Shown in pieces: positions 1 through 64,000 of a stretch of 64,000 nucleotides of DNA. Within the stretch, counting starts at the first letter, position 1. Each line of letters begins with the position of its first letter. The notes under the pieces are model-generated. The model was not told where the DNA came from. It made no database searches and worked only from the letters and a program-made list of their open reading frames with translations. The position numbers were made by a program, and so were the translations under genes. The stretch lies in assembly GCF_000381925.1 (NCBI RefSeq), contig NZ_KB907309.1, forward strand, positions 1,054,001 through 1,118,000, written 5' to 3'. The DNA comes from Nocardia sp. BMG111209. Its GTDB lineage: Bacteria > Actinomycetota > Actinomycetes > Mycobacteriales > Mycobacteriaceae.

Positions 1-1
1 G

Positions 2-226
2 CCGGCGCCCAGCACCACGACGACCACCACGGCACCGACCACCACCACCCGGGGACGCCCGACCCCGCCGACCACCAGCGGTCGCGCAGGTTTCCCGGGG
101 ATGGACATACCATCAGTGCCGAGCTTCCCCGGCGCCCACGGCACCTCGGGCTACGGCGGCTACTCGAGCGGTAACCAGTACGACCACACCAGCGTCCCAG
201 CCACCGCCTCGCAAGGACTACCATGA
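2..226 (+). CDS. pknA: Serine/threonine kinase PknA, C-terminal fragment (partial)
   Basis: An open frame runs in from the left edge and stops with a TGA that overlaps the pknB ATG (ATGA). The visible 74 residues hold no domain: a Thr/Pro-rich stretch is followed by a Gly/Ser/Tyr-rich tail. In mycobacteria and relatives the gene directly upstream of pknB, in the same direction, is pknA. That kinase has an extracytoplasmic low-complexity tail rather than PASTA repeats, so the identity rests on position and composition. The four-base overlap implies translational coupling of the two kinases. The kinase domain lies outside the window and cannot be checked. Confidence 0.75.
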   Translation, partial: PAPSTTTTTTAPTTTTRGRPTPPTTSGRAGFPGMDIPSVPSFPGAHGTSGYGGYSSGNQYDHTSVPATASQGLP

Positions 227-2115
227 CGACCCCGAAGCATCTGTCCTCTCGCTACGAGTTGGGCGAGATCATCGGGTTCGGTGGCATGTCCGAGGTCCAC
301 AAGGCCCGGGATCTGCGGCTGGGCCGGGATGTCGCGATCAAGGTGCTGCGCGCGGATCTGGCCCGCGATCCCACGTTCTACCTGCGCTTCAAGCGCGAGG
401 CACAGAACGCGGCCGCGCTGAACCATCCGGCGATCGTCGCCGTCTACGACACCGGCGAGGCCGAGATCGACGGCGGCCCGCTGCCGTACATCGTGATGGA
501 GTACGTCGACGGCGACACCCTGCGCGATATGGTGCGCGGCCAGGGCCCGCTGCCGCCGCGGCGGGCGATGGAGATCATCGCCGACGTCTGCGCGGCGCTG
601 GACTTCAGTCACAAGAACGGCATCGTGCACCGGGACATGAAGCCGGCCAACATCATGATCAACCGCCAGGGCGCGGTGAAGGTGATGGACTTCGGCATCG
701 CCCGCGCCATCGCCGACAGCGCGAATCCGATGACGCAGACCGCCGCGGTGATCGGCACCGCGCAGTATCTGTCGCCGGAACAGGCCCGCGGCGAACAGGT
801 CGACGCGCGCTCGGATGTCTACTCGGTCGGCTGTGTGCTGTTCGAGATCCTCACCGCCGAACCGCCGTTCACCGGTGATTCCCCGATCGCGGTCGCCTAC
901 CAGCACGTCCGCGAGGATCCGCGGCTGCCCTCGCACGTCCATCCCGGGGTGCCGCGCGAACTCGACTCGGTCATCCTCAAGGCGATGGCGAAGAATCCGG
1001 CCAACCGGTACCAGAGCGCGGCCGAGATGCGCGCCGACCTGATCCGGGTGCTGGGCGGGCAGAAGCCGAACGCCCCGATGGTGATGACCGACGAGGACCG
1101 CACCACGTTCCTCGGCAGCATGGATTCGATGCCGCGCAACTACGACGACGACACCGGCGAGCACGATATGCGCCGCCCGGATCGAGGCGGCCGCCGCTCG
1201 CTGCTGATCTGGCTCGGCGCCGCCGCGGCCGTGATCGTGGCCTTCGCCCTGTACTGGGTACTGCTCGGCCCGGGCAGCCGCCCGGATCAGATCGCGATCC
1301 CGGATCTGGCGAACAAACCGGCCGCCGCAGCCCAATCCGACCTGCAGCAGGCCGGTTTCTCGGTGGCCGTGCAGGAGAAGCCGGACGGTAAGGTCGCCGC
1401 GGGCAACGTCATCGCGACCCAGCCGCTGGGCGGTTCGAGGGTCGACAAGGGCAGCACCGTCACCGTGCAGGTGTCGACCGGCCCGCAGCAGGTGGCGGTG
1501 CCACGGCTGGCGCTGCTCACCCAGCAACAGGCCGAGCAACGGTTGAACTCGATCGGCTTGAAGCTGGATCCGCAGGTGCAGCAGAGCGCGTCCAGCATGG
1601 ACGAGAAGGACAAGGTGGTGAACCAGACGCCGCCGGAGGGCACCAAGGTGGACGCCGGCAGTCCCATCACCATCTTCCTCGGCCACGGCCCGGATCAGGT
1701 CCGGGTGCCCCAGGTGGTCGGCCAGTCGATCGACGTGGCGGAGCCGAACCTGGTGGAGAGCGCGGGATTCAAGATCTCGGTCCAGCAGGTCCAGTCCTCC
1801 CGGCCCAAGGGTGAGGTGATCGCGACAACCCCCTCCGGTGGCTCGATGGCCGACAAGGGTTCGACGGTCACCGTGCAGGTGTCCTCGGGCGATATCACCA
1901 TGCCGAGCCTGGTCGGGCTGACCCCGTCCCAGGCGATGGACCGGCTGCGATCGGCGGGCTGGACCGGCGGCGCCGGGCAGATCGCGCAGACCACCCAGGG
2001 CACCTTCGACGCCGGCAACGTGGGCCGGATCATCGATCAGCAGCCCAAGGCCGGATCGTCGGTCGCCAAGGACGGCATCATCACCATCGTCACCGGGGTG
2101 CTCGGCCCGCCGTGA
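223..2115 (+). CDS. pknB: PASTA-domain serine/threonine kinase PknB
   Basis: Membrane kinase that senses muropeptide/lipid II and phosphorylates cell-wall and division proteins. The N-terminal kinase domain (about residues 11-275) has the glycine loop GFGGMSEV, catalytic Lys40, HRDMKPAN with Asp138, DFG at 156-158, and an activation loop with Thr171 and Thr173 before GTAQYLSPEQ. These residue numbers coincide with those of M. tuberculosis PknB. A basic juxtamembrane linker leads to one membrane segment (about 327-347). Four PASTA repeats follow outside the cell (about 355-630). At 630 aa the protein is full length. Its start overlaps the upstream kinase stop. Likely targets CwlM and MurJ are encoded in this same window. 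Confidence 0.97.
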   Translation: MTTPKHLSSRYELGEIIGFGGMSEVHKARDLRLGRDVAIKVLRADLARDPTFYLRFKREAQNAAALNHPAIVAVYDTGEAEIDGGPLPYIVMEYVDGDTLRDMVRGQGPLPPRRAMEIIADVCAALDFSHKNGIVHRDMKPANIMINRQGAVKVMDFGIARAIADSANPMTQTAAVIGTAQYLSPEQARGEQVDARSDVYSVGCVLFEILTAEPPFTGDSPIAVAYQHVREDPRLPSHVHPGVPRELDSVILKAMAKNPANRYQSAAEMRADLIRVLGGQKPNAPMVMTDEDRTTFLGSMDSMPRNYDDDTGEHDMRRPDRGGRRSLLIWLGAAAAVIVAFALYWVLLGPGSRPDQIAIPDLANKPAAAAQSDLQQAGFSVAVQEKPDGKVAAGNVIATQPLGGSRVDKGSTVTVQVSTGPQQVAVPRLALLTQQQAEQRLNSIGLKLDPQVQQSASSMDEKDKVVNQTPPEGTKVDAGSPITIFLGHGPDQVRVPQVVGQSIDVAEPNLVESAGFKISVQQVQSSRPKGEVIATTPSGGSMADKGSTVTVQVSSGDITMPSLVGLTPSQAMDRLRSAGWTGGAGQIAQTTQGTFDAGNVGRIIDQQPKAGSSVAKDGIITIVTGVLGPP

Positions 2116-2121
2116 CGCCGG

Positions 2122-2607
2122 TCAGGCCAGGTCGAGGTGCCGGTTCATCGACATGGCCTCCGCGGCGAGATCCGGCAGCTCGATCACTTCGATGCCGTGT
2201 TCGCGCAGCTTCTCCACCCCGACGCAGTCGGCCACGAAGGTGGCCGGCTCCCGCCAGGCGATGACCACCCGGGCGACACCGGCGGCCAGGAGCCGATCGG
2301 TGCACGGCGCCCGGTCCACCGACGCGCGCCGCGAGCACGGCTCCAGCGTGCTGTAGACGGTGGCGTGCGCCAGCCGCGGGTCGTCGCCGAGCTTGTTCAG
2401 CGCGGATTCCTCGGCGTGCACCTTGGCATCCGTCTCGCGCGAATAGCCATGGGCGAGTTCGGTTCCGTCGGCGCCGACGATCACCGCCCCCACCGAGAAC
2501 GCGGTATCGCTGACCGGGCACAGCCGGGCCAGCACGATGGCGTGATGCATCCAGAACCGGTGCTCCGCAGCGGGGCTCACGTGCCGGTCCGCGAAATCGG
2601 TTGTCAC
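2122..2607 (-). CDS. RibD-type cytidine/deoxycytidylate deaminase domain protein
   Basis: Zinc-dependent deaminase of the CMP/dCMP family, 161 aa. The signature is intact: HAEE near residue 65 (zinc His and catalytic Glu) and PCSRRASVDRAPC with the two zinc cysteines. The spacing between those cysteines fits the riboflavin-type RibD deaminase better than cytidine deaminase. The GTG start has GGAAG seven bases upstream. It lies 3' of a separately encoded RibD-type reductase on the same strand, so together they look like the two halves of bifunctional RibD (deaminase plus 5-amino-6-ribosylamino-uracil 5'-phosphate reductase) encoded apart. No other riboflavin gene is nearby, so the substrate is inferred. 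The gene converges with pknB, with only six bases between the stops. Confidence 0.8.
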   Translation of the reverse strand: MTTDFADRHVSPAAEHRFWMHHAIVLARLCPVSDTAFSVGAVIVGADGTELAHGYSRETDAKVHAEESALNKLGDDPRLAHATVYSTLEPCSRRASVDRAPCTDRLLAAGVARVVIAWREPATFVADCVGVEKLREHGIEVIELPDLAAEAMSMNRHLDLA

Positions 2608-2821
2608 TGTGAGACTTCCATTCCGTGTCGGTGCCTGATTACTATCTGCCGCCGGTCCTGTCCGGCCGGTTGCCGGCCGCCGCCAGGATTTCCCGGCGAC
2701 GCGGCGAGCGAACCTGTCGGTACGTTCGTCCGCACGCTTCGGACGGCATTGCCGTCACAGCGAATCCCCCGGATCCCGGGGACACCGTCACGACCGATGG
2801 TCGACCGGACGTCCCGACGAC

Positions 2822-3532
2822 TCAGCGGCCGGAGGTGTCGTCGTCGACCGGCGGATCGTCAGCATCACGGAGCAGGTACCGCAGGACCGCGATATCGCCG
2901 AGGCGGGTGACGTCCGTCAATATCATTCTGCGCCCGGAACCGCCGGGATAGTCGGCCGGATGCAGGAAGCGCGGGGCTTCCCGGTCGCCGACCAGGATCG
3001 GGGCGACGGCCAGCAGCAGTTCGTCGGCCAGTCCGGCGGCGAGGAAACGGGTGTGGATGTGGCCGCCGCCCTCGACCATCATCCGCCGGATTCCCCGATC
3101 GCCGAGGTCGTCGAGCAGCGCGCCGAAGTCGAGTTCGGCGCCGAGCGCGATGACCTCGGCCAGGCCGTCCAGCCGGGCGCCGAGCCGGGCGGCCCCGGAG
3201 GTGGTGGTGTACACGAGCTTCCGGTCGCCGGTGTGCAGGAAGCGCAGCTCCGGATCGAGGTCGCCGCTCGCGGTCACGGTGACCTTCGCCGGATGTTCCG
3301 GCTTCCCGGCCGCCACCCGCCGGGCCCGGCGCGACTCGCTGCCGATCAGCAGCCGCGGGTTGTCGCTGCGCAGGGTCTGTGCCCCCACCAGGATCGCGTC
3401 GGAATCCGCGCGGACCGCATCCACCCGATCGAAGTCGTCCGGATTCGACAACAGCAACCGCTGCGGCGACGCATCGTCCAGATATCCGTCGATGCTCACC
3501 GCGGCCGACAGCAGTACGTATGGGCGAACCAT
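2822..3532 (-). CDS. RibD C-terminal-like (dihydrofolate reductase fold) reductase
   Basis: 236 aa, entirely a RibD_C/dihydrofolate-reductase-like domain. Recognisable parts are the N-terminal strand and SIDGYLDD, the DAILVGAQTLRSDNPRLL segment typical of RibD reductases, the VEGGGHIHTRFL segment (NADPH/substrate loop), and a DELLLAVAPILVGD strand near the C-terminus. The family reduces the ribosyl side chain in riboflavin biosynthesis; stand-alone members may have other substrates. It precedes the deaminase gene by 214 bp in the same direction, so co-transcription is likely but not tight. The ATG start follows a G-rich stretch with no clear spacing; a downstream start is possible. Confidence 0.8.
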   Translation of the reverse strand: MVRPYVLLSAAVSIDGYLDDASPQRLLLSNPDDFDRVDAVRADSDAILVGAQTLRSDNPRLLIGSESRRARRVAAGKPEHPAKVTVTASGDLDPELRFLHTGDRKLVYTTTSGAARLGARLDGLAEVIALGAELDFGALLDDLGDRGIRRMMVEGGGHIHTRFLAAGLADELLLAVAPILVGDREAPRFLHPADYPGGSGRRMILTDVTRLGDIAVLRYLLRDADDPPVDDDTSGR

Positions 3533-3834
3533 CCCCCGATCCCATCACACCTGTGCACAACCACGATTGTCCCGGGGCGACTCGAGGACGAGCGGTCCGG
3601 CACCGGGACCGACCGTATCGGACATGTCCGGACGGCATCCGAACATCCCGATACGGCCGTCGACCTGCGCTCGCCGACGCACGGCGACGCGGGGTTCACT
3701 CGCGACCACGTGCGACCGATCGAAATCTGCCGCACAAGGCCGGCGCGAGTTATCCACAGGCCGGACGGCATATGTGTACAACTATCACGCTCGCCGAACG
3801 ATCCGATCGCGACCTGCGCTGATCGACGCCACCC

Positions 3835-3978
3835 GGGAATTCGTCTCGACGAAAGCTCGGAGATTCCTCTCAACGGGACCTCGGAGATTCGTCTCGACAG
3901 GGCACCCCGGGGATCCCGCGTCGACCGGCACTCCGAGGATCCGCGCGACGGGCGCTGAGGATCCGCGCGACGGGCGCT
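3835..3978. repeat. Degenerate 22-26 bp tandem repeat, about six units
   Basis: Six consecutive units begin with GA(A/G)ATTC or G(A/G)GGATCC, followed by a CG-rich core containing (TCT)CGAC or GCGCGAC. Unit starts fall near 3835, 3859, 3883, 3909, 3935 and 3957. The last two units, 3935-3956 and 3957-3978, are identical over 22 bp; the earlier ones are progressively diverged. No ORF uses it. Confidence 0.8.
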
Positions 3979-4117
3979 CAGCGAATCGGCCCCGGTGGAA
4001 CTGCGGAACTACCGCGTCGCCCTGAGAGATTGGGGCCGAGCACCACCCATAGAGCGCTCGACACCGCCGCGCCCGGAGGGGTGCCATGCTGTTCAGCACC
4101 CACTCACCGGCTGGCGC

Positions 4118-4196
4118 TGTGAGTAGCGCACAGCCTGTGAGTAACGCACAGCCGCACGTGAGGCGGGCACCACTCACAGGCTGTGCGCTACTCACA
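4118..4196. repeat. 25-bp perfect inverted repeat with extra half copies
   Basis: The arms 4118-4142 and 4172-4196 are perfect reverse complements around a 29-bp loop. The core word is GTGAGTAGCGCACAGCC. A further direct near-copy (GTGAGTAACGCACAGCC) sits at 4137-4153. The right side carries two copies of GGCACCACTCACAGG (around 4166 and 4203), the second running into the trpG/pabA stop. No T-tract follows on either strand, so it is not a classical intrinsic terminator. Confidence 0.85.
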
Positions 4197-4210
4197 AAGG
4201 TGGGCACCAC

Positions 4211-4852
4211 TCACAGGGTGAGTGCTGCGACCTCTGCCTCGAGGGTGGAGATCAGTCCCTCGGCGGGCCGGTCGCCGCAGACCTCCAGCCAGTTGGCCAG
4301 CATTCGGTGTCCGCCCTGGGTGAGGACCGATTCGGGGTGGAACTGCACGCCGTGGATCGGCAGGGTGCGGTGCCGCAACGCCATCACGATGCCGCTCTCG
4401 GTGCGGCCGGTGACCTCGATCTCGTCGGGCAGGGTGTCCTCGAGCACGGTCAGCGAGTGATAGCGGGTGGCGGTGAACGGGTCGGGCAGGCCGGCCAGCA
4501 CACCGACACCCTTGTGGAATACCGAGCTGGTCTTGCCGTGCAGCAGTTCGGGGGCGCGGGTGACAGTTGCGCCGAAGGATTCGCCGATGGCCTGATGACC
4601 CAGGCACACCCCGAGCAACGGGGTGAGGCTGCGCGCCGCCGCGCCGACCAGGTCGATACTCGCGCCGGCGCGCGCGGGGGTGCCGGGTCCGGGGCTGATC
4701 AACACCCCGTCGTACTCCGTCACCACCTCGTCCACGACGGCCAGGCGCGGATCGTCGTTGCGCCACACCGTGGCCTCGACGCCCAGCTGGCCCAGGTACT
4801 GCACCAGGTTGAACACGAAGCTGTCGTAGTTGTCGACCACCAGTACGCGCAT
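4211..4852 (-). CDS. trpG: Glutamine amidotransferase, anthranilate/aminodeoxychorismate synthase component II
   Basis: 213-aa class I glutamine amidotransferase that supplies ammonia from glutamine to a chorismate-using partner (TrpE or PabB). It has the N-terminal DNYDSF motif, the oxyanion segment SPGPGTP, the nucleophile Cys in GVCLGHQ, and the His/Glu of the triad in GVQFHPES. Length and motifs fit TrpG/PabA exactly. In mycobacteria the orthologue near pknB is named TrpG, but no trpE or pabB gene is adjacent here. The enzyme may therefore serve tryptophan, folate or both, as amphibolic versions do. It is transcribed alone, divergent from crgA. Confidence 0.9.
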   Translation of the reverse strand: MRVLVVDNYDSFVFNLVQYLGQLGVEATVWRNDDPRLAVVDEVVTEYDGVLISPGPGTPARAGASIDLVGAAARSLTPLLGVCLGHQAIGESFGATVTRAPELLHGKTSSVFHKGVGVLAGLPDPFTATRYHSLTVLEDTLPDEIEVTGRTESGIVMALRHRTLPIHGVQFHPESVLTQGGHRMLANWLEVCGDRPAEGLISTLEAEVAALTL

Positions 4853-5034
4853 GGAACGAGCCTACGTCGCACCCGACACGCGGTCGCGGGAATATCCGGC
4901 ACGCGCCCCGACAACACTCCGGACCCCGGACGTATACCCAGCTGGGATAGCCTTTAGGCAGACCGGTAGATGGCCGGCGTGGCCGCACGGCCGCGCTCCG
5001 CCGGTACGACCTGTACGCCGAATACGAGGACGTC

Positions 5035-5301
5035 ATGCCCAAGTCGAAGGTCCGGAAGAAGACCGATTACTCGATCACGCCGAACAGCCGCATCCCGGTG
5101 AAGGTGAGGGCGGCCGGGCCGTCCCCGGCCTGGTACATCACCGTCATGCTGGGCTTCATGCTGGCCGGGCTGGTCTGGCTGCTGGTGTATTACCTGGGTG
5201 CCGATCACATTTCCTGGATGAGCGATCTGGGTGCCTGGAATTTCCTGATCGGCTTCGGTCTCATGGTGATCGGGCTGATCATGACGATGCGCTGGCGCTG
5301 A
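5035..5301 (+). CDS. crgA: Cell division protein CrgA
   Basis: 88-aa inner-membrane protein of the actinobacterial divisome. It has a basic cytoplasmic N-terminus (MPKSKVRKK), then two membrane helices (about 32-53 and 68-86) separated by a short loop, ending at MRWR. This matches the usual size and topology. In mycobacteria CrgA recruits FtsI and other septal proteins; in Streptomyces it restrains FtsZ ring formation. It is followed by a dense group of DnaA-box-like sequences and then a PH-domain gene in the same direction. Confidence 0.93.
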   Translation: MPKSKVRKKTDYSITPNSRIPVKVRAAGPSPAWYITVMLGFMLAGLVWLLVYYLGADHISWMSDLGAWNFLIGFGLMVIGLIMTMRWR

Positions 5302-5348
5302 TCCACAGCACTGTGGATATCCACACCTGTGGATAGCAGTGTGGACAA
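5299..5348. promoter_or_regulatory. Cluster of five DnaA-box-like 9-mers outside oriC
   Basis: Within 50 bp there are TGATCCACA (5299-5307), a reverse ATATCCACA (5312-5320), ATATCCACA (5317-5325), a reverse CTATCCACA (5328-5336) and a perfect reverse TTGTCCACA (5340-5348). All keep the TCCACA core. Two more lie inside the next gene: perfect TTGTCCACA at 5498-5506 and TCATCCACA at 5791-5799. The cluster sits between crgA and the PH-protein start. A role in DnaA binding or titration, or control of the downstream gene, is inference. Confidence 0.65.
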
Positions 5349-5368
5349 CTCGAGGAGCAATTGGGGAC

Positions 5369-5899
5369 GTGAGCGAACAATCGTCCGCGCATCCCGTCGA
5401 CGATCCGTCGGCGGGACCGCGCCTCGCCTGGTCCACCCCGCTGCCCGCGCTGATCGTCGCGGCGCTCGGCGGCGTCGCGCTGGCGGTCGCGGCGGCGTTG
5501 TCCACAGACCCGCCCGGCCGCCTGCTGGTCGGGCTGGGGGCGGCATTACTGCTGGTCCTGGTCCTGATCGGCGTCCGGCAGCGGCCGCGACTACAGGTCC
5601 GGATCGGGGCCTCGCCACGCCTGATCGTGCGCGGCGTGCTCGGGCCTGTGGAGTACTCGCCTGAACAGATCCGGCGCGCCCGGTTGGTGAGTACCCCCAG
5701 GCTCGGCCGCCGTGTCCCCAGCCTGGAGATCGACGTGGATCATCACGGCGACGAGCGGCTGTTGATATTCGGCCGCTGGGATCTCGGAACTCATCCACAG
5801 GATGTACTCGACGCGCTCGTCGTACACCGCCTGGCCGATCCGGGCGATGCCTTTCCGGGCGAGACCGGACCCGAGGACGACCGCCCCGGCACCTGGTGA
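5369..5899 (+). CDS. PH domain-containing membrane protein (Rv0010c-like)
   Basis: 176 aa from the chosen GTG, which is preceded by GAGGAG and GGGGA. An in-frame GTG at 5339 would add ten residues but lies inside the DnaA-box cluster. Two hydrophobic segments (LIVAALGGVALAVAAAL and LLVGLGAALLLVLVLIGV) are followed by a cytoplasmic bacterial PH-like domain (about 75-150) containing SPRLIVRGVLGPVEYSPEQI. The equivalent gene between crgA and ppiA in mycobacteria encodes a PH-domain membrane protein of unknown function. Position and domain agree; the biochemical role is unknown. Confidence 0.8.
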   Translation: MSEQSSAHPVDDPSAGPRLAWSTPLPALIVAALGGVALAVAAALSTDPPGRLLVGLGAALLLVLVLIGVRQRPRLQVRIGASPRLIVRGVLGPVEYSPEQIRRARLVSTPRLGRRVPSLEIDVDHHGDERLLIFGRWDLGTHPQDVLDALVVHRLADPGDAFPGETGPEDDRPGTW

Positions 5900-6086
5900 C
5901 CCGCCCGAACCGCTCACCGAACCCGGTCACACAAGTCCACTGACCCGCCGCCCGATCCGGTCACCGAACCACCGCCCGAGTCTGCCGCGCGAGCCCGCCG
6001 ACTGCCGCCCGGCCCGGTCACCCGATCCGGCCGGGCGAGCCCACCGACCCCCAGCCCCCTGATCCGGCCGCCCGGTCCGCAGTGAA

Positions 6087-6956
6087 TCAGCCCGCGATAC
6101 TCGCCGCCGCGGCCACGATCGCGGCAATGGCGACGACCGCCACCCCCGCCACGGCCGCCCAGCCGATCGTCCGCGCCGATTCCCGGGTCTTCGCCCCGAG
6201 CCACTCCGGCAGGAACAGAATGCCCACCGTGGCCAGCGTGCCGGCGGCCAGGCCGCCGAGATGCCCCCACAGTGAGATACCGGGCAGCGAGACGCTGATG
6301 ATCAGGTTGATCGCGATCAGTACCAGCATCTGCACCGGACTCTGCCGCAGTCGCAGCAGGATGACCGTCATCGCGCCGAACAGACCGTAGATCGCACCGG
6401 AGGCTCCGGCGGTGGCCGCGTTCTGCGCCAGCCACATCACCGCCGCCGAACCGCCCAGCAGCGCGGTGAGATAGACCGCCAGATAGCGGGCCCGGCCCAG
6501 TACGAGTTCGGTGTCCCGGCCCAGGATGTACAGCGCGAACATGTTCACCAGCAGGTGGATGGGTCCGTAGTGCAGGAATCCGGCGCCGAGCACCCGCACC
6601 CACTCCCCGCGGTCGGCCACCATCCGCGGGGCGAGCACCCAGTCGTAGAACAGCCGCGACAGCTGGTTGTCGCCGATGCTGTGCGCCTGCGCCGCGGTCG
6701 CCGCGAAGACGGCCACGTTGAGCGCGATCAGGCCGTAGGTGGCGTAGGGCTTCGGCCGCGCGGCCGCGGTGCCGGGCACGGGCCGGACCTGCCGGGCCTG
6801 CGCGCCCTCCTCCCGGAGGCAGTCGACGCAGTGTTGTCCGACCGCGGCCGGACGCAGGCATTCGGGACAGGCCGGACGCCCGCACCGCGTGCATGCCAGA
6901 CCGGTGGCCCGGTCGGGGTGGCGGACGCAGGTCGGTGCGGGCGGATTCGGGTTCAC
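6087..6956 (-). CDS. Rhomboid-family intramembrane serine protease with N-terminal B-box zinc finger
   Basis: About 290 aa. The N-terminal 45 residues form a Cys/His cluster (CVRHPDRATGLACTRCGRP, then CPECLRP and CVDC) of the B-box type. The rest is a six- to seven-helix rhomboid core with the catalytic serine in GASGAIYGLFGA, the His of the dyad in WGHLGGLAAG, and the conserved HLLVNM segment. Rhomboids cleave substrates within the membrane; the substrate here is unknown. The start is uncertain: a GTG at 6956 (VNPNPPAP) is chosen, and a TTG at 6968 is the alternative. Neither has a good Shine-Dalgarno. It lies just downstream of ppiA in the same direction. Confidence 0.88.
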   Translation of the reverse strand: MNPNPPAPTCVRHPDRATGLACTRCGRPACPECLRPAAVGQHCVDCLREEGAQARQVRPVPGTAAARPKPYATYGLIALNVAVFAATAAQAHSIGDNQLSRLFYDWVLAPRMVADRGEWVRVLGAGFLHYGPIHLLVNMFALYILGRDTELVLGRARYLAVYLTALLGGSAAVMWLAQNAATAGASGAIYGLFGAMTVILLRLRQSPVQMLVLIAINLIISVSLPGISLWGHLGGLAAGTLATVGILFLPEWLGAKTRESARTIGWAAVAGVAVVAIAAIVAAAASIAG

Positions 6957-6977
6957 GTCACAACACAACCAGAAAAC

Positions 6978-7520
6978 TCAGGCGAGCGTGATGCTGGAGA
7001 CGACGATCGGATCCTTCGGCCGGTCGTTGCGGTCGGTGGGGGTGGCGGCGATCGCGTCGACCACCTTGCGGGAGTCCGGATCCACCACCTCGCCGAAGAT
7101 CGTGTGCCGCCGATTCAGATGCGGCTGCGGGCTGACGGTGATGAAGAACTGCGAGCCGTTGGTCTTGGTCCCCGGGCCGGCATTCGCCATTCCCACCAGA
7201 TACGCCCGGTCGAATCGCAGTTCCGGATGGAATTCGTCGCCGAATTCGAATCCGGGACCGCCCCGGCCGGTTCCGGTCGGATCGCCGGTCTGGATCATGA
7301 AGCCGTCCATCACCCGGTGGAACAGGACGCCGTCGTAGAACGGGCCGGACGCGCCACCGCTACCGTTCTGCTTGGTGTACGGGGCGGAGCCGTCGGCGAG
7401 GCCGATGAAGTTCCGCACCGTCTTGGGGGCGTGGTTACCGAAGAGCGAGATCGCGATATCGCCGAGGTTGGTGTGCAGCGTGGCCACGGCGGTCTGGTTC
7501 GGTGAGGTCACGCGGACCAT
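6978..7520 (-). CDS. ppiA: Peptidyl-prolyl cis-trans isomerase, cyclophilin type
   Basis: 180-aa cytoplasmic cyclophilin without a signal peptide. Active-site motifs are FHRVMDGFMIQTGDPTGTGRGGPG (given in part: FHRVMDGFMIQTGD) and NGSQFFIT, with the conserved HTIFGEV near the C-terminus. It catalyses prolyl isomerisation in protein folding. The ATG at 7520 gives the usual N-terminus; an ATG eight codons upstream is possible. The orthologue occupies the same place relative to the rhomboid/PH gene group in mycobacteria. Confidence 0.93.
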   Translation of the reverse strand: MVRVTSPNQTAVATLHTNLGDIAISLFGNHAPKTVRNFIGLADGSAPYTKQNGSGGASGPFYDGVLFHRVMDGFMIQTGDPTGTGRGGPGFEFGDEFHPELRFDRAYLVGMANAGPGTKTNGSQFFITVSPQPHLNRRHTIFGEVVDPDSRKVVDAIAATPTDRNDRPKDPIVVSSITLA

Positions 7521-7643
7521 GGTGCCACGCACGGACCGGTCCACTCGGAATCACCACCCGGCTCGATCGGCCGTGGTCCGCGACACGCTGACCACGTGAC
7601 CTGCCACGCTGCGCGAACGACGCCGCTGTGTCACAGTGGTCGC

Positions 7644-7841
7644 ATGGCTCTGGGGAGTATTCGGGAATCCGGCAGGTTGCGTAATCGCCTCATCGTCGCG
7701 GTCCTCATCGCGCTGGTCACCGCCGTCGCCGGCGTGCTGCGCGCGCGCCGCCCGCAGCTGCCGCCGCCCGCCGCCGAACCGCCGCGCATCGGCTATTCCC
7801 GCAACGGCGCCACCCCGCAAGGCAGCACCGTCCTGGTCTGA
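7644..7841 (+). CDS. Small hypothetical single-pass membrane protein
   Basis: 65 aa: a basic N-terminus (MALGSIRESGRLRNR), one hydrophobic helix (LIVAVLIALVTAVAGVL), then a proline- and arginine-rich tail. It is oriented opposite to its neighbours and occupies the 344-bp spacer between ppiA and the ABC permease. The charge layout (positive inside, then helix) is typical of a real small membrane protein, but no family is recognised and no strong ribosome-binding site is visible. Confidence 0.5.
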   Translation: MALGSIRESGRLRNRLIVAVLIALVTAVAGVLRARRPQLPPPAAEPPRIGYSRNGATPQGSTVLV

Positions 7842-7864
7842 GGCCGCACCCACCGGCCGCACCG

Positions 7865-8710
7865 TCAGCGGCTGACCGCGCGGCGGAACTGACGCAGCGC
7901 CAGCGGTACGAAGATCACCAGGATCACCACCACCCAGATCAGGGTCGTGGCGGTCGGGTGCCGCATCGACCACACCGCCTCCGACGGCACCGCCGCCGTA
8001 CTGTTGCCGAACAACACGCGGGTGGCCTCGGTGACCGCGGACACCGGATTCCAGTCCGCGAAAACCCGTAGCGGCGTGGGCAGTTCGCGGCTGGGTACGA
8101 AGGTGTTCGCGATGAAGGTGAGCGGGAAGATCACCATGAAACTCGCGTTGTTGAAGACCTCCGGGGCGCGCACCAGCAACCCGACCACGGCCATGATCCA
8201 GGACACCGCGTAGGCGAACACCAGGAGCAGCACGTAGGCCAGCAGCGCGTCCACCAGCGATCCGCGGATCCGCCAGCCGACGGCGAGCCCGGTCGCCGAC
8301 ATCACCACCAGGCTGACCACATTGATGACGACATCCGCGACCGTGCGGCCGATCAGCACCGCGGCCGGGGTCATGGGCAGCGAGCGGAACCGATCGATGA
8401 TGCCCTTCTGCATATCCTCGGCGAGGCTGGAGCCGGTGAAGGTGGCGCCGAAAACCGCTGTCTGCGCGAAGATTCCGGCGATCAGGAACTCGCGGTAGGA
8501 GGTGCCCTCCAGTTTGATCGCCGAGCCGAACACGTAGGCGAACAACAGCACGAACATGATCGGCGACAGCGTCGAGAAGATCAGCACGTCGGGAACCCGG
8601 CGGATCTTGATGACATTGCGCTTGGTGATGGTCAGGCTGTCGGCGACGAGATCGTTCAGCCGCTCGGCGAGCGAGGTGCGCTCGAGCGCGGGATCGGCGA
8701 GCGTGGTCAT
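7865..8710 (-). CDS. ABC-2 type transporter permease (DrrB-like)
   Basis: 281 aa with six predicted membrane helices in the ABC-2 exporter arrangement. It starts with a cytoplasmic amphipathic segment (LTITKRNVIKIRRVPDVLIF), and the family-typical MTPAAVLIGRT stretch lies mid-protein. It is translationally coupled to the ATPase gene by an ATGA overlap. Together they form a DrrAB-type exporter, a family associated with export of hydrophobic compounds or lipids. The substrate cannot be read from sequence and no biosynthetic genes adjoin. Confidence 0.88.
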   Translation of the reverse strand: MTTLADPALERTSLAERLNDLVADSLTITKRNVIKIRRVPDVLIFSTLSPIMFVLLFAYVFGSAIKLEGTSYREFLIAGIFAQTAVFGATFTGSSLAEDMQKGIIDRFRSLPMTPAAVLIGRTVADVVINVVSLVVMSATGLAVGWRIRGSLVDALLAYVLLLVFAYAVSWIMAVVGLLVRAPEVFNNASFMVIFPLTFIANTFVPSRELPTPLRVFADWNPVSAVTEATRVLFGNSTAAVPSEAVWSMRHPTATTLIWVVVILVIFVPLALRQFRRAVSR

Positions 8711-9696
8711 CGAGTGGATCCTTCCGCCGGCGCCGCGGCGGCGCCGTTGACGAGTTCGGCCGCCTCGTGGCCGGTGAGGGTGAGGAAGACGTCGTCGAGC
8801 GAGGGCCGGCGCAGCGCGACATCGCGGATGCCCACGCCACGCGCCGCCAGCTTTCCGACCGCGTCGACCAGGGCCTGGGATCCGTCGCTGACCGGCACGG
8901 TGAGCCGCCGCAGCGCCGGTTCGATATGGACCTCGCCGACCGCCAGCCCCGCCAGCGCCTCCCGCGCGGGACCGAGATCCTCCGCCTGCCCGACCGTGAG
9001 CTCGATGCGATCACCGCCGACCAGGGTCTTCAGCTCGTCGGCCGTGCCGCGGGCGATGACCCGGCCGTGGTCGATGACCGCGATCGAGTCGGCGAGCCGA
9101 TCGGCCTCCTCCATGTACTGCGTGGTGAGCAGCAGGGTGGTGCCGCCCGCGACCAGTTCCTCGATGACATCCCATAGATCCAGCCGGGCCCGGGGATCCA
9201 GCCCCGTGGTCGGCTCGTCGAGGAACAGGACCGGCGGATTGGCCACCAGCGCGCCGGCCAGATCGAGCCGCCGGCGCATACCCCCGGAATAGCCCTTCAC
9301 CGGCCGATCCGCGGCCTCGGTGAGCCGGAACCGGGCCAGCAGTTCCCGGGCCCGCTCCTTGCTGCGCTGCACGCCCAGGTGGTACAGCCGCCCGACCATC
9401 TCCAGATTCTCGAAGCCGGTGAGATATTCGTCGACCGCGGCGTACTGGCCGGAGGCGCCGATATGCGCCCGCAGCCGCTGCGGCTCACGCAGGACGTCGA
9501 TCCCGGCGACCGTGGCGCGGCCCGCGTCGGGGGTGAGCAAGGTCGTCAGCACCCGGACCGTGGTGGTCTTCCCGGCGCCGTTGGGCCCCAGCAGCGCGGT
9601 GACGGTGCCCTCCGGAACGGTGAGGTCGAGCCCGTCCAGGGCCACGAGCCGGCCGTACCGTTTGACCAGCCCCTCGGCGATGATGGCGTCGGGCAT
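8707..9696 (-). CDS. ABC transporter ATP-binding protein (DrrA-like)
   Basis: 329 aa from the ATG at 9696, which has AGGAGAG upstream. Walker A is GPNGAGKTT, the signature region is KGYSGGMRRRLDLA, Walker B is PVLFLDEPTTGLDPR, and the switch His is replaced by Gln in LLTTQYMEE, as is usual for DrrA-type exporters. The C-terminal 90 residues form the DrrA regulatory domain ending in the SLDDVFLTLTGHEA motif. It powers the adjoining ABC-2 permease. Initiating instead at 9777 would add a non-conserved leader. Confidence 0.92.
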   Translation of the reverse strand: MPDAIIAEGLVKRYGRLVALDGLDLTVPEGTVTALLGPNGAGKTTTVRVLTTLLTPDAGRATVAGIDVLREPQRLRAHIGASGQYAAVDEYLTGFENLEMVGRLYHLGVQRSKERARELLARFRLTEAADRPVKGYSGGMRRRLDLAGALVANPPVLFLDEPTTGLDPRARLDLWDVIEELVAGGTTLLLTTQYMEEADRLADSIAVIDHGRVIARGTADELKTLVGGDRIELTVGQAEDLGPAREALAGLAVGEVHIEPALRRLTVPVSDGSQALVDAVGKLAARGVGIRDVALRRPSLDDVFLTLTGHEAAELVNGAAAAPAEGSTR

Positions 9697-9956
9697 GACT
9701 CTCCTGACTGGCGACGACTTCGGATGCCGGACCGGGCCGGCGCAGTCAGTATTGCGGAGACCACCGACAAGTTTCATCCGATTTGTCCCCAGCCCCCTCC
9801 ACCACCGCTATCCCCAGCTCCGGCGCAGGTCGGCCGCATTTTCTGCACATGTTGTCCACAGTTGTGCGGTGCCACTGCACATCGCCGCGGCGTGCCCTGC
9901 ACAGGTGATCCACGGGCCGCGCCCACGATGTGCACAGCTCCGGCACCTCGGAAACG

Positions 9957-10018
9957 GCGAGGCCGCATCCCGTGATCCGGCGGTGCTCGGGGGGTGCCGG
10001 GACGGGATGCGGCCTCGC
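9957..10018. other. Long hairpin with 17-bp perfect stem
   Basis: The arms 9957-9973 and 10002-10018 are perfect reverse complements (core GGCCGCATCCCGT). The 28-nt loop itself contains a small CCGGC/GCCGG stem. Neither flank has a T-run, so intrinsic termination is not obvious. It lies 260-320 bp upstream of the ABC operon start. It could be a structured RNA, a protein-binding palindrome or a remnant repeat. Confidence 0.6.
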
Positions 10019-10371
10019 GATCAATGGTGGTCCGCGGATGCCGTGAAATCCCGAGTAGTGCGGTACGCGTCTTTCGTTTCGCGCGTACTCGATCGGCCCG
10101 CACCGACACGCCGGACGATCCGGACGACGCGGACGCGGACCCCGGAATTCGGCTCCGCTACCCGCATCACCACCCGCTCGAGCCACCCGGAACCACCACC
10201 GCGCCACGGCTGCCGTAGTCACGAAAACCACTGCGGCACAGGAATTTCGGAGGTGAAGACCCATACCCCGGTGCACCCCCGGCGCGACCGGTCCCCCGGC
10301 CACGAACCGCCGGGGCGAAAAACTTCGGAAAAGTGGCCGCGCTCATACGCCCGGAAGCGGCGATCGTCGCG

Positions 10372-10377
10372 TAGGAT
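10372..10377 (+). promoter_or_regulatory. Candidate -10 element of the 6C RNA
   Basis: TAGGAT lies 13 bp before the first hairpin of the 6C-type RNA, which puts a start site near 10384. No clear -35 hexamer is visible, as is common for actinobacterial promoters. Confidence 0.5.
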
Positions 10378-10383
10378 CAATCA

Positions 10384-10457
10384 CGTCGGCCCCTCCCCCC
10401 CGGGCCGACCTTACGCGGGCCTCGGCTAACTCCCCCCCTTCGCCGAGGCCCGCTCCT
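10384..10457 (+). ncRNA. 6C small RNA (two hairpins with C-run loops)
   Basis: Two adjacent hairpins define the motif. Hairpin 1 has arms 10385-10392 and 10402-10409 (GTCGGCCC/GGGCCGAC) with seven C in the loop. Hairpin 2 has arms 10415-10426 and 10442-10453 (12-bp perfect stem) with another run of seven C in its loop. Two stems each presenting at least six C in the loop is the definition of the actinobacterial 6C RNA (B11 in M. tuberculosis), an abundant sRNA reported to pair with G-rich sites around ribosome-binding sites. The second stem, followed by TCCTATTT, probably doubles as terminator. Exact ends are inferred. Confidence 0.85.
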
Positions 10458-10584
10458 ATTTCCGGACTTCCTTGTCCCAAGATCCCCCGGTCGAACGACG
10501 GTTCTTCCACCTGCGGCCCGCGCGATCCGCCACCGCAGGCCTCGACCGGACAGGCGAGATCACCGGCCCGGATCGGACGAAGAC

Positions 10585-11592
10585 TCAGCGATTGTTACGC
10601 CGCAACACATGCGAGCGCAGCCGGCTGAAGCCGCGCACCCGCACGCTCCGCAGATGCCGCAACGTGAACGCCGGCTCACCCGCCAGCCGCGCGGCCGCGC
10701 CGTCATCGATCAGCACCGTGCCCGGCCGCGCCACACCCGTCAACCGGGCGGCGATGTTCACCGTCGAGCCGTACAGATCGCCGAAGCGCTGCAACACATC
10801 TCCGTACGCCAGGCCCACCCGCAACTCGGGGGTGGTGTCGTCCTTGCGGGTCGCCTCCTGGATCGCCAGCGCGATATCGGCGCCCACGGCGGCGGTCTCC
10901 GCGGCGAACATCACCTCGTCACCGACGTTCTTGATCACCCAGCCGCCGCGCGCGGTGATCACCTCGGTGCCGATGGTCTCGAACGTCTCCAGCAGCTGTG
11001 CCAGCTCCTCCGGATCCAGATGCCGGGTCAGCCGCGTGTAACCGACCATATCGGCGAATCCCACGGCCAGATCCCGCACGGTCCCGTCGGCGTGATCCCC
11101 GTCCATCGACCGCGACAGCGCGGCCGCCAGATGCCGCCGCCAGGCATACGTCTGCAACGCCTGCAGCCGCGCCAGCACCTCGTCCGTGGCCGCCTGCGCG
11201 GTCGCCGTCGGGTCGGCGGCCGGATCCGCGGCGAGCAACTCCGTCAGCCGATCGGTGATCTCCGTGACCACCAGATCGACCTGCCACTCCGCCAGCCGCG
11301 CCATCGACTGCCCCAGGCTGCGCGCGACCGCCTGCTGCCGCCGCGGATCGGCGGTGGACAACGTGTCCAGACTCCGGAAATCACGGACGGCCGCGATATC
11401 GGCCTCGGTGTATTCGTGCGACGAGTCGTCCGGATCGGCGGCGAAACCGAGCGCCACCCACAATCGGCGCGATACCTCCGACGGCACCCCGGAACGCTGC
11501 GCCACATCCGCCCGGCTGTACTGCCGCGGCCCGCTCAGCAACGCCGGTTCCACCACCGACTGCACCAGTTTCGACAATTCCGCGGAGGACAT
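10585..11592 (-). CDS. Class III adenylate/guanylate cyclase with N-terminal regulatory domain
   Basis: 335 aa from the ATG at 11592. The N-terminal half (about 1-165) is helical and includes a DVAQRSGVPSEVSRRLWVALG helix-turn-helix-like stretch (shown in part: DVAQRSGVPSEV). It resembles the autoinhibitory domain of pH-sensing Rv1264-type cyclases. The C-terminal catalytic domain has metal-binding Asp in FADMVGYTRL, a Lys-Asn-Val-Gly-Asp-Glu block (VIKNVGDEVMF) with the purine-selecting Lys and second metal Asp, and DLYGSTVNIAARL with the second purine-selecting Asp and the transition-state Asn/Arg. The Lys/Asp pair indicates ATP, so the product should be cAMP. No membrane segment is present. 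A start at 11661 would add 23 residues. Confidence 0.88.
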   Translation of the reverse strand: MSSAELSKLVQSVVEPALLSGPRQYSRADVAQRSGVPSEVSRRLWVALGFAADPDDSSHEYTEADIAAVRDFRSLDTLSTADPRRQQAVARSLGQSMARLAEWQVDLVVTEITDRLTELLAADPAADPTATAQAATDEVLARLQALQTYAWRRHLAAALSRSMDGDHADGTVRDLAVGFADMVGYTRLTRHLDPEELAQLLETFETIGTEVITARGGWVIKNVGDEVMFAAETAAVGADIALAIQEATRKDDTTPELRVGLAYGDVLQRFGDLYGSTVNIAARLTGVARPGTVLIDDGAAARLAGEPAFTLRHLRSVRVRGFSRLRSHVLRRNNR

Positions 11593-11740
11593 GATCTCGA
11601 CATTACGGGCCGGACCGGCACCGAACGGAAGACCTGGTGATTTGTCACAGGTGGAGCGCATTACGGGACGCCGAACGCGACCGGGCCGGAGACGAAGTCG
11701 GCACCGCCGGGTGGCGGTGCCGAATCCATTTCTTCGATGG

Positions 11741-11813
11741 TGGAGCCTAGGGGAATCGAACCCCTAACCCCTGCCTTGCAAAGGCAGTGCTCTGCCAATT
11801 GAGCTAAGGCCCC
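11741..11813 (-). tRNA. tRNA-Ala (anticodon TGC)
   Basis: On the minus strand a complete 73-nt cloverleaf can be drawn: a 7-bp acceptor stem (GGGGCCT with AGGCTCC, one G-T pair), a D arm with TAGCTCAATTGGCAGAGC, an anticodon stem-loop with TTTGCAA reading TGC, and a T arm with GGTTCGATTCC. The discriminator base is A and CCA is not encoded. It is one of two tRNAs in the usual Ile-Ala pair downstream of gyrA in actinobacteria. Confidence 0.97.
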
Positions 11814-11826
11814 TGAACGGGAAAAA

Positions 11827-11934
11827 TCAGCGAGTGGTGACCTCGTGCCACAGGGTGGCATCGTCGCGCTGGCGGAACCGGCTGATAGCGAAGGCAACCG
11901 CGGCGACAACACCGATCGTGAGCAGATATTTCAT
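11827..11934 (-). CDS. DLW-39 family miniprotein (35 aa)
   Basis: A 35-residue frame (ATG at 11934, TGA at 11829-11827) lies between the two tRNA genes. It has a short hydrophobic N-terminal helix (MKYLLTIGVVAAVAFAI), a basic stretch (SRFRQR), then DDATLWHEVTTR. Size, helix, acidic D-x-x-LW ending and location beside tRNA-Ala/tRNA-Ile match the actinobacterial miniprotein family called DLW-39, of unknown function. It is short enough to be missed by most gene callers. A good Shine-Dalgarno is not evident (GGTGGG only). Confidence 0.75.
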   Translation of the reverse strand: MKYLLTIGVVAAVAFAISRFRQRDDATLWHEVTTR

Positions 11935-11963
11935 GAATCCCACCCTACTGTGCTGTTCTCCAG

Positions 11964-12037
11964 TGGGCCTAGGAGGACTTGAACCTCCGACCTCTTCGTT
12001 ATCAGCGAAGCGCTCTAACCGCCTGAGCTATAGGCCC
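11964..12037 (-). tRNA. tRNA-Ile (anticodon GAT)
   Basis: Complete 74-nt cloverleaf on the minus strand: acceptor GGGCCTA with TAGGCCC, D arm TAGCTCAGGCGGTTAGAGC, anticodon loop CTGATAA reading GAT, T arm with GGTTCAAGTCC and discriminator A; CCA is not encoded. It is transcribed towards the miniprotein and tRNA-Ala, so the three may share a transcript. Confidence 0.97.
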
Positions 12038-12106
12038 GGATTCGTTCGAAAAGTGTGTCACTCGAACGAGGAGGAAGATTACCGTACGGCGGCCCCGAAG
12101 ACCAAA

Positions 12107-12145
12107 ACGGCCGGTACCGGGCTCGGGGAGCGCGGTACCGGCCGT
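12107..12145 (-). terminator. Intrinsic terminator after the DUF3566 gene
   Basis: The arms 12107-12118 and 12134-12145 form a perfect 12-bp stem (core CGGCCGGTACC). On the minus strand the stem is followed by TTTTGGT. It lies 21 bp past the DUF3566 stop, so it should end the gyrB-gyrA-DUF3566 transcript before the tRNA genes. Confidence 0.75.
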
Positions 12146-12165
12146 CCGGCGGCGGCAGCGGAGGA

Positions 12166-13179
12166 CTAGTCGGGATCGGCCAGGGTGACCTGGATACCGC
12201 CGACCAGATCGGTGCACTGGTTGTAGATGAACACCCCGATCGTGGACAGGGCTGTGAGCAGGACCACGTTGATGAGCCCGATCACAGCCGCGTACCCGAA
12301 TACCGAACCGGCGCCGATCAGCGAGGACGAACCGCTGTCGGACACCATGTCGGTGGTGAAGGTGTTGATGCGGTCCCAGACACCCATGCCGGACAGCACG
12401 ATGAAGAGGAAGCCCACGGCCAGCATCCACACGAAGAACATCGCCACGCTGATCACCAGCGACACCTTCAGCGTCGACCAGGGATCGATGTGCCGCACCT
12501 GCACGGTGGCCCGCAGCGGTTCACCGGTGACCGCGGCCTGCGCGACCGCCGCCGGCGCGGCGGGCGAGATGCGCTGCTGCGGACCGGTGGGTTCCACCAG
12601 CGGCGGCGCCATCGGCACGGGCGCCATCGGCACCCCGGGCTGCGGGGCGGCGGGAGCGGCGGCCGGCAGCGGATGCCGCAGATCGGACAGGTCGGGCATG
12701 TCCTTGATGAGCTCGGGCCGGGCGATGCTGCGGGTCGGCCCGTCGATGCCGACCGACTTCACCATCGCCGCCTCCTTGCGGGCGGCCTTGGCGGCGAGGT
12801 CGGCGGTGGTACGAGCGTTGCTGACCCCGGCATTGAGCCCCACCGAACGCCCGGCCACCGGCACGTGGCCCGGACGGTTCAGATTGGACTGGGGTTCGCG
12901 CTGCGGCAGCTGTGACGACCAGCTCTCGTCCGAGCGCGCACCGCTGCCGCCGTTGTCGGAGTTCTTCGGCCCGGACCCGGCGGAGCCGTCCCCGTCGCCG
13001 AAGTCCAGGTTGTTCTTGTCCAGCTTTTCCGTCGTCGAATTCTCCGCGGCACTACCCGGTACCTCGCCCGAGGCCGCCGGCCGCGGAATGGGGCGCGGCG
13101 GGATCGGAGAGGGTGCAACCCGCTCGGTCACGCCGTTGGCGTGATGCCGCTCGTCATTCGGCTGGTTCGGAGTGGTCAA
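12166..13179 (-). CDS. DUF3566 domain transmembrane protein (Rv0007-like)
   Basis: 337 aa. Residues 1 to about 210 are low-complexity, rich in Pro, Ser, Asn and Ala, and probably cytoplasmic and disordered. The C-terminal 120 residues are the DUF3566 domain with two membrane helices (VSLVISVAMFFVWMLAVGFLF and YAAVIGLINVVLLTALSTIG, given in part), separated by a loop with MGVWDRIN, ending in the conserved CTDLVGG segment. The orthologue always lies downstream of gyrA in this lineage. Its function is not established. It probably shares the gyrase transcript: 56 bp separate it from gyrA, and a terminator follows. Confidence 0.9.
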   Translation of the reverse strand: MTTPNQPNDERHHANGVTERVAPSPIPPRPIPRPAASGEVPGSAAENSTTEKLDKNNLDFGDGDGSAGSGPKNSDNGGSGARSDESWSSQLPQREPQSNLNRPGHVPVAGRSVGLNAGVSNARTTADLAAKAARKEAAMVKSVGIDGPTRSIARPELIKDMPDLSDLRHPLPAAAPAAPQPGVPMAPVPMAPPLVEPTGPQQRISPAAPAAVAQAAVTGEPLRATVQVRHIDPWSTLKVSLVISVAMFFVWMLAVGFLFIVLSGMGVWDRINTFTTDMVSDSGSSSLIGAGSVFGYAAVIGLINVVLLTALSTIGVFIYNQCTDLVGGIQVTLADPD

Positions 13180-13235
13180 TGTGGGAAGTCCTTCGATCGG
13201 TCGTGCCGCCGCTGCTGGTGGAGAACTTACTGGTT

Positions 13236-15737
<2,502 letters not shown>

Positions 15738-15784
15738 GAATCAGTCTCCAGTGGAAGGCTTTTCGGATGGTCCTCGCGGCGTGA

Positions 15785-18206
<2,422 letters not shown>

Positions 18207-18845
18207 TCAACCGTAGGTGTCGCGCGGCCCGCGGCCCTTGATGTGCCGCTCACCCTTGCGCCAGCTGGGCGCCGCCGGGCCGCTGATCTTCAGCGTGGTG
18301 ACCACGCCCTGACCGACGGCCGCGTTGATCTTCGCGAGCAGCTGGGACTGGAGCATCCGCAGCTGGGTCGCCCAGGCGGTGGATTCGGCCTGCACGCTGA
18401 GCACCCCGTCGGTCAGCGAGATCGGTGTCGCGTGCGAGGCGATGTCCTCGCCGACGACGGTCGGCCAGCGGCCGAACACCATGCCCTCGGCGACTCGGGT
18501 GGACCAGCCGCGGCTCTTGGCCAGCGAACCCGCCAGGCTGGAGAGCAGTTGGGGATCACGCTCGTCCGGCCGCGAGCCCGACCAGCCGCCACCGCGCCGG
18601 CGCAGCGCGCGCACTCCGCCGCGGCGCGGTGAGGCCCGGCCCTGACCGACCGCCTTACCGCTGGCCCGAGCCGCCGCCCGGGCCTCCTCCAGGGCTCGGC
18701 GGGCCAGATCGACGCCGCGCAGCGCGCCGTCGGGGGAACCTGGGGATGAATCCGCGGCCGGGACGTCGCCGGCGGCACCCGCCGGCGAGCCGGAGCCGGA
18801 CGTCCGATACGACGAGTCGGTGTCGTGCTCGTAATCGTCGGTCAT
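18207..18845 (-). CDS. dciA: DciA family protein (DUF721), replicative helicase loader
   Basis: 212 aa from the ATG at 18845, preceded by GGAAGGA. Residues 1-80 are low-complexity. The C-terminal DUF721 domain (about 105-195) contains [18 protein letters not shown] and a Trp-Ala-Thr-Gln-Leu block ([12 protein letters not shown]), both typical of the family. DciA is the ancestral loader/activator of DnaB in bacteria lacking DnaC or DnaI. The gene sits downstream of recF, as in mycobacteria (Rv0004), and ends about 330 bp before gyrB. Confidence 0.88.
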
Positions 18846-19017
18846 CGTCTGCGTCCTTCCCCGATACCGGTCCTGACGTGCTGATCCTCGGCGAATCGGG
18901 TCCCGGTGTGCAGGACACGGTAGCCGGTCGCGGCGGCCGGATCGATGTCTCGGCGGGTGTGTCGCGGGGCGCGTCGCGGGACGCCGGACGGGCAGCGCCG
19001 ATCGGAGTTGTTCACAG

Positions 19018-20244
19018 TCAACCGGCGTGGCTGTGGACAACTTCGGCGGGCGCGCCGGACAGCTCCGGCCCGTCGGCATCGACCCGGGAGGTGCGACGGT
19101 CGGTCTCGCCGGCGGTCTCCACCCGGATCGGATTCGCCTCGAGTTCGGGCGGGACGTCCTCGGGGACCGCGGCGGTGATGAGTACCTGTTCGGCGCCGGC
19201 GGCGACGGCGGCCAGCGCGGACCGCCGTCGCCGGTCCAGTTCGGCGAACACGTCGTCGAGCAGCAGCACCGGATCGCTACCGGCGCTGCGCAGCAGTTCG
19301 AAGGCCGCCAGCCGCAGCGCCAGCGCGAAGGACCAGGACTCGCCGTGGCTCGCGAATCCCTTGGCCGGTGCGGAACCCAGCATGAGCTCCAGGTCGTCCC
19401 GATGCGGGCCGACCAGGCAGACGCCGCGTTCCAGCTCCTTCGGGCGGGCGGCGGTGAGTTCCCGCAGCAGTACGGCCTGCAGCTGTTCGACGTCGCCCGG
19501 ATCGGGAGGCCGTCCGGGATCCAGATATTCCGCGGGCAGGTAGCCGCTGCGATATCCGATGGCCGCGGCCCGCGATTCGGGGGCGATGGACCGATACGCC
19601 TCGACCAGGTACGGGGCCAGCTCGTGGACCAGTGACAGCCGCTGGGCCAGCAGTTCGGCGCCGTGGACGGCGAGATGCCCGTCCCAGACGTCCAGCGTGC
19701 TCAGTTCGGTCCCGGCGGAGCGCGATCGGGCCTGCCGACCGGCGGTCTTCAACAACGCCGACCGCTGCCGCAGCACTCGGTCGTAGTCGGCCCGCACCGC
19801 GGCCAGCCGGGGCAACCGGGCTGTGCACAACTCGTCGAGGAAGCGGCGGCGCTCGGACGGATCGCCGCGGACCAGCGCGAGATCCTCCGGCGCGAACAAG
19901 ACCGTCTGCAGAATTCCGAGGATCTCGCGGGTGCGACGGACCGGCGAGCGGTTGATCTGGGCCCGGTTCGCCGAACCCTGATTGAGTTCGACATCGATGC
20001 GCAGCTCGCGGCCGGAGTTGACCACCGTGGCCCCGACCCGGGCCCGGGGGGTGCCGATCCGCAGCAGCGGGGCCTCGGCGGCCACCCGGTGTGAACCGAG
20101 TGTGGACAAGTAACCGATCGCCTCGATCAGATTGGTCTTGCCGTTGCCGTTGGCGCCGAGGAAAACGGTGCGGCCCGCGGGGAGTTCGAGCTCGGCCTGC
20201 TCCCAGGAGCGGAAGTCACGCAGCGTCAATGACCGGATGTACAC
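19018..20244 (-). CDS. recF: DNA replication and repair protein RecF
   Basis: 408-aa SMC-like ATPase that helps load RecA at gaps. It has Walker [10 protein letters not shown], the [25 protein letters not shown] region typical of RecF (given in part: [13 protein letters not shown]), a signature-like segment, and Walker [12 protein letters not shown]. The GTG at 20244 (VYIRSLTL) is chosen because GGGGG lies about ten bases upstream and family members begin at this strand. The frame stays open for 40 further codons upstream without similarity. It is in the dnaA-dnaN-recF order. Confidence 0.95.
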
Positions 20245-20312
20245 GCTACGCACCCCCTGCCGAGATTCCCGCCGGAGCTCGCCGACCGCTGGGTGATCCT
20301 GAGGATCGCGAG

Positions 20313-20364
20313 TTATCCACAGATTCATCAACACTGTCCACAGCTGAGGAGCAACTGTGGACAC
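20313..20364. promoter_or_regulatory. Three DnaA-box-like sites between dnaN and recF
   Basis: TTATCCACA (20313-20321, perfect), CTGTCCACA (20334-20342) and reverse GTGTCCACA (20356-20364) lie in the 132-bp dnaN-recF spacer, directly after the dnaN stop. They may control recF or extend the origin-proximal DnaA-binding zone; this is inferred. Confidence 0.6.
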
Positions 20365-20376
20365 AGACCGTGGGCA

Positions 20377-21546
20377 TCAGCCCGGCAGCCGCACCGGCAT
20401 CAGCAGGTAGATGTACTTGCTCTCCAGCGCGGCGAAGGCCCCCGAGTCGAGTACGGCCGGCTCCTCCTCGGCCGTCGGGCACATTACCGCAGGGCGGCTG
20501 GGAGTGGTGAATCCGAAGGTCACCCGGTCCGAATGCAGGGCCGCCAAGCCGTCGTTGAGGTAACCGGGGTTGAACGCGATGGTCAGCGCCTCGCCCTGGA
20601 ACTCGGCCTCGAGCCATTCCTCGGCCCGGCCCGCGTCGTCACCGCCGGCGGTCAGCCGCAGGCCCTGTTCGGAGAACTCCAGCCGGACCTGGGCGCCGCG
20701 CTCGGCGACCAGGGCGACACGCTTGATGGCCTCGATCAACGCACTCACCTGGAGGGTCGCGATCGAGGTGTGCTCCTTGGGGAGCAACTGGCGGAACTTG
20801 GGGAATTCCGCGTCGAGCAGGCGGGTGGTGGTACGGCGGCCGCCGTTGACGATGCCGAGCAGGCCGTCGGTGCCGGTGCCGAACGCCAGCTGCACCGGCA
20901 GATCGGAGGCGCCGAGCGTCTTCGCGGATTCGGACAGGGTGCGGGCCGGGACCAGGACCGCGGTCTCCACATCGGGACGGCCGGGCTGCCACTCCAGATG
21001 CCGCACGGCGAGCCGGAACCGGTCGGTGGCGGCGAGCACGATCTGCGAGCCGGAGAGCTCGACCCGGATGCCGGTGAGCATGGGGAGCGTGTCGTCGCGG
21101 CCGGCGGCGACGGCGACCTGGCCGACGGCCTGGGAGAACACATCCACACCGAGCTCACCGGTCTGCGGCGGCAGCTCCGGCAGCTGGGGATAATCCTCGA
21201 CCGGCATGGTCGGCAGCGAGAACTTCGCACTGCCACAGGCGATCAGCACGCGGGTGCCGTCCACCGAGACGTCGACGGGCTTGTTCGGCAGGGCCTTGGT
21301 GATGTCGGCCAGCAGGCGGCCGGAGACCAGCACCTGTCCGGGCCCGGCGACCTCGGCCGCCACTCGCATCTGCGCGGAGACTTCGTAGTCGAATCCGGAG
21401 ACCGTCAGCCCGCTCTCGTCGGCCACCAGCAGAACGCCACCGAGTACGGGCACCGGCGGGCGCGACGGCAGGCTACGGGCCACCCAGGCGACGGATTCCG
21501 CGAAATCCTCGCGAGCGACCCGAAACTTCATGCTTGCAAGCTCCAT
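20377..21546 (-). CDS. dnaN: DNA polymerase III sliding clamp (beta subunit)
   Basis: About 389 aa with three clamp domains. It starts [20 protein letters not shown] after an optional five-residue extension and ends with the conserved PVRLPG tail. The motif [20 protein letters not shown] (about 40-60) is typical of actinobacterial clamps. Two starts are possible: ATG 21546 with GGAGAGG about 12 bases away, or ATG 21531 with GGAG nine bases away; the longer is listed. It tethers polymerase to DNA. Its promoter must lie in oriC. Confidence 0.97.
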
Positions 21547-21949
21547 CGCCCGGTCTGTCCTCTCCAGTCTCGATAAAGGTCGTGATCTGTCGACTCGTCA
21601 CTGCCGGCCGAACGGCTGCCGGCTCGAGCAGCGTGCTGAATCGGCCACCGACGACGTATCCACGGAGTGTGGCACAGGCGACCGACACCAAACCGTACTC
21701 GGGAGCGACCGTCATGGCTACGGCACCCCTCAACCCGGCGCGGCGCATTCGGGCACCGGCACGAACGCGACTCGGGTATCGGACGTCCGTCTCGTAGCCG
21801 GTCCGTTCATCTCCGCGCGATGCCCCCGGGTGCGAATCGCATCGGGATCCGTTCGCCCGCGCCGGGGTTCGCTGTCCTCCTTGCCGATCGTTCGCCGACT
21901 CGTCCCACTGCGGTCCGGCCGTTCGCTCCCGAGCCGACTTTCCACACAC

Positions 21950-21998
21950 CCTGTTTTAGAAGAAGTTATTCAAGGAAGAGAACTGCAGTAGTAGTAGG
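21950..21998. other. Candidate DNA unwinding element of oriC
   Basis: The lowest-GC stretch of the origin (CTGTTTTAGAAGAAGTTATT followed by an A/G-rich run and GTAGTAGTAG). It is flanked by DnaA-box-like sites at 21938-21946 and by the adjacent pair at 22002-22010 and 22011-22019. Melting there is an inference from composition and position. Confidence 0.55.
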
Positions 21999-22073
21999 CA
22001 CTGTGGATTCTGTGGACTTCGGCCATATCCGCAGGTGGGAACGTGTGGCGGCATGGGGATGTCCGGCGGGTGT

Positions 22074-22413
22074 CTCGAGGATGAACGGGGAGACGCTGTG
22101 GACGCCGCGGAACTGTCCCACGGTCATCCTCGAGCCATCCTCGAGTTCTCCCCGGAGAACGGGCCGGTTGTACACACTGTGCGTAATCCGGTGCACAAGC
22201 AGGGGATTCCTCGAGGACTCCACCGGGACTCCTCGAGGAATCCACATGCCGAATCGGCCGTCCGCGCAGGTCAGGTCCCGTGGATGAATTCGCCTGTGGG
22301 AACTGTGGATCACTGCCTGTGGGCAAAGCCGCGCACGCCCTGTGCGCAGACCTGTGGGAAACCAGTGGACAACAACGGTTGTCCTCGAGGACTCCACAAG
22401 AATTCCTCGAGGA
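22074..22413. repeat. Phased CTCGAG/TCCTCGAGGA palindromes in oriC
   Basis: CTCGAG occurs at 22074, 22129, 22140, 22210, 22232, 22384 and 22406. Four are extended to the perfect 10-bp palindrome TCCTCGAGGA (22208, 22230, 22382, 22404). Spacings include 11, 22, 22 and 55 bp, that is, multiples of about one helical turn. An 18-bp direct repeat, ATTCCTCGAGGACTCCAC, occurs at 22206 and 22402. The palindromes are followed by (C/A)TCCAC, making composite units with DnaA-box-like sequence. Confidence 0.8.
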
Positions 22414-22423
22414 CTCCACACCA

Positions 22424-22465
22424 CGAAAAAGCCGATCCCCCCAGGTCAACCGGGGGGATCGGCTT
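22424..22465 (-). terminator. Intrinsic terminator of dnaA
   Basis: The arms 22429-22442 and 22452-22465 make a perfect 14-bp stem (core GCCGATCCCCCC) with a 9-nt loop, followed on the minus strand by TTTTTCG. It starts 11 bp after the dnaA stop and should keep dnaA transcription out of oriC. Confidence 0.9.
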
Positions 22466-22476
22466 GTGGAGAACGA

Positions 22477-24282
22477 TCAGCGGGAACGCTGTTTGATTCG
22501 GGCTGTGAGTTCCTGAACCTGGTCGTACACGCGGCGCCGCTCGGTCATCTCCTTGCGTACCTTCTTCTCCGCGTACATCACCGTGGTGTGGTCGCGGCCG
22601 AACGCCTGCCCGATCTTCGGCAGCGACAGATCGGTGAGCTCCCGGCACAGGTACATCGCGATCTGCCGGGCCTGGGCCAGCGGCCGCGCCTTACCTGGGC
22701 CGGTCAGCTCCTCGAGCGTGGTGTTGAAGTACTCCGCGGTGACGGCCATGATCGTCGACGCGGTGATCTCCAGCGTGGTGGTGTCCGGCATCAGATCCCG
22801 CAGCACCACCTCCGCCAGCGACAGATCCAGCGGCTGACCGTTCAGCGAGGCGAAGGCGGTGACGCGGATGAGCGCACCCTCCAGCTCCCGGATGTTGCGC
22901 TCGACCCGGCTGGCGATGAGTTCCAGCACGTCGTGCGGCACGTCCAGCCGGTCCATCCGGGCCTTCTTGCGCAGGATGGCGATCCGGGTCTCGAGCTCCG
23001 GCGGCTGCACATCGGTGATCAGCCCCCATTCGAACCGGGTGCGTAACCGCTCCTCCAGGGTGGCGAGCTGTTTCGGCGGCCGATCCGAGGAGACGACGAT
23101 CTGCTTGTTCGCGTTGTGCAGGGTGTTGAAGGTGTGGAAGAACTCCTCCTGGATGCCTTCCTTACCCTCGATGAACTGGATGTCGTCGACCAGCAGGATG
23201 TCGGTCTCGCGATAGCGGCGCTTGAACGCGACCTTCCGATCGTCGCGGAGGCTGTTGATGAAGTCGTTGGTGAACTCCTCGGTGGACACGTACTTGACGC
23301 GCATCCCCGGGAACAGGCGCTGGGCGTAGTGACCGGCCGCGTGTAATAAGTGGGTTTTACCCAAACCCGAAGCGCCCCAGACGAACAACGGGTTGTACGC
23401 ACGCGCCGGCGCCTCCGCGATGGCGACCGCGGCGGCATGCGCGAAGCGGTTGGACGCCCCGATGACGAAGGTCTCGAAGGTGTATTTGGCGTTCAGGCTC
23501 GCCGCCGACGGCGCGGCCGCCTGCTGCGGCGGCTCCGGCGGCTTGTTGAAATAGGTCGGCCACGAGTTGCGGACGTTCACCACCGGCTCGTCGTCCTCGG
23601 CCTGATCCTCGATCGGGCGGCGGCCGACCGGCACCGCCGGGGCCGGCGGCGTCGGTTCCGGGGCGAACAACGACTCCTGCCGGGCGGCATCCGCGCCCCC
23701 GCGCATCGGGGGCAGGTCCAGGTCACGACGGGCGGGCCGCATGGACCCGCCCTCGTCATCGTCCGGCAATTCTCCGGCCACCGGTTGCGGTGGGAACGCG
23801 GGCTGGGGATAGTCCGGGCGCGTGGCGTAGTCACCGGGGGCGTGATAGCGCGGCGGTGCATAGTCGGCGGGGGTGGCGTAGTCCGGGGCGGCCGGGTAAC
23901 CCACCGGTTCGCGCGGGGTTTCGCGGGGACGTTCGGGCCGGGAGGTGAGCCGGGCGTGGCGGGGTGAGGCGGCCGGCCGATCGACCGGCGGGGTGGCCGG
24001 CGCGGCGATGCGGACCCCGAGTCCCTCCACCTGGGGGCCGAGCCGGCGGGCCAGCGAACGGAGAATCGGCTCGCGCAGATCGCGTTCGATGGCCTCCTGG
24101 GCCAGTGACGACGGCACCGACAGCAGCGCGAAACCCTGGGCCACGGTCAGCGGCCTGACCAGGCCCAACCAGGCTTTCTGGGCGTTGCTCACCGGCGGGA
24201 TGACCCCATCGGCCGAGCCGGTGGTGAGTTCGGCCACCACCTCGGGCCAGACGGCGGTCAACACGTTCTGCTCGTCGTCCAC
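22477..24282 (-). CDS. dnaA: Chromosomal replication initiator protein DnaA
   Basis: 601 aa from the GTG at 24282, which has GGGGAGG eight bases upstream. The frame stays open far upstream, but that part lacks similarity. Domain I (about 1-85) is followed by an unusually long domain II (about 90-260) rich in Pro, Tyr, Ala and Asp. The AAA+ domain has Walker [10 protein letters not shown] (about 305) and Walker B LLVDDIQF (about 365). Domain IV carries the DNA-binding signature [14 protein letters not shown] (about 567). M. tuberculosis DnaA is 507 aa, so the extra length is in the linker. DnaA-box-like sites upstream suggest autoregulation. Confidence 0.97.
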
Positions 24283-24880
24283 GTAGGTTTCCTCCCCGCA
24301 AGATAGATCGATAGGAGCAGACGGTGCCACGCCTGTGTCCGAAGCAGCACGGGCATCGGCACTGATCGGCGACGAGCCGTCCGGTGGGCGGGTGGCTGGT
24401 ACGAATATGCCACTCCGGGGGTATTTCCACACAATTATCCACAGATGTGGAGAACCACAGTGCTGTGAGTTGCGCGGCTGGAGTTCGTCACTTGCCGAGG
24501 CACTTCGCCATCGATCAGCTAACTTCTGGCTACGCACAGTATCCGGGGTGTGAACCGGTAGCAAGGGACCGGTATCGACGCCGTGTCGCGGCACGTCGGG
24601 CCCGGTTTCGGCGGCCGCGGCAACCGTCCGCGCCGATACTCGGGCGGCGTGTCGGGGTACCCCGAGTTTGACCCTGCCGCAGCCGATCAGTACTCTCGTA
24701 CAGTCACCCATTGCCCGAGGTGGCGGCTGCTTGCTGCCCGGGCCGCGATGGGCGTTGCGCCGATGGCGTGTCGATGAGTCCCCGACTCGACGACATCGCT
24801 CTGCGTCGCGAAGAACTGGTTTCACCGCACAAGCTACGGGTGCCTCGAAGGGCGCCCAATCGACTCGAGGAGTGTTGACC
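24283..24880. promoter_or_regulatory. dnaA-rpmH divergent promoter region (598 bp)
   Basis: No gene seen. Divergent promoters for dnaA (minus) and rpmH (plus) must lie here. A perfect TTATCCACA (24435-24443) with a neighbouring TTTCCACAC (24425-24433) and a reverse TTCTCCACA (24446-24454) sits about 150 bp before the dnaA start, a good candidate for DnaA autorepression and an accessory part of the origin. The rpmH side shows GAGGAG as ribosome-binding site but no certain promoter hexamers. Confidence 0.6.
24425..24454. promoter_or_regulatory. DnaA-box cluster upstream of dnaA
   Basis: Three TCCACA-containing 9-mers in 30 bp, the central one (24435-24443) a perfect TTATCCACA. The location before dnaA fits autoregulation; binding is inferred. 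Confidence 0.65.
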
Positions 24881-25024
24881 GTGGCCAAGGGCAAGCGGAC
24901 GTTCCAGCCGAACAACCGTCGTCGTGCACGGGTTCACGGATTCCGTCTCCGGATGCGCACCCGTGCGGGCCGCGCCATCGTTTCGGCGCGCCGCGGCAAG
25001 GGCCGCGCCAAGCTCACGGCCTGA
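24881..25024 (+). CDS. rpmH: 50S ribosomal protein bL34
   Basis: 47 aa, starting at the GTG of [20 protein letters not shown] (GAGGAG lies eight bases upstream). Nearly all residues match the bL34 consensus, including [11 protein letters not shown] and the basic C-terminus. It is a large-subunit protein and the first gene of the rpmH-rnpA-yidD-yidC-jag unit read away from oriC. Apparent upstream in-frame extension is non-conserved. Confidence 0.97.
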
Positions 25025-25103
25025 TCCGTCGGCACCGGCATCATGCCCCGTCCGCCGTACGGTCCACTGCCTCCCTCCCCCCGTTACGCGCTCGGACACT
25101 CGG

Positions 25104-25601
25104 GTGTTGCCTGAGCCGTATCGGCTGCATCATCGTGCTGATTTCTCCCGGACGGTGCGCAGTGGCCGACGAGTCGGGAGGCATGATGTCGTCGTGCATC
25201 TACTGCAGCCGTCCCCGGCCGTGTCCGGGGACGAGCGGTATCCGGCTATCCGCGTCGGGGGGCCGCGGTTCGGATTGATCGTCAGCAAGGCGGTGGGCAC
25301 CGCGGTGGTACGACACCGCGTGGCCCGCCGCCTGCGTCATATGTGCGCCGGTTTGATCGATGAGCTGCCCGATGGGTCGGACGTCGTCATCCGCGCGCTC
25401 CCCGGCGCCGCCGGTGCCTCTGCCGCCGAACTCGAGCGGCAGGTGCGGGCCGCGTTACGGCGGCTACTGCCCGAGAACCGTTCGGCCTCCCGTGACGGCT
25501 TTGATTCACGTGAAACATCGATGCAGGGTGACGGATCCCGGATGTCACGTGACACTCGAAGTATGACCGCCAGGGATACGGCCGAAGACCGGCCGTCATG
25601 A
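25104..25601 (+). CDS. rnpA: Ribonuclease P protein component
   Basis: 165 aa from GTG 25104 (MLPEPYRLHHRADF), an N-terminus typical of RnpA. The RNR motif region reads GTAVVRHRVARRLRH, and FGLIVSKAVG supplies the conserved strand. The protein binds RNase P RNA and helps mature tRNA 5' ends. The C-terminal 40 residues beyond the usual 120 are polar, rich in Arg, Asp and Ser, and contain the parS-like sequence at DNA level. It overlaps yidD by ATGA. Confidence 0.93.
   Translation: MLPEPYRLHHRADFSRTVRSGRRVGRHDVVVHLLQPSPAVSGDERYPAIRVGGPRFGLIVSKAVGTAVVRHRVARRLRHMCAGLIDELPDGSDVVIRALPGAAGASAAELERQVRAALRRLLPENRSASRDGFDSRETSMQGDGSRMSRDTRSMTARDTAEDRPS
25502..25517. promoter_or_regulatory. parS site inside the 3' end of rnpA
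   Basis: TGATTCACGTGAAACA matches parS (TGTTTCACGTGAAACA) at 15 of 16 positions. It lies in the poorly conserved tail of rnpA, where coding constraint is weak. A second palindrome, TGTCACGTGACA, follows at 25543-25554 but has a different spacing. Confidence 0.8.
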
Positions 25602-25975
25602 CCGGATTCCGGATGGTGGCCCGGCTGCCCGTGAATCTGCTGATCTTTCTCATCGAGCTGTACCGGACCTACGTCTCCCCCACTCGCATGCCGGTGTGCC
25701 GGTTCACCCCCACCTGTAGCGAGTACGCGGTGACCGCGCTGCGCACCCGAGGACTGTTCGTCGGCCTCGGATTGACGGCCGTCCGATTGGCCAAGTGCGC
25801 GCCCTGGCACCCTGGTGGGTGGGACCCCGTTCCGGAGTCGAAGCGGCACCGCGCAGCCGCCCCGGTTGCGGATGCGGCCGTCAGCGTTCCGGCCGAGAAC
25901 AGGTCGGCCGACGACAAGCCTTGGAATAGGTCTCCGCATGCGGTGACCGGCGACACGACCGACGGGAGTACATAG
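25598..25975 (+). CDS. yidD: Membrane protein insertion efficiency factor YidD
   Basis: 125 aa. The conserved core occupies the first 85 residues: an amphipathic start, [23 protein letters not shown] with the Cys pattern of the family (given in part: [11 protein letters not shown]), and the [13 protein letters not shown] motif. It is a peripheral inner-membrane protein that assists YidC/Sec insertion. The C-terminal 40 residues are an unconserved polar tail. It overlaps rnpA by four bases and lies four bases before yidC, so translation is coupled. Confidence 0.93.
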
Positions 25976-25979
25976 AGCC

Positions 25980-27131
25980 GTGCTCGACTTCATCTACTAT
26001 CCGGTGTCCGGAATCTTGTGGTTCTGGCACCGAGTCTTCGGGTTTGCCTTCGGCATGGACAGCGGGCTCGCCTGGGCCCTTGCCGTGGTATTCCTGGTCT
26101 TCACGCTGCGGCTGGTGCTGTACAAGCCGTTCGTGAAGCAGGTGCGAACCACCCGGCAGATGCAGGAGCTTCAGCCGCAGATCAAGGCGTTGCAGGCGAA
26201 GTACAAGAACGACCGCCAGAAGATGGCGGTCGAGATGCAGAAGCTGCAGAAGGACCACGGCTTCAACCCGCTGATGGGCTGTCTGCCGGTGCTGGCCCAG
26301 GTGCCGGTCTTCATCGGTCTGTATCACGTCCTGCGATCGTTCAACCGGGTCGGCGGCAGCTCCGGCTTCGCCGGTTTCGGCAAGACTCCCGCCATGAGCG
26401 CGTACCAGAACGCGCACACCGCCAACTACCTCTTCGACGCCGACGACGTGCAGTCGTTCCTGCGGGCCCGCATCTTCGGGGCGCCCATCTCGGCGGCGAT
26501 CACCACGCCCAAGGCTCAGCTGGAAGCGTTCGCCGATTACGGCGGCATCCCGCACATCGTGAATATGGCCGCGGTGGCGATTCCGCTGATGATCATCGCC
26601 GGCCTGGCGACGCACTTCAACGCGCGTGCCTCGGTGGCCCGGCAGACCGAAGCGGCGGCCGCCAACCCGCAGGCCGCCATGATGAACAAGCTCGCGCTCT
26701 ACGTGTTCCCGCTCGGTGTGATGGTCGGTGGTCCGTTCCTGCCGATCGCGATCCTGCTCTACTGGGTGTCCAACAACATCTGGACCTACGGGCAGCAGCA
26801 CCTGGTCTTCGGCCGGATCGATAAGGAAGAACAGGCGAAGAAGCAGGAGGCGCTGGATCGCCGTGCGCAGAACGCGCCCAAGCCCGGCGCCAAACCGCTC
26901 GATCCCAAGAAGAAATCCGCCGCCGTGGACGCTCCGATCATCGATGCGCCGACCGAGGACGACACCACCGCCCGCAACGGCCGGCCGAAGGACACCACGC
27001 CGACCGCCTCGCAGAACGGCTCCGCCGGGAAGACGTCGGGTAAGGCGGGCGCCTCGTCCGGCCGGCCGGGCCAGGGTAACCGGAAGCGGTCCGGGAATCG
27101 TGGCCGGCCGAATCAGAAGAAGCGCCGCTGA
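25980..27131 (+). CDS. yidC: Membrane protein insertase YidC
   Basis: 383 aa, Oxa1/YidC family. The start [17 protein letters not shown] contains the first membrane segment. The hydrophilic groove loop with [19 protein letters not shown] precedes the [20 protein letters not shown] helix (given in part: [14 protein letters not shown]). Further helices lie at about 195-215 and 240-275. The C-terminal 90 residues form a Lys/Arg-rich tail, which in this family can contact ribosomes. It inserts membrane proteins alone or with Sec. The GTG start directly follows yidD. Confidence 0.95.
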
Positions 27132-27205
27132 CCCTGGGCATCCCGGTGCCGGCGGGGTCCGGTACCGGATTCGACGACGAATGATGCAGATGAAGGAAAC
27201 GACAC

Positions 27206-27775
27206 ATGACTGTTGAGACCGACGGAGGGGACGCGACGGTGGCACTGGACACCTCGGCGGCGGACCCGGCGCAGACCGAACTGGATGCGGTCGGCGACGA
27301 TGTGAACGACAGCGAGGAGGCGCTGATCGAGGAGGGCGAGATCGCCGGCGACTATCTCGAGCAACTGCTGGATGTGCTCGACTTCGATGGTGATATCGAC
27401 CTGGACGTGGAGGGCGATCGGGCCGTCGTGAGCATCGACGGCGGCCGCGATCTGTCGAAGTTGGTCGGCCGACGTGGTGAGGTCCTCGACGCCCTCCAGG
27501 AACTGACCCGGCTGGCCGTGCAGCAGGCGACGGGTGTCCGTAGTCGCCTGATGCTCGACGTGGCCGGCTGGCGGGCCAAGCGTCGCTCGGAGTTGAGCAC
27601 GCTCGGCTCCGAGGCGGCGCAGCGGGTGCTCTCCTCCGGTGAGCCGGAATCCCTGTCGCCGATGACCCCCTTCGAGCGCAAGATCGTGCACGATGCGGTG
27701 TCGTCGGTGGACGGGGTCACCAGCGAGAGCGAGGGCGCCGAGCCCAATCGCTATGTGGTGGTTCTGCCGAGCTGA
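27206..27775 (+). CDS. jag: RNA-binding protein KhpB/Jag (KH and R3H domains)
   Basis: 189 aa. An acidic N-terminus is followed by a KH domain (about 55-115) with GRRGEVLDALQEL, and an R3H domain (about 125-189) with the key Arg and His in FERKIVHDAV, ending NRYVVVLPS. The family binds RNA and in Gram-positives affects cell-wall synthesis and division. It is the last gene of the rpmH operon; a strong terminator follows 18 bp downstream. Confidence 0.93.
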   Translation: MTVETDGGDATVALDTSAADPAQTELDAVGDDVNDSEEALIEEGEIAGDYLEQLLDVLDFDGDIDLDVEGDRAVVSIDGGRDLSKLVGRRGEVLDALQELTRLAVQQATGVRSRLMLDVAGWRAKRRSELSTLGSEAAQRVLSSGEPESLSPMTPFERKIVHDAVSSVDGVTSESEGAEPNRYVVVLPS

Positions 27776-27793
27776 TCGACAGGTCGCTCATCG

Positions 27794-27830
27794 GGCCCCC
27801 GGTTCTCGGAACCGGGGGCCTTACTCTTGT
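27794..27830 (+). terminator. Intrinsic terminator after jag
   Basis: 12-bp perfect stem, arms 27794-27805 and 27809-27820 (GGCCCCCGGTTC), three-base loop, followed by TTACTCTTGT. It separates the rpmH-to-jag unit from rsmG-parA-parB. Confidence 0.85.
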
Positions 27831-27857
27831 CCGAGGTAAGCGGATCCGAAGGGAAGG

Positions 27858-28613
27858 ATGTTTCACGTGGAACGAGGCCGGGACCAATCCCCCGCTGCGG
27901 CGGCGGATACCGAGGGTCCGGACGCGAACGTCACTGTGACATCGGAGCCGCCGGTGGTCGCCGCCCGAGTGTTCGGCGATCGGCTGCCGCTGGCGCGCCG
28001 GTATTGGGAGCTGCTGTCGACGGCGGGCGTCGAGCGCGGACTGATCGGCCCCCGGGAGGTGCCGCGGCTGTGGGATCGGCACATCCTCAATTGCGCGGTG
28101 CTCGGCGAACTCGTTCCGGCGGACGCCACCATCGTGGACATCGGGAGCGGAGCGGGACTGCCCGGCATCCCACTCGCGCTGGCGCGGCCGGATCTCCGGA
28201 TCACGTTGGTGGAACCGCTGTTGCGCCGTACCGTCTTCCTGTCGGAGTTCATCGAATCGGCCGGCCTGCCGGTGGCGGTGGTGCGCGGCCGCGCGGAGGA
28301 GCCGGCCGTGCTGGCCGCGGCCGGCGAGGCGGATGTGGTGACCTCGCGCGCGGTCGCCCCGCTGGGCAAGCTGGCGCGGTGGTCGCTCCCCCTCGTTCGC
28401 GATCACGGCCGGATGCTCGCGCTGAAGGGGTCGAGCGCGGCGGAGGAGATCGAGCGCGATCGGGTGGAACTGACCCGGCTGGGTGGCGGCGCGGCCGAGG
28501 TGCTCGAATGCGGAGCCGGAATCGTCGATCCGCCGACGGTTGTCGTGAGCGTCGAACGGCTCCCCCGCCCATCGCGTACGGCGGGCGGAAAGCGCGGCCG
28601 GAACCGTCGCTGA
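27858..28613 (+). CDS. rsmG: 16S rRNA m7G527 methyltransferase RsmG
   Basis: 251 aa. It methylates N7 of G527 in 16S rRNA; loss gives low-level streptomycin resistance in related bacteria. The SAM-binding motif is [16 protein letters not shown], with the RsmG-typical [12 protein letters not shown] before it and [13 protein letters not shown] after. The ATG start codon lies within a parS-like sequence. A GTG three codons later (27867) has better spacing from GGGAAGG and is a real alternative start. The C-terminus is basic. Confidence 0.94.
27859..27874. promoter_or_regulatory. parS-like site at the rsmG start
   Basis: TGTTTCACGTGGAACG matches parS at 14 of 16 positions. It overlaps the first codons of rsmG, encoding Phe-His-Val-Glu. 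Confidence 0.75.
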
Positions 28614-28938
28614 GTCGGTCTCGGCGAGGCGATGTTTCATGTGAAACATCGCCGCACTCGGCGAGTCGCGCGATTCTGTGCGTGTCGCAACGGGATTGCT
28701 GCGGTTCAACTTCCGTATTGTGTCCGGTACTGGCAAGCTAAGTATCGTCGAGCGTGAGCGCATCCTCGCAGTGTCCGAAACCGCTCGCCGGACTGGTTCA
28801 GACAAGCTTCCGACGAGCTTCGGGCAGAGCGGATTACGTCCGCGCCTTGCTCAGCAGAGCCCTCCGGCTCCTGGAGCGATGCGGCACTGGTGCTGCGGCC
28901 GACACGCGTCTTGAAGTTCTTCGGTTAGGAGCCTGGGT
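28614..28938. promoter_or_regulatory. rsmG-parA spacer (325 bp) with parS
   Basis: No gene seen. It holds the parS site at 28633-28648, and the parAB promoter is expected in the remaining 290 bp. TAGGAG just before the parA ATG is the ribosome-binding site. Nothing else is distinctive. Confidence 0.55.
28633..28648. promoter_or_regulatory. parS site between rsmG and parA
   Basis: TGTTTCATGTGAAACA matches parS at 15 of 16 positions and is part of a longer near-palindrome (GCGATGTTTCA and TGAAACATCGC arms). Confidence 0.88.
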
Positions 28939-29922
28939 ATGTCGAACGGTCCAGCGAATGTTTCACGGGAAACAACATCGCGGGTGCCTGGAATGCTGGA
29001 AGGGAGCACCTACGAGTTGGACGAACTCAATCGAACCTCCTTCGGGAACATCTCTGCCGCTGATACCCCGATCGCCATCGAGGCGGAACGTGCCAGCCAG
29101 GTACTGCATCCTGGTTCCATGACGATCCCGAAGCCTCGCGAACAACGCATCATCACTGTCGCCAATCAAAAGGGAGGCGTCGGAAAGACCACCACGACCG
29201 TCAATCTCGCGGCGGCGCTCGCTCTGCAGGGTATGACCGTCCTCGTCATCGATCTCGATCCGCAGGGCAACGCGAGCACCGCGCTGGGCGTCGAGCATCA
29301 CTCCGGCGTGCCGTCCAGCTATGAACTGCTCATCGGCGAGATTCCGGTGCAGGACGCGATCCAGCAGAGCCCGCACAACGAACGGCTGCTGTGCATTCCG
29401 GCGACCATCGATCTGGCGGGTGCGGAGATCGAACTCGTCTCGATGGTGGCCCGGGAGGGCCGCCTCAAATCGGCCATCCAGGAAGCGAATCTGGCCGGCT
29501 ACGACATCGACTACGTGATGATCGACTGCCCGCCCTCGCTGGGCCTGCTGACGGTCAACGCGATGGTGGCGGCGAAGGAGGTGCTGATCCCGATCCAGTG
29601 CGAGTACTACGCGCTGGAGGGTGTGGGACAGCTGCTCCGCAACATCGGTCTGGTGCAGGCGCATCTGAATCCCGAATTGCACGTCTCCACCGTGATTCTC
29701 ACGATGTACGACGGCCGCACGAAGCTTGCCGACCAGGTTGCCGACGAAGTGCGCGGGCATTTCGGCGACGTGGTGCTCCGCTCGGTGATTCCGCGCAGTG
29801 TGAAGGTTTCGGAGGCACCGGGATTCGGCATGACCGTCCTGGATTACGATCCGGGTTCCCGCGGTGCGATGAGCTATCTCGACGCCGGTCGCGAAATCGC
29901 TTCGCGGGCAGTCGTGCGTTGA
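28939..29922 (+). CDS. parA: Chromosome partitioning ATPase ParA
   Basis: 327 aa. A 70-residue N-terminal extension precedes the deviant Walker A KGGVGKTT (about 79). Further motifs are [11 protein letters not shown] and the Walker B region [13 protein letters not shown]-dependent ATPase that moves ParB-parS complexes and, in actinobacteria, interacts with the polar scaffold DivIVA/Wag31. The early codons encoding NVSRETTS contain a parS site. It is followed by parB after 46 bp in the same direction. Confidence 0.96.
28958..28973. promoter_or_regulatory. parS site within the parA 5' end
   Basis: TGTTTCACGGGAAACA matches parS at 15 of 16 positions, starting 19 bases into the parA coding sequence. 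Confidence 0.85.
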
Positions 29923-29968
29923 CCGTGCGTGGCGTGGTGGTAATTCAGGGAAAGGGGCCGGTGGGCCG

Positions 29969-30970
29969 ATGAGTGGGGCGAAAAAGGGTGGTCTGGGACG
30001 GGGATTGGCCTCGCTGATCCCGACGGGTCCCGCCGAGGTACAGGGACTCGGTAATGCGGCGGCGAATACCGTGATCGGTCTCGACCCGATAGGTCCGCAT
30101 CCCGCGTCGGCCTATCTGCACCGGGTGCCCGACCCGGTGGAATCGGAGGCCGGGGCGGTTTATCGGGAGATCTCGCCGGACGATATCGAGCCGAACCCCC
30201 GCCAGCCCCGCCAGGTCTTCGAGCAGGAGGCCCTGGACGAGCTGATCCATTCCATTCGTGAGTTCGGTCTGATGCAGCCGATCGTGGTGCGCCGGGTCGA
30301 AGGATCGGCGACGCCGCGCTATCAGATCGTCATGGGCGAGCGGCGCTGGCGCGCTTGCCAATCCGCCGGCCTGAGCACGATCCCGGCGATCGTCCGGGAG
30401 ACCGCGGACGAATCCATGCTGCGCGACGCGCTGCTGGAGAACATCCATCGGGTGCAGCTCAATCCGCTCGAAGAGGCGGCGGCCTATTCCCAGCTGCTCG
30501 AGGAATTCGGGGTCACGCACGAGGAGCTGGCGAATCGGATCGGCCGATCCCGGCCCGTCGTCACGAATATGATCCGCCTGCTGAAACTGCCCATCCCGGT
30601 GCAGCGGCGGGTGGCGGCCGGCGTGCTGTCCGCCGGTCATGCCCGGGCGCTGCTCGGGCTCGAGGCAGGCGCCGAATCCCAGGAGAAGCTGGCCGAGCGG
30701 ATCGTGGCCGAGGGGCTGTCCGTCCGCGCCACCGAGGAGGCGGTCACCCTCGCCAACCGCTACCCCGAACCGGATGCCCGTCCCGCGGCCAAGCGGAAGC
30801 CGATCCACGCCCCCGGGCTGGACAAGGTCGCGGAGCGCCTGGCGAACTCCTTCGACACCCGGGTGACGGTGACGATGGGGAAGAAGAAGGGACGCATCGT
30901 CGTCGAATTCGGCGACGTCTCGGATCTGGAACGCATCGTCGGCCTGATGGAACAGGCCGAGCTTCAGTGA
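29969..30970 (+). CDS. parB: Chromosome partitioning protein ParB
   Basis: 333 aa. [16 protein letters not shown]-terminal ParA-contact motif is followed by a CTPase domain with NPRQPRQVF and GERRWRA (about 125), and a central helix-turn-helix (about 190-245: [16 protein letters not shown] stretch [14 protein letters not shown]) that binds parS. The C-terminal dimerisation domain ends LMEQAELQ. It forms CTP-dependent clamps spreading from the parS sites found nearby. The start follows a G-rich segment. Confidence 0.96.
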
Positions 30971-31157
30971 CCGATCGATAGACCCGAAAAAGGCGCGTGC
31001 ACGCGAGATACTGGGCCCTGGCGTTGAAACGTCACTGTGACGATTCCGTTCGGGTATCGCCCGGTGATGGGCGGAGTGTCTCGGGTTGCCGTCGTCACAG
31101 ACAGCGATGGAAATGAGGCGTCTTGGGTTTGATCGCATATTCTTGCTGGCGGGAAGC

Positions 31158-31961
31158 GTGAGTGTGGATGAATCGGACAGCTGGAGGCTGAGCAGAGCGG
31201 TGTCGACCAGCGTGACCGCACTAACTCTCGGCGGACTCGACAAACTCCCCACACATGCCCGGCGGTGTGTGTTCTGGGAGATCGACCCCGCCGTAGCCGA
31301 GGACTCTCGTGCATTCAGCGATCCGGTCTTCGAGAAGGAAGCATGGCTGTCGACGGTGCTGCTGGAATGGGGCTCCTGTGGACAGGTGGCCCTCGTCGAC
31401 GGACAGCCCGCCGGATGCGCCCTCTACTCACCGCCCAGCGCGGTACCGCGGGCGGCATTGTTCCCCACCTCACCGGTGAGTCCGGATGCCGTCCTGCTGA
31501 CCACGCTGCGGGCCGAACTCCCCCACCAGCCTGACGAGATAGCCGAACGACTCATCAAGGCCGTGGTGGCCGATCTGATGCGTCGTGGCGTGCGGGCCAT
31601 CGAGGCGTTCGGCATCCGGCAGGATCCGACCGCGGTGACCCTGTCGGCCCGGGCGGAGGGTTCGATGCTGCTCATGGAGCGGATCGATACCCCGCCGACC
31701 GGATTCGCGCCGCCGGCGTCCGCGCACCGATCGTCCAATGGCGGCTGTACGCCGGACAGTTGCATGATCGCCGCGGACTTCCTGGAGGACGTCGGCTTCG
31801 AGGTGGTGGCGCCGCATCATCGGTTCCCCCGGCTGCGGATGGAGCTCGACAGCGACCATCTCTGGAAGGAGGACGTCGAGCGGGCGCTGGATCAGTTGCT
31901 GGCCGCCGCCTCGATGACCGCCCCGACCCGGATCGGTGCGGGACCGCCGCTGCGCGTCTAG
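31158..31961 (+). CDS. GNAT-like acetyltransferase family protein (Rv3916c-like)
   Basis: 267 aa from GTG 31158 (MSVDESDSW); the frame is open back to an ATG at 31086 and the start is uncertain. After VTALTLGGLDKLP and RRCVFWEIDP, the middle has a GNAT-like strand pair (VALVDGQPAGCALYSPP), a helix with LIKAVVADLMRRGVRAIEAFG, and a final GFEVVAPHHRFPRLRMEL. The same gene lies between parB and cwlM in mycobacteria. Acyl acceptor unknown. It converges on cwlM with a shared terminator. Confidence 0.8.
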   Translation: MSVDESDSWRLSRAVSTSVTALTLGGLDKLPTHARRCVFWEIDPAVAEDSRAFSDPVFEKEAWLSTVLLEWGSCGQVALVDGQPAGCALYSPPSAVPRAALFPTSPVSPDAVLLTTLRAELPHQPDEIAERLIKAVVADLMRRGVRAIEAFGIRQDPTAVTLSARAEGSMLLMERIDTPPTGFAPPASAHRSSNGGCTPDSCMIAADFLEDVGFEVVAPHHRFPRLRMELDSDHLWKEDVERALDQLLAAASMTAPTRIGAGPPLRV

Positions 31962-31972
31962 ACCACCGGAAC

Positions 31973-32010
31973 CACGAAGCCCACCCGAAATCCGATTCGG
32001 GTGGGCTTCG
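31973..32010. terminator. Bidirectional terminator between GNAT gene and cwlM
   Basis: 16-bp perfect stem, arms 31973-31988 and 31995-32010 (core CGAAGCCCACCCGAA) with a six-base loop, placed between convergent stops. T-rich tails are weak on both sides (CGTTCG; GGTTCC). Confidence 0.75.
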
Positions 32011-32049
32011 TCGTTCGTGGGGATCCGGGCGAAAGATGCCCGGCCACCG

Positions 32050-33240
32050 TCAGATTCGCTCGGCAGCCGCCAGTTCCTCGGCGAGCAGTTCGGCGAAAGT
32101 GTAGGTGCCGGTGGGCTGGTCGTCCTGGCCGAGCAGGTACAGCCGCTTCACCGAGACCAGGATCGCCTCCGCGATGACATCGCGCATCCGCGGATTGGTC
32201 AATACCGCGGCATCGTATTCGTTGGTGAGATAACCGATGTCGACCTGCACGGTCGGCATCTTGGTGAGCCGCAGCAGATCCCAGGTGCGGGCGTGGGTCC
32301 GGCAGTCCTGCAAGGAGGTTCGGGCCACGATCTCGCGCTGGATGAAGCCGGCCAGCACCTGACCGATCATCGAGACCGAGCCGTGCGAATTGCCGAAATG
32401 GAAACTCGCGATGCCGTTGGCCAGCGGGCTCGGATTGGTCGCGCAGCGCAGCGAGATCATCAGATCGGCGTCGAAGGTGTTGGAGGTGTCGGCGCGTTCG
32501 GCGTCGGTGGGACCGGTGCCCCAGGGCCGCGACAGGAAGGTCTCCATGCCGGTGGCCGCCATCCGGCCCTCGAGTCGGCTGGCCAGATCCCAGAGGATCT
32601 CCGATTCGTACACGTCGCCGAATTCGGTCGGGACCGGATAGCCGTGGTCCGAACCGCCGAGGCCCGGATCGATCACGATCCGCTTGCCGCTGAGCTGCGG
32701 CCCGGCCCGGTGCACGACCTCCTCCTCGGCGATCCGATGCGGATTGCCGCCGGTGACCCGCGCGCCGAGCAGTTCCAGCGCACGCAGCGTATCCGGACCG
32801 CAGATGCCGTCGGCGGACAGCCCGATCTCGCGCTGGAACGCCGTCAGCCCGTCGTGGGTGTGCGGGCCGAAGTAGCCGTCGACCCGGTGCACGTAGAAGC
32901 CCAGATCCTGCAGGCGGCGCTGCAGGGTGGCGACATCGTCCCCGTACAGCGGCGCGGACAGCTGATAGATGAGAGTGCGTGCGCCCAGCCGATACGAGGC
33001 CTCCTTGAGCGCCCGATACGTCGCCGGGCCGACGACACCGTCGACCAGGAGACCTCGATGCTGCTGGAAGGCCCGCACCGCCGAGTCGAGATTCTCGTCG
33101 AAGCCGGCGTCGGCGTCCTTCCAGTACTCACCGTGGCCGTCGGCACCGGCGGCATGGGAGTGCAGGAAGCCTAGGCTTGCCAGAGTGCCCCGAACCTCGG
33201 CGACGGCAGGACCGGTGTCGCCGTGACGGAGTCGGTGCAT
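32050..33240 (-). CDS. cwlM: CwlM, amidase-like regulator of peptidoglycan synthesis
   Basis: 396 aa with no signal peptide. It has two peptidoglycan-binding PG_binding_1 domains (about 1-75 and 85-160) and an amidase_3-like domain (about 185-370). The zinc site is degraded: DPGLGGSDHG has Leu where active enzymes have His, SLRCATNPSP has Arg for the second His, and QVDIGYLTN has Asp for the catalytic Glu. This agrees with mycobacterial CwlM, a cytoplasmic protein that activates MurA when phosphorylated by PknB. The C-terminal tail PTGTYTFAELL offers Thr377, Thr379 and Thr381, near the mycobacterial phosphosites. pknB and murJ are in this window. Confidence 0.92.
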   Translation of the reverse strand: MHRLRHGDTGPAVAEVRGTLASLGFLHSHAAGADGHGEYWKDADAGFDENLDSAVRAFQQHRGLLVDGVVGPATYRALKEASYRLGARTLIYQLSAPLYGDDVATLQRRLQDLGFYVHRVDGYFGPHTHDGLTAFQREIGLSADGICGPDTLRALELLGARVTGGNPHRIAEEEVVHRAGPQLSGKRIVIDPGLGGSDHGYPVPTEFGDVYESEILWDLASRLEGRMAATGMETFLSRPWGTGPTDAERADTSNTFDADLMISLRCATNPSPLANGIASFHFGNSHGSVSMIGQVLAGFIQREIVARTSLQDCRTHARTWDLLRLTKMPTVQVDIGYLTNEYDAAVLTNPRMRDVIAEAILVSVKRLYLLGQDDQPTGTYTFAELLAEELAAAERI

Positions 33241-33344
33241 GCGTCAGAGCCCTTTCCTTCTGCCAACCCAGGTACCCACTCGTGCGACGGCTCACACCCG
33301 CCGTCCGTCGCACGACCGGTGCCCGGCATCCTACCTGCCCGGGG

Positions 33345-33674
33345 TCAGATCACGTCGCCGAGTTCGCGCAGCAGGGCGGCCTTGCCCTTGGCGCCGACGA
33401 TCCGCTTCGCCTCCTTGCCCTCCGTGAAGAGGACCAGGGTGGGCAGCGACAGAATGCCATAGTCCCGCGACACCGTCGGATTCGCATCGGCGTCGATCTT
33501 GGCGATGGTCAGCTTGTCCGAATGCTCTGCGGCGATCTCCTCCAGGACCGGGGCGACCATCTTGCAGGGGCCGCACCACGCCGCCCAGAAATCGACCAGC
33601 ACCGGCTTCTCGCTGCCGAGCACCTCCTCCTGGAAGGTGGCGTCGGTGACGGTCTTGGTGGCGGAATCGGACAT
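33345..33674 (-). CDS. trxA: Thioredoxin
   Basis: 109 aa from ATG 33674, with GAGGAG upstream. Classic thioredoxin fold with the active-site WCGPC (about 34-38), VDFWAAWCGPCKMVAPVL, and the cis-proline segment LSLPTLVLF. It is reduced by the thioredoxin reductase encoded 56 bp upstream in the same direction; together they keep cytoplasmic thiols reduced. An apparent longer N-terminus is not conserved. Confidence 0.96.
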   Translation of the reverse strand: MSDSATKTVTDATFQEEVLGSEKPVLVDFWAAWCGPCKMVAPVLEEIAAEHSDKLTIAKIDADANPTVSRDYGILSLPTLVLFTEGKEAKRIVGAKGKAALLRELGDVI

Positions 33675-33730
33675 GGTTGTCTCCTCGAACTTGCTGGGCC
33701 GGGCCCGGCCGGCGACGTGCCGGACCGGAT

Positions 33731-34681
33731 TCAGAGCGTGTTGGCGGCGATGTCGCCCTTCTCGGCGAGCCACCGCTCGGCGTCGATGGCCGCGCGGCAG
33801 CCGGTCCCGGCCGCGGTGATCGCCTGCCGGTAGGTGTGGTCGACCAGATCGCCGGCCGCGAAGACGCCGGGCAGCGTGGTGGCGGTGCTGGGCTGCTCGA
33901 CCAGCACGTAACCCTCGTCGTCCACGTCGAGCTGACCGCGGACCAGATCGCTGCGCGGATCGTGGCCGATGGCGACGAACAGACCGGTCGCGGGCAGCTC
34001 CGAGGTCTCCCCGGTGCGGATGTCGCGCAGGGTCAGGCTCGTGACGGCGGTGTCGCCGTGCACCTCGGTGACCTCGGCGTTGGTGACGAAGCGGATCTTG
34101 TCGTTGGCCCGGGCGCGGTCCAGCATGATCCGGGAGGCCCGGAACTCCTCGCGGCGGTGCACGATGGTGACGCTGGTGGCGAACTTGGTGAGGAAGGTGG
34201 CCTCCTCCATCGCCGAATCGCCGCCGCCGATCACCACGATGTCCTGGCCCTTGAAGAAGAAGCCGTCGCAGGTGGCGCAGGCGCTCACGCCGCGGCCGAG
34301 CAGCTTCTGCTCACCGGGCACGTTCAGGTAGCGCGCGGCCGAACCCATGGCCAGGATGACGGCGTAGGCCTGATACGTCTCGCCGCCGACGGTGACCTTC
34401 TTGATCGGACCGGTGAGATCCATCTCATCGACGTCCTCGGTGCGGATATCGGCGCCGAACCGCTTGGCCTGCGCGCGCATCTGCTCCATCAGATCCGGGC
34501 CCATGATGCCGTCGCGGAAGCCGGGGAAGTTCTCCACCTCGGTGGTCGTCATCAGCGCGCCGCCGAATTGGGTGCCCTCGAACAGCAGCGGCTCGAGGTC
34601 GGCGCGGGCCGCGTAGACGGCGGCGGTATAACCGGCGGGGCCGGAGCCGACGATGATCAGGTCGCGAACTGGCGTACTCAT
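33731..34681 (-). CDS. trxB: Thioredoxin reductase (NADPH)
   Basis: 316 aa from ATG 34681, with GGAAGGG upstream. FAD-binding [15 protein letters not shown], redox-active CATC in [16 protein letters not shown]-binding [13 protein letters not shown], and the C-terminal FAD motif [21 protein letters not shown] (given in part: [13 protein letters not shown]). It transfers electrons from NADPH to thioredoxin. It is part of the sigM-rsmA-trxB-trxA group, whose mycobacterial counterpart has the same order. Confidence 0.97.
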
Positions 34682-34794
34682 GGAGCCCTTCCGAGGGGTT
34701 GGTCTGGTATCGAAAATCTGTGGCGGGCGTGTCGGACAACAACAGCGTAAACGCCGTTGTTCCCGGGCCCGTCCGGCAGCGCGCCCCGCGGCGG

Positions 34795-35574
34795 TCAGCC
34801 GATGTCGCGGGTCTCCAGCAGTTGCGGATCGCCGGGGCCACAACCGGGACCGACGACCAGGGCGGTGACGGTGGGCGGCTGCGGACCGGCCAGCAGGATC
34901 AGGACGGCGGGATCGCTGCCGTACCGGGTGTTCATGGCGCCGAGGACGGTGCGGTCGAGGCCCGCGGCGGCGGCGCACGCGGCGAGCGCGCCCGGCCGGG
35001 CCAGCGGGCCGGAGACATCGTTGCGGCCGAGCGCGTCGAGCAGTGCGGCGGCCGACAGACCGCCGGTGGGGACGGCGCTGTCGGCGTGCGGTGCGGTACT
35101 CGTGGCGGGCAGCGCATTCGGCGCGGCCGGGCGGTTGTGCACGGCGACCCCCACGCCCACCCCGCCCGCGGCGACCGCGGCGGCCGCCGCGACGGCCACA
35201 CCCCAGCGCGGCCGGGGGACTTCCCGGCGGGGGGATCTCGGGCGCCGGGGCAACGGCAGTACCGCGGCCGTCGCGGCGGGCGGGCGGCCCGAGGCCAGCG
35301 CCGCGGGGTCGGCCCCGGCGGCGAGCGCGTCCAGCAGCCGATCCAGATTGGCGCTCACGCGCGGCGGAACGGGATGCAGGATCAGCGGATCGGTGCCGAG
35401 CCGGTGCAATTCGGTGCTGACGTCGTCGAGGGAACGCAGGAAACGCGTGGCCTCCGGATCGTCGCAGACCGCCGGTCGCAGTCGATCGGACAGCTCGGGT
35501 GCGAGATTGCCGGCGTGCAGATCGGCCAGCAGGGTCGGCGAGAACGGAGGTTGCGGCACCGGTCGAGCCGTCAT
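34795..35574 (-). CDS. rsmA: Anti-sigma-M factor RsmA
   Basis: 259 aa from ATG 35574, with GAGGAGGTG upstream. The N-terminal 110 residues form a cytoplasmic anti-sigma-like region ([17 protein letters not shown]), then a basic/Pro linker, one membrane helix ([22 protein letters not shown]), and an Ala-rich extracytoplasmic domain with a Cys pair. It lies 67 bp downstream of sigM in the same direction, as Rv3912 does relative to sigM in M. tuberculosis. No zinc-binding anti-sigma motif is seen. Confidence 0.85.
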
Positions 35575-35641
35575 TCTGCACACCTCCTCGGTCGGCGCTG
35601 CCACCTCGAAATATCTCGTCGCAAATTAAGACGTTGCGACG

Positions 35642-36274
35642 CTACCTCCGGTTCCCCGGTTCTCTCAGGAAGTCCAAATGTTGTTTGAGTCGTTCCCGGC
35701 CCCGGGCGCATCTGCTCTTGATCGTGCCCTCGGCCACCCCCAGCATCGCTGCGGCCTCGGCTACCGTATACCGCTCCAGATCGACGGCAACCAAAGCGGT
35801 GCGCTGCTCCGGTGGAAGCGCGAACAGCGCCGCGTCGACCACCATCGACATCTCCAGTTCGGCGAACTCGTCCCGTGCGGCGGCCGGCTCCCCCACCGCC
35901 TCGTCCGACAGCGACAGGCTGTGCCGGGACTTGTTGCGGCGGATCCGATCCAGGCACGCGTTGACCACGATGCGGTGCAACCAGCTGCCCACCCCGGCGT
36001 CGCCGCGGAAGGAGCCCGCGTTGCGATGCGCGGACAGCAGCGCGTCCTGCAACGAGTCGGCGGCGTCCTCCGGCGTGTACGACGTGCGCAACGCCAGCTG
36101 CCAGAGCCGGTCGTAGTGTCGGCGGAACAGCACGCCGAAGGCGTGCCGGTCCCCCGCGACATGTGCGGTGAGCAACTCCTGATCGGTGGCCGCCTCGCGA
36201 TCGAACGAACGACGACGGACTACTGCGGATGACTCGGACGTCCCCCCGGCGTACCCATCGACATCGAACGGCAA
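35642..36274 (-). CDS. sigM: ECF RNA polymerase sigma factor SigM
   Basis: 210 aa. The sigma-2 region (about 30-100) has AFGVLFRRHYDRLWQLALR and DAADSLQDALLSAHR; the sigma-4 region (about 145-205) has LPPEQRTALVAVDLERYTVAEAAAMLGVAEGTIKSR (given in part: LPPEQRTALVAVDLERYT). The gene pairing with a membrane anti-sigma and trxBA identifies SigM. In mycobacteria SigM acts late in growth and controls ESX and surface-lipid genes. ECF factors usually drive their own promoter; the 220 bp upstream (36275-36494) shows no certain motif. Confidence 0.9.
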   Translation of the reverse strand: MPFDVDGYAGGTSESSAVVRRRSFDREAATDQELLTAHVAGDRHAFGVLFRRHYDRLWQLALRTSYTPEDAADSLQDALLSAHRNAGSFRGDAGVGSWLHRIVVNACLDRIRRNKSRHSLSLSDEAVGEPAAARDEFAELEMSMVVDAALFALPPEQRTALVAVDLERYTVAEAAAMLGVAEGTIKSRCARGRERLKQHLDFLREPGNRR

Positions 36275-36494
36275 TACAAACCCCTAGGATCGGCGCAGAC
36301 GACGGCGTCATTGCCCGGAACCGAGACGGGCAACCGTCGCATCCTTCGCGTCATCCAGGACCGAAACGCCAGATCCCAGGAAACTCCCTGCTGAGAGCGC
36401 GCTGAGAATCATATCGGCTGCGACGAACAGGCAGCAACCAGACGTACGGGGCGCGAAAGATTCGCACCCCTTCCACAAACGCGGCCGGGGGCCG

Positions 36495-39400
36495 TTACGG
36501 GGCGGCCTCGAAGCGGATGTCGCCGATCGAGGTCTGGTACTGACCACCGGAATTGGCCAGCGCGGTGATCCACACCAGCACGTACCGGGCCGGCTGGTCC
36601 GCGCGCACCGCGATCGAGGTGGCGCCGTCGGCCAGGGTCGCCTGGCCGATCAGCTGGGTCTGGTCGAGCGTGGTCGCCGCGGTGGGCGAGGTGCGGATCT
36701 CGACCACGGTGCCCGCGCTCGGCGAATCGATGGTCACCTTGGTGAGCTTGCTCGGACTGCCCAGCGTGGTCAGGATCCCGACGCCCTTCTTCAGCGCCGG
36801 GAACTGCTGGAAGTACTGATCGGTCCGCCACATGGTGGCCGGGTTGCCGTCCAGTACCGCGGTGACGTTGGCGGTGCCGTCCGGGGTGCCCTCCGGGGAG
36901 AACACCGACGCGGCCGTCACCGGCACCGGAACACCACCGGTGGCCGACTGCGGCGCACCCGGCGCGGCCGGGGCGCCACCGGTGGCCGGATCGGCCGGCG
37001 CCGTATTGGCCGTGGTGAGGCCCAACTGACGCTGCTCGTTGAGCGGGGCGTTGGAGGAGCTGGGCGCGAAGACGCTCAGCAGCCACCAGATGATCACGCC
37101 GACCGCCAGCGCCGCCAGGATGCCGAGACCGACCAGCACCCACACCATGCGCTGCGAGCGTTCCTTCTCGGCCGCCAGCAGCTCCGGATCGGCGAGCGAA
37201 TCGCTGGGTGCGGTCGCCCGCTGGCCCAGCCGCAGCACCGGGATGAAATCGGTCTTCTGGTCGACGACCGAGGCCTGCTCCAGCACGTGCTGCACCGTCG
37301 CGGCGGTCCGCACACCCTTGTTGGACTCCAGCGAGCGCACCGCGACCGCGGAGATCTCGAAGGGCACCTCGGGCCGGATCTGCCGCGGCTCCACCGGCGT
37401 GCCGTCCGGGCCGAAATCGGCCAGCGGCAGCCCGCCCACGGTCGCGGCGGCGCCGGAGACCCCGCCGACCCGGATCGGCCAGCGGGCGGTCATCAGCGCG
37501 TAGAGCATGGCGCCGAGGCCGCGCACATCCGCCTGCGGCTCCGAATCCGACAGCGTGCCGGGGAAGGCCAGGACCGCGTCACCGGAGGCGCTGATGCGCA
37601 CCCGGTCCGGATGATCGATGGACAGCGAACCACCGCCGCGGTGCGCCAGCTCGGCCGCGGCGGCGAGCGCCCGGATGGCCCGGGCCGCGCCGATCGGCGA
37701 CGGCCTGGTCTCGGCCATCTCCCGCAGCGATCGGCCGGGTGTCCACTCGGCCACCACGATGCCGCCGGAACTGCCGCGCACCACATCCAGTACGCGGGCC
37801 AGGCCCGGCGAGTTGATCCGGCCCAGCCGCAGCGTGCGCGACAGGATGCCCTGCGGGCCGTCCTGGCCGGAGTTGTCGGTGGCCTTCTGATCGGCGTCGA
37901 CGAAGGTCAGGGCGACCTCGCGATCGAGCTTCACGTCCAGGGCCTGCCAGAAGCGCAGGCCACGGGCGCCGCCGTGATCGGCCAGCAGCCGGTAGCGGCC
38001 ACCGGCCACCGAGGCGCCCGGGATCAGCTTCGGCCCGCGCTGTAGTCGCCGCATCGGCGGTTCCGTCCGCATCGGCGGCATCTCCGGCGAGACCGGCGAC
38101 ATCATGCCGGTGTCGTAGACCGGATCGCGGGACGGCACCAGGCCGGGAACCCCGGCATGCTGCTCGGCCGGCGGCTCCCTGTGGTCGCCGGCGTGCCGGT
38201 CGTCCGACGGCACGCCGGCGGGCTGGACGTCGTCGGTGCGCACAGCGCCCGCCGCGGCAGCAGCATCGGCGGCCGGTACGGCACCCGCCGCGTCGTCGCT
38301 CACGCTGGTTCCTCCTTCGCCCTGGTGTGTCGTGGTCCGATATCCCGGCGTCGCACCAAGCCCGTCGCCGGTTTGTCCATGTTCCGCATCCGCGCGAGTA
38401 CCCGTTTCGTCATGGTGGGAGTCCGGGTCCTGCCGGTGAGTGCCGGGTTCGGCATTTGCGTTTCTCTGCCGAACAGGGTACGGGAACTCACCCGTGCCGG
38501 TGCGGTCAACCGCACCGGGTCGAATGACCGGCAGCACCATGGTCTGGGTATCCATGTACGGCTCGTACCGGTAGTAGTACGGCGCGGCGTCGAACCGCGG
38601 CAGCACCATGGTGTCCTGCATGTCGGCATCCGGATCGCCGAGGGCCAGATCCGGGGCCGGTGCGGTGATGCCGAGACGCCGCGAGATCGAGACGGTGATC
38701 GACACGATCTCCGGGATACCGATCAGGCGCATCAGCCCGAAAGCGACGCCGAACATGACCACCGCGTCGACGACCACCCGGAACATCGAACCGCTCACGC
38801 TGTGCAGCCGGGGCAGTCCGAGCAGCTGGTCCACGATCACCGTGACCGCCGCGCCGGCCACCGAGGAGAGCACCACCCGGGTGATGGTCCGGCCGACGTT
38901 GGTCATCCGGAGATCTCCCAGGCTGCGGTGCAGCAGCCAGCCGCCGATGATCGCACCGGCGATGTACCCGATGCCGTTGGCGACGCTCAGCGCGATCACC
39001 ACGTGGTCCTCGGGCACCACGATCGGCGCCAGCGCCGAGAGCGCGATCCGGACCGTGGTGATGCCCAGGATGATCCAGGTCGGCGTCCAGGCCTGTTCCC
39101 GGGCGTAGAAGACCCGCAGATGGATCAGCACCAGCGCGTACGGGATCAGGGTGAAGGCGGACCAACTGACCGTCTCGCCCAGCCGGGTGGCCTCGGCGTG
39201 ACCGAAGTGCCCGTAGCCGTAGAGCGCCTTGCCGACCTGCGGGCCCGCGACGGTGAGGAACAACACCACCGGCAGCAGGGCGATCATGGTCAGCCGGGTC
39301 GCGGTCGAGAGATCGTCGACGACGGCCGGATTGTCGTCGGCCGCGGCGTCGCGGCTCAGCCGCGGCATGATCGCGGTCAGCACGGTCACGCCCAGCACGC

Positions 39401-41027
39401 CGTACGGCAACTGCAACAGCAGCCAGGCGTTGTTGTAGATGGCCGGGCCGGCGACGTCCGCGTGCGAGGAGATCCGGGTACCGAAGACGAAACCGGCCTG
39501 GCTGATGAAGACGTAGAGGATGACCGCGGTGGCCATGCCGCCGAACTGCTTCAGCCGGGCGTCGACACCCCACAGCGGGCGCAGATTTATCCCGGCGCGC
39601 CGGATCGGCGGTAGCAGGCTGAGCACCTGGACCAGGACGCCGAGCGTCACGCCGACCCCGAGGATCAGCAGTTTCGGTTCGCCCATCCGCACCGGATGCA
39701 GCGAGATCTCGCCGGGTGTGAGCGCGTACATGCCCAGTACGACGAGTACGACCACGTTGTTCAGCACCGGTGCCCAGGCGCCGGGCTTGAAGATCTCGTG
39801 CGTGTTCAGGATCGCCATCAGCAGCGACGACATGCCGTAGCAGAGGATGGCCGGCAGCAGCAGATAGGCCAGCGCCGTGGTCAGACCGGTGCTGACCTTG
39901 CCGTCGTCGGACAGGAAGATGTACTTGATCAGCAGCGGCGCGGCCGCCGTGCAGAACAGCGCGGCTGTGGCGAGTACCAGGAAGGCCGTCGTCACCAGCC
40001 GCCGCACGAAGGCGGCGCCGCCGTCGGCATCCTCCTTCTCGGCCCGGACCAGGGTCGGCACCACGAACGCGGTCAGCACCGCGCCGAGCACCAGCTGTTC
40101 CACCATGGTCGGGATCTGGCTGGCGACGGTGAAGGCGCTGGCGATGGCCGGGCCGAGCACGGTCAGCAGCAGCAACTGCTTGCCGAAACCGGTGATCCGG
40201 CTGATCAGCGTCGCGATCGCGATCGAACCGGAGGCGCTGAGCAGTCGCGAGTTCGGATTGGCGGCCGGGCGCACCGCCAGCTGCGTGGCGGTGCGCGGAT
40301 GGCCGCCGACGCGCTCCGGACGGGGTGCGTCGGGCCGCGGCCGGGCGATCCGTTCGGTCGGGCCGGTCGACAGCGCGGCCGGGTGGTAGCGATAGCCGGC
40401 CTCACCGGGGTCGGCGGGCGGCTGCCCGCGATGCGGGGGCCGAGCGCCCGGCGGCATCGGACGGCCGCGGGCGGGTTCATTCGGCGGTACCCGGTGCATC
40501 GGCCGGCTCGGCGGTCCGGATTCGAACGGCTCACCGGGTGCGGGCCGATGGGGCATCCCGTTGTGCGGGGGGGCGTTCGGCGGGACCGGGCGCATCGAGC
40601 CGCTGGGCGGGCCCTGTCGCGACGGATCGCCAGGCGGTGCCGGGCGCAGGGGGGCGCCGGGCGGCGGCTCCCGCCGCGGCGGGTTCGGCGGGATCGGGCG
40701 CGGGGAACCACCGGGCGGGCCCTGCCGGGGCGGTGCGCCGGGCGGTATCTGTCCCGGCGGGACCGGGCGGACCGGGGGCCGGTGGTCCGGATCGACCGGC
40801 GGCGGTGGGCGGTGCCCGGGCGGGACCTGCGGCATCGGGCCGGTCAGCGGGACCTGCCGCCGGGACACCCCCGGCGGTACCTGCTGCGGTACCTGCGGTA
40901 ACGGCCGGTTCGGCGGCGGTCCGTCGGCGCCGTCGGGATTGGGCCCGCGTTCCCACGGCGCCGCGGGCGTGCGCCGTGGCGGCGGGCCGTCGCCGTCGCG
41001 GCGGGGGCCGTCGTAGTCGTTCACCAC
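36495..41027 (-). CDS. murJ: Lipid II flippase MurJ fused to pseudokinase and extracellular domain
   Basis: 1510 aa, about 330 longer than M. tuberculosis Rv3910. Order: Pro/Gly/Arg-rich disordered N-terminus (1 to about 240); MurJ core of about 14 helices (about 260-785), starting SGSIAIATLISRITGFGKQ; acidic linker; pseudokinase (about 990-1260) starting AGGRYRLLADHGG, with LDREVALTFVD but no HRD or DFG catalytic residues; membrane helix (about 1297-1320); extracellular discoidin-like C-terminal domain. MurJ flips lipid II. In mycobacteria the pseudokinase is phosphorylated by PknB and bound by FhaA. GTG GTG starts lie very close to GGGAGG, and translation is probably coupled to the upstream ORF. 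Confidence 0.94.
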   Translation of the reverse strand: MVNDYDGPRRDGDGPPPRRTPAAPWERGPNPDGADGPPPNRPLPQVPQQVPPGVSRRQVPLTGPMPQVPPGHRPPPPVDPDHRPPVRPVPPGQIPPGAPPRQGPPGGSPRPIPPNPPRREPPPGAPLRPAPPGDPSRQGPPSGSMRPVPPNAPPHNGMPHRPAPGEPFESGPPSRPMHRVPPNEPARGRPMPPGARPPHRGQPPADPGEAGYRYHPAALSTGPTERIARPRPDAPRPERVGGHPRTATQLAVRPAANPNSRLLSASGSIAIATLISRITGFGKQLLLLTVLGPAIASAFTVASQIPTMVEQLVLGAVLTAFVVPTLVRAEKEDADGGAAFVRRLVTTAFLVLATAALFCTAAAPLLIKYIFLSDDGKVSTGLTTALAYLLLPAILCYGMSSLLMAILNTHEIFKPGAWAPVLNNVVVLVVLGMYALTPGEISLHPVRMGEPKLLILGVGVTLGVLVQVLSLLPPIRRAGINLRPLWGVDARLKQFGGMATAVILYVFISQAGFVFGTRISSHADVAGPAIYNNAWLLLQLPYGVLGVTVLTAIMPRLSRDAAADDNPAVVDDLSTATRLTMIALLPVVLFLTVAGPQVGKALYGYGHFGHAEATRLGETVSWSAFTLIPYALVLIHLRVFYAREQAWTPTWIILGITTVRIALSALAPIVVPEDHVVIALSVANGIGYIAGAIIGGWLLHRSLGDLRMTNVGRTITRVVLSSVAGAAVTVIVDQLLGLPRLHSVSGSMFRVVVDAVVMFGVAFGLMRLIGIPEIVSITVSISRRLGITAPAPDLALGDPDADMQDTMVLPRFDAAPYYYRYEPYMDTQTMVLPVIRPGAVDRTGTGEFPYPVRQRNANAEPGTHRQDPDSHHDETGTRADAEHGQTGDGLGATPGYRTTTHQGEGGTSVSDDAAGAVPAADAAAAAGAVRTDDVQPAGVPSDDRHAGDHREPPAEQHAGVPGLVPSRDPVYDTGMMSPVSPEMPPMRTEPPMRRLQRGPKLIPGASVAGGRYRLLADHGGARGLRFWQALDVKLDREVALTFVDADQKATDNSGQDGPQGILSRTLRLGRINSPGLARVLDVVRGSSGGIVVAEWTPGRSLREMAETRPSPIGAARAIRALAAAAELAHRGGGSLSIDHPDRVRISASGDAVLAFPGTLSDSEPQADVRGLGAMLYALMTARWPIRVGGVSGAAATVGGLPLADFGPDGTPVEPRQIRPEVPFEISAVAVRSLESNKGVRTAATVQHVLEQASVVDQKTDFIPVLRLGQRATAPSDSLADPELLAAEKERSQRMVWVLVGLGILAALAVGVIIWWLLSVFAPSSSNAPLNEQRQLGLTTANTAPADPATGGAPAAPGAPQSATGGVPVPVTAASVFSPEGTPDGTANVTAVLDGNPATMWRTDQYFQQFPALKKGVGILTTLGSPSKLTKVTIDSPSAGTVVEIRTSPTAATTLDQTQLIGQATLADGATSIAVRADQPARYVLVWITALANSGGQYQTSIGDIRFEAAP

Positions 41028-41152
41028 GCCTCCCGCAGCGGCCGGGCGGCAGCACGCCGGGTGTACGCGCGGATCGGCCGAGCGATCAGCGGCAGCGGCC
41101 CGACCGGCACGGCGATCGTGGCGACCGATCTCGAGATATCGCCGTCGCTCAT
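41021..41152 (-). CDS. Candidate 43-aa peptide chained between DUF6049 gene and murJ
   Basis: The ATG (41152-41150) overlaps the TGA of the DUF6049 gene (ATGA). Its own TGA (41023-41021) overlaps the tandem GTG starts of murJ (GTGGTGA). The peptide starts [20 protein letters not shown] and ends in an Arg/Ala-rich stretch; no family is recognised. The double overlap is what a genuine coupled gene or a translational relay into murJ would look like. Chance cannot be excluded at this length. Confidence 0.45.
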   Translation of the reverse strand: MSDGDISRSVATIAVPVGPLPLIARPIRAYTRRAAARPLREAW

Positions 41153-43800
41153 CGTGCCTCCTGTCGCTGCGTCGCCCGCGTCCGCGCGCGTCCGTACCGG
41201 TTGACCCGGCGTCGCTTGCCCGGGTCCAACCCTTCGTCGGCCGGATCGGGTTGCCCCCGGAACCGGCGCCACAGACGACGACCGGCCAGTAGCAACAGTA
41301 GTGCTCCGGCGCATGCGGTAATTATCGCCAACGCCTGACCGTAGGCGTTGGAGCGAACCGACACCGATGTCGCATTTCCGAGCGGAACCGATCCGGGCGT
41401 GGTCAGCGAGATCGGGATCACCAGGTTGCGCTTGTCGCTGACCTGGGTCGGGATCTGGAACGACCGGGTGCCCTCGGCCGGCAACTGCTGCTCGCCGATA
41501 TCGGTGATGGTCGCCTCGGCCGGCGCATCGATCTTGAACCGGATCCGCACCGCGACCGGCAGATCGTTGCGCGCGACCAGCAGCAGCGGACTCTGTTCGG
41601 AGGCGAGTGTGTACACCCCGCCGGGCGGCAGCACGGTCACCGACCGGTACAGCCCGTCCATGGTGTGGGTGGTCTGGTCGAGCCGGCGGCGCGCGGCGGT
41701 CTCGCCCTGTTCACCGGTGGCGTTGCGATCGGACAGGCTCAGCGCCCGGACCAGATCGTCGCGCAGCGGGGTGAGGAAGGTGCGCGGGGTGGGCTCCTGC
41801 TGCGGCACCTCGACCAGCGCGCCCATCAGATCGGTGATCCGCTGCCCCTGGTCCCGGACCGGATCGTCGTAGGCGGCGGGCACCGCCTCGTCGGCGGTCT
41901 CCGCGAGATAGTTCACGTCGAACGGCCGCGGATCCGCCGGCTGGGCGAGCAGATCCTGGAACGAGCGCGGGGTCGCCAGGCCGTTGCGGATCAGCAGCTC
42001 CACCTGGTTGAGCAGCGCGGTCGCCTCGTCCCGGTTGGCGCTCCACTGCTGCGGCGGCGCCAGCAGGGCCGAACGCCGCGGCGACTGGGGATTCACCGCC
42101 GACCACGACAGCGCGGCGAGCGCGTCCTGCAGCCGGGCCGCGCGGGAGTCGTTGTTGACGTCGTAGCGGACCCGCTCCGGGGTGAACGACGGCGTCGGCG
42201 GATTCGAGCCGACCGCGGCGAGCGCGGTCGCCGACCAGATGTCGAAGGTGGCGGCCTTCAGGCCCACCGGGGCGGCCGCGGGGGTTCCGGCCACCGGCGG
42301 CGCGGTGGGTGCCGGGGCGGAACTCGGCGCGGCGGTCGCCGGGGGTGCGGCGGCCGGTGCGCCGCCGGGCGGATTCGCGACGGCGGGCGTGGACCCCGGT
42401 GCGGGCGGCGGGGCGGGCAACTGCACCAGCTCGGGCGTGTCGGCCTCGGGACCGGTCAGCGCCGCGGTGCTGTGCGCGTCACCGGGAGCGGAACTCACCG
42501 CCGCGTTGTGCGCGTCCGGCGTGCTGACCGCGTTGTCCGCCAGGATCGTGCTGGTGTAGCCGTGCCGGGACAGCAGCGTCGCCGCATCGCCGTCGATACT
42601 GCCCGCGGTGGGCAGCGCGACCCCGCGCACGGATTTGATCGACAGGATCGAGTCGACGATATCCGCCGGTGCGTCGATGGCCCGGGCGGTGACGCCGGGA
42701 TCGTGGACCGCGGCCAGTGCGGTGGGGTCGGCCTGGGCGAACGGCAGTGCCACCGTGCACATCGATCCGGCCAGGGAGTGCAGCCGGTCCAGCCAGGTCT
42801 TGGCGGCGTGCGCGCCGGAGCCGTCGCGGGTCGAGCCGTCCGGATCCGAGGGGCTGGCCAGCACCCGGTAGCCGTCGGTCATCGCGGACACCGTGATCAG
42901 CAGGTCCGGATCGATCGCCAGGCACAGGGCCGAGGCCAGGCCCGGACCGGTGTGCGAGGGATCCAGGCCGGTATCGGGGTGCAGCACCGATTCCAGGGCG
43001 GCCAGCAGCTGATCCAACCGGCCGCCGGTGGCCAGTTCGCCGGCCAGTTCGTCGTCGGTGAGCAGCGCACGGCCGTCCACCGAGCCGGGGATGCCGGCCA
43101 CCAGGCGGGGACGATCGGCCAGCGGCCACAGCAGGGTGGTGGCGACCGGGGTGTCGGGCGGCGCGGGTACCGGCGGCAGCCCCGAACCCTTGGCGTCGCC
43201 GTCCGGAATCGCCGGCAGGCCCAGGATCGGGACCAGGAAGCGGGCATCGTCGAGGCGGGCCTGGCCACCGTAGGCGGGCTGGCCGTTGACGTTCAGCAGC
43301 ACCGGATAGACGCCGGGATCGCTGATGTCCAGTGCGCCGGTGACCGCGTTGCCGGCGCCGGCCATCCCGGGCCGCACGCCGATCCGCAGCGTGAACTGTT
43401 TGCGCTGGCCGGGTGTCAGCTCGTCGGCGACGTCCTGGAAGGGGGTGGTCACGACGTCGTAGTCGCTCTGGTCCGGCCGCAGCGAGGAGCGCAGGCCGCC
43501 GGGATTACCGATCGCGGCGCCGCGCTGCACCCGCACGCTGATGTCGTCGACGTTGCGGTCGCCGATGTTGGTGACGGTCCCGACGATCACGAGCACCGCC
43601 GAGGTCGAGGTGGTGACCGTGTTCGGCGTCACCGAGTCGATGGTGAGCTTCAGAAATTTCGGCGTCGTGGAGCCGGTACCCGACGCCGGCTGCGCGCCGG
43701 TCGGAGCGGCACCCGGAATTCCCAGTACCCCCAGAACGACCAGCACAATGCCGAGAAACATCGGCGCCCGGCGACGCCGACGGTGACCCGCACGCCTCAT
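41149..43800 (-). CDS. DUF6049 family secreted/membrane protein (Rv3909-like)
   Basis: 883 aa. An Arg-rich start ([13 protein letters not shown]) and a hydrophobic signal segment are followed by a long extracytoplasmic part: an Ig-like N-terminal region ([27 protein letters not shown]), an Ala/Pro-rich linker (about 440-520), a further beta-rich domain, a single C-terminal membrane helix ([24 protein letters not shown]) and a basic cytoplasmic tail. The orthologue always lies between mutT4 and murJ in mycobacteria; function unknown. Both ends overlap neighbours by ATGA, so Nudix, DUF6049, the 43-aa ORF and murJ form one translational chain. Confidence 0.88.
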
Positions 43801-44444
43801 CGTCTGCCGTTCTCCATCCGATCCATCAGGCGGTTCGCGACCTCCGCCAATCGGCGCTCGTCGGCATAGGCGAGCCGGGAATCGAGTTCGCTCAGCGGCA
43901 CCCAGGCCACCTTGGTCACCTCGACATCGGCATCCGACAGCTCGCCGCCGATCGACCGCATCAAATAGTGGTGCACGGTCTTGTGCACCCGGCGGCCGTC
44001 GGTGACGAACCAGTAGTCGATACTGCCGAGTTCGGCAACGACCATACCGCTGATACCGGTCTCCTCGGCCACCTCGCGAACCGCCGTCTGCTCGGCGGTC
44101 TCACCGTCCTCGATATGTCCCTTGGGCAGCGACCACAGTAACCGCCCGCGGCGGTCGGTGCGCCCGATGAGTGCGGCACAGCGCTGCTCCGGCGGCCCGT
44201 CCAGGCCCTCGACCACCAGACCACCCGCCGAAGTCTCCCGGACGGTCCGCATACGCGGCTTCGCACCCTTGGCGGCAGTGGATTTGGCGGCCCCGTTCTT
44301 GGCCGTGCCCGCCTTGTCGGCGGACTTGGCTGTGCCCCCGGCCTTGGCCGCGGTGGCGGGTTTCGCGGGTTTGGCGGCACCACCGCCCGAACCGCGACGC
44401 CGCGGCCGGCGGCGTCGGCTGTTCGCGCGATCGGCCGTAGACAC
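43797..44444 (-). CDS. mutT4: Nudix hydrolase (MutT4-like)
   Basis: 215 aa. A 65-residue Ala/Lys/Arg-rich low-complexity N-terminus precedes a Nudix domain. The Nudix box is complete from [13 protein letters not shown] through REVAEETGI (about 108-130), including the catalytic Glu residues. It hydrolyses nucleoside-diphosphate-linked substrates. The mycobacterial homologue is called MutT4, though a role in oxidised-nucleotide clearance is less certain for it than for MutT1. It is first in the chain running towards murJ and divergent from pcnA. Confidence 0.9.
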
Positions 44445-44598
44445 TGCGTCAGTCTAGCGGTGTTCGATTTGCCGCTTCGTCCTCCTCGCGCCGGTGCGGC
44501 GGGGGTTATCGGCCGCAGCAGGCTCGGGTTTCGGAGGTCGGCGGCCTCGCCGACTAAGCTGCCGTTTCGTGGTTTCGCCGAAGTCCGAGGAGGCAGTC

Positions 44599-46059
44599 GT
44601 GCCCTCCCCCGCCCCTGATGTGCCCGACGAGCGCCGGACCCGGCTGCTCGCGGCGGCGGCGGTCACGCTCGGCCGGCTGTCGGATGTGCTCACCCCGCTC
44701 GGTGAGATGTTCGCCGCGCGCGGGCATCAGCTGTACCTGGTCGGCGGCAGCGTGCGGGACGCGGTACTCGGCCGGTTGGGCAGCGATCTGGATTTCACCA
44801 CCGATGCCCGGCCGGAGCAGGTGCTGCAGATCGTGCGCGGCTGGGCCGATCATCTCTGGGACACCGGCGGTCTGGCGTTCGGCACGGTGAGCGCCTCGAA
44901 AGCGGGCCGGCAGCTGGAGATCACCACCTTCCGCAGCGATACCTACGACCGGGTGTCCCGCAATCCCGAGGTCACCTTCGGCGACACGCTCGAGGGCGAT
45001 CTGGTGCGGCGCGATTTCACCGCCAACGCCATGGCCGTCAAGGTGGGTGCGGACGGTTCGCTGGAATTCGTGGATCCGCTCGGCGGACTGGACGCGCTGC
45101 TGGCCGGGGTGCTGGATACCCCGGCCGCGCCGGAGGATTCGTTCCACGACGATCCGCTGCGGATGTTGCGCGGCGCCCGCTTCGTCGCCCAGCTCGGTTT
45201 CACCCTCGCACCCCGGGTCCTGACCGCGATCACGGCGATGGCCGCGGAGATCGACCGGATCACCGCGGAGCGGGTGCGGGCCGAACTGGACAAGCTGATC
45301 GGCGGCGCGCACCCGACCGAGGGCATCGACATCATGTGCGAGACCGGACTGGCGGAGCGGGTACTGCCCGAGGTGCCGGCCATGATGCTCGAGATCGACG
45401 AGCACCACCAGCACAAGGACGTGTATCAGCATTCGCTGACCGTGCTGCGGCAGGCCATCGACCAGGAGGACGGCGATCCGGATCTGGTGCTGCGCTGGGC
45501 CGCGCTGTTGCACGACATCGGCAAGCCGCCGACCAAGCGCAACGAGCCCGGCGGCGGCGTGAGCTTCCACCACCACGAGGTGGTCGGGGCCAAGCTGGTC
45601 CGCAAGCGGATGCGGGCACTGAAATATCCGAAGGCGTTCACCGAGGATGTCGCCAGGCTGGTGTACCTGCACCTGCGGTTCCACGGTTACGGCACCGGTC
45701 AGTGGACCGATTCGGCGGTCCGCCGCTACGTCACCGACGGTGGTGAACTGCTGCCCCGGCTGCACAAGCTGGTGCGCGCCGACTGCACCACCCGCAACAA
45801 GCGGCGCGCGGCGACGTTGCAGGCGACCTACGACAACCTCGAGGAGCGGATCGGCCGGCTGCAGGAGGCCGAGGATCTCGCGCGGGTACGTCCCGACCTG
45901 GACGGCAACGACATCATGGAGATGCTGGGCCTGGAACCCGGCCCGCAGGTGGGCCGCGCCTGGCGCTACCTCAAGGAACTACGGCTGGACCGGGGGCCGC
46001 TGTCCCGCGACGAGGCGGAGGAAGCGCTGCGCGAGTGGTGGAACGCGGGCGCGCCCTAA
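44599..46059 (+). CDS. pcnA: CCA tRNA nucleotidyltransferase
   Basis: 486 aa from GTG 44599 (MPSPAPDVPDERRT), with GAGGAG seven bases upstream; a longer frame begins at 44494. The class II nucleotidyltransferase head has LVGGSVRDAVLGR and the metal-binding DLDFTTDA, then RRDFTANAMA and DDPLRMLRGARF. A C-terminal HD domain has HLLHDIGKP-like LLHDIGKPPTKR and HHHEVVGA. It adds or repairs the 3' CCA of tRNAs, needed here because both tRNAs in the window lack encoded CCA. The mycobacterial name is PcnA (Rv3907c). Confidence 0.95.
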   Translation: MPSPAPDVPDERRTRLLAAAAVTLGRLSDVLTPLGEMFAARGHQLYLVGGSVRDAVLGRLGSDLDFTTDARPEQVLQIVRGWADHLWDTGGLAFGTVSASKAGRQLEITTFRSDTYDRVSRNPEVTFGDTLEGDLVRRDFTANAMAVKVGADGSLEFVDPLGGLDALLAGVLDTPAAPEDSFHDDPLRMLRGARFVAQLGFTLAPRVLTAITAMAAEIDRITAERVRAELDKLIGGAHPTEGIDIMCETGLAERVLPEVPAMMLEIDEHHQHKDVYQHSLTVLRQAIDQEDGDPDLVLRWAALLHDIGKPPTKRNEPGGGVSFHHHEVVGAKLVRKRMRALKYPKAFTEDVARLVYLHLRFHGYGTGQWTDSAVRRYVTDGGELLPRLHKLVRADCTTRNKRRAATLQATYDNLEERIGRLQEAEDLARVRPDLDGNDIMEMLGLEPGPQVGRAWRYLKELRLDRGPLSRDEAEEALREWWNAGAP

Positions 46060-46084
46060 CCGCATCCTGGTGGGCACAACCGGC

Positions 46085-46900
46085 TCAGAAGATGATCATG
46101 GTGGTGCCCGCGACGATCGCGGCGCGCATCGCGGCCAGGTCGAACGATCCGGTCACCGCGGGCACGGTGATCCGGAATCGCACCAGCTCGCCGTCGCGGT
46201 CCGCGCGTTCGATGCGGAGGTCGTGCGGTAACCCGGGCAACGGCCGGGACGGGACGCGAATGTGGCGGCGCGGCACCCGGATCCCCCACCAGGTGGCGCG
46301 ATGGACCGCCACGCTGAGCAGGTGGTCGCCGATCACCGCGTCCAGTACGGCCCGGATCCGGCGGCGCCGATGGGCGGCATGGATCGTGCCGCCGGGACCG
46401 GGCGTCAGTTCCCAGTCGAGGCCGCGCCGATTCAGCCGGTCCAGCAGGACGTCCAGCGCGATCGTGCCGGTGATCTCCAGCCCGGCGGCCCGCACCCGGG
46501 TCGGCACCCCCGGCACCAGCCGGACGCCGTGCGCGACGACGGTCGCCTCCCGGATCGGGTGACCGCTCCAGCGCATCCCGGTCAGCGTCGCCTCGATGTG
46601 GAAATGCGCGCCGCGGCGACCGGCTCGCAGGGCGTGCAGCGTGGCATCCAGCTCGCGGCCGAGCAGCGTGGCGCTGAACTCGGTGCCACCGAACCGTCGT
46701 ACGATGCCGTGACTGAGCGCGCTCATCAGGGCATCCGGCAGCAGCGCCGTGACGGTGCCGGAGACCGGGTCGGCCACCGGATCCAGCCACGCGGTGGTGG
46801 CCGCGGCCCAGTGTTCGAGCCATTCGGGATCGAGGAGCCGGCGGCCGAGATCCAGCGCGCGCGACGGTGACCAGGTGGCGGGGTCGAATGAGGTGGCCAT
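46085..46900 (-). CDS. Hypothetical protein, DUF2993/LmeA-like
   Basis: 271 aa from ATG 46900. No signal peptide or membrane helix. The beta-rich pattern (FHIEATLTGMRWSGHPIREA, RAAGLEITGTIALDVLLDRL, VAVHRATWWGIRVPRRHIRV) resembles lipid-binding DUF2993/LmeA-type proteins, but the match is by general pattern only and could be wrong. It is convergent with pcnA (25 bp apart) and divergent from the molybdate operon regulator. Confidence 0.45.
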   Translation of the reverse strand: MATSFDPATWSPSRALDLGRRLLDPEWLEHWAAATTAWLDPVADPVSGTVTALLPDALMSALSHGIVRRFGGTEFSATLLGRELDATLHALRAGRRGAHFHIEATLTGMRWSGHPIREATVVAHGVRLVPGVPTRVRAAGLEITGTIALDVLLDRLNRRGLDWELTPGPGGTIHAAHRRRRIRAVLDAVIGDHLLSVAVHRATWWGIRVPRRHIRVPSRPLPGLPHDLRIERADRDGELVRFRITVPAVTGSFDLAAMRAAIVAGTTMIIF

Positions 46901-47019
46901 GGCGGCCCCGAGCGTACCTGCCGCCACCGACCCGGCCGACGAGGCGGTCGGTCGTTGTTATCCGAAGATACGGCCGGATCATCTTGTCCGATCCGATAAT
47001 GCGGACATATGCTCCGGCG

Positions 47020-47418
47020 ATGCCCAGCCTGCGAATTCGCGATGCCGCCGAACTGCTCGGCGTCAGTGACGACACCGTGCGGCGATGGATCGACACCGGT
47101 GCGCTCACCGCGCAGAAGGACGATGCGGGCCGCCTGGTGATCGACGGTCGCGATCTGGCCGAACTGGCCAGTGCCAACGCGCGGCCGCCACAGACCAGGC
47201 TGGGTAGTGCCAGTTCGGCACGCAATCGGTTTCCCGGATTGGTCACCCGCGTGGTGATCGACGGGGTGATGGCACAGGTGGAGATGCAATGCGGACCGTT
47301 CACAGTGGTGTCGCTCATGAGCAGCGAGTCGGTGCGGGCGCTCGGTTTGGAACCGGGCAGCGTCGCGGTGGCGAGCGTGAAGGCGACCACGGTCGTCGTC
47401 GAGACGCCGGGCCGGTGA
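47020..47418 (+). CDS. mop: Molybdenum-pterin binding (Mop/TOBE) protein with N-terminal helix-turn-helix
   Basis: 132 aa. Residues 1-50 are an excisionase/MerR-type helix-turn-helix (RIRDAAELLGVSDDTVRRWIDTG, given in part: AAELLGVSDDTVRRWID). Residues 65-130 form one Mop/TOBE domain (ARNRFPGLVTRVVIDG, MSSESVRALGLEPGSVAVASVKATTVVVE). Mop domains bind molybdate or tungstate. With a DNA-binding domain it is a plausible ModE-like regulator of the modABC genes it overlaps (GTGA). An ATG seven codons upstream (46999) is an alternative start. Confidence 0.85.
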   Translation: MPSLRIRDAAELLGVSDDTVRRWIDTGALTAQKDDAGRLVIDGRDLAELASANARPPQTRLGSASSARNRFPGLVTRVVIDGVMAQVEMQCGPFTVVSLMSSESVRALGLEPGSVAVASVKATTVVVETPGR

Positions 47419-48224
47419 GCGGCCGGGCCGTGCGGCGCGCCGTCGTCGGCGTGACCGCGGCGGTCGCGGCCGTGGGCCTGCTGGGCGCCTGTGGTTCCGG
47501 TGATTCCGGCTCCTCGGGCTCCTCGAGCGCCTCCGGCAGCCCGACCGGCAGCACCACGCTGACCGTATTCGCCGCGGCGTCGCTGAACCACGTGTTCACC
47601 GACCTGGGCGCGACGTTCGAGAAGGAACACCCGGGTACCAAGGTGACCTTCTCCTTCGCCGGATCCTCCGACCTCGCGGCCCAGCTGAACCAGGGCGCGC
47701 CGGCCGACGTATTCGCCTCCGCCGATCAGGCGAACATGGACAAGGTCGTGAAGACCAGCCGGATCACCGCCGCGCCGCAGACCTTCGCGACCAACACCCT
47801 CACCATCGTCACGCCGCCGGGCAATCCGAAGCACATTGCCGCACTGGCCGATCTGTCCCAGCCCGGACTGCGGCTGGTGGTCTGTGCCCAGCAGGTGCCC
47901 TGCGGCTCCGCGGCCAAGAAGGTGACCACCAACGCGCACGTGGCGATCAGCCCGGTCAGCGAGGAATCCGCGGTCACCGACGTCCTGGCCAAGGTCACCT
48001 CCGGTGAGGCCGACGCGGGCCTGGTGTACGTGACCGACGCGGCCGGGGCCGGCAACAAGGTCACCACCGTCGCCTTCCCGGAGTCCGCCGGCGCGGTGAA
48101 CGTCTATCCGATCGCCCCCGTGGCCGATTCGAAGCATGCCGACCTGGCGCAGCAGTTCGACGCGTTGATCACCGGTCCCGAGGGCCGCGCCGCGCTGGCC
48201 AAGGCCGGATTCGTCACCCCGTGA
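47415..48224 (+). CDS. modA: Molybdate ABC transporter substrate-binding lipoprotein
   Basis: 269 aa. Signal peptide with lipobox LGAC (about residues 24-27), then a Ser/Gly linker and the ModA fold: LTVFAAASLNHVFTDLGATFEKEHPGTKVTFSFAGSSDLAAQL (given in part: LTVFAAASLNHVF; FSFAGSSDLAAQL), GAPADVFASADQANM, and DAGLVYVTDA. It captures molybdate outside the membrane. The GTG start overlaps the mop stop. It is followed 117 bp later by modB. Confidence 0.95.
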   Translation: MSGRAVRRAVVGVTAAVAAVGLLGACGSGDSGSSGSSSASGSPTGSTTLTVFAAASLNHVFTDLGATFEKEHPGTKVTFSFAGSSDLAAQLNQGAPADVFASADQANMDKVVKTSRITAAPQTFATNTLTIVTPPGNPKHIAALADLSQPGLRLVVCAQQVPCGSAAKKVTTNAHVAISPVSEESAVTDVLAKVTSGEADAGLVYVTDAAGAGNKVTTVAFPESAGAVNVYPIAPVADSKHADLAQQFDALITGPEGRAALAKAGFVTP

Positions 48225-48341
48225 CCGCAACCCGATCGGCCGCGTCGTGACCGCACCGGATCATGCCGGAGCCGTGCCGGATCCGGTTGTCGTGATCGCG
48301 GTCGATCGGGTGGTGGTGACCGTGCTGGATGGGGTGGCGCC

Positions 48342-49211
48342 GTGACCGTGGGCCGGATGCGATTTCCGAAGGCGGCGGGTGGGATCCGGGTGGCGCTGCG
48401 CTCCCCCGGTCCGTCGATTCCGCGCTGGCTGTTGCTGCCCGCGTTGCTGGGTTTCGCCTTCGTGGTCGGCCCGTTGGTGGCGTTGGCGAAAGCTGTGCGC
48501 TGGCACAGCTTCTGGGCGTTGATCGGTACGCCAGCGTCGCATGCGGCGCTGGTGCTGAGTCTGCGTACGGCGCTCGCCAGCACCGTGCTGTGTGTACTGC
48601 TCGGGGTGCCGATGGCGATGGTGCTGGCCCGGATCCGCTGGCGGGTCCTGCCGGTGCTGCGCGCGATGGTGTTGCTGCCCTTGGTGTTACCGCCGGTGGT
48701 CGGCGGTATGGCGCTGCTGTACCTGTTCGGGCGCTACGGCCTGCTGGGCCGGCATCTGGAGGCCGCCGGAATCCGGATCGCGTTCAGTACCACCGCCGTT
48801 GTGCTGGCCGAGGCGTTCGTCGCGCTGCCGTTCCTGGTGATCACGCTGGAGGGGGCGATGCGCACCACGGGTGAACGCTACGAACGGGTCGCCGCCACGC
48901 TCGGCGCGTCACCCACGATCGTGTGGTGGCGAATCACGGTGCCGCTGTTGCGGCCCGCGCTGATCTCGGGGACCGTACTGTCCTTCGCGCGGTCGCTCGG
49001 GGAGTTCGGGGCGACCCTCACCTTCGCCGGCAGCCTGCAGGGCCGCACCCGCACGCTGCCATTGGAGATCTATCTGCAACGGGAGGCGGATCCCGATGCC
49101 GCCGTGGCCCTTTCGCTGTTGTTGGTGGTGGTCGCGGTGGTGATCGTGCTGATCGCGTACCGCGGGGCGCGGTCGAACGCGGCGCAGCGACGGGAGTGGG
49201 TCGGCCTGTGA
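48342..49211 (+). CDS. modB: Molybdate ABC transporter permease
   Basis: 289 aa with five to six membrane helices. The EAA loop that contacts the ATPase reads [28 protein letters not shown] (given in part: [11 protein letters not shown]). The [20 protein letters not shown] stretch ([16 protein letters not shown]) is the ModB hallmark. The start at GTG 48342 is chosen (MTVGRMRF). Its stop overlaps the modC GTG. Confidence 0.94.
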
Positions 49212-50395
49212 ACATGATGGAACCGGCTGCCGGACTGGAGGTTTCGGCCCGGGTCGCCGAGCGGGGCCTGTCGGTCGACCTGTCCGTGCGGCCCGGCGAG
49301 GTGCTGGCGGTACTCGGGCCCAACGGCGCGGGAAAGTCGACGCTGCTCGATGTGGTCGCGGGCCTGCTGATTCCGGACAGCGGCCGGGTGCGGCTGCACG
49401 ACCGCGACCTGACCGATGTCGCGAAAGGCATTGCGGTACCGCCGCATCGGCGCCGGATCTCCCTGCTCGCGCAGGATCCGCTGCTGTTCCCGCATCTGTC
49501 GGTCGCGGCGAACGTGGCCTTCGGCCCGCGCAGCCGCGGTGTCTCGCGCCGCGTCGCCGCCGCATCCGCCCGGGAGTGGCTGGCCGCGGTGGACGCGAGC
49601 GAATTCGCCCGTCGCCGACCGGCTCAGTTGTCCGGCGGCCAGGCGCAGCGGGTCGCCCTGGCGCGGGCCCTCGCGGTCACGCCGGAACTGATCCTGCTGG
49701 ACGAGCCGATGGCCGCGCTGGACGTGACCGTCGCGGTCGCGATGCGGGCCCTGCTGCGCCGGGTCCTGCGCCCCACCGCCGATGCCGCGCAATCCCCTGC
49801 CGCACCGCGGAATCGCCGCGCACCCACCGCGATCCTGGTCACCCACGACATCGTCGACGCGCTGACGCTGGCCGACCGGGTGGTCGTGCTGGAGTCCGGC
49901 CGCATCGTCGAGCACGGCCCCGTCGGCGACGTACTCGCCCGTCCGCGCAGCGAATTCGCGGCCCGCGTCGCCGGGGTCAACCTGCTGATCGGCATCGCCG
50001 TCCCGCCGGGGCCCCCGGGACCGGCTGCCGTACCGCTCGCGGGCGCCACCGATACCGGGATCGGCGCGGTCCAGTGCGGCGACGACATCGTCTCGGGCCG
50101 GCGCGACGGGGAATGGGTGGCCGGTGGCCGGGCGGCGGCGGTGTTCTCCCCGGCCGCGGTCGCCGTCTATCGGGAGGCGCCGGTCGGCAGTCCGCGCAAT
50201 GTGTTCCGGGTGCGGATTGCCGAGTTGAGCGATCGGGGCGGGACGGTGCGGGTGCACGCCGCCGACCGGGCCGACGGGGGCGCCGGGCTGGTCGCCGACC
50301 TCACCCCGGGGGCGGTGGCCGAACTGGCGCTCGCTCCCGGGGTCTCGGTGTACTTCGTGGTGAAGGCCACCGAGGTGCACGTCTATCCGTGCTGA
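49208..50395 (+). CDS. modC: Molybdate ABC transporter ATP-binding protein
   Basis: 395 aa from the GTG that overlaps the modB stop; nearby ATGs at 49214 and 49217 are also possible. Walker [10 protein letters not shown], signature [15 protein letters not shown], Walker [13 protein letters not shown], switch His in [11 protein letters not shown]-terminal TOBE domain follows (about 300-390), as in ModC proteins where it senses molybdate. A Pro/Ala-rich insert sits between the Walker B strand and the H-loop (about 180-205). The 3' end overlaps the convergent DUF4185 gene by 13 bp. Confidence 0.94.
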
Positions 50396-51900
50396 TCGTC
50401 CAGCGTGGCGTGCATGAGATAGACGTTGTAGGTGTTCCAGGCCGACACGGTGAAGTACAGGTCCCGGCCGCTCGACCACGGATGGATGAAGCCGCCGTAT
50501 GCGGTCGGATAGTCGTCGGTATCGATCAGGGCGGCGCCGTCGGTCCACGTGCCCTGCGGCTGGGCCGCGGTGCGCAGCACGATGGCGTGCCGCAGCGGGT
50601 CCAGATAGGCCAGCTGCCACTGCTGGGTGGAATCGTCGAAGCGGGCGGACAGCTCACCGGCCAGGCCGGTGAACAGCGGGGTCGCCGAATTCTCGGCGGC
50701 GGGGGCCCAGGTGCCGTCGACCCAGTACTGGTACGCGGACTTGTTCAGGATCTCGGACTTCGCGACCCGGGCCAGGCCGACCACGCCGACGCGCCCGTTC
50801 GGGGTGCCGAACAGGTAGACGTGGTCACCGTGCGGCACCATCGCGCCGACCTGGAATCGGTCGGTGCCGAAGACGTTGTCCCATTCGGCGTACCGATCCT
50901 TGACCCAGGTGCGGCCGTCGTCGTCGGAGTAGGCCAGGCCACCGCGGTTGGTGATCCACATGCCCGGGATCCGGCTCCAGTGGTTGATCGACATGTAGGT
51001 CAGGAACTGCCGTGAGCCGAGGGCGAATCCCGAGGTCGGGATGGTGGTGGTCTCGAAGTTCTTGATCTTGCGGCTGTCCAGCAGTTCGGCCGCGTGGCAG
51101 CGCCGGTCCTGCACCATCGAGTCGATGACCAGGCCCTTGGACAGGTCGCGACCGGTGCTGTAGCCGAGCACGTTGCTGCGCCAGTCCTGATCCTCGGCCC
51201 CGGCGCCGCCGGGCTGCCAGCCCTTGCCGAAGGTGTCGCCGAAGACGACGGCCACCTCGCCGGGCTTGGTCTCCCACATCAGTCCGAGGTCGGTGCCGTC
51301 CACCTGATACCGCACATCGGTCCGGTTGACCGAGCCGTGGCCGGTCACCTGGTTGACCAGCTCGACGGATCGCACCTGCCGGGGCGGCACGGCCGGCGCG
51401 ACCGCACCGGGTTCGGCGGGATGGACCACCGGGGCCGGCGGGGGTTCGGGCGGCTGGGGATCGCCGCCGGGCACCGGGATCGGGATGGGTTCGATCTCCG
51501 GTTTGATCTGGACCTGCGGCAGCGCGAACGGCGGGAGGTTCGCGGCGCCGGCCGGATCGGGACCGAGGCTGTTGCGGACGTCGGGACACGGCGCGCCGCA
51601 CGGATCCGCGGGCAGCGCCGGCGCGTCGATGCGGGTGTTGTCGGGCTTCGGCCCGGGGACCGGCACCATCGTCACCTTCGGCACCGGGACGGGGATATCG
51701 ATACTCGGCGGCAGCAGCGGCGCGGGCGGCGCCAGCGGATCGGGCTTACGGGACAGCGGATCGAAACCGATTTCGCCACAGGCGTTCACCGGCCGGGGAG
51801 CCCAGGCGGCGGGTTCGGCGACGGCCGGCAACGTCAGGACGCCCGACGCCAGCACCCCGAACAGGGCGGGCACGGCCGTTCGGCGCGGGGACAGCCCCAT
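50383..51900 (-). CDS. Secreted DUF4185 domain protein
   Basis: 505 aa from ATG 51900. Signal peptide (GLSPRRTAVPALFGVLASGVLTLPAVAEPA), Pro-rich linker (about 45-170), then a DUF4185 domain of beta-propeller type (about 185-500) with GLMWETKPGEVAVVFGDTFG, NGRVGVVGLARV and HPWSSGRDLYFTVSAWNTYNVYLM (each given in part). The family is secreted by actinobacteria; enzymatic activity is not established, although glycan-related roles are known for relatives. It is convergent with modC. Confidence 0.85.
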   Translation of the reverse strand: MGLSPRRTAVPALFGVLASGVLTLPAVAEPAAWAPRPVNACGEIGFDPLSRKPDPLAPPAPLLPPSIDIPVPVPKVTMVPVPGPKPDNTRIDAPALPADPCGAPCPDVRNSLGPDPAGAANLPPFALPQVQIKPEIEPIPIPVPGGDPQPPEPPPAPVVHPAEPGAVAPAVPPRQVRSVELVNQVTGHGSVNRTDVRYQVDGTDLGLMWETKPGEVAVVFGDTFGKGWQPGGAGAEDQDWRSNVLGYSTGRDLSKGLVIDSMVQDRRCHAAELLDSRKIKNFETTTIPTSGFALGSRQFLTYMSINHWSRIPGMWITNRGGLAYSDDDGRTWVKDRYAEWDNVFGTDRFQVGAMVPHGDHVYLFGTPNGRVGVVGLARVAKSEILNKSAYQYWVDGTWAPAAENSATPLFTGLAGELSARFDDSTQQWQLAYLDPLRHAIVLRTAAQPQGTWTDGAALIDTDDYPTAYGGFIHPWSSGRDLYFTVSAWNTYNVYLMHATLDDQHG

Positions 51901-52066
51901 GATGTCTCGGTCCTCCTCGATGCCTGCGTGACGACTGCCGTCCGCGCGGCGGTGAGCACGCACTGCGACCCGGACATCCGGCCGGGACCGGACACAGCGC
52001 CCATCAATCTAATCGACGGGTACGCCCGAATACATCGCGACGCGAAGGGAATTCCGCGCGGACCGG

Positions 52067-53434
52067 CTACCGCGGCAGCGGCCGCGCGGGCCCCGGCGCC
52101 TCGGATCCGGGCCGGGCGCCCGCCCGCCGGCCGTTGAGGATCACCGCGACCACGCCGAGCGCGTAGACACCGGCGCCGGCCAGCGCGACCGGCACCGAGC
52201 GCCCGTCCGCCGGGACGATCAGCGCCGCCACCGCCACCGCCAGCACGAAGCCGACGTTGAAGATGGTGTCCTGCAACGCGAACACCTGGCCGCGGCGGGC
52301 ATCCTCGACATCGAGTTGCAGGGTGGCGTCGCCGGTCAGCTTGATCGTCTGACCGGCGAGCCCGAGCAGGAAGGCGCCGGCCAGCAGGAGGTGGTAAGCG
52401 TGCCGGTCGCCCGGCCCGCCGGACATCGTGACGGGCGTGACCAGCAGCGCCTGCACCACGACGGCCGTCACGAGCCCGGCGGCCACGGTGCGCGGGCGGC
52501 CCAGGCGCGGGATCAGCAGCGGGGCCACCACGGCCGCGACCAGCATCCCGGAGGCCGCGGCGGCGATCGCGACGCCGAATCCGCCCAGCCCGCTGTGCAG
52601 CGACAGGCCCGCGCTCTGATCGCGCCGTAGCACCAGCACCATGATCAGGGTGTCCGCGCCGAAGACGATCCGGTGCGCGGCGACACCGATCATCGCTGTG
52701 GTGCATTCGACCGACTCCCACACCGCACGGGCGCCGGTCCGCAGTCCGGTGAGGATCGCGCGCAGCGAGCTGATGTTCTCGCGCTGCTGTCCCTCGGCGT
52801 CGGGTCCGAGCACCCGCGCCCCGAAACTCGCCGCGGCCAGCGCCCCGAGTACCGAGCCGACGGCACTGCCGCCCGTCGCGACGGCGGAGGCGAGATTCCC
52901 GCTGCCGAGCGCGCCGATCAGCGCGACGGCCAGCGCCGCACCCGCCGCGGCGCAGCCGGAGGCCACCGTCGCCAGCACCGAATTCATCGGAATCAGCAGA
53001 TTCGGCGCCAGCACCCGGGGCAGCGCGGCCGACACTCCGGCCAGGACGAACCGGCTGATCCCGATCACGGCCAGCGCCAGCAGCTCCAGTGGCAGGTTGG
53101 GAATGCCGCTCAGCAGGCCCACGGCGGTCACGCCGATCAGCACGGCCCGCAGCAGATTCGCGACCAGCAGGACCGTCCGCCGGTCCCAGCGGTCGAGCAG
53201 GGCGCCCGCGTACGGGCCGATGATCGAATACGGCAGCAGCAGCACCGTGAATCCACCGGCGATGGCCAGCGGATCGGTCTCCCGCTCCGGGTTGAACAGG
53301 ATCGCGCCGCCGAGCGCGGCCTGGAACATGCCGTCGCCGAACTGACCGGCGAATCGGACCAGCGCCAGCCGCAGCACACCGGGCCGGCGCACCCCCGCGA
53401 GCCAGGCCGCGCGGCGCCCTCGGGAATCGGTCAT
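52067..53434 (-). CDS. Major facilitator superfamily transporter
   Basis: 455 aa from ATG 53434 (MTDSRGRR), with 12 predicted helices. The first-helix region has FAGQFGDGMFQAALGG, loop 2-3 has GPYAGALLDRWDRRTVLL (the MFS signature with DRWDRR), and a central loop contains DAEGQQRENISSLRAILTG. It resembles drug/macrolide-exporter-like MFS members. Substrate unknown. The frame is open far upstream, antisense to the pirin gene, and that part is not credible. No clear Shine-Dalgarno was seen. Confidence 0.85.
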   Translation of the reverse strand: MTDSRGRRAAWLAGVRRPGVLRLALVRFAGQFGDGMFQAALGGAILFNPERETDPLAIAGGFTVLLLPYSIIGPYAGALLDRWDRRTVLLVANLLRAVLIGVTAVGLLSGIPNLPLELLALAVIGISRFVLAGVSAALPRVLAPNLLIPMNSVLATVASGCAAAGAALAVALIGALGSGNLASAVATGGSAVGSVLGALAAASFGARVLGPDAEGQQRENISSLRAILTGLRTGARAVWESVECTTAMIGVAAHRIVFGADTLIMVLVLRRDQSAGLSLHSGLGGFGVAIAAAASGMLVAAVVAPLLIPRLGRPRTVAAGLVTAVVVQALLVTPVTMSGGPGDRHAYHLLLAGAFLLGLAGQTIKLTGDATLQLDVEDARRGQVFALQDTIFNVGFVLAVAVAALIVPADGRSVPVALAGAGVYALGVVAVILNGRRAGARPGSEAPGPARPLPR

Positions 53435-53761
53435 CGAGCCCGGTCCCGGCGGGCCGGCGGGGCCACCCGTCGCGGGCCGCGCCCGGCCCATCCGGGCGCG
53501 TCGGGTCGCATCAGCGGTTCTCCTCCGGTTGCGTTGCGGCACATCATGATACGGTTTCCGGCGTCCGTACGGCCCGCCGGGGCGGACGAACGGAAACCTG
53601 TCCGGCGGGCGCCGGGGGATGCTCGGCGGGTCGTGGCGGCGATCACGGGTCCGGGGCCCGGTCGGCGCCAGGCTAGAATTTACTGGTAATTGCTCGGTGG
53701 GGTGCGGAGCGCACGCCTGCTCCGCGGGGTGATCGGTGCTCGGCCCGAGAGGAGGACCACG
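53435..53761. promoter_or_regulatory. Divergent promoter region of MFS and pirin genes (327 bp)
   Basis: No gene seen. For the pirin gene, TAGAAT at 53674-53679 is a good -10, and GAGAGGAGG near 53752 is the ribosome-binding site. For the MFS gene, a minus-strand -10-like TATCAT lies at 53552-53547. Next to it is an imperfect hairpin with GGTTTCCG (53553-53560) and CGGAAACC (53591-53598) arms. Confidence 0.45.
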
Positions 53762-54547
53762 GTGTCCACACTCACGACACCACACATCGACGTGCATCGC
53801 GGCGGTGACCGCATGAAAACCCGTGTGGCGTGGTTGGATTCGAAGCATTCGTTCTCGTTCGGCGAGCACTACGACCCGGAGAACACCCATCACGGGCTGT
53901 TGCTGGTGAACAACGAGGACATCGTGCTGCCGGGTCAGGGGTTCGACACCCATCCGCACCGCGATATGGAGATCGTCACCTGGGTGCTCGACGGCTCCCT
54001 GGTCCATCAGGACTCGCTCGGGCACGCCGGAATCGTCTATCCGGGCCTGGCGCAGCGGATGAGCGCCGGCACCGGCATCCTGCACTCGGAGAAGAACGAC
54101 TCGTGGCGGCTGCCACCGGCCCAGGGCGGTACCGCCGAGCACACCGAGCCGGTGCATTTCGTGCAGATGTGGGTCGTGCCGGACGAACCCGGACTCACCC
54201 CCGGCTATCAGCAACTCGAGATCGATGACGAGCTGGCCGGCGGCGGGCTGGTGACGGTGGCGTCCGGACTGCCGCGCTACCGCGAGCGCGCCGCCATCGC
54301 GATCAATTCGACCCATTCGGCGCTGCACGTGGCCCGGATGCCGGAGCCGGGTGCGACGGTCGGCCTGCCCGAGGCGTTGTTCCTGCATCTGTTCGTGGCG
54401 CGCGGGCAGGTGCGGATGGAGGGGACCGGCACGTTGTACGCCGGCGACGCGGTGCGACTGACCCGCACCGGTGGTCAGCGGATCGTGGCCGAAGTTCCGT
54501 CGGAAATTCTGGTGTGGGAGATGCACGCGCGGCTCGGCGGCCGATAA
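53762..54547 (+). CDS. Pirin family protein
   Basis: 261 aa bicupin. The N-terminal cupin holds the metal ligands in THPHRDMEI (two His) and ILHSEKND (His and Glu), the pirin signature. The C-terminal domain is a second, degenerate cupin with MEGTGTLYAGDAVRLTRTGG (given in part). Pirins bind Fe; some act as quercetinases and some as redox-sensitive cofactors. The GTG start is preceded by GAGAGGAGG. No operon partner. Confidence 0.93.
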   Translation: MSTLTTPHIDVHRGGDRMKTRVAWLDSKHSFSFGEHYDPENTHHGLLLVNNEDIVLPGQGFDTHPHRDMEIVTWVLDGSLVHQDSLGHAGIVYPGLAQRMSAGTGILHSEKNDSWRLPPAQGGTAEHTEPVHFVQMWVVPDEPGLTPGYQQLEIDDELAGGGLVTVASGLPRYRERAAIAINSTHSALHVARMPEPGATVGLPEALFLHLFVARGQVRMEGTGTLYAGDAVRLTRTGGQRIVAEVPSEILVWEMHARLGGR

Positions 54548-54617
54548 CCTCTACAGTCGACTACCAGTCGACGCCGCCGGGTCGCCCGGTGGCCGACCGT
54601 AGAACGAGAGGACAGCG

Positions 54618-55151
54618 GTGACGGAGTACCCGCCCCCTGGTAACTATCCCCCGCCCGGACAGTACCCGCCTCCCGGCCAATATCCGCCCGGACAGTATCC
54701 CGGTGGTTACCCCGGCCCCCAGCCCGGCCAGTATCCCCCACCGGGACAACAGTATTGGCAGGAGTCGCGCAGCCGGGGCCTCGCGATCACGGCACTGGTC
54801 CTGGGCATCCTGGCGCTGCTGAGCTTCCTGACCGTCCTCGGCGGCGTACTGCTCGGACTGCTGGCGGTGATCTTCGGCATCATCGCGACGATCAAGGCGC
54901 GCAGGGGAACCGCCGCCGGCGGCGGTATGGCGATCACCGGGCTCATCCTCGGACTGCTCGGCCTGATCGGCGGCATCGTGATCGGCGTGATCTACGGCAA
55001 CATCTTCGTGCAGAGCGGTGGCAAGGACTACTACGACTGCGTGCAGAACGCCAAGGGCGACCAGGCGAAGATCGACAAGTGCTCCCAGGATTTCCAGGAC
55101 ACCCTGGAGAACCGGTACAGCATCACGCTGACCCCCACTCCCGCACGCTGA
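54618..55151 (+). CDS. DUF4190 domain membrane protein with Pro/Gly/Tyr-rich N-terminus
   Basis: 177 aa. The first 45 residues are YPPPGQ-type repeats (TEYPPPGNYPPPGQYPPPGQ and variants). DUF4190 follows, with two helices (LAITALVLGILALLSFLTVL and MAITGLILGLLGLIGGIVIG) joined by ATIKARRGTAAGGG. The C-terminal 45 residues, after the last helix, contain two Cys (DCVQNAK, DKCSQDF) that could form a disulfide outside the cell. Function unknown; Pro-rich N-termini like this often mediate protein contacts. Confidence 0.82.
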   Translation: MTEYPPPGNYPPPGQYPPPGQYPPGQYPGGYPGPQPGQYPPPGQQYWQESRSRGLAITALVLGILALLSFLTVLGGVLLGLLAVIFGIIATIKARRGTAAGGGMAITGLILGLLGLIGGIVIGVIYGNIFVQSGGKDYYDCVQNAKGDQAKIDKCSQDFQDTLENRYSITLTPTPAR

Positions 55152-55155
55152 CGCC

Positions 55156-55629
55156 TCAGCGGGCCGCCCGCCGCCGCCGGACGGCGTCGAGCACGGCGGC
55201 CACCTCGGGCCGGAAGGCGCCCACCGGCGGATCGATCCAGATCCGGTAACCCGTCCGCTCGTCGGCGGGTGAGGGCAGTACGACACCGGCGCCGGGCACG
55301 GCGAGATTCGCGCCGAGATGGAACAATTCGGCGAGCAGCGTCGTGTCCTGCGCGGATGCGCCGGCCGGCCCGGTCAGGAAGGTCCAGCGCGACGAGCGCG
55401 GATGCCCGATGACCGGCCCGCCCCGGCCGGCCGCGGCGAGCAGCGCGCGCACCCCGGCGCCCAGTCCGGCGGGCATACTCACGGCGCCGACCGCCCCGAC
55501 GTCCAACATGATTCGCCCGAGCGCCGGCTCCACCACGCCGTACAACCCGTTCTCCCGGCGGTAACCACGGCAGCGGACGAACGCCTCCTCGGCATCGGCA
55601 CAGGCGGCCGGCGGGTCCAGCGTGCTCAT
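55156..55629 (-). CDS. Hypothetical protein, possibly short primase/polymerase-like fold
   Basis: 157 aa from ATG 55629. No signal or membrane segment. Stretches such as GHPRSSRWTFLTGPAG and GVVLPSPADERTGYRIW recall the short bifunctional DNA primase/polymerase-like (Prim-Pol_N) proteins of actinobacteria, often met next to XRE regulators; catalytic residues are not evident. It is divergent from an XRE/DUF5753 regulator (160 bp apart). Identity is tentative. Confidence 0.5.
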   Translation of the reverse strand: MSTLDPPAACADAEEAFVRCRGYRRENGLYGVVEPALGRIMLDVGAVGAVSMPAGLGAGVRALLAAAGRGGPVIGHPRSSRWTFLTGPAGASAQDTTLLAELFHLGANLAVPGAGVVLPSPADERTGYRIWIDPPVGAFRPEVAAVLDAVRRRRAAR

Positions 55630-55788
55630 GAAGGCAACCCCATCTCTGCATCGACGCGATATGAACAGCCGGCCGGACAGCCGGGACATCACCGAACGAC
55701 GTGGTCACCGATGCACAGACCGTATAACCGGTCCGGGGGAATGACAATAGTCACACGCCGGACGGCTCCGGGCGTACGATGACCCTCC

Positions 55789-56640
55789 ATGGCTCCGCTG
55801 TCCCCCACGGTTGCCCGGTGGGAATTGGTCCTGCGCCTGCGTGAACTGAGAGAACGCCGCGGCTTCGATTCCGCGACCTTCGCCCGCCGCGCCGGATTCA
55901 CCCCGGCCAACTGGTCCCACGTCGAGAAGGGCCGCCGCGTCCTGACCGCGAACTCCATCGGCCCGGTCCTGGACCTGCTGGACGTCTCCGCCGCGGAGCG
56001 CGCAGAACTGCTCACCCTGCTCGCGACCGGCCGGGAACGCGGCTGGTGGGCCGGGGCCGCCGCCCTGATCGGCCCCGAACTACAGCGCTACTACGGCCTG
56101 GAATACGGCGCGGCGACCATCCGCAGCTACGACAGCCTGGTGCTCCCGGGCCTGCTCCAGACCGAGGACTACGCCCGCGCCCTGATCCGCGCCGACGTGA
56201 CGATCCGCCCGGTGCAGGTGGAACAACTGGTCGAGGTCCGCATGCGAAGACAGCGGCGGCTGCGCGGCGCGGATCGGGCGGAACTGATCGCCCTGGTCGG
56301 CGAGGCGTCGCTGCTGCAACAGGTCGGCGGCCCGAAAGTGCTTCGGGGACAACTGGAATACCTCGCCGGACTGATCGACGAACTGGACACCGTCGAGGTC
56401 CGGGTACTCCCCTTCCGCGGCGAGACCGGCGCCGTACTCGGTGGATCCGGCTTCCATCTGCTCGACTTCGCGTCGCCGACGCTACCGACCTTCGGTTGGT
56501 CGGAGGGTTCGCTCATCGGTGGGGCGGTGGAGAACACGGACCGGCTCGGCGACCTGGGCTTCGCCTATCGGCGGGCGCTGGAGGGCTCCCTCGGCCGCGC
56601 GGATTCCCTGGCCCTGATCCGGCGGTACGCCCGCGCCTAG
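55789..56640 (+). CDS. XRE-family transcriptional regulator with DUF5753 domain
   Basis: 283 aa. N-terminal helix-turn-helix (about 14-70) with LRELRERRGFDSATFARRAG and SHVEKGRR; the rest is DUF5753 (about 95-280), with LPGLLQTEDYARALI as its hallmark. In Streptomyces and Nocardia this family occurs in many copies, commonly with a small DUF397 partner. No DUF397 gene is present here; the divergent 157-aa gene takes that place. The ATG start lacks a strong Shine-Dalgarno, so the mRNA may be leaderless or nearly so. Confidence 0.92.
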   Translation: MAPLSPTVARWELVLRLRELRERRGFDSATFARRAGFTPANWSHVEKGRRVLTANSIGPVLDLLDVSAAERAELLTLLATGRERGWWAGAAALIGPELQRYYGLEYGAATIRSYDSLVLPGLLQTEDYARALIRADVTIRPVQVEQLVEVRMRRQRRLRGADRAELIALVGEASLLQQVGGPKVLRGQLEYLAGLIDELDTVEVRVLPFRGETGAVLGGSGFHLLDFASPTLPTFGWSEGSLIGGAVENTDRLGDLGFAYRRALEGSLGRADSLALIRRYARA

Positions 56641-56665
56641 GGGCCGGTCGGCAGCGACCGGCCCC
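56640..56665. terminator. Bidirectional terminator-like hairpin
   Basis: 11-bp perfect GC-rich stem, arms 56640-56650 and 56655-56665 (GGGGCCGGTCG), four-base loop, between convergent XRE and M13 genes. No U-run on either side. Confidence 0.6.
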
Positions 56666-56672
56666 GGCGGTG

Positions 56673-58655
56673 TCACCAGATCCGCACGCGCTCATCGGGT
56701 TCCAGGTAGAGGTCGTCGCCGGGTTGTACGGCGAAGGCCTCGTGGAAGCCGTCGAGGTTGCGGACCACGCCGTTGCAGCGGAACTCCGGCGGGGAGTGCG
56801 GGTCGACGGCGAGGCGCCGGATCGCCTCCTCGGTCCGGGATTTGGTGCGCCACACCTGGGCCCAGCCGAAGAAGACCCGTTGCAGGCCGGTCAGGCCGTC
56901 GAGCACCGGGGGGTGGGCGTCGCCGAGGGCGATGCGGTAGGCCGCCAGGGCGATCGAGAGTCCGCCCAGGTCACCGATGTTCTCGCCGATGGTGAACTCG
57001 CCGTTCACAGTGTGGTTGTCGGACAGGTCCTTCGGCGAGAACTGGCTGTACTGGTCGATCAGAGCCTTGGTGCGCAGCGCGAATTCGGCCCGGTCGGCAT
57101 CGGTCCACCAGTCGACCATATTGCCGTCGCCGTCGTACTTGCTGCCCTGATCGTCGAAGCCGTGACCGATCTCGTGGCCGATCACCGCGCCGATCCCGCC
57201 GTAGTTGGCCGCGTCGTCGGCGTGCAGATCGAAGAACGGCGGCTGCAGGATGGCGGCGGGGAAGACGATCTCGTTCATGCCCGGGTTGTAGTAGGCGTTG
57301 ACCGTCTGCGGGGTCATGAACCACTCGGTGCGGTCGACCGGGCCGCCGAGCTTGTTCAGATCGCGATCGTGTTCGGCCGCATAGCCGTTGCGGTAGTTGC
57401 CCACCAGATCGGCCGGGTCGATCCGGATCGCGTCGTAGTCGCGCCAGCGGTCGGGGTAGCCGATCTTCGGGGTGAACTTCTCCAGTTTGGCCAGCGCGGC
57501 CTGTCGGGTGTCGGGGCCCATCCACTCGAGGTCGGTGATGTTGCGGCGGTAGGCCTCGATCAGGTTGTCCACCAGGTCCTGCATCCGGGCCTTGGCCTCC
57601 GGCGGGAAATGCCGTGCCACGTACAGCTTTCCGACCGCCTCGCCGAGCAGGTCCTGCACCAGGGAGACGCCGCGCTTCCAGCGCTCGCGGTTCTCCTGGG
57701 CGCCGGTGAGGGTGCGGCCGTAGAAGTCGAAGTTCTCCGCCACCACGGCGGCCGTCAGATACGGTGCGCGGGAACGCAACACCCGCCACAGCGCCCAGGC
57801 CTGCCAGTCCTCGATCGATTCGGTGGCCCACAGCCCGGCGAAGGCGCGCAGGTAATCCGGTTGCCGCACCACGATTTCGGCGAACAGTTCGGCCCCGGAC
57901 CGGTCGGTGCCCGCGGCCAGCTCGGAAATCCAGCCGGCCCAGTCGAATTCCGGATTCGCCGCGGCCAGCTCGCCGAGGGTGGTGAGGTTGTAGCTCAATT
58001 CGGCGTCGCGGCGGCGCACCACGTCCCAGTGCCCGGCCGCGAGCGCGGTTTCCAGCGCGAGGACCCGCTGCGGGTCGGCATCGATGCCGGCGAGGGTGAA
58101 CATCCGGCCGATGTGCGCGAGGTATTCGGTGCGGATCGCCGCGAAATCGTCACCGCGGTAGTACGACTCGTCCGGCAGGCCGAGGCCGGACTGGGTGGCG
58201 TGCACGAGGTAGCGCTGCGAGTTCTTGTCGTCGGTGTCGACGTACACGGCCACCGCGCCGCCGACGCCGGTGCGCTGCAACCGGCCCAGCAGCGCCGCGA
58301 ACGTGCCGCGATCGGTGACCGCGCGGACGGCGGCGAGTTCCTCGGCGATCGGGCCGAGCCCGGCCGCCTCCACCGCCTCCTCGTCCATGAAGCTGCTGTA
58401 CAGGTCGCCGATCTTGCGTTCCTCGCTGCCGGCGGGCGCGACGGCGGCCGCGGCCTCCTGGATGATCGCCTGCACATCGAGTTCGGCCTGATCGTGCAGG
58501 GCCCGGAAGGCGCCGTCCACCGCGCGGTCCGCCGGAATCTCGTACGCATCCAGCCACTGGCCGTTGACGTGCGCGAACAGGTCGTCCTGCACCCGGACGG
58601 CGGTGTCGCGGTAGTCCAGATCGATACCGGAGGGAATGCTCGCGTCTGAAGTCAC
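56673..58655 (-). CDS. M13 family zinc metallopeptidase (Zmp1/neprilysin-like)
   Basis: 660 aa, full length for the family. The zinc site is HEIGH in VIGHEIGHGFDDQGSKYD; the third ligand Glu lies in GENIGDLGG; the substrate-binding NAYYNPGMNEIVFPA matches the NAY motif. No signal peptide or N-terminal anchor is visible, as in mycobacterial Zmp1 (Rv0198c), which is nevertheless found outside the cell. It starts 78 bp upstream of the ugp genes on the other side, in the same direction. Confidence 0.93.
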   Translation of the reverse strand: MTSDASIPSGIDLDYRDTAVRVQDDLFAHVNGQWLDAYEIPADRAVDGAFRALHDQAELDVQAIIQEAAAAVAPAGSEERKIGDLYSSFMDEEAVEAAGLGPIAEELAAVRAVTDRGTFAALLGRLQRTGVGGAVAVYVDTDDKNSQRYLVHATQSGLGLPDESYYRGDDFAAIRTEYLAHIGRMFTLAGIDADPQRVLALETALAAGHWDVVRRRDAELSYNLTTLGELAAANPEFDWAGWISELAAGTDRSGAELFAEIVVRQPDYLRAFAGLWATESIEDWQAWALWRVLRSRAPYLTAAVVAENFDFYGRTLTGAQENRERWKRGVSLVQDLLGEAVGKLYVARHFPPEAKARMQDLVDNLIEAYRRNITDLEWMGPDTRQAALAKLEKFTPKIGYPDRWRDYDAIRIDPADLVGNYRNGYAAEHDRDLNKLGGPVDRTEWFMTPQTVNAYYNPGMNEIVFPAAILQPPFFDLHADDAANYGGIGAVIGHEIGHGFDDQGSKYDGDGNMVDWWTDADRAEFALRTKALIDQYSQFSPKDLSDNHTVNGEFTIGENIGDLGGLSIALAAYRIALGDAHPPVLDGLTGLQRVFFGWAQVWRTKSRTEEAIRRLAVDPHSPPEFRCNGVVRNLDGFHEAFAVQPGDDLYLEPDERVRIW

Positions 58656-58733
58656 GCCGTCCAGTATGCCGATCCGGGCCGGGTCGCGCCCCTACCGCGT
58701 GGACCCGTCGGATCGGTACCGACGGCGTTCCGC

Positions 58734-59816
58734 TCAGCGCAGGCGTTCCTCGGTGCCGGCGTCGAAGAAGAAGATCTCGTCGGCCTTCGGCGTCAGCAGC
58801 AGCTTCTCGCCCAGCGCGATCCGGAACCGCCGGTCGACCCGGGCCACCACCCGCCCCGACCGGCTGGACCAGTGCTCGTGGATACCGTGCGCGTACACGA
58901 AGGATTCGGCGCCGAGTTCTTCCAGCAGTTCCGCCTCCAGCGCCAGCGCGTGGGTGGGATCGGTGGCGATCTCCCACGCCTCGGGCCGGATGCCGACCAG
59001 CACCCGGTCGCGGCCGGTGATCGAGCGCGGCACCGGGACGCGCAGATCGCCGATCACCGCGACGCCCTCGGTGACCTGCGCGTCCAGCAGATTCATCGCC
59101 GGCGAGCCGATGAAACCGGCGACGAAGGCGTTCACCGGATCGTCGTACAGCTCCCGCGGCGAGGCGACCTGCTGGAGGGTGCCGTCGCGCAGCACCGCGA
59201 CCCGATGCCCCATCGTCATCGCCTCGACCTGGTCGTGGGTGACGTAGACGGTGGTGGTGCCGAGCCGCTTCTGCAGGGCGGCGATCTGGGCGCGGGTGCT
59301 CACCCGCAGTTTGGCGTCCAGGTTGGACAGCGGTTCGTCCATGCAGAACACCTGCGGGCGGCGCACGATGGCGCGGCCCATCGCGACCCGCTGCCGCTGC
59401 CCGCCGGACAGTTTCGCGGGTTTGCGGTCCAGCAGTTCCTCGAGTTCCAGCATCCGGGCGGCCTCGAGCACCCGCTCCCGGGTGCCGGACCGGCTCACCC
59501 CGGCGTTGCGCAGCGCGAAGCCCATGTTCTCGGCCACGGTCATATTGGGGTACAGCGCATAGCTCTGGAAGACCATGGCCACGTCACGGGCCCGCGGGGG
59601 CAGGCCCGTGACGTCGCGGCCGCCGATCAGGATGCGGCCGCGTTCGACGGATTCCAGCCCGGCGAGCATCCGCAGGCTGGTCGATTTCCCACATCCGGAC
59701 GGGCCGACGAGGACCAGGAACTCCCCGTCGGCGATCTCGATGTCCAGGCCGTCGACCGCAGGGGCGTCCGCGCCGGGGTACAGGTGCGTGGCACTGTCGA
59801 ATTGCACCGTGGCCAT
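58734..59816 (-). CDS. ugpC: ABC transporter ATP-binding protein UgpC
   Basis: 360 aa, MalK/UgpC type. Walker A GPSGCGKST, Q-loop FQSYALYPNMTV, signature LSGGQRQRVAMGRA, Walker B VFCMDEPLSNLD, switch VYVTHDQVEAMTM. C-terminal OB/TOBE domain (about 240-355). It energises the UgpA/UgpE permease. It is last of four same-direction genes in the order ugpA-ugpE-ugpB-ugpC, as in M. tuberculosis Rv2835c-Rv2832c. Confidence 0.92.
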   Translation of the reverse strand: MATVQFDSATHLYPGADAPAVDGLDIEIADGEFLVLVGPSGCGKSTSLRMLAGLESVERGRILIGGRDVTGLPPRARDVAMVFQSYALYPNMTVAENMGFALRNAGVSRSGTRERVLEAARMLELEELLDRKPAKLSGGQRQRVAMGRAIVRRPQVFCMDEPLSNLDAKLRVSTRAQIAALQKRLGTTTVYVTHDQVEAMTMGHRVAVLRDGTLQQVASPRELYDDPVNAFVAGFIGSPAMNLLDAQVTEGVAVIGDLRVPVPRSITGRDRVLVGIRPEAWEIATDPTHALALEAELLEELGAESFVYAHGIHEHWSSRSGRVVARVDRRFRIALGEKLLLTPKADEIFFFDAGTEERLR

Positions 59817-59863
59817 ACGGATTCGGTCTCCTGGGGTCGGGCGGGAGTGGGCTGGGGCGGCTG

Positions 59864-61207
59864 CTACTTCGGCAGCTTCGGGCCGATCTGGCGATCGTAG
59901 ATGGCCTGCAGCTGATTCGAGACGTCGGCGAACACCGAGGTCACATCCTTGTTCTGCAGGCCGATCTGCTCCAGGCCGGTGCCGATGATCTGGTCACCGC
60001 CGGGCAGGAACACCCGGGCGTAGTCCTGCGACTTGGTGGTCGCCAGCTGATCGAAGGCGGTCTTGGAGTTCGGGTTCTTCGACAGGAAGTCCTGCTCGCT
60101 GGCATCCTGCAGCGCCGACTTGCGGACCGGGATGTATCCGGTGCCCTGGGTGAAGTACGCGGTGTTGGCCGCGTTGGTGGCGAAGTCGATGAACTTCAGC
60201 GCGTTGGCCTTGCGCTCGTCGGAGATCCGCGACGGAATCGCCAGGCCCGCACCGCCGGTGGTGACGCCGGGACCGTTCGGATGCGGCAGGAACGCCGTGC
60301 CGAACTCCGTCTTGCCGGCCGCGTTCTTGGTGATACCGCGCAGGTCACCGGTGGACGCGATGGTGGAGGCGATGACGCCGGTGGCGAAGTCGACCGCGAT
60401 CTGCGGCCGGATGCTGGCGTACTTCTTGCCGTTGATCGAGTCGCGCAGGTAGTTGCCCGCGGCGATGGTGTGCGGATCGTTGAACTTCAGCGTCCACTGG
60501 TCGGAGTAGGCGCCGCCGAAGGTCCAGTTCGGGCCCTGGAGGGTCCAGGCCAGGTAGTTCTTCGCGTCACCCCAGCCGTGTGCCCACTTGCCGTCGCCGA
60601 CCAGGCTCTGCAACTTCGGGCCCCACTCGTCGAACTCCTGCCAGCTCTGCGGGCCGCGGTCCGGCAGGCCGGCCTTGTTCCACAGATCCTTGTTGTAGTA
60701 GAAGAGCGGGGTCGACCGCGCGTAGGGCAGTGCCCAGGTCTTGCCGGCGAACTTGTAGTCGCCGACGAAGGTGTCGACGTAGTCCGCGACGTTCACCCCG
60801 GCCGCGGAGAAGTGCGAGTCCAGCGGCTCGATGGCTTTGGTCAGCGCGTAGTTGAACCACCAGACGTCGGACAGCACGACCACATCGGGCAGTTCCCCGC
60901 CGGAGAGCGCCGCGTTGAACTTCTGCGCCACCTCCTCGTAGTTCTTGCCCGCGTCGATCAGGTTGACCTTCAGGTCCGGGTTCTTGGCCTGGAAGCGGTT
61001 GATGATCTCGGTCTCCAGATCCCTGGAGGTGCCGGGGTGGTTGGACCAGAAGGTGATGGTGTTCGAGCTGCCGGACTGCTTCGAGCCGCCACCGCTGCCC
61101 GCGCACGCGGTCAGCGCCAGCCCGGCCGCGGCCGCGCCGGCCACGCCGAGGAACCCGCGCCGGGACAGAGCGGGAAGACGGGCAGTGCCATTGGACGAGG
61201 GGGACAC
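59864..61207 (-). CDS. ugpB: Glycerophosphodiester-type substrate-binding lipoprotein UgpB
   Basis: 447 aa from GTG 61207, with AAGGAG six bases upstream. A twin-arginine signal (SRRGFLGVAGAAAAG) ends in lipobox LTAC. Several stretches agree closely with M. tuberculosis UgpB: DAGKNYEEVAQKFNAALSGG, PYARSTPLFYYNKDLW, GPQSWQEFDEWGPKLQ and DYARVFLPGGDQIIG. Mycobacterial UgpB binds glycerophosphocholine rather than glycerol-3-phosphate, so recycling of phospholipid head groups is the likely use here. Confidence 0.92.
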   Translation of the reverse strand: MSPSSNGTARLPALSRRGFLGVAGAAAAGLALTACAGSGGGSKQSGSSNTITFWSNHPGTSRDLETEIINRFQAKNPDLKVNLIDAGKNYEEVAQKFNAALSGGELPDVVVLSDVWWFNYALTKAIEPLDSHFSAAGVNVADYVDTFVGDYKFAGKTWALPYARSTPLFYYNKDLWNKAGLPDRGPQSWQEFDEWGPKLQSLVGDGKWAHGWGDAKNYLAWTLQGPNWTFGGAYSDQWTLKFNDPHTIAAGNYLRDSINGKKYASIRPQIAVDFATGVIASTIASTGDLRGITKNAAGKTEFGTAFLPHPNGPGVTTGGAGLAIPSRISDERKANALKFIDFATNAANTAYFTQGTGYIPVRKSALQDASEQDFLSKNPNSKTAFDQLATTKSQDYARVFLPGGDQIIGTGLEQIGLQNKDVTSVFADVSNQLQAIYDRQIGPKLPK

Positions 61208-61226
61208 GTGAATCTCCTTGTGGGGA

Positions 61227-62084
61227 CTAACCTTTGACCGCACCGGAGGTGAGGCCCTTGATCATCTGACGTTGCAGGATCAGGAACACCACGAGGATCG
61301 GCGCCATGGTGAGCAGGGTGCCCGCCATCACCGGCCCCCAGTTGGTGACGCTCGGATTCTCGGTGTTCTGCAGCAGGGTCAGTCCGACCGGCAGCGGGGC
61401 GACCCGGGCATCGTCGGACATCAGGAACGGCCACAGATATTCGTTCCACTCGTTCACCAGCGTGACCACCGCGAACGCGACCATGGTGGGTCCCGACATG
61501 GGCAGCACCACCCGGGTCAGCAGTCGCCACCAGTCGGCGTTGTCCATCCGGGCCGCCTCGATCACCTCGGTGGGCAGCGACAGGAAGTGGTTGCGCATCA
61601 GGAAGGTGCCGAACGCCACCCCGCACAGCGGGACGATGATGCCCTGATAGCTGTTGCGCCAGCCCCATTGGGCGACCAGCGCGTAATTGGAGATCACGGT
61701 GATCTGGTTCGGCACCATCAGCGCCGCGATGATCACCAGGAAGACGATGTTCTTGCCCGGGAACCGCAGGAATACCAGGCCGTACGCGCTCAGGATGCCG
61801 AGGACGAACTTCACCGATGCGATGACCGCGGTGATGATCAGCGAGTTGCGCAGGAACTGCCAGAACGGCAGCGTCGTGGTCGCCTCGTGGAAGTTGCCGG
61901 GATGCCAGGCGTGCGGCCACCAGACCGCCGGCTGGGTGTAGATGTCCGGCCGCCCCTTGAACGAGGTGATCAGCACCCAGAACAACGGCACCCCGACGAT
62001 GATCAGCACGCACACCATCGCGGCGTAGCCGAACAGCGTGGCGGCGCGCTCCCGCCGGCGATACGCGGTCGCGGCCTCGCTCAC
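61227..62084 (-). CDS. ugpE: ABC transporter permease UgpE
   Basis: 285 aa, six helices. The EAA motif reads EVIEAARMDNADWWRLLTRVVLP (given in part: EVIEAARMDNADWW). It is the smaller permease of the sugar/glycerophosphodiester family (MalG type). Its ATG overlaps the ugpA stop (ATGA). 19 bp separate it from ugpB. The C-terminus ends MIKGLTSGAVKG, the common end of this family. Confidence 0.92.
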   Translation of the reverse strand: MSEAATAYRRRERAATLFGYAAMVCVLIIVGVPLFWVLITSFKGRPDIYTQPAVWWPHAWHPGNFHEATTTLPFWQFLRNSLIITAVIASVKFVLGILSAYGLVFLRFPGKNIVFLVIIAALMVPNQITVISNYALVAQWGWRNSYQGIIVPLCGVAFGTFLMRNHFLSLPTEVIEAARMDNADWWRLLTRVVLPMSGPTMVAFAVVTLVNEWNEYLWPFLMSDDARVAPLPVGLTLLQNTENPSVTNWGPVMAGTLLTMAPILVVFLILQRQMIKGLTSGAVKG

Positions 62085-63151
62085 TGCTCACCCCGATCCA
62101 TGACCCGGACCTGCAGCAGCGTGACGATCAGCAGCACCACGAACATGATGGTGGCCACCGTCGCGCCGTAACCGGCCCGGAAGTTGACGAAGGATTCCCG
62201 ATACACCTGGTAGATCATCGTGGTGGTGCCGGTGCCCAGCGGCCCGCCGCGGGTCATCACGTTGATGATGTCGAAGACCTGCAACGAGTTGAGCAGCACG
62301 GTGATCGACAGGAAGAAGGTGGTGGGCCGCAACTGCGGCAACAGGACCCGGGTGAAGGTGGTCAGCCGGCTCGCCCCGTCGATCTCCGCGGCCTCCGTGA
62401 GCTCGCGCCGAACCCCTTGCAGCGCGGCCAGATAGATCACGAAGCTGTAGCCCAGGTTCTTCCAGATGTAGGTGACGGTGATCATCACCATGGCCCAGTG
62501 CGGATCCTGGTAGAAGTCCGGCACGTGCCGAATCCCGATGCGGTGCAGCACATCCTGCGCCAGGCCGAAGCTGGGATCGAAGATGAACTGGAAGATGATG
62601 CCGATCGCCGCGCCGGAGATCACATACGGCGCGAACACGATCGAGCGAACCACGTTGCGGCCGAACAGCTTCCGATCCAGCAGCATCGCCAGGCCCAGAC
62701 CCAGCACCATACTGCCGACGACGGCGGCGACGGTGAAGACCACGGTGTTGCCGACGATCTGCCAGCTGTCGTGGCGCCCCCACCATTCCCGGTAGTTCGC
62801 GACGCCGATGTAGTGGGCCAGCGGATCGGAGATGTTCCAGTCGGTGAACGACAGCCGGATGTTGTCGATCAGCGGCCGGTAGACGAAGACCGCCAGCAGT
62901 GCGAGATTCGGCACCACGAGCACCAGGAACAGCCCGTAGTCGGTCCACGGACGGCCCCGCAGTCCCCGGGCGCGATGCTGGGGCAGAACTCGCTCGGGAC
63001 CGGTGCGCACTGCGGCAGCCTGCCGCCCTCCGGCAAATGACCGGAAAATCCGAGATGCCGGACCTGTGAACGGTTCGTGTGCACCAGGAGCGGTGGTCGT
63101 GGACCGTGCCGCGTCAGCGGAACCGGAGGCGGGATCGAGCGAGCCGGACAT
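62081..63151 (-). CDS. ugpA: ABC transporter permease UgpA
   Basis: 356 aa. A long polar N-terminus (about 70 residues) precedes six helices; the larger MalF/UgpA-type partner. EAA motif: ELTEAAEIDGASRLTTFTRVLLPQ (given in part: ELTEAAEIDGASRL). It is first gene of the ugp operon, so the promoter should lie in the 53-bp gap or inside the 3' end of the preceding L,D-transpeptidase gene, which is read in the same direction. The N-terminal extension may mean a later start is used. Confidence 0.9.
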   Translation of the reverse strand: MSGSLDPASGSADAARSTTTAPGAHEPFTGPASRIFRSFAGGRQAAAVRTGPERVLPQHRARGLRGRPWTDYGLFLVLVVPNLALLAVFVYRPLIDNIRLSFTDWNISDPLAHYIGVANYREWWGRHDSWQIVGNTVVFTVAAVVGSMVLGLGLAMLLDRKLFGRNVVRSIVFAPYVISGAAIGIIFQFIFDPSFGLAQDVLHRIGIRHVPDFYQDPHWAMVMITVTYIWKNLGYSFVIYLAALQGVRRELTEAAEIDGASRLTTFTRVLLPQLRPTTFFLSITVLLNSLQVFDIINVMTRGGPLGTGTTTMIYQVYRESFVNFRAGYGATVATIMFVVLLIVTLLQVRVMDRGEQ

Positions 63152-63204
63152 GGGCGAATCCTAGGGTCCGCCAGGCTGTCCGGCTCGCTTTCACTGCCTC
63201 GCGG

Positions 63205-64000
63205 TCAGTTCCAGTCGCTCATCCCGTCACCGGTGAAGGTGCCGGTGGAGTTCTGCACGACGACCGGATCCCCCTTCTGCGAGTTCTCGAAGAACCACTG
63301 CGCGTCGGCGGTGCTCACGTTCAGACAGCCGTGGCTGGCGTCGGATACGCCCTGCTGGGCGACCGACCACGGCGCGGCGTGCACGAAGATGCCGTTGCTG
63401 GACAACCGGGTCGCCCATTCGACGTCGACCTTGTAGCCCTCGGGCGAATCGACCGGGACCCCGTAGGTGGAGGAGTCCATGATCATCTTCCGGTTCTTCT
63501 CGCCGACGTAGTAGATGCCGTTCGGCGTCTCGTGCTTGACCTTGCCCATCGAGGTGGGCATCGTCTTCACGACCTCGCCGTTGCGGGTGATCGTGATGGT
63601 GTGGGTGGCGTCGTCGGCGGTGGTGATCACCTCGTCGCCGATCTTGTAGCCGACCTTGGTGCCCGCGGCCTCGACGGTGATGTCGGAGTTGGCCGGCCAG
63701 AACTCCTCCGGCCGCCAGCGCACCTGCTTGTCGCCCTCCCAGTAGAAGTGGCCGTGGGTGGCGTTGCTGGAGGTGATCCGGATGGCCTTCTCGGCCGCGT
63801 CGTGATCGGTGACCGGATCCTTGAAGTTGATGATGATCGGCTGCGCCACACCGACGACGTCACCGTCGCCGGGGCTGATGCCGGGGGCGGCGAAGTTGGC
63901 CGCGGGCAGCGCGGGCGGATTCTTCACCGGCGCCGCGCCGTTCTCCGGCGGCGGGGTCTGCACCGCGGCGGGTGCGCCCGGGATATCCGGCCCGCCCGGC
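63205..64000 (-). CDS. L,D-transpeptidase with Ig-like domain (partial at window edge)
   Basis: The 3' 265 codons are visible; the frame stays open to the right edge, so the signal peptide is missing. An Ig-like domain (GISPGDGDVVGVAQPI, WRPEEFWPA) is followed by a YkuD catalytic domain with the complete motif HAAPWSVAQQGVSDASHGC, where His and Cys are catalytic, and STYGVPVDSPEGYKV before it. Many stretches agree with M. tuberculosis LdtMt2 (DSSTYGVP, EWATR, VFVHAAPWS-like). Such enzymes make 3-3 crosslinks in peptidoglycan and are targets of carbapenems. Confidence 0.93.
   Translation of the reverse strand, partial: PGGPDIPGAPAAVQTPPPENGAAPVKNPPALPAANFAAPGISPGDGDVVGVAQPIIINFKDPVTDHDAAEKAIRITSSNATHGHFYWEGDKQVRWRPEEFWPANSDITVEAAGTKVGYKIGDEVITTADDATHTITITRNGEVVKTMPTSMGKVKHETPNGIYYVGEKNRKMIMDSSTYGVPVDSPEGYKVDVEWATRLSSNGIFVHAAPWSVAQQGVSDASHGCLNVSTADAQWFFENSQKGDPVVVQNSTGTFTGDGMSDWN

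Follow-up and report, generated by a model that had tools for sequence, protein, structure and literature searches.

INTRODUCTION

In Nocardia sp. BMG111209, the spacer between dnaN and dnaA carries seven copies of the palindrome CTCGAG, several of them 11 or 22 bp apart, which raises the question of what such an array does at a replication origin. The window, that is, the whole stretch of DNA analyzed, covers 64,000 nucleotides of this 9.14-Mb genome (G000:C3:1054001-1118000); genera are numbered throughout, g1 being Nocardia.

The control of replication start by methylation has been established in E. coli, with Dam and SeqA, and for the actinobacterial case we found in print only a motif cluster and a correlation. 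Blow et al. (2016) sought clusters of orphan-methyltransferase motifs in non-coding DNA and, in the part of the text consulted, describe clusters of CTCGAG that lie between dnaA and dna polIII in Nocardia/Nocardiaceae and correlate with an orphan CTCGAG methyltransferase (PMC4752239); the same part shows no modified base for CTCGAG. The word is therefore already known as a methylation motif at this origin, and the remark in the first-pass annotation of the window that it knew of no described actinobacterial oriC element with this word is not supported. Apart from this paper, an open-licence literature search brought up nothing on CTCGAG at actinobacterial origins in the titles and opening lines of abstracts that it listed.

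RESULTS

Seven CTCGAG words in the origin spacer

The spacer is bounded by dnaN and dnaA and holds, outside the three runs described further below, the following features:

20377-21546, minus strand: dnaN (open reading frame)
21547-22476, no strand assigned: oriC, the dnaN-dnaA intergenic spacer (open reading frames; homologs of both genes flank the spacers of relatives)
21989-22019, no strand assigned: TAG repeats (TAGTAGTAG) beside two TGTGGA DnaA boxes on the minus strand, starting at 22002 and 22011 (sequence, box scan)
22072-22082, minus strand: ATCCTCGAGAC, containing the CTCGAG at 22074 (sequence)
22097-22105, minus strand: DnaA-box-like 9-mer (box scan)
22477-22479, minus strand: stop codon of dnaA (open reading frame)

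The TAG repeats with their two boxes make up what we take to be, and label, a DnaA-trio-like unwinding module; similar TAGTA...TGTGGA stretches were seen in the sequences of several other genera. Just beyond the dnaA stop codon, about 17 bp from the last palindrome, lies a G+C-rich inverted repeat at 22431-22463 (GCCGATCCCCCC...GGGGGGATCGGC), preceded on the left by an A-run, which looks like the dnaA terminator.

The seven words start at 22074, 22129, 22140, 22210, 22232, 22384, and 22406, as the first-pass annotation had counted them. Four are extended to the 10-bp palindrome TCCTCGAGGA (22208, 22230, 22382, and 22404), forming two pairs exactly 22 bp apart, and the other spacings include 55 and 11 bp. 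Every one of the four palindromes is followed by TCCAC, starting 11 bp past the palindrome's own start (22219, 22241, 22393, and 22415), and the 18-mer ATTCCTCGAGGACTCCAC at 22206 recurs without a mismatch at 22402. An earlier estimate of about 0.1 CTCGAG expected by chance was right in size, although it had assumed a G+C content of 70% and the segment has 62%: the 3,566 copies in the 9,143,142 bp of the genome predict 0.133 per 340 bp, and the Poisson probability of at least seven is ~1.3e-10. For TCCTCGAGGA, which is common in this genome as such (48 copies vs 1 of the reversed word), 0.005 copies are expected in the spacer, where 4 of the 48 sit (Poisson probability of at least four, ~2.4e-11).

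Word and spacing across Nocardia

A dnaN gene was found in 148/148 genomes of the genus, giving 145 complete dnaA-dnaN spacers (130 plus 15 long ones) and three cut by contig ends (G032, with eight CTCGAG in the part present; G097, with one; and G038, with 150 bp only). All 145 complete spacers hold at least two CTCGAG, and each of the 130 holds 4 to 12 together with at least one TCCTCGAGGA; the repeated words at this Nocardia origin are real and conserved. A 22-bp pair is present in 128 of the 145, all of them among the 130, and an 11-bp pair in 114 of the 130. When successive words up to 40 bp apart were tallied in these 130 spacers, 269 of 485 distances were 22 bp and 204 were 11 bp. The first-pass annotation had asked whether word and spacing are kept across Nocardia origins, and they are, the exception being the 15 long spacers, none of which has a 22-bp pair; 12 of these have an 11-bp pair and three have neither, so phasing is not universal in Nocardia. 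These 15 spacers (L412-L426) are 1.5-2.7 kb long, with 16-23 GTGGA and only 2-6 CTCGAG. Two TCCTCGAG whose starts are 11 to 22 bp apart were found in 144 of 146 genomes of the genus; outside the origin, the matches listed amounted to none to a few per genome, many of them one 12-bp-spaced sequence, TCCTCGAGCACCTCCTCGAG.

In the alignment of the 130 spacers, CTCGAG matched the window at 97% identity, and so did the TC/GA arms of all four full palindromes (97%); the TCCAC/GTGGA cores reached 86%, the remainder of the cluster region 60%, and the sequence to its left 47%. Distances between clusters shift by a base or two (54/55, 59/60, 70/71, and 152-154 bp), and those within clusters hardly change. 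Neutral tandem duplication of a 22-bp unit could by itself have left both the 22-bp pairs and the 18-bp direct repeat, but functionless copies would not be expected to stay at 97% identity beside sequence that drifted to 60%, nor to hold their internal distances while the distances between clusters vary; this reading was already disfavored, and we give it next to no credence.

The same figures bear on a second possibility, a dedicated dimeric regulator that would read the 10-bp TCCTCGAGGA and oligomerize on one helix face beside DnaA, with methylation irrelevant. Arms as conserved as the core are more than a 6-bp methyltransferase needs, and the exact 11/22-bp spacing suits cooperative binding. 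The TC of one arm, however, is also the TC of a TCC repeated at an 11-bp pitch through the region (see below), and that arm is therefore explained by the DnaA register.

An 11-bp lattice of DnaA-box cores

Three runs, each of four 11-bp units, were delimited from the sequence and its conserved register:

22116-22159, plus strand: lattice A, units TCCCACGGTCA / TCCTCGAGCCA / TCCTCGAGTTC / TCCCCGGAGAA, with CTCGAG at 22129 and 22140
22208-22251, plus strand: lattice B, units TCCTCGAGGAC / TCCACCGGGAC / TCCTCGAGGAA / TCCACATGCCG, with CTCGAG at 22210 and 22232
22382-22425, plus strand: lattice C, units TCCTCGAGGAC / TCCACAAGAAT / TCCTCGAGGAC / TCCACACCACG, with CTCGAG at 22384 and 22406

When the window is written in rows of 11, each unit of the three runs starts with TCC, and the rows flanking each run do not. 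The DnaA box, given as TTGTCCACA for Mycobacterium tuberculosis and Streptomyces coelicolor in the part of PMC4285127 consulted, has TCC as its core. We scored TCC on both strands around 1,110 TCCTCGAG anchors from 94 Nocardia spacers left after dereplication. It occurred 782 times at +11, 529 at -11, 582 at +22, and 494 at -22, vs 33 expected, and TCC lying outside palindromes followed the same register (616 at +11, 363 at -11, 284 at +33, and 214 at +22, vs 28 expected per offset); neither set of counts is independent, as the spacers are related and a palindrome is counted on both strands. Among CTCGAG neighbors 22 bp apart in the 130 spacers, TCCAC stood exactly one pitch on in 186 of 269. 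The CTCGAG units thus fall in the same 11-bp sequence register as the DnaA-box cores, and several units in one orientation at an 11-bp pitch, as in an E. coli-type low-affinity array, were found here in the form of that register. In the box scan, a single 9-mer at the palindromes, at 22379, matched the DnaA box at seven of nine positions. Together with the conservation above, the TCC counts bear out part of the first-pass reading: the element lies within oriC, is strongly selected and helically phased, and is in register with DnaA-box cores.

The lattice could be taken as a plain DnaA array, in which TCCTC is a weak DnaA core, CTCGAG arose within it, and methylation plays no role. Such an array would account for TCC at 11-bp multiples round the palindromes, inside and outside them, far above expectation, and for E. 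coli the portion of PMC4451416 consulted describes weak DnaA sites arrayed at an equal pitch. The GAG half of the word, however, lies outside the DnaA core, and yet CTCGAG as a whole is 97% conserved.

Arrays in other genera

We compared 85 spacers from the family outside Nocardia (71 from 28 genera plus 14 more), calling an array where there were at least three CTCGAG with at least one neighboring pair 10-25 bp apart. Arrays were present in g10 (10/10), g20 (2/2), g23 (10/10), g27 (10/10), and g22 (1/6). Spacing is mostly 12 bp in g23, where the commonest flank before CTCGAG is CC, and mixed in g10 (10, 12, 15, 18, and 32 bp) and g27 (11, 12, 15, and 21 bp); in all three genera CTCGAG mostly lacks a preceding TC. 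Since both spacing and flanks vary in g23, g10, and g27, the constant element is CTCGAG and not the arm or the exact pitch. That other genera retain the word with mostly free flanks and other spacings counts against a protein reading the 10-bp form, and the missing TC counts against CTCGAG as a by-product of weak DnaA cores.

One g20 origin (G166:C13:45358; L244, L328) is in the Nocardia style, with TCCTCGAGGA and three CTCGAG that follow each other every 11 bp, and in one g10 origin (L301) CTCGAG recurs every 15 bp near the dnaA end, a third kind of pitch. Among 18 named loci from other genera, two from Rhodococcus carry 13 and 11 CTCGAG, and the other 16 (Gordonia, Mycobacterium, Corynebacterium, Saccharopolyspora, Streptomyces, and others) carry 0 to 2. 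In the g22 genome G225, the origin (L287) holds one tandem array in which TACTCCTCGAG and TACTCCACAGG units alternate or replace each other at 11- and 12-bp steps; its sequence gives the impression of a DnaA-box lattice into which CTCGAG was inserted.

A candidate m5C methyltransferase and its Vsr neighbor

The genome encodes two m5C methyltransferases. The first (L358; 396 aa, PF00145) lies at G000:C3:902149-903336, on the same contig as the origin and ~170 kb from it, and a gene for a Vsr mismatch endonuclease directly adjoins it (TIGR00632, above cut-off), as does one for a dienelactone-hydrolase protein. A Pfam scan of five neighboring proteins found an ABC transporter, a DUF998 protein, an esterase, a dehydrogenase, and one protein with no match, and no restriction enzyme among the five. 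Orthologs of at least 74% identity were found in 61 of 161 family genomes, including 11/11 Nocardia, and the next best homolog was at 65%. Vsr lay within the fetched flank of the methyltransferase gene at 28 of 30 loci and also follows the gene in G225. The middle part of the protein is near-identical in the aligned orthologs, including those aligned from genera that have the gene and no array. The gene at G000:C3:902149-903336 is our candidate for, and probably encodes, the CTCGAG enzyme.

Other methyltransferases of this genome were set aside as the CTCGAG enzyme. The second m5C enzyme (L359) looks accessory: its other relatives are at most 66% identical and soon spread over other actinobacterial genera (120 listed of 2,781). 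L354 and L355 are type I-like methylase subunits, and L357 is a BREX-2 PglX methyltransferase (1172 bits to NF033451), so that a BREX-type defense system is likely in this genome. A PF01555 search of the genome gave no match. BseCI recognizes ATCGAT. The strongest adenine-methyltransferase candidate, L356 (616 aa), has M.BseCI as its closest solved relative (7qw5, E 4.5e-98); this orphan-type gene (L356:241-2091; G000:C1 ~3840022) has many relatives in Nocardia. ATCGAT is itself listed as a Nocardiaceae orphan motif in the part of PMC4752239 consulted, and, judged by sequence similarity, L356 is probably the ATCGAT enzyme of Nocardiaceae.

The array follows the methyltransferase gene

Among the 85 spacers, 33 had both the gene and an array, 17 the gene only, none an array only, and 35 neither; homologs at 49%, 58%, and 65% identity (G157, G385, and G260) were counted as without the gene. 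Fisher's p for the association was 1.9e-10, uncorrected for kinship, over the 81 spacers placed in the tree; too little dnaA in the locus kept out L287 (gene and array) and three g30 spacers (neither). The 17 gene-only spacers belong to g6 (10), g16 (4), and g26, g28, and g31 (1 each). The methyltransferase gene is necessary, not sufficient, for the array. Within g22, G225 alone has both, and in G168, G193, G209, G238, and G250 the gene was unmatched and the spacer holds 0 or 1 CTCGAG.

This dependence weighs on both remaining alternatives. A plain DnaA array, indifferent to methylation, would have no cause to be missing wherever the gene is missing, as it was among the 85 spacers; we consider that reading improbable. 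Nor would a dedicated dimeric regulator be expected to have sites that track a methyltransferase gene, and we regard it as unlikely, if slightly less so than the plain array. The known methylation motif, the dependence on the methyltransferase gene, and the DnaA-core lattice together explain more than a dimeric dyad protein does, and a protein that reads hemimethylated CTCGAG would belong to this dyad-binding kind.

We also looked for an independent origin of the array beside six distant methyltransferase homologs with 49-68% identity, one from g29 and five from outside the family, and found none, and the spacers of the five outside-family genomes contained no CTCGAG. One of these genomes, G620:C112 (L409) of another family, has its 68% identical methyltransferase ~20 kb from dnaN and a spacer free of CTCGAG. 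Genome-wide, the CTCGAG:GAGCTC ratio, taken as a possible footprint of methylation and Vsr, had a median of 2.28 in the 61 genomes with the gene vs 1.69 in 30 hand-picked from 100 without it, with overlapping ranges; it was low in Nocardia (median 1.50), and in g22 it was 2.33 in G225 vs 1.70-2.36 in the five genomes without the gene. There was no clear footprint in this ratio.

DISCUSSION

The best reading of this locus is a methylation-gated array of low-affinity DnaA sites working like Dam/SeqA, in which CTCGAG words are the targets of a conserved orphan methyltransferase; we give it a probability of roughly 0.58. It builds on the clustering, conservation, phasing, TCC lattice, and dependence on the methyltransferase gene, all of them as read from genome sequences. 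Against it stand the 17 spacers with the gene and no array, the six distant homologs with no array beside them, the incomplete phasing within and outside Nocardia, the single DnaA-box match of seven in nine positions at the palindromes, and the overlapping CTCGAG:GAGCTC ratios. The seven CTCGAG would be target sites of this enzyme, clustered at oriC and, in Nocardia, built into an 11-bp lattice on one helix face, with TCCTCGAG units standing among TCCAC/TCCCC units. CTCGAG is palindromic, and every methylated site would therefore become hemimethylated once the origin is copied, all of them at once after replication. The methylation state would then alter how readily DnaA, or a competing protein, fills the weak units of the lattice, and this altered filling would delay or time the following initiation, in the manner of Dam/SeqA acting on GATC in E. 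coli. We predict that DnaA binds the TCCTCGAG units weakly and that methylation gates the binding, so methylation may control the timing of replication start.

A more specific version is held tentatively, with a little less than even confidence. It posits an origin-licensing switch analogous to Dam/SeqA in Nocardia and its relatives, Rhodococcus included, with an m5C orphan methyltransferase guarded by Vsr; in Nocardia, CTCGAG would sit within a phased lattice of weak DnaA sites, and methylation would act directly on the surface of the DnaA filament. As the pitch is 11 and 22 bp in Nocardia but mostly 12 bp in g23, such arrays may have arisen repeatedly, the enzyme being present in those lineages beforehand. 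The 11-bp DnaA-core register, the probable enzyme with its Vsr, and the contrast within g22, where one sampled species has both gene and array and five have neither, make the idea testable. If true, it would be a second, independent case of replication timing by methylation, using cytosine rather than adenine.

The closest published case is that of the Nocardiaceae CTCGAG clusters, with the same word, the same dnaA-dnaN spacer, the same taxon, and a correlation with a methyltransferase gene (PMC4752239, as excerpted). Two marks of such a cluster are found here: CTCGAG is clustered in the non-coding dnaA-dnaN region, and the candidate methyltransferase gene, an orphan as judged by the five neighboring proteins scanned, is present wherever an array was called in the 85 spacers. 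The consulted part of that text is silent on the 10-bp palindrome, on phasing at 11/22 bp, on a lattice of DnaA cores, and on a Vsr partner. What is new, in that none of it was found in the parts of the open-licence literature searched, is the DnaA-core lattice, the Vsr-linked m5C candidate, and the within-genus contrast. The excerpt also describes TTAA clustered at the origins of Arthrobacter and CATG clustered upstream of orc genes in haloarchaea, which are likewise orphan-methyltransferase motifs at origins and differ from the Nocardia case in motif, enzyme, and taxon.

The low-affinity DnaA arrays of E. coli oriC (R5M-tau2-I1-I2 and C3-C2-I3-C1) are described in the available portion of PMC4451416 as four sites in one orientation, exactly 2 bp apart, and therefore on one helix face; as the sites are 9-mers, the pitch is 11 bp. 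The window has the same four-unit runs, three of them, at the same pitch, its units being known by sequence, but differs in that two of the four units of each run carry CTCGAG.

In E. coli, SeqA bound to hemimethylated GATC keeps DnaA off weak sites that overlap GATC (PMC4285127), and in vitro SeqA needs two helically phased sites to bind efficiently (PMC5145175). As far as the consulted parts of these papers go, the Nocardia case shares with Dam/SeqA a short palindromic methylation motif that is over-represented in oriC; in E. coli the motif overlaps weak DnaA sites, and in Nocardia it falls in the 11-bp register of DnaA-box cores, which may likewise be weak sites. It differs in phasing, since most Nocardia arrays have the helical phasing, at 11/22 bp, and PMC5145175 reports that integral turns do not separate the GATC sites of E. 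coli oriC. It differs also in chemistry: Dam/SeqA uses GATC and m6A set by a Dam-type enzyme, whereas the Nocardia motif is CTCGAG and the candidate enzyme belongs to the m5C class (PF00145), so that the mark is probably m5C, accompanied by Vsr.
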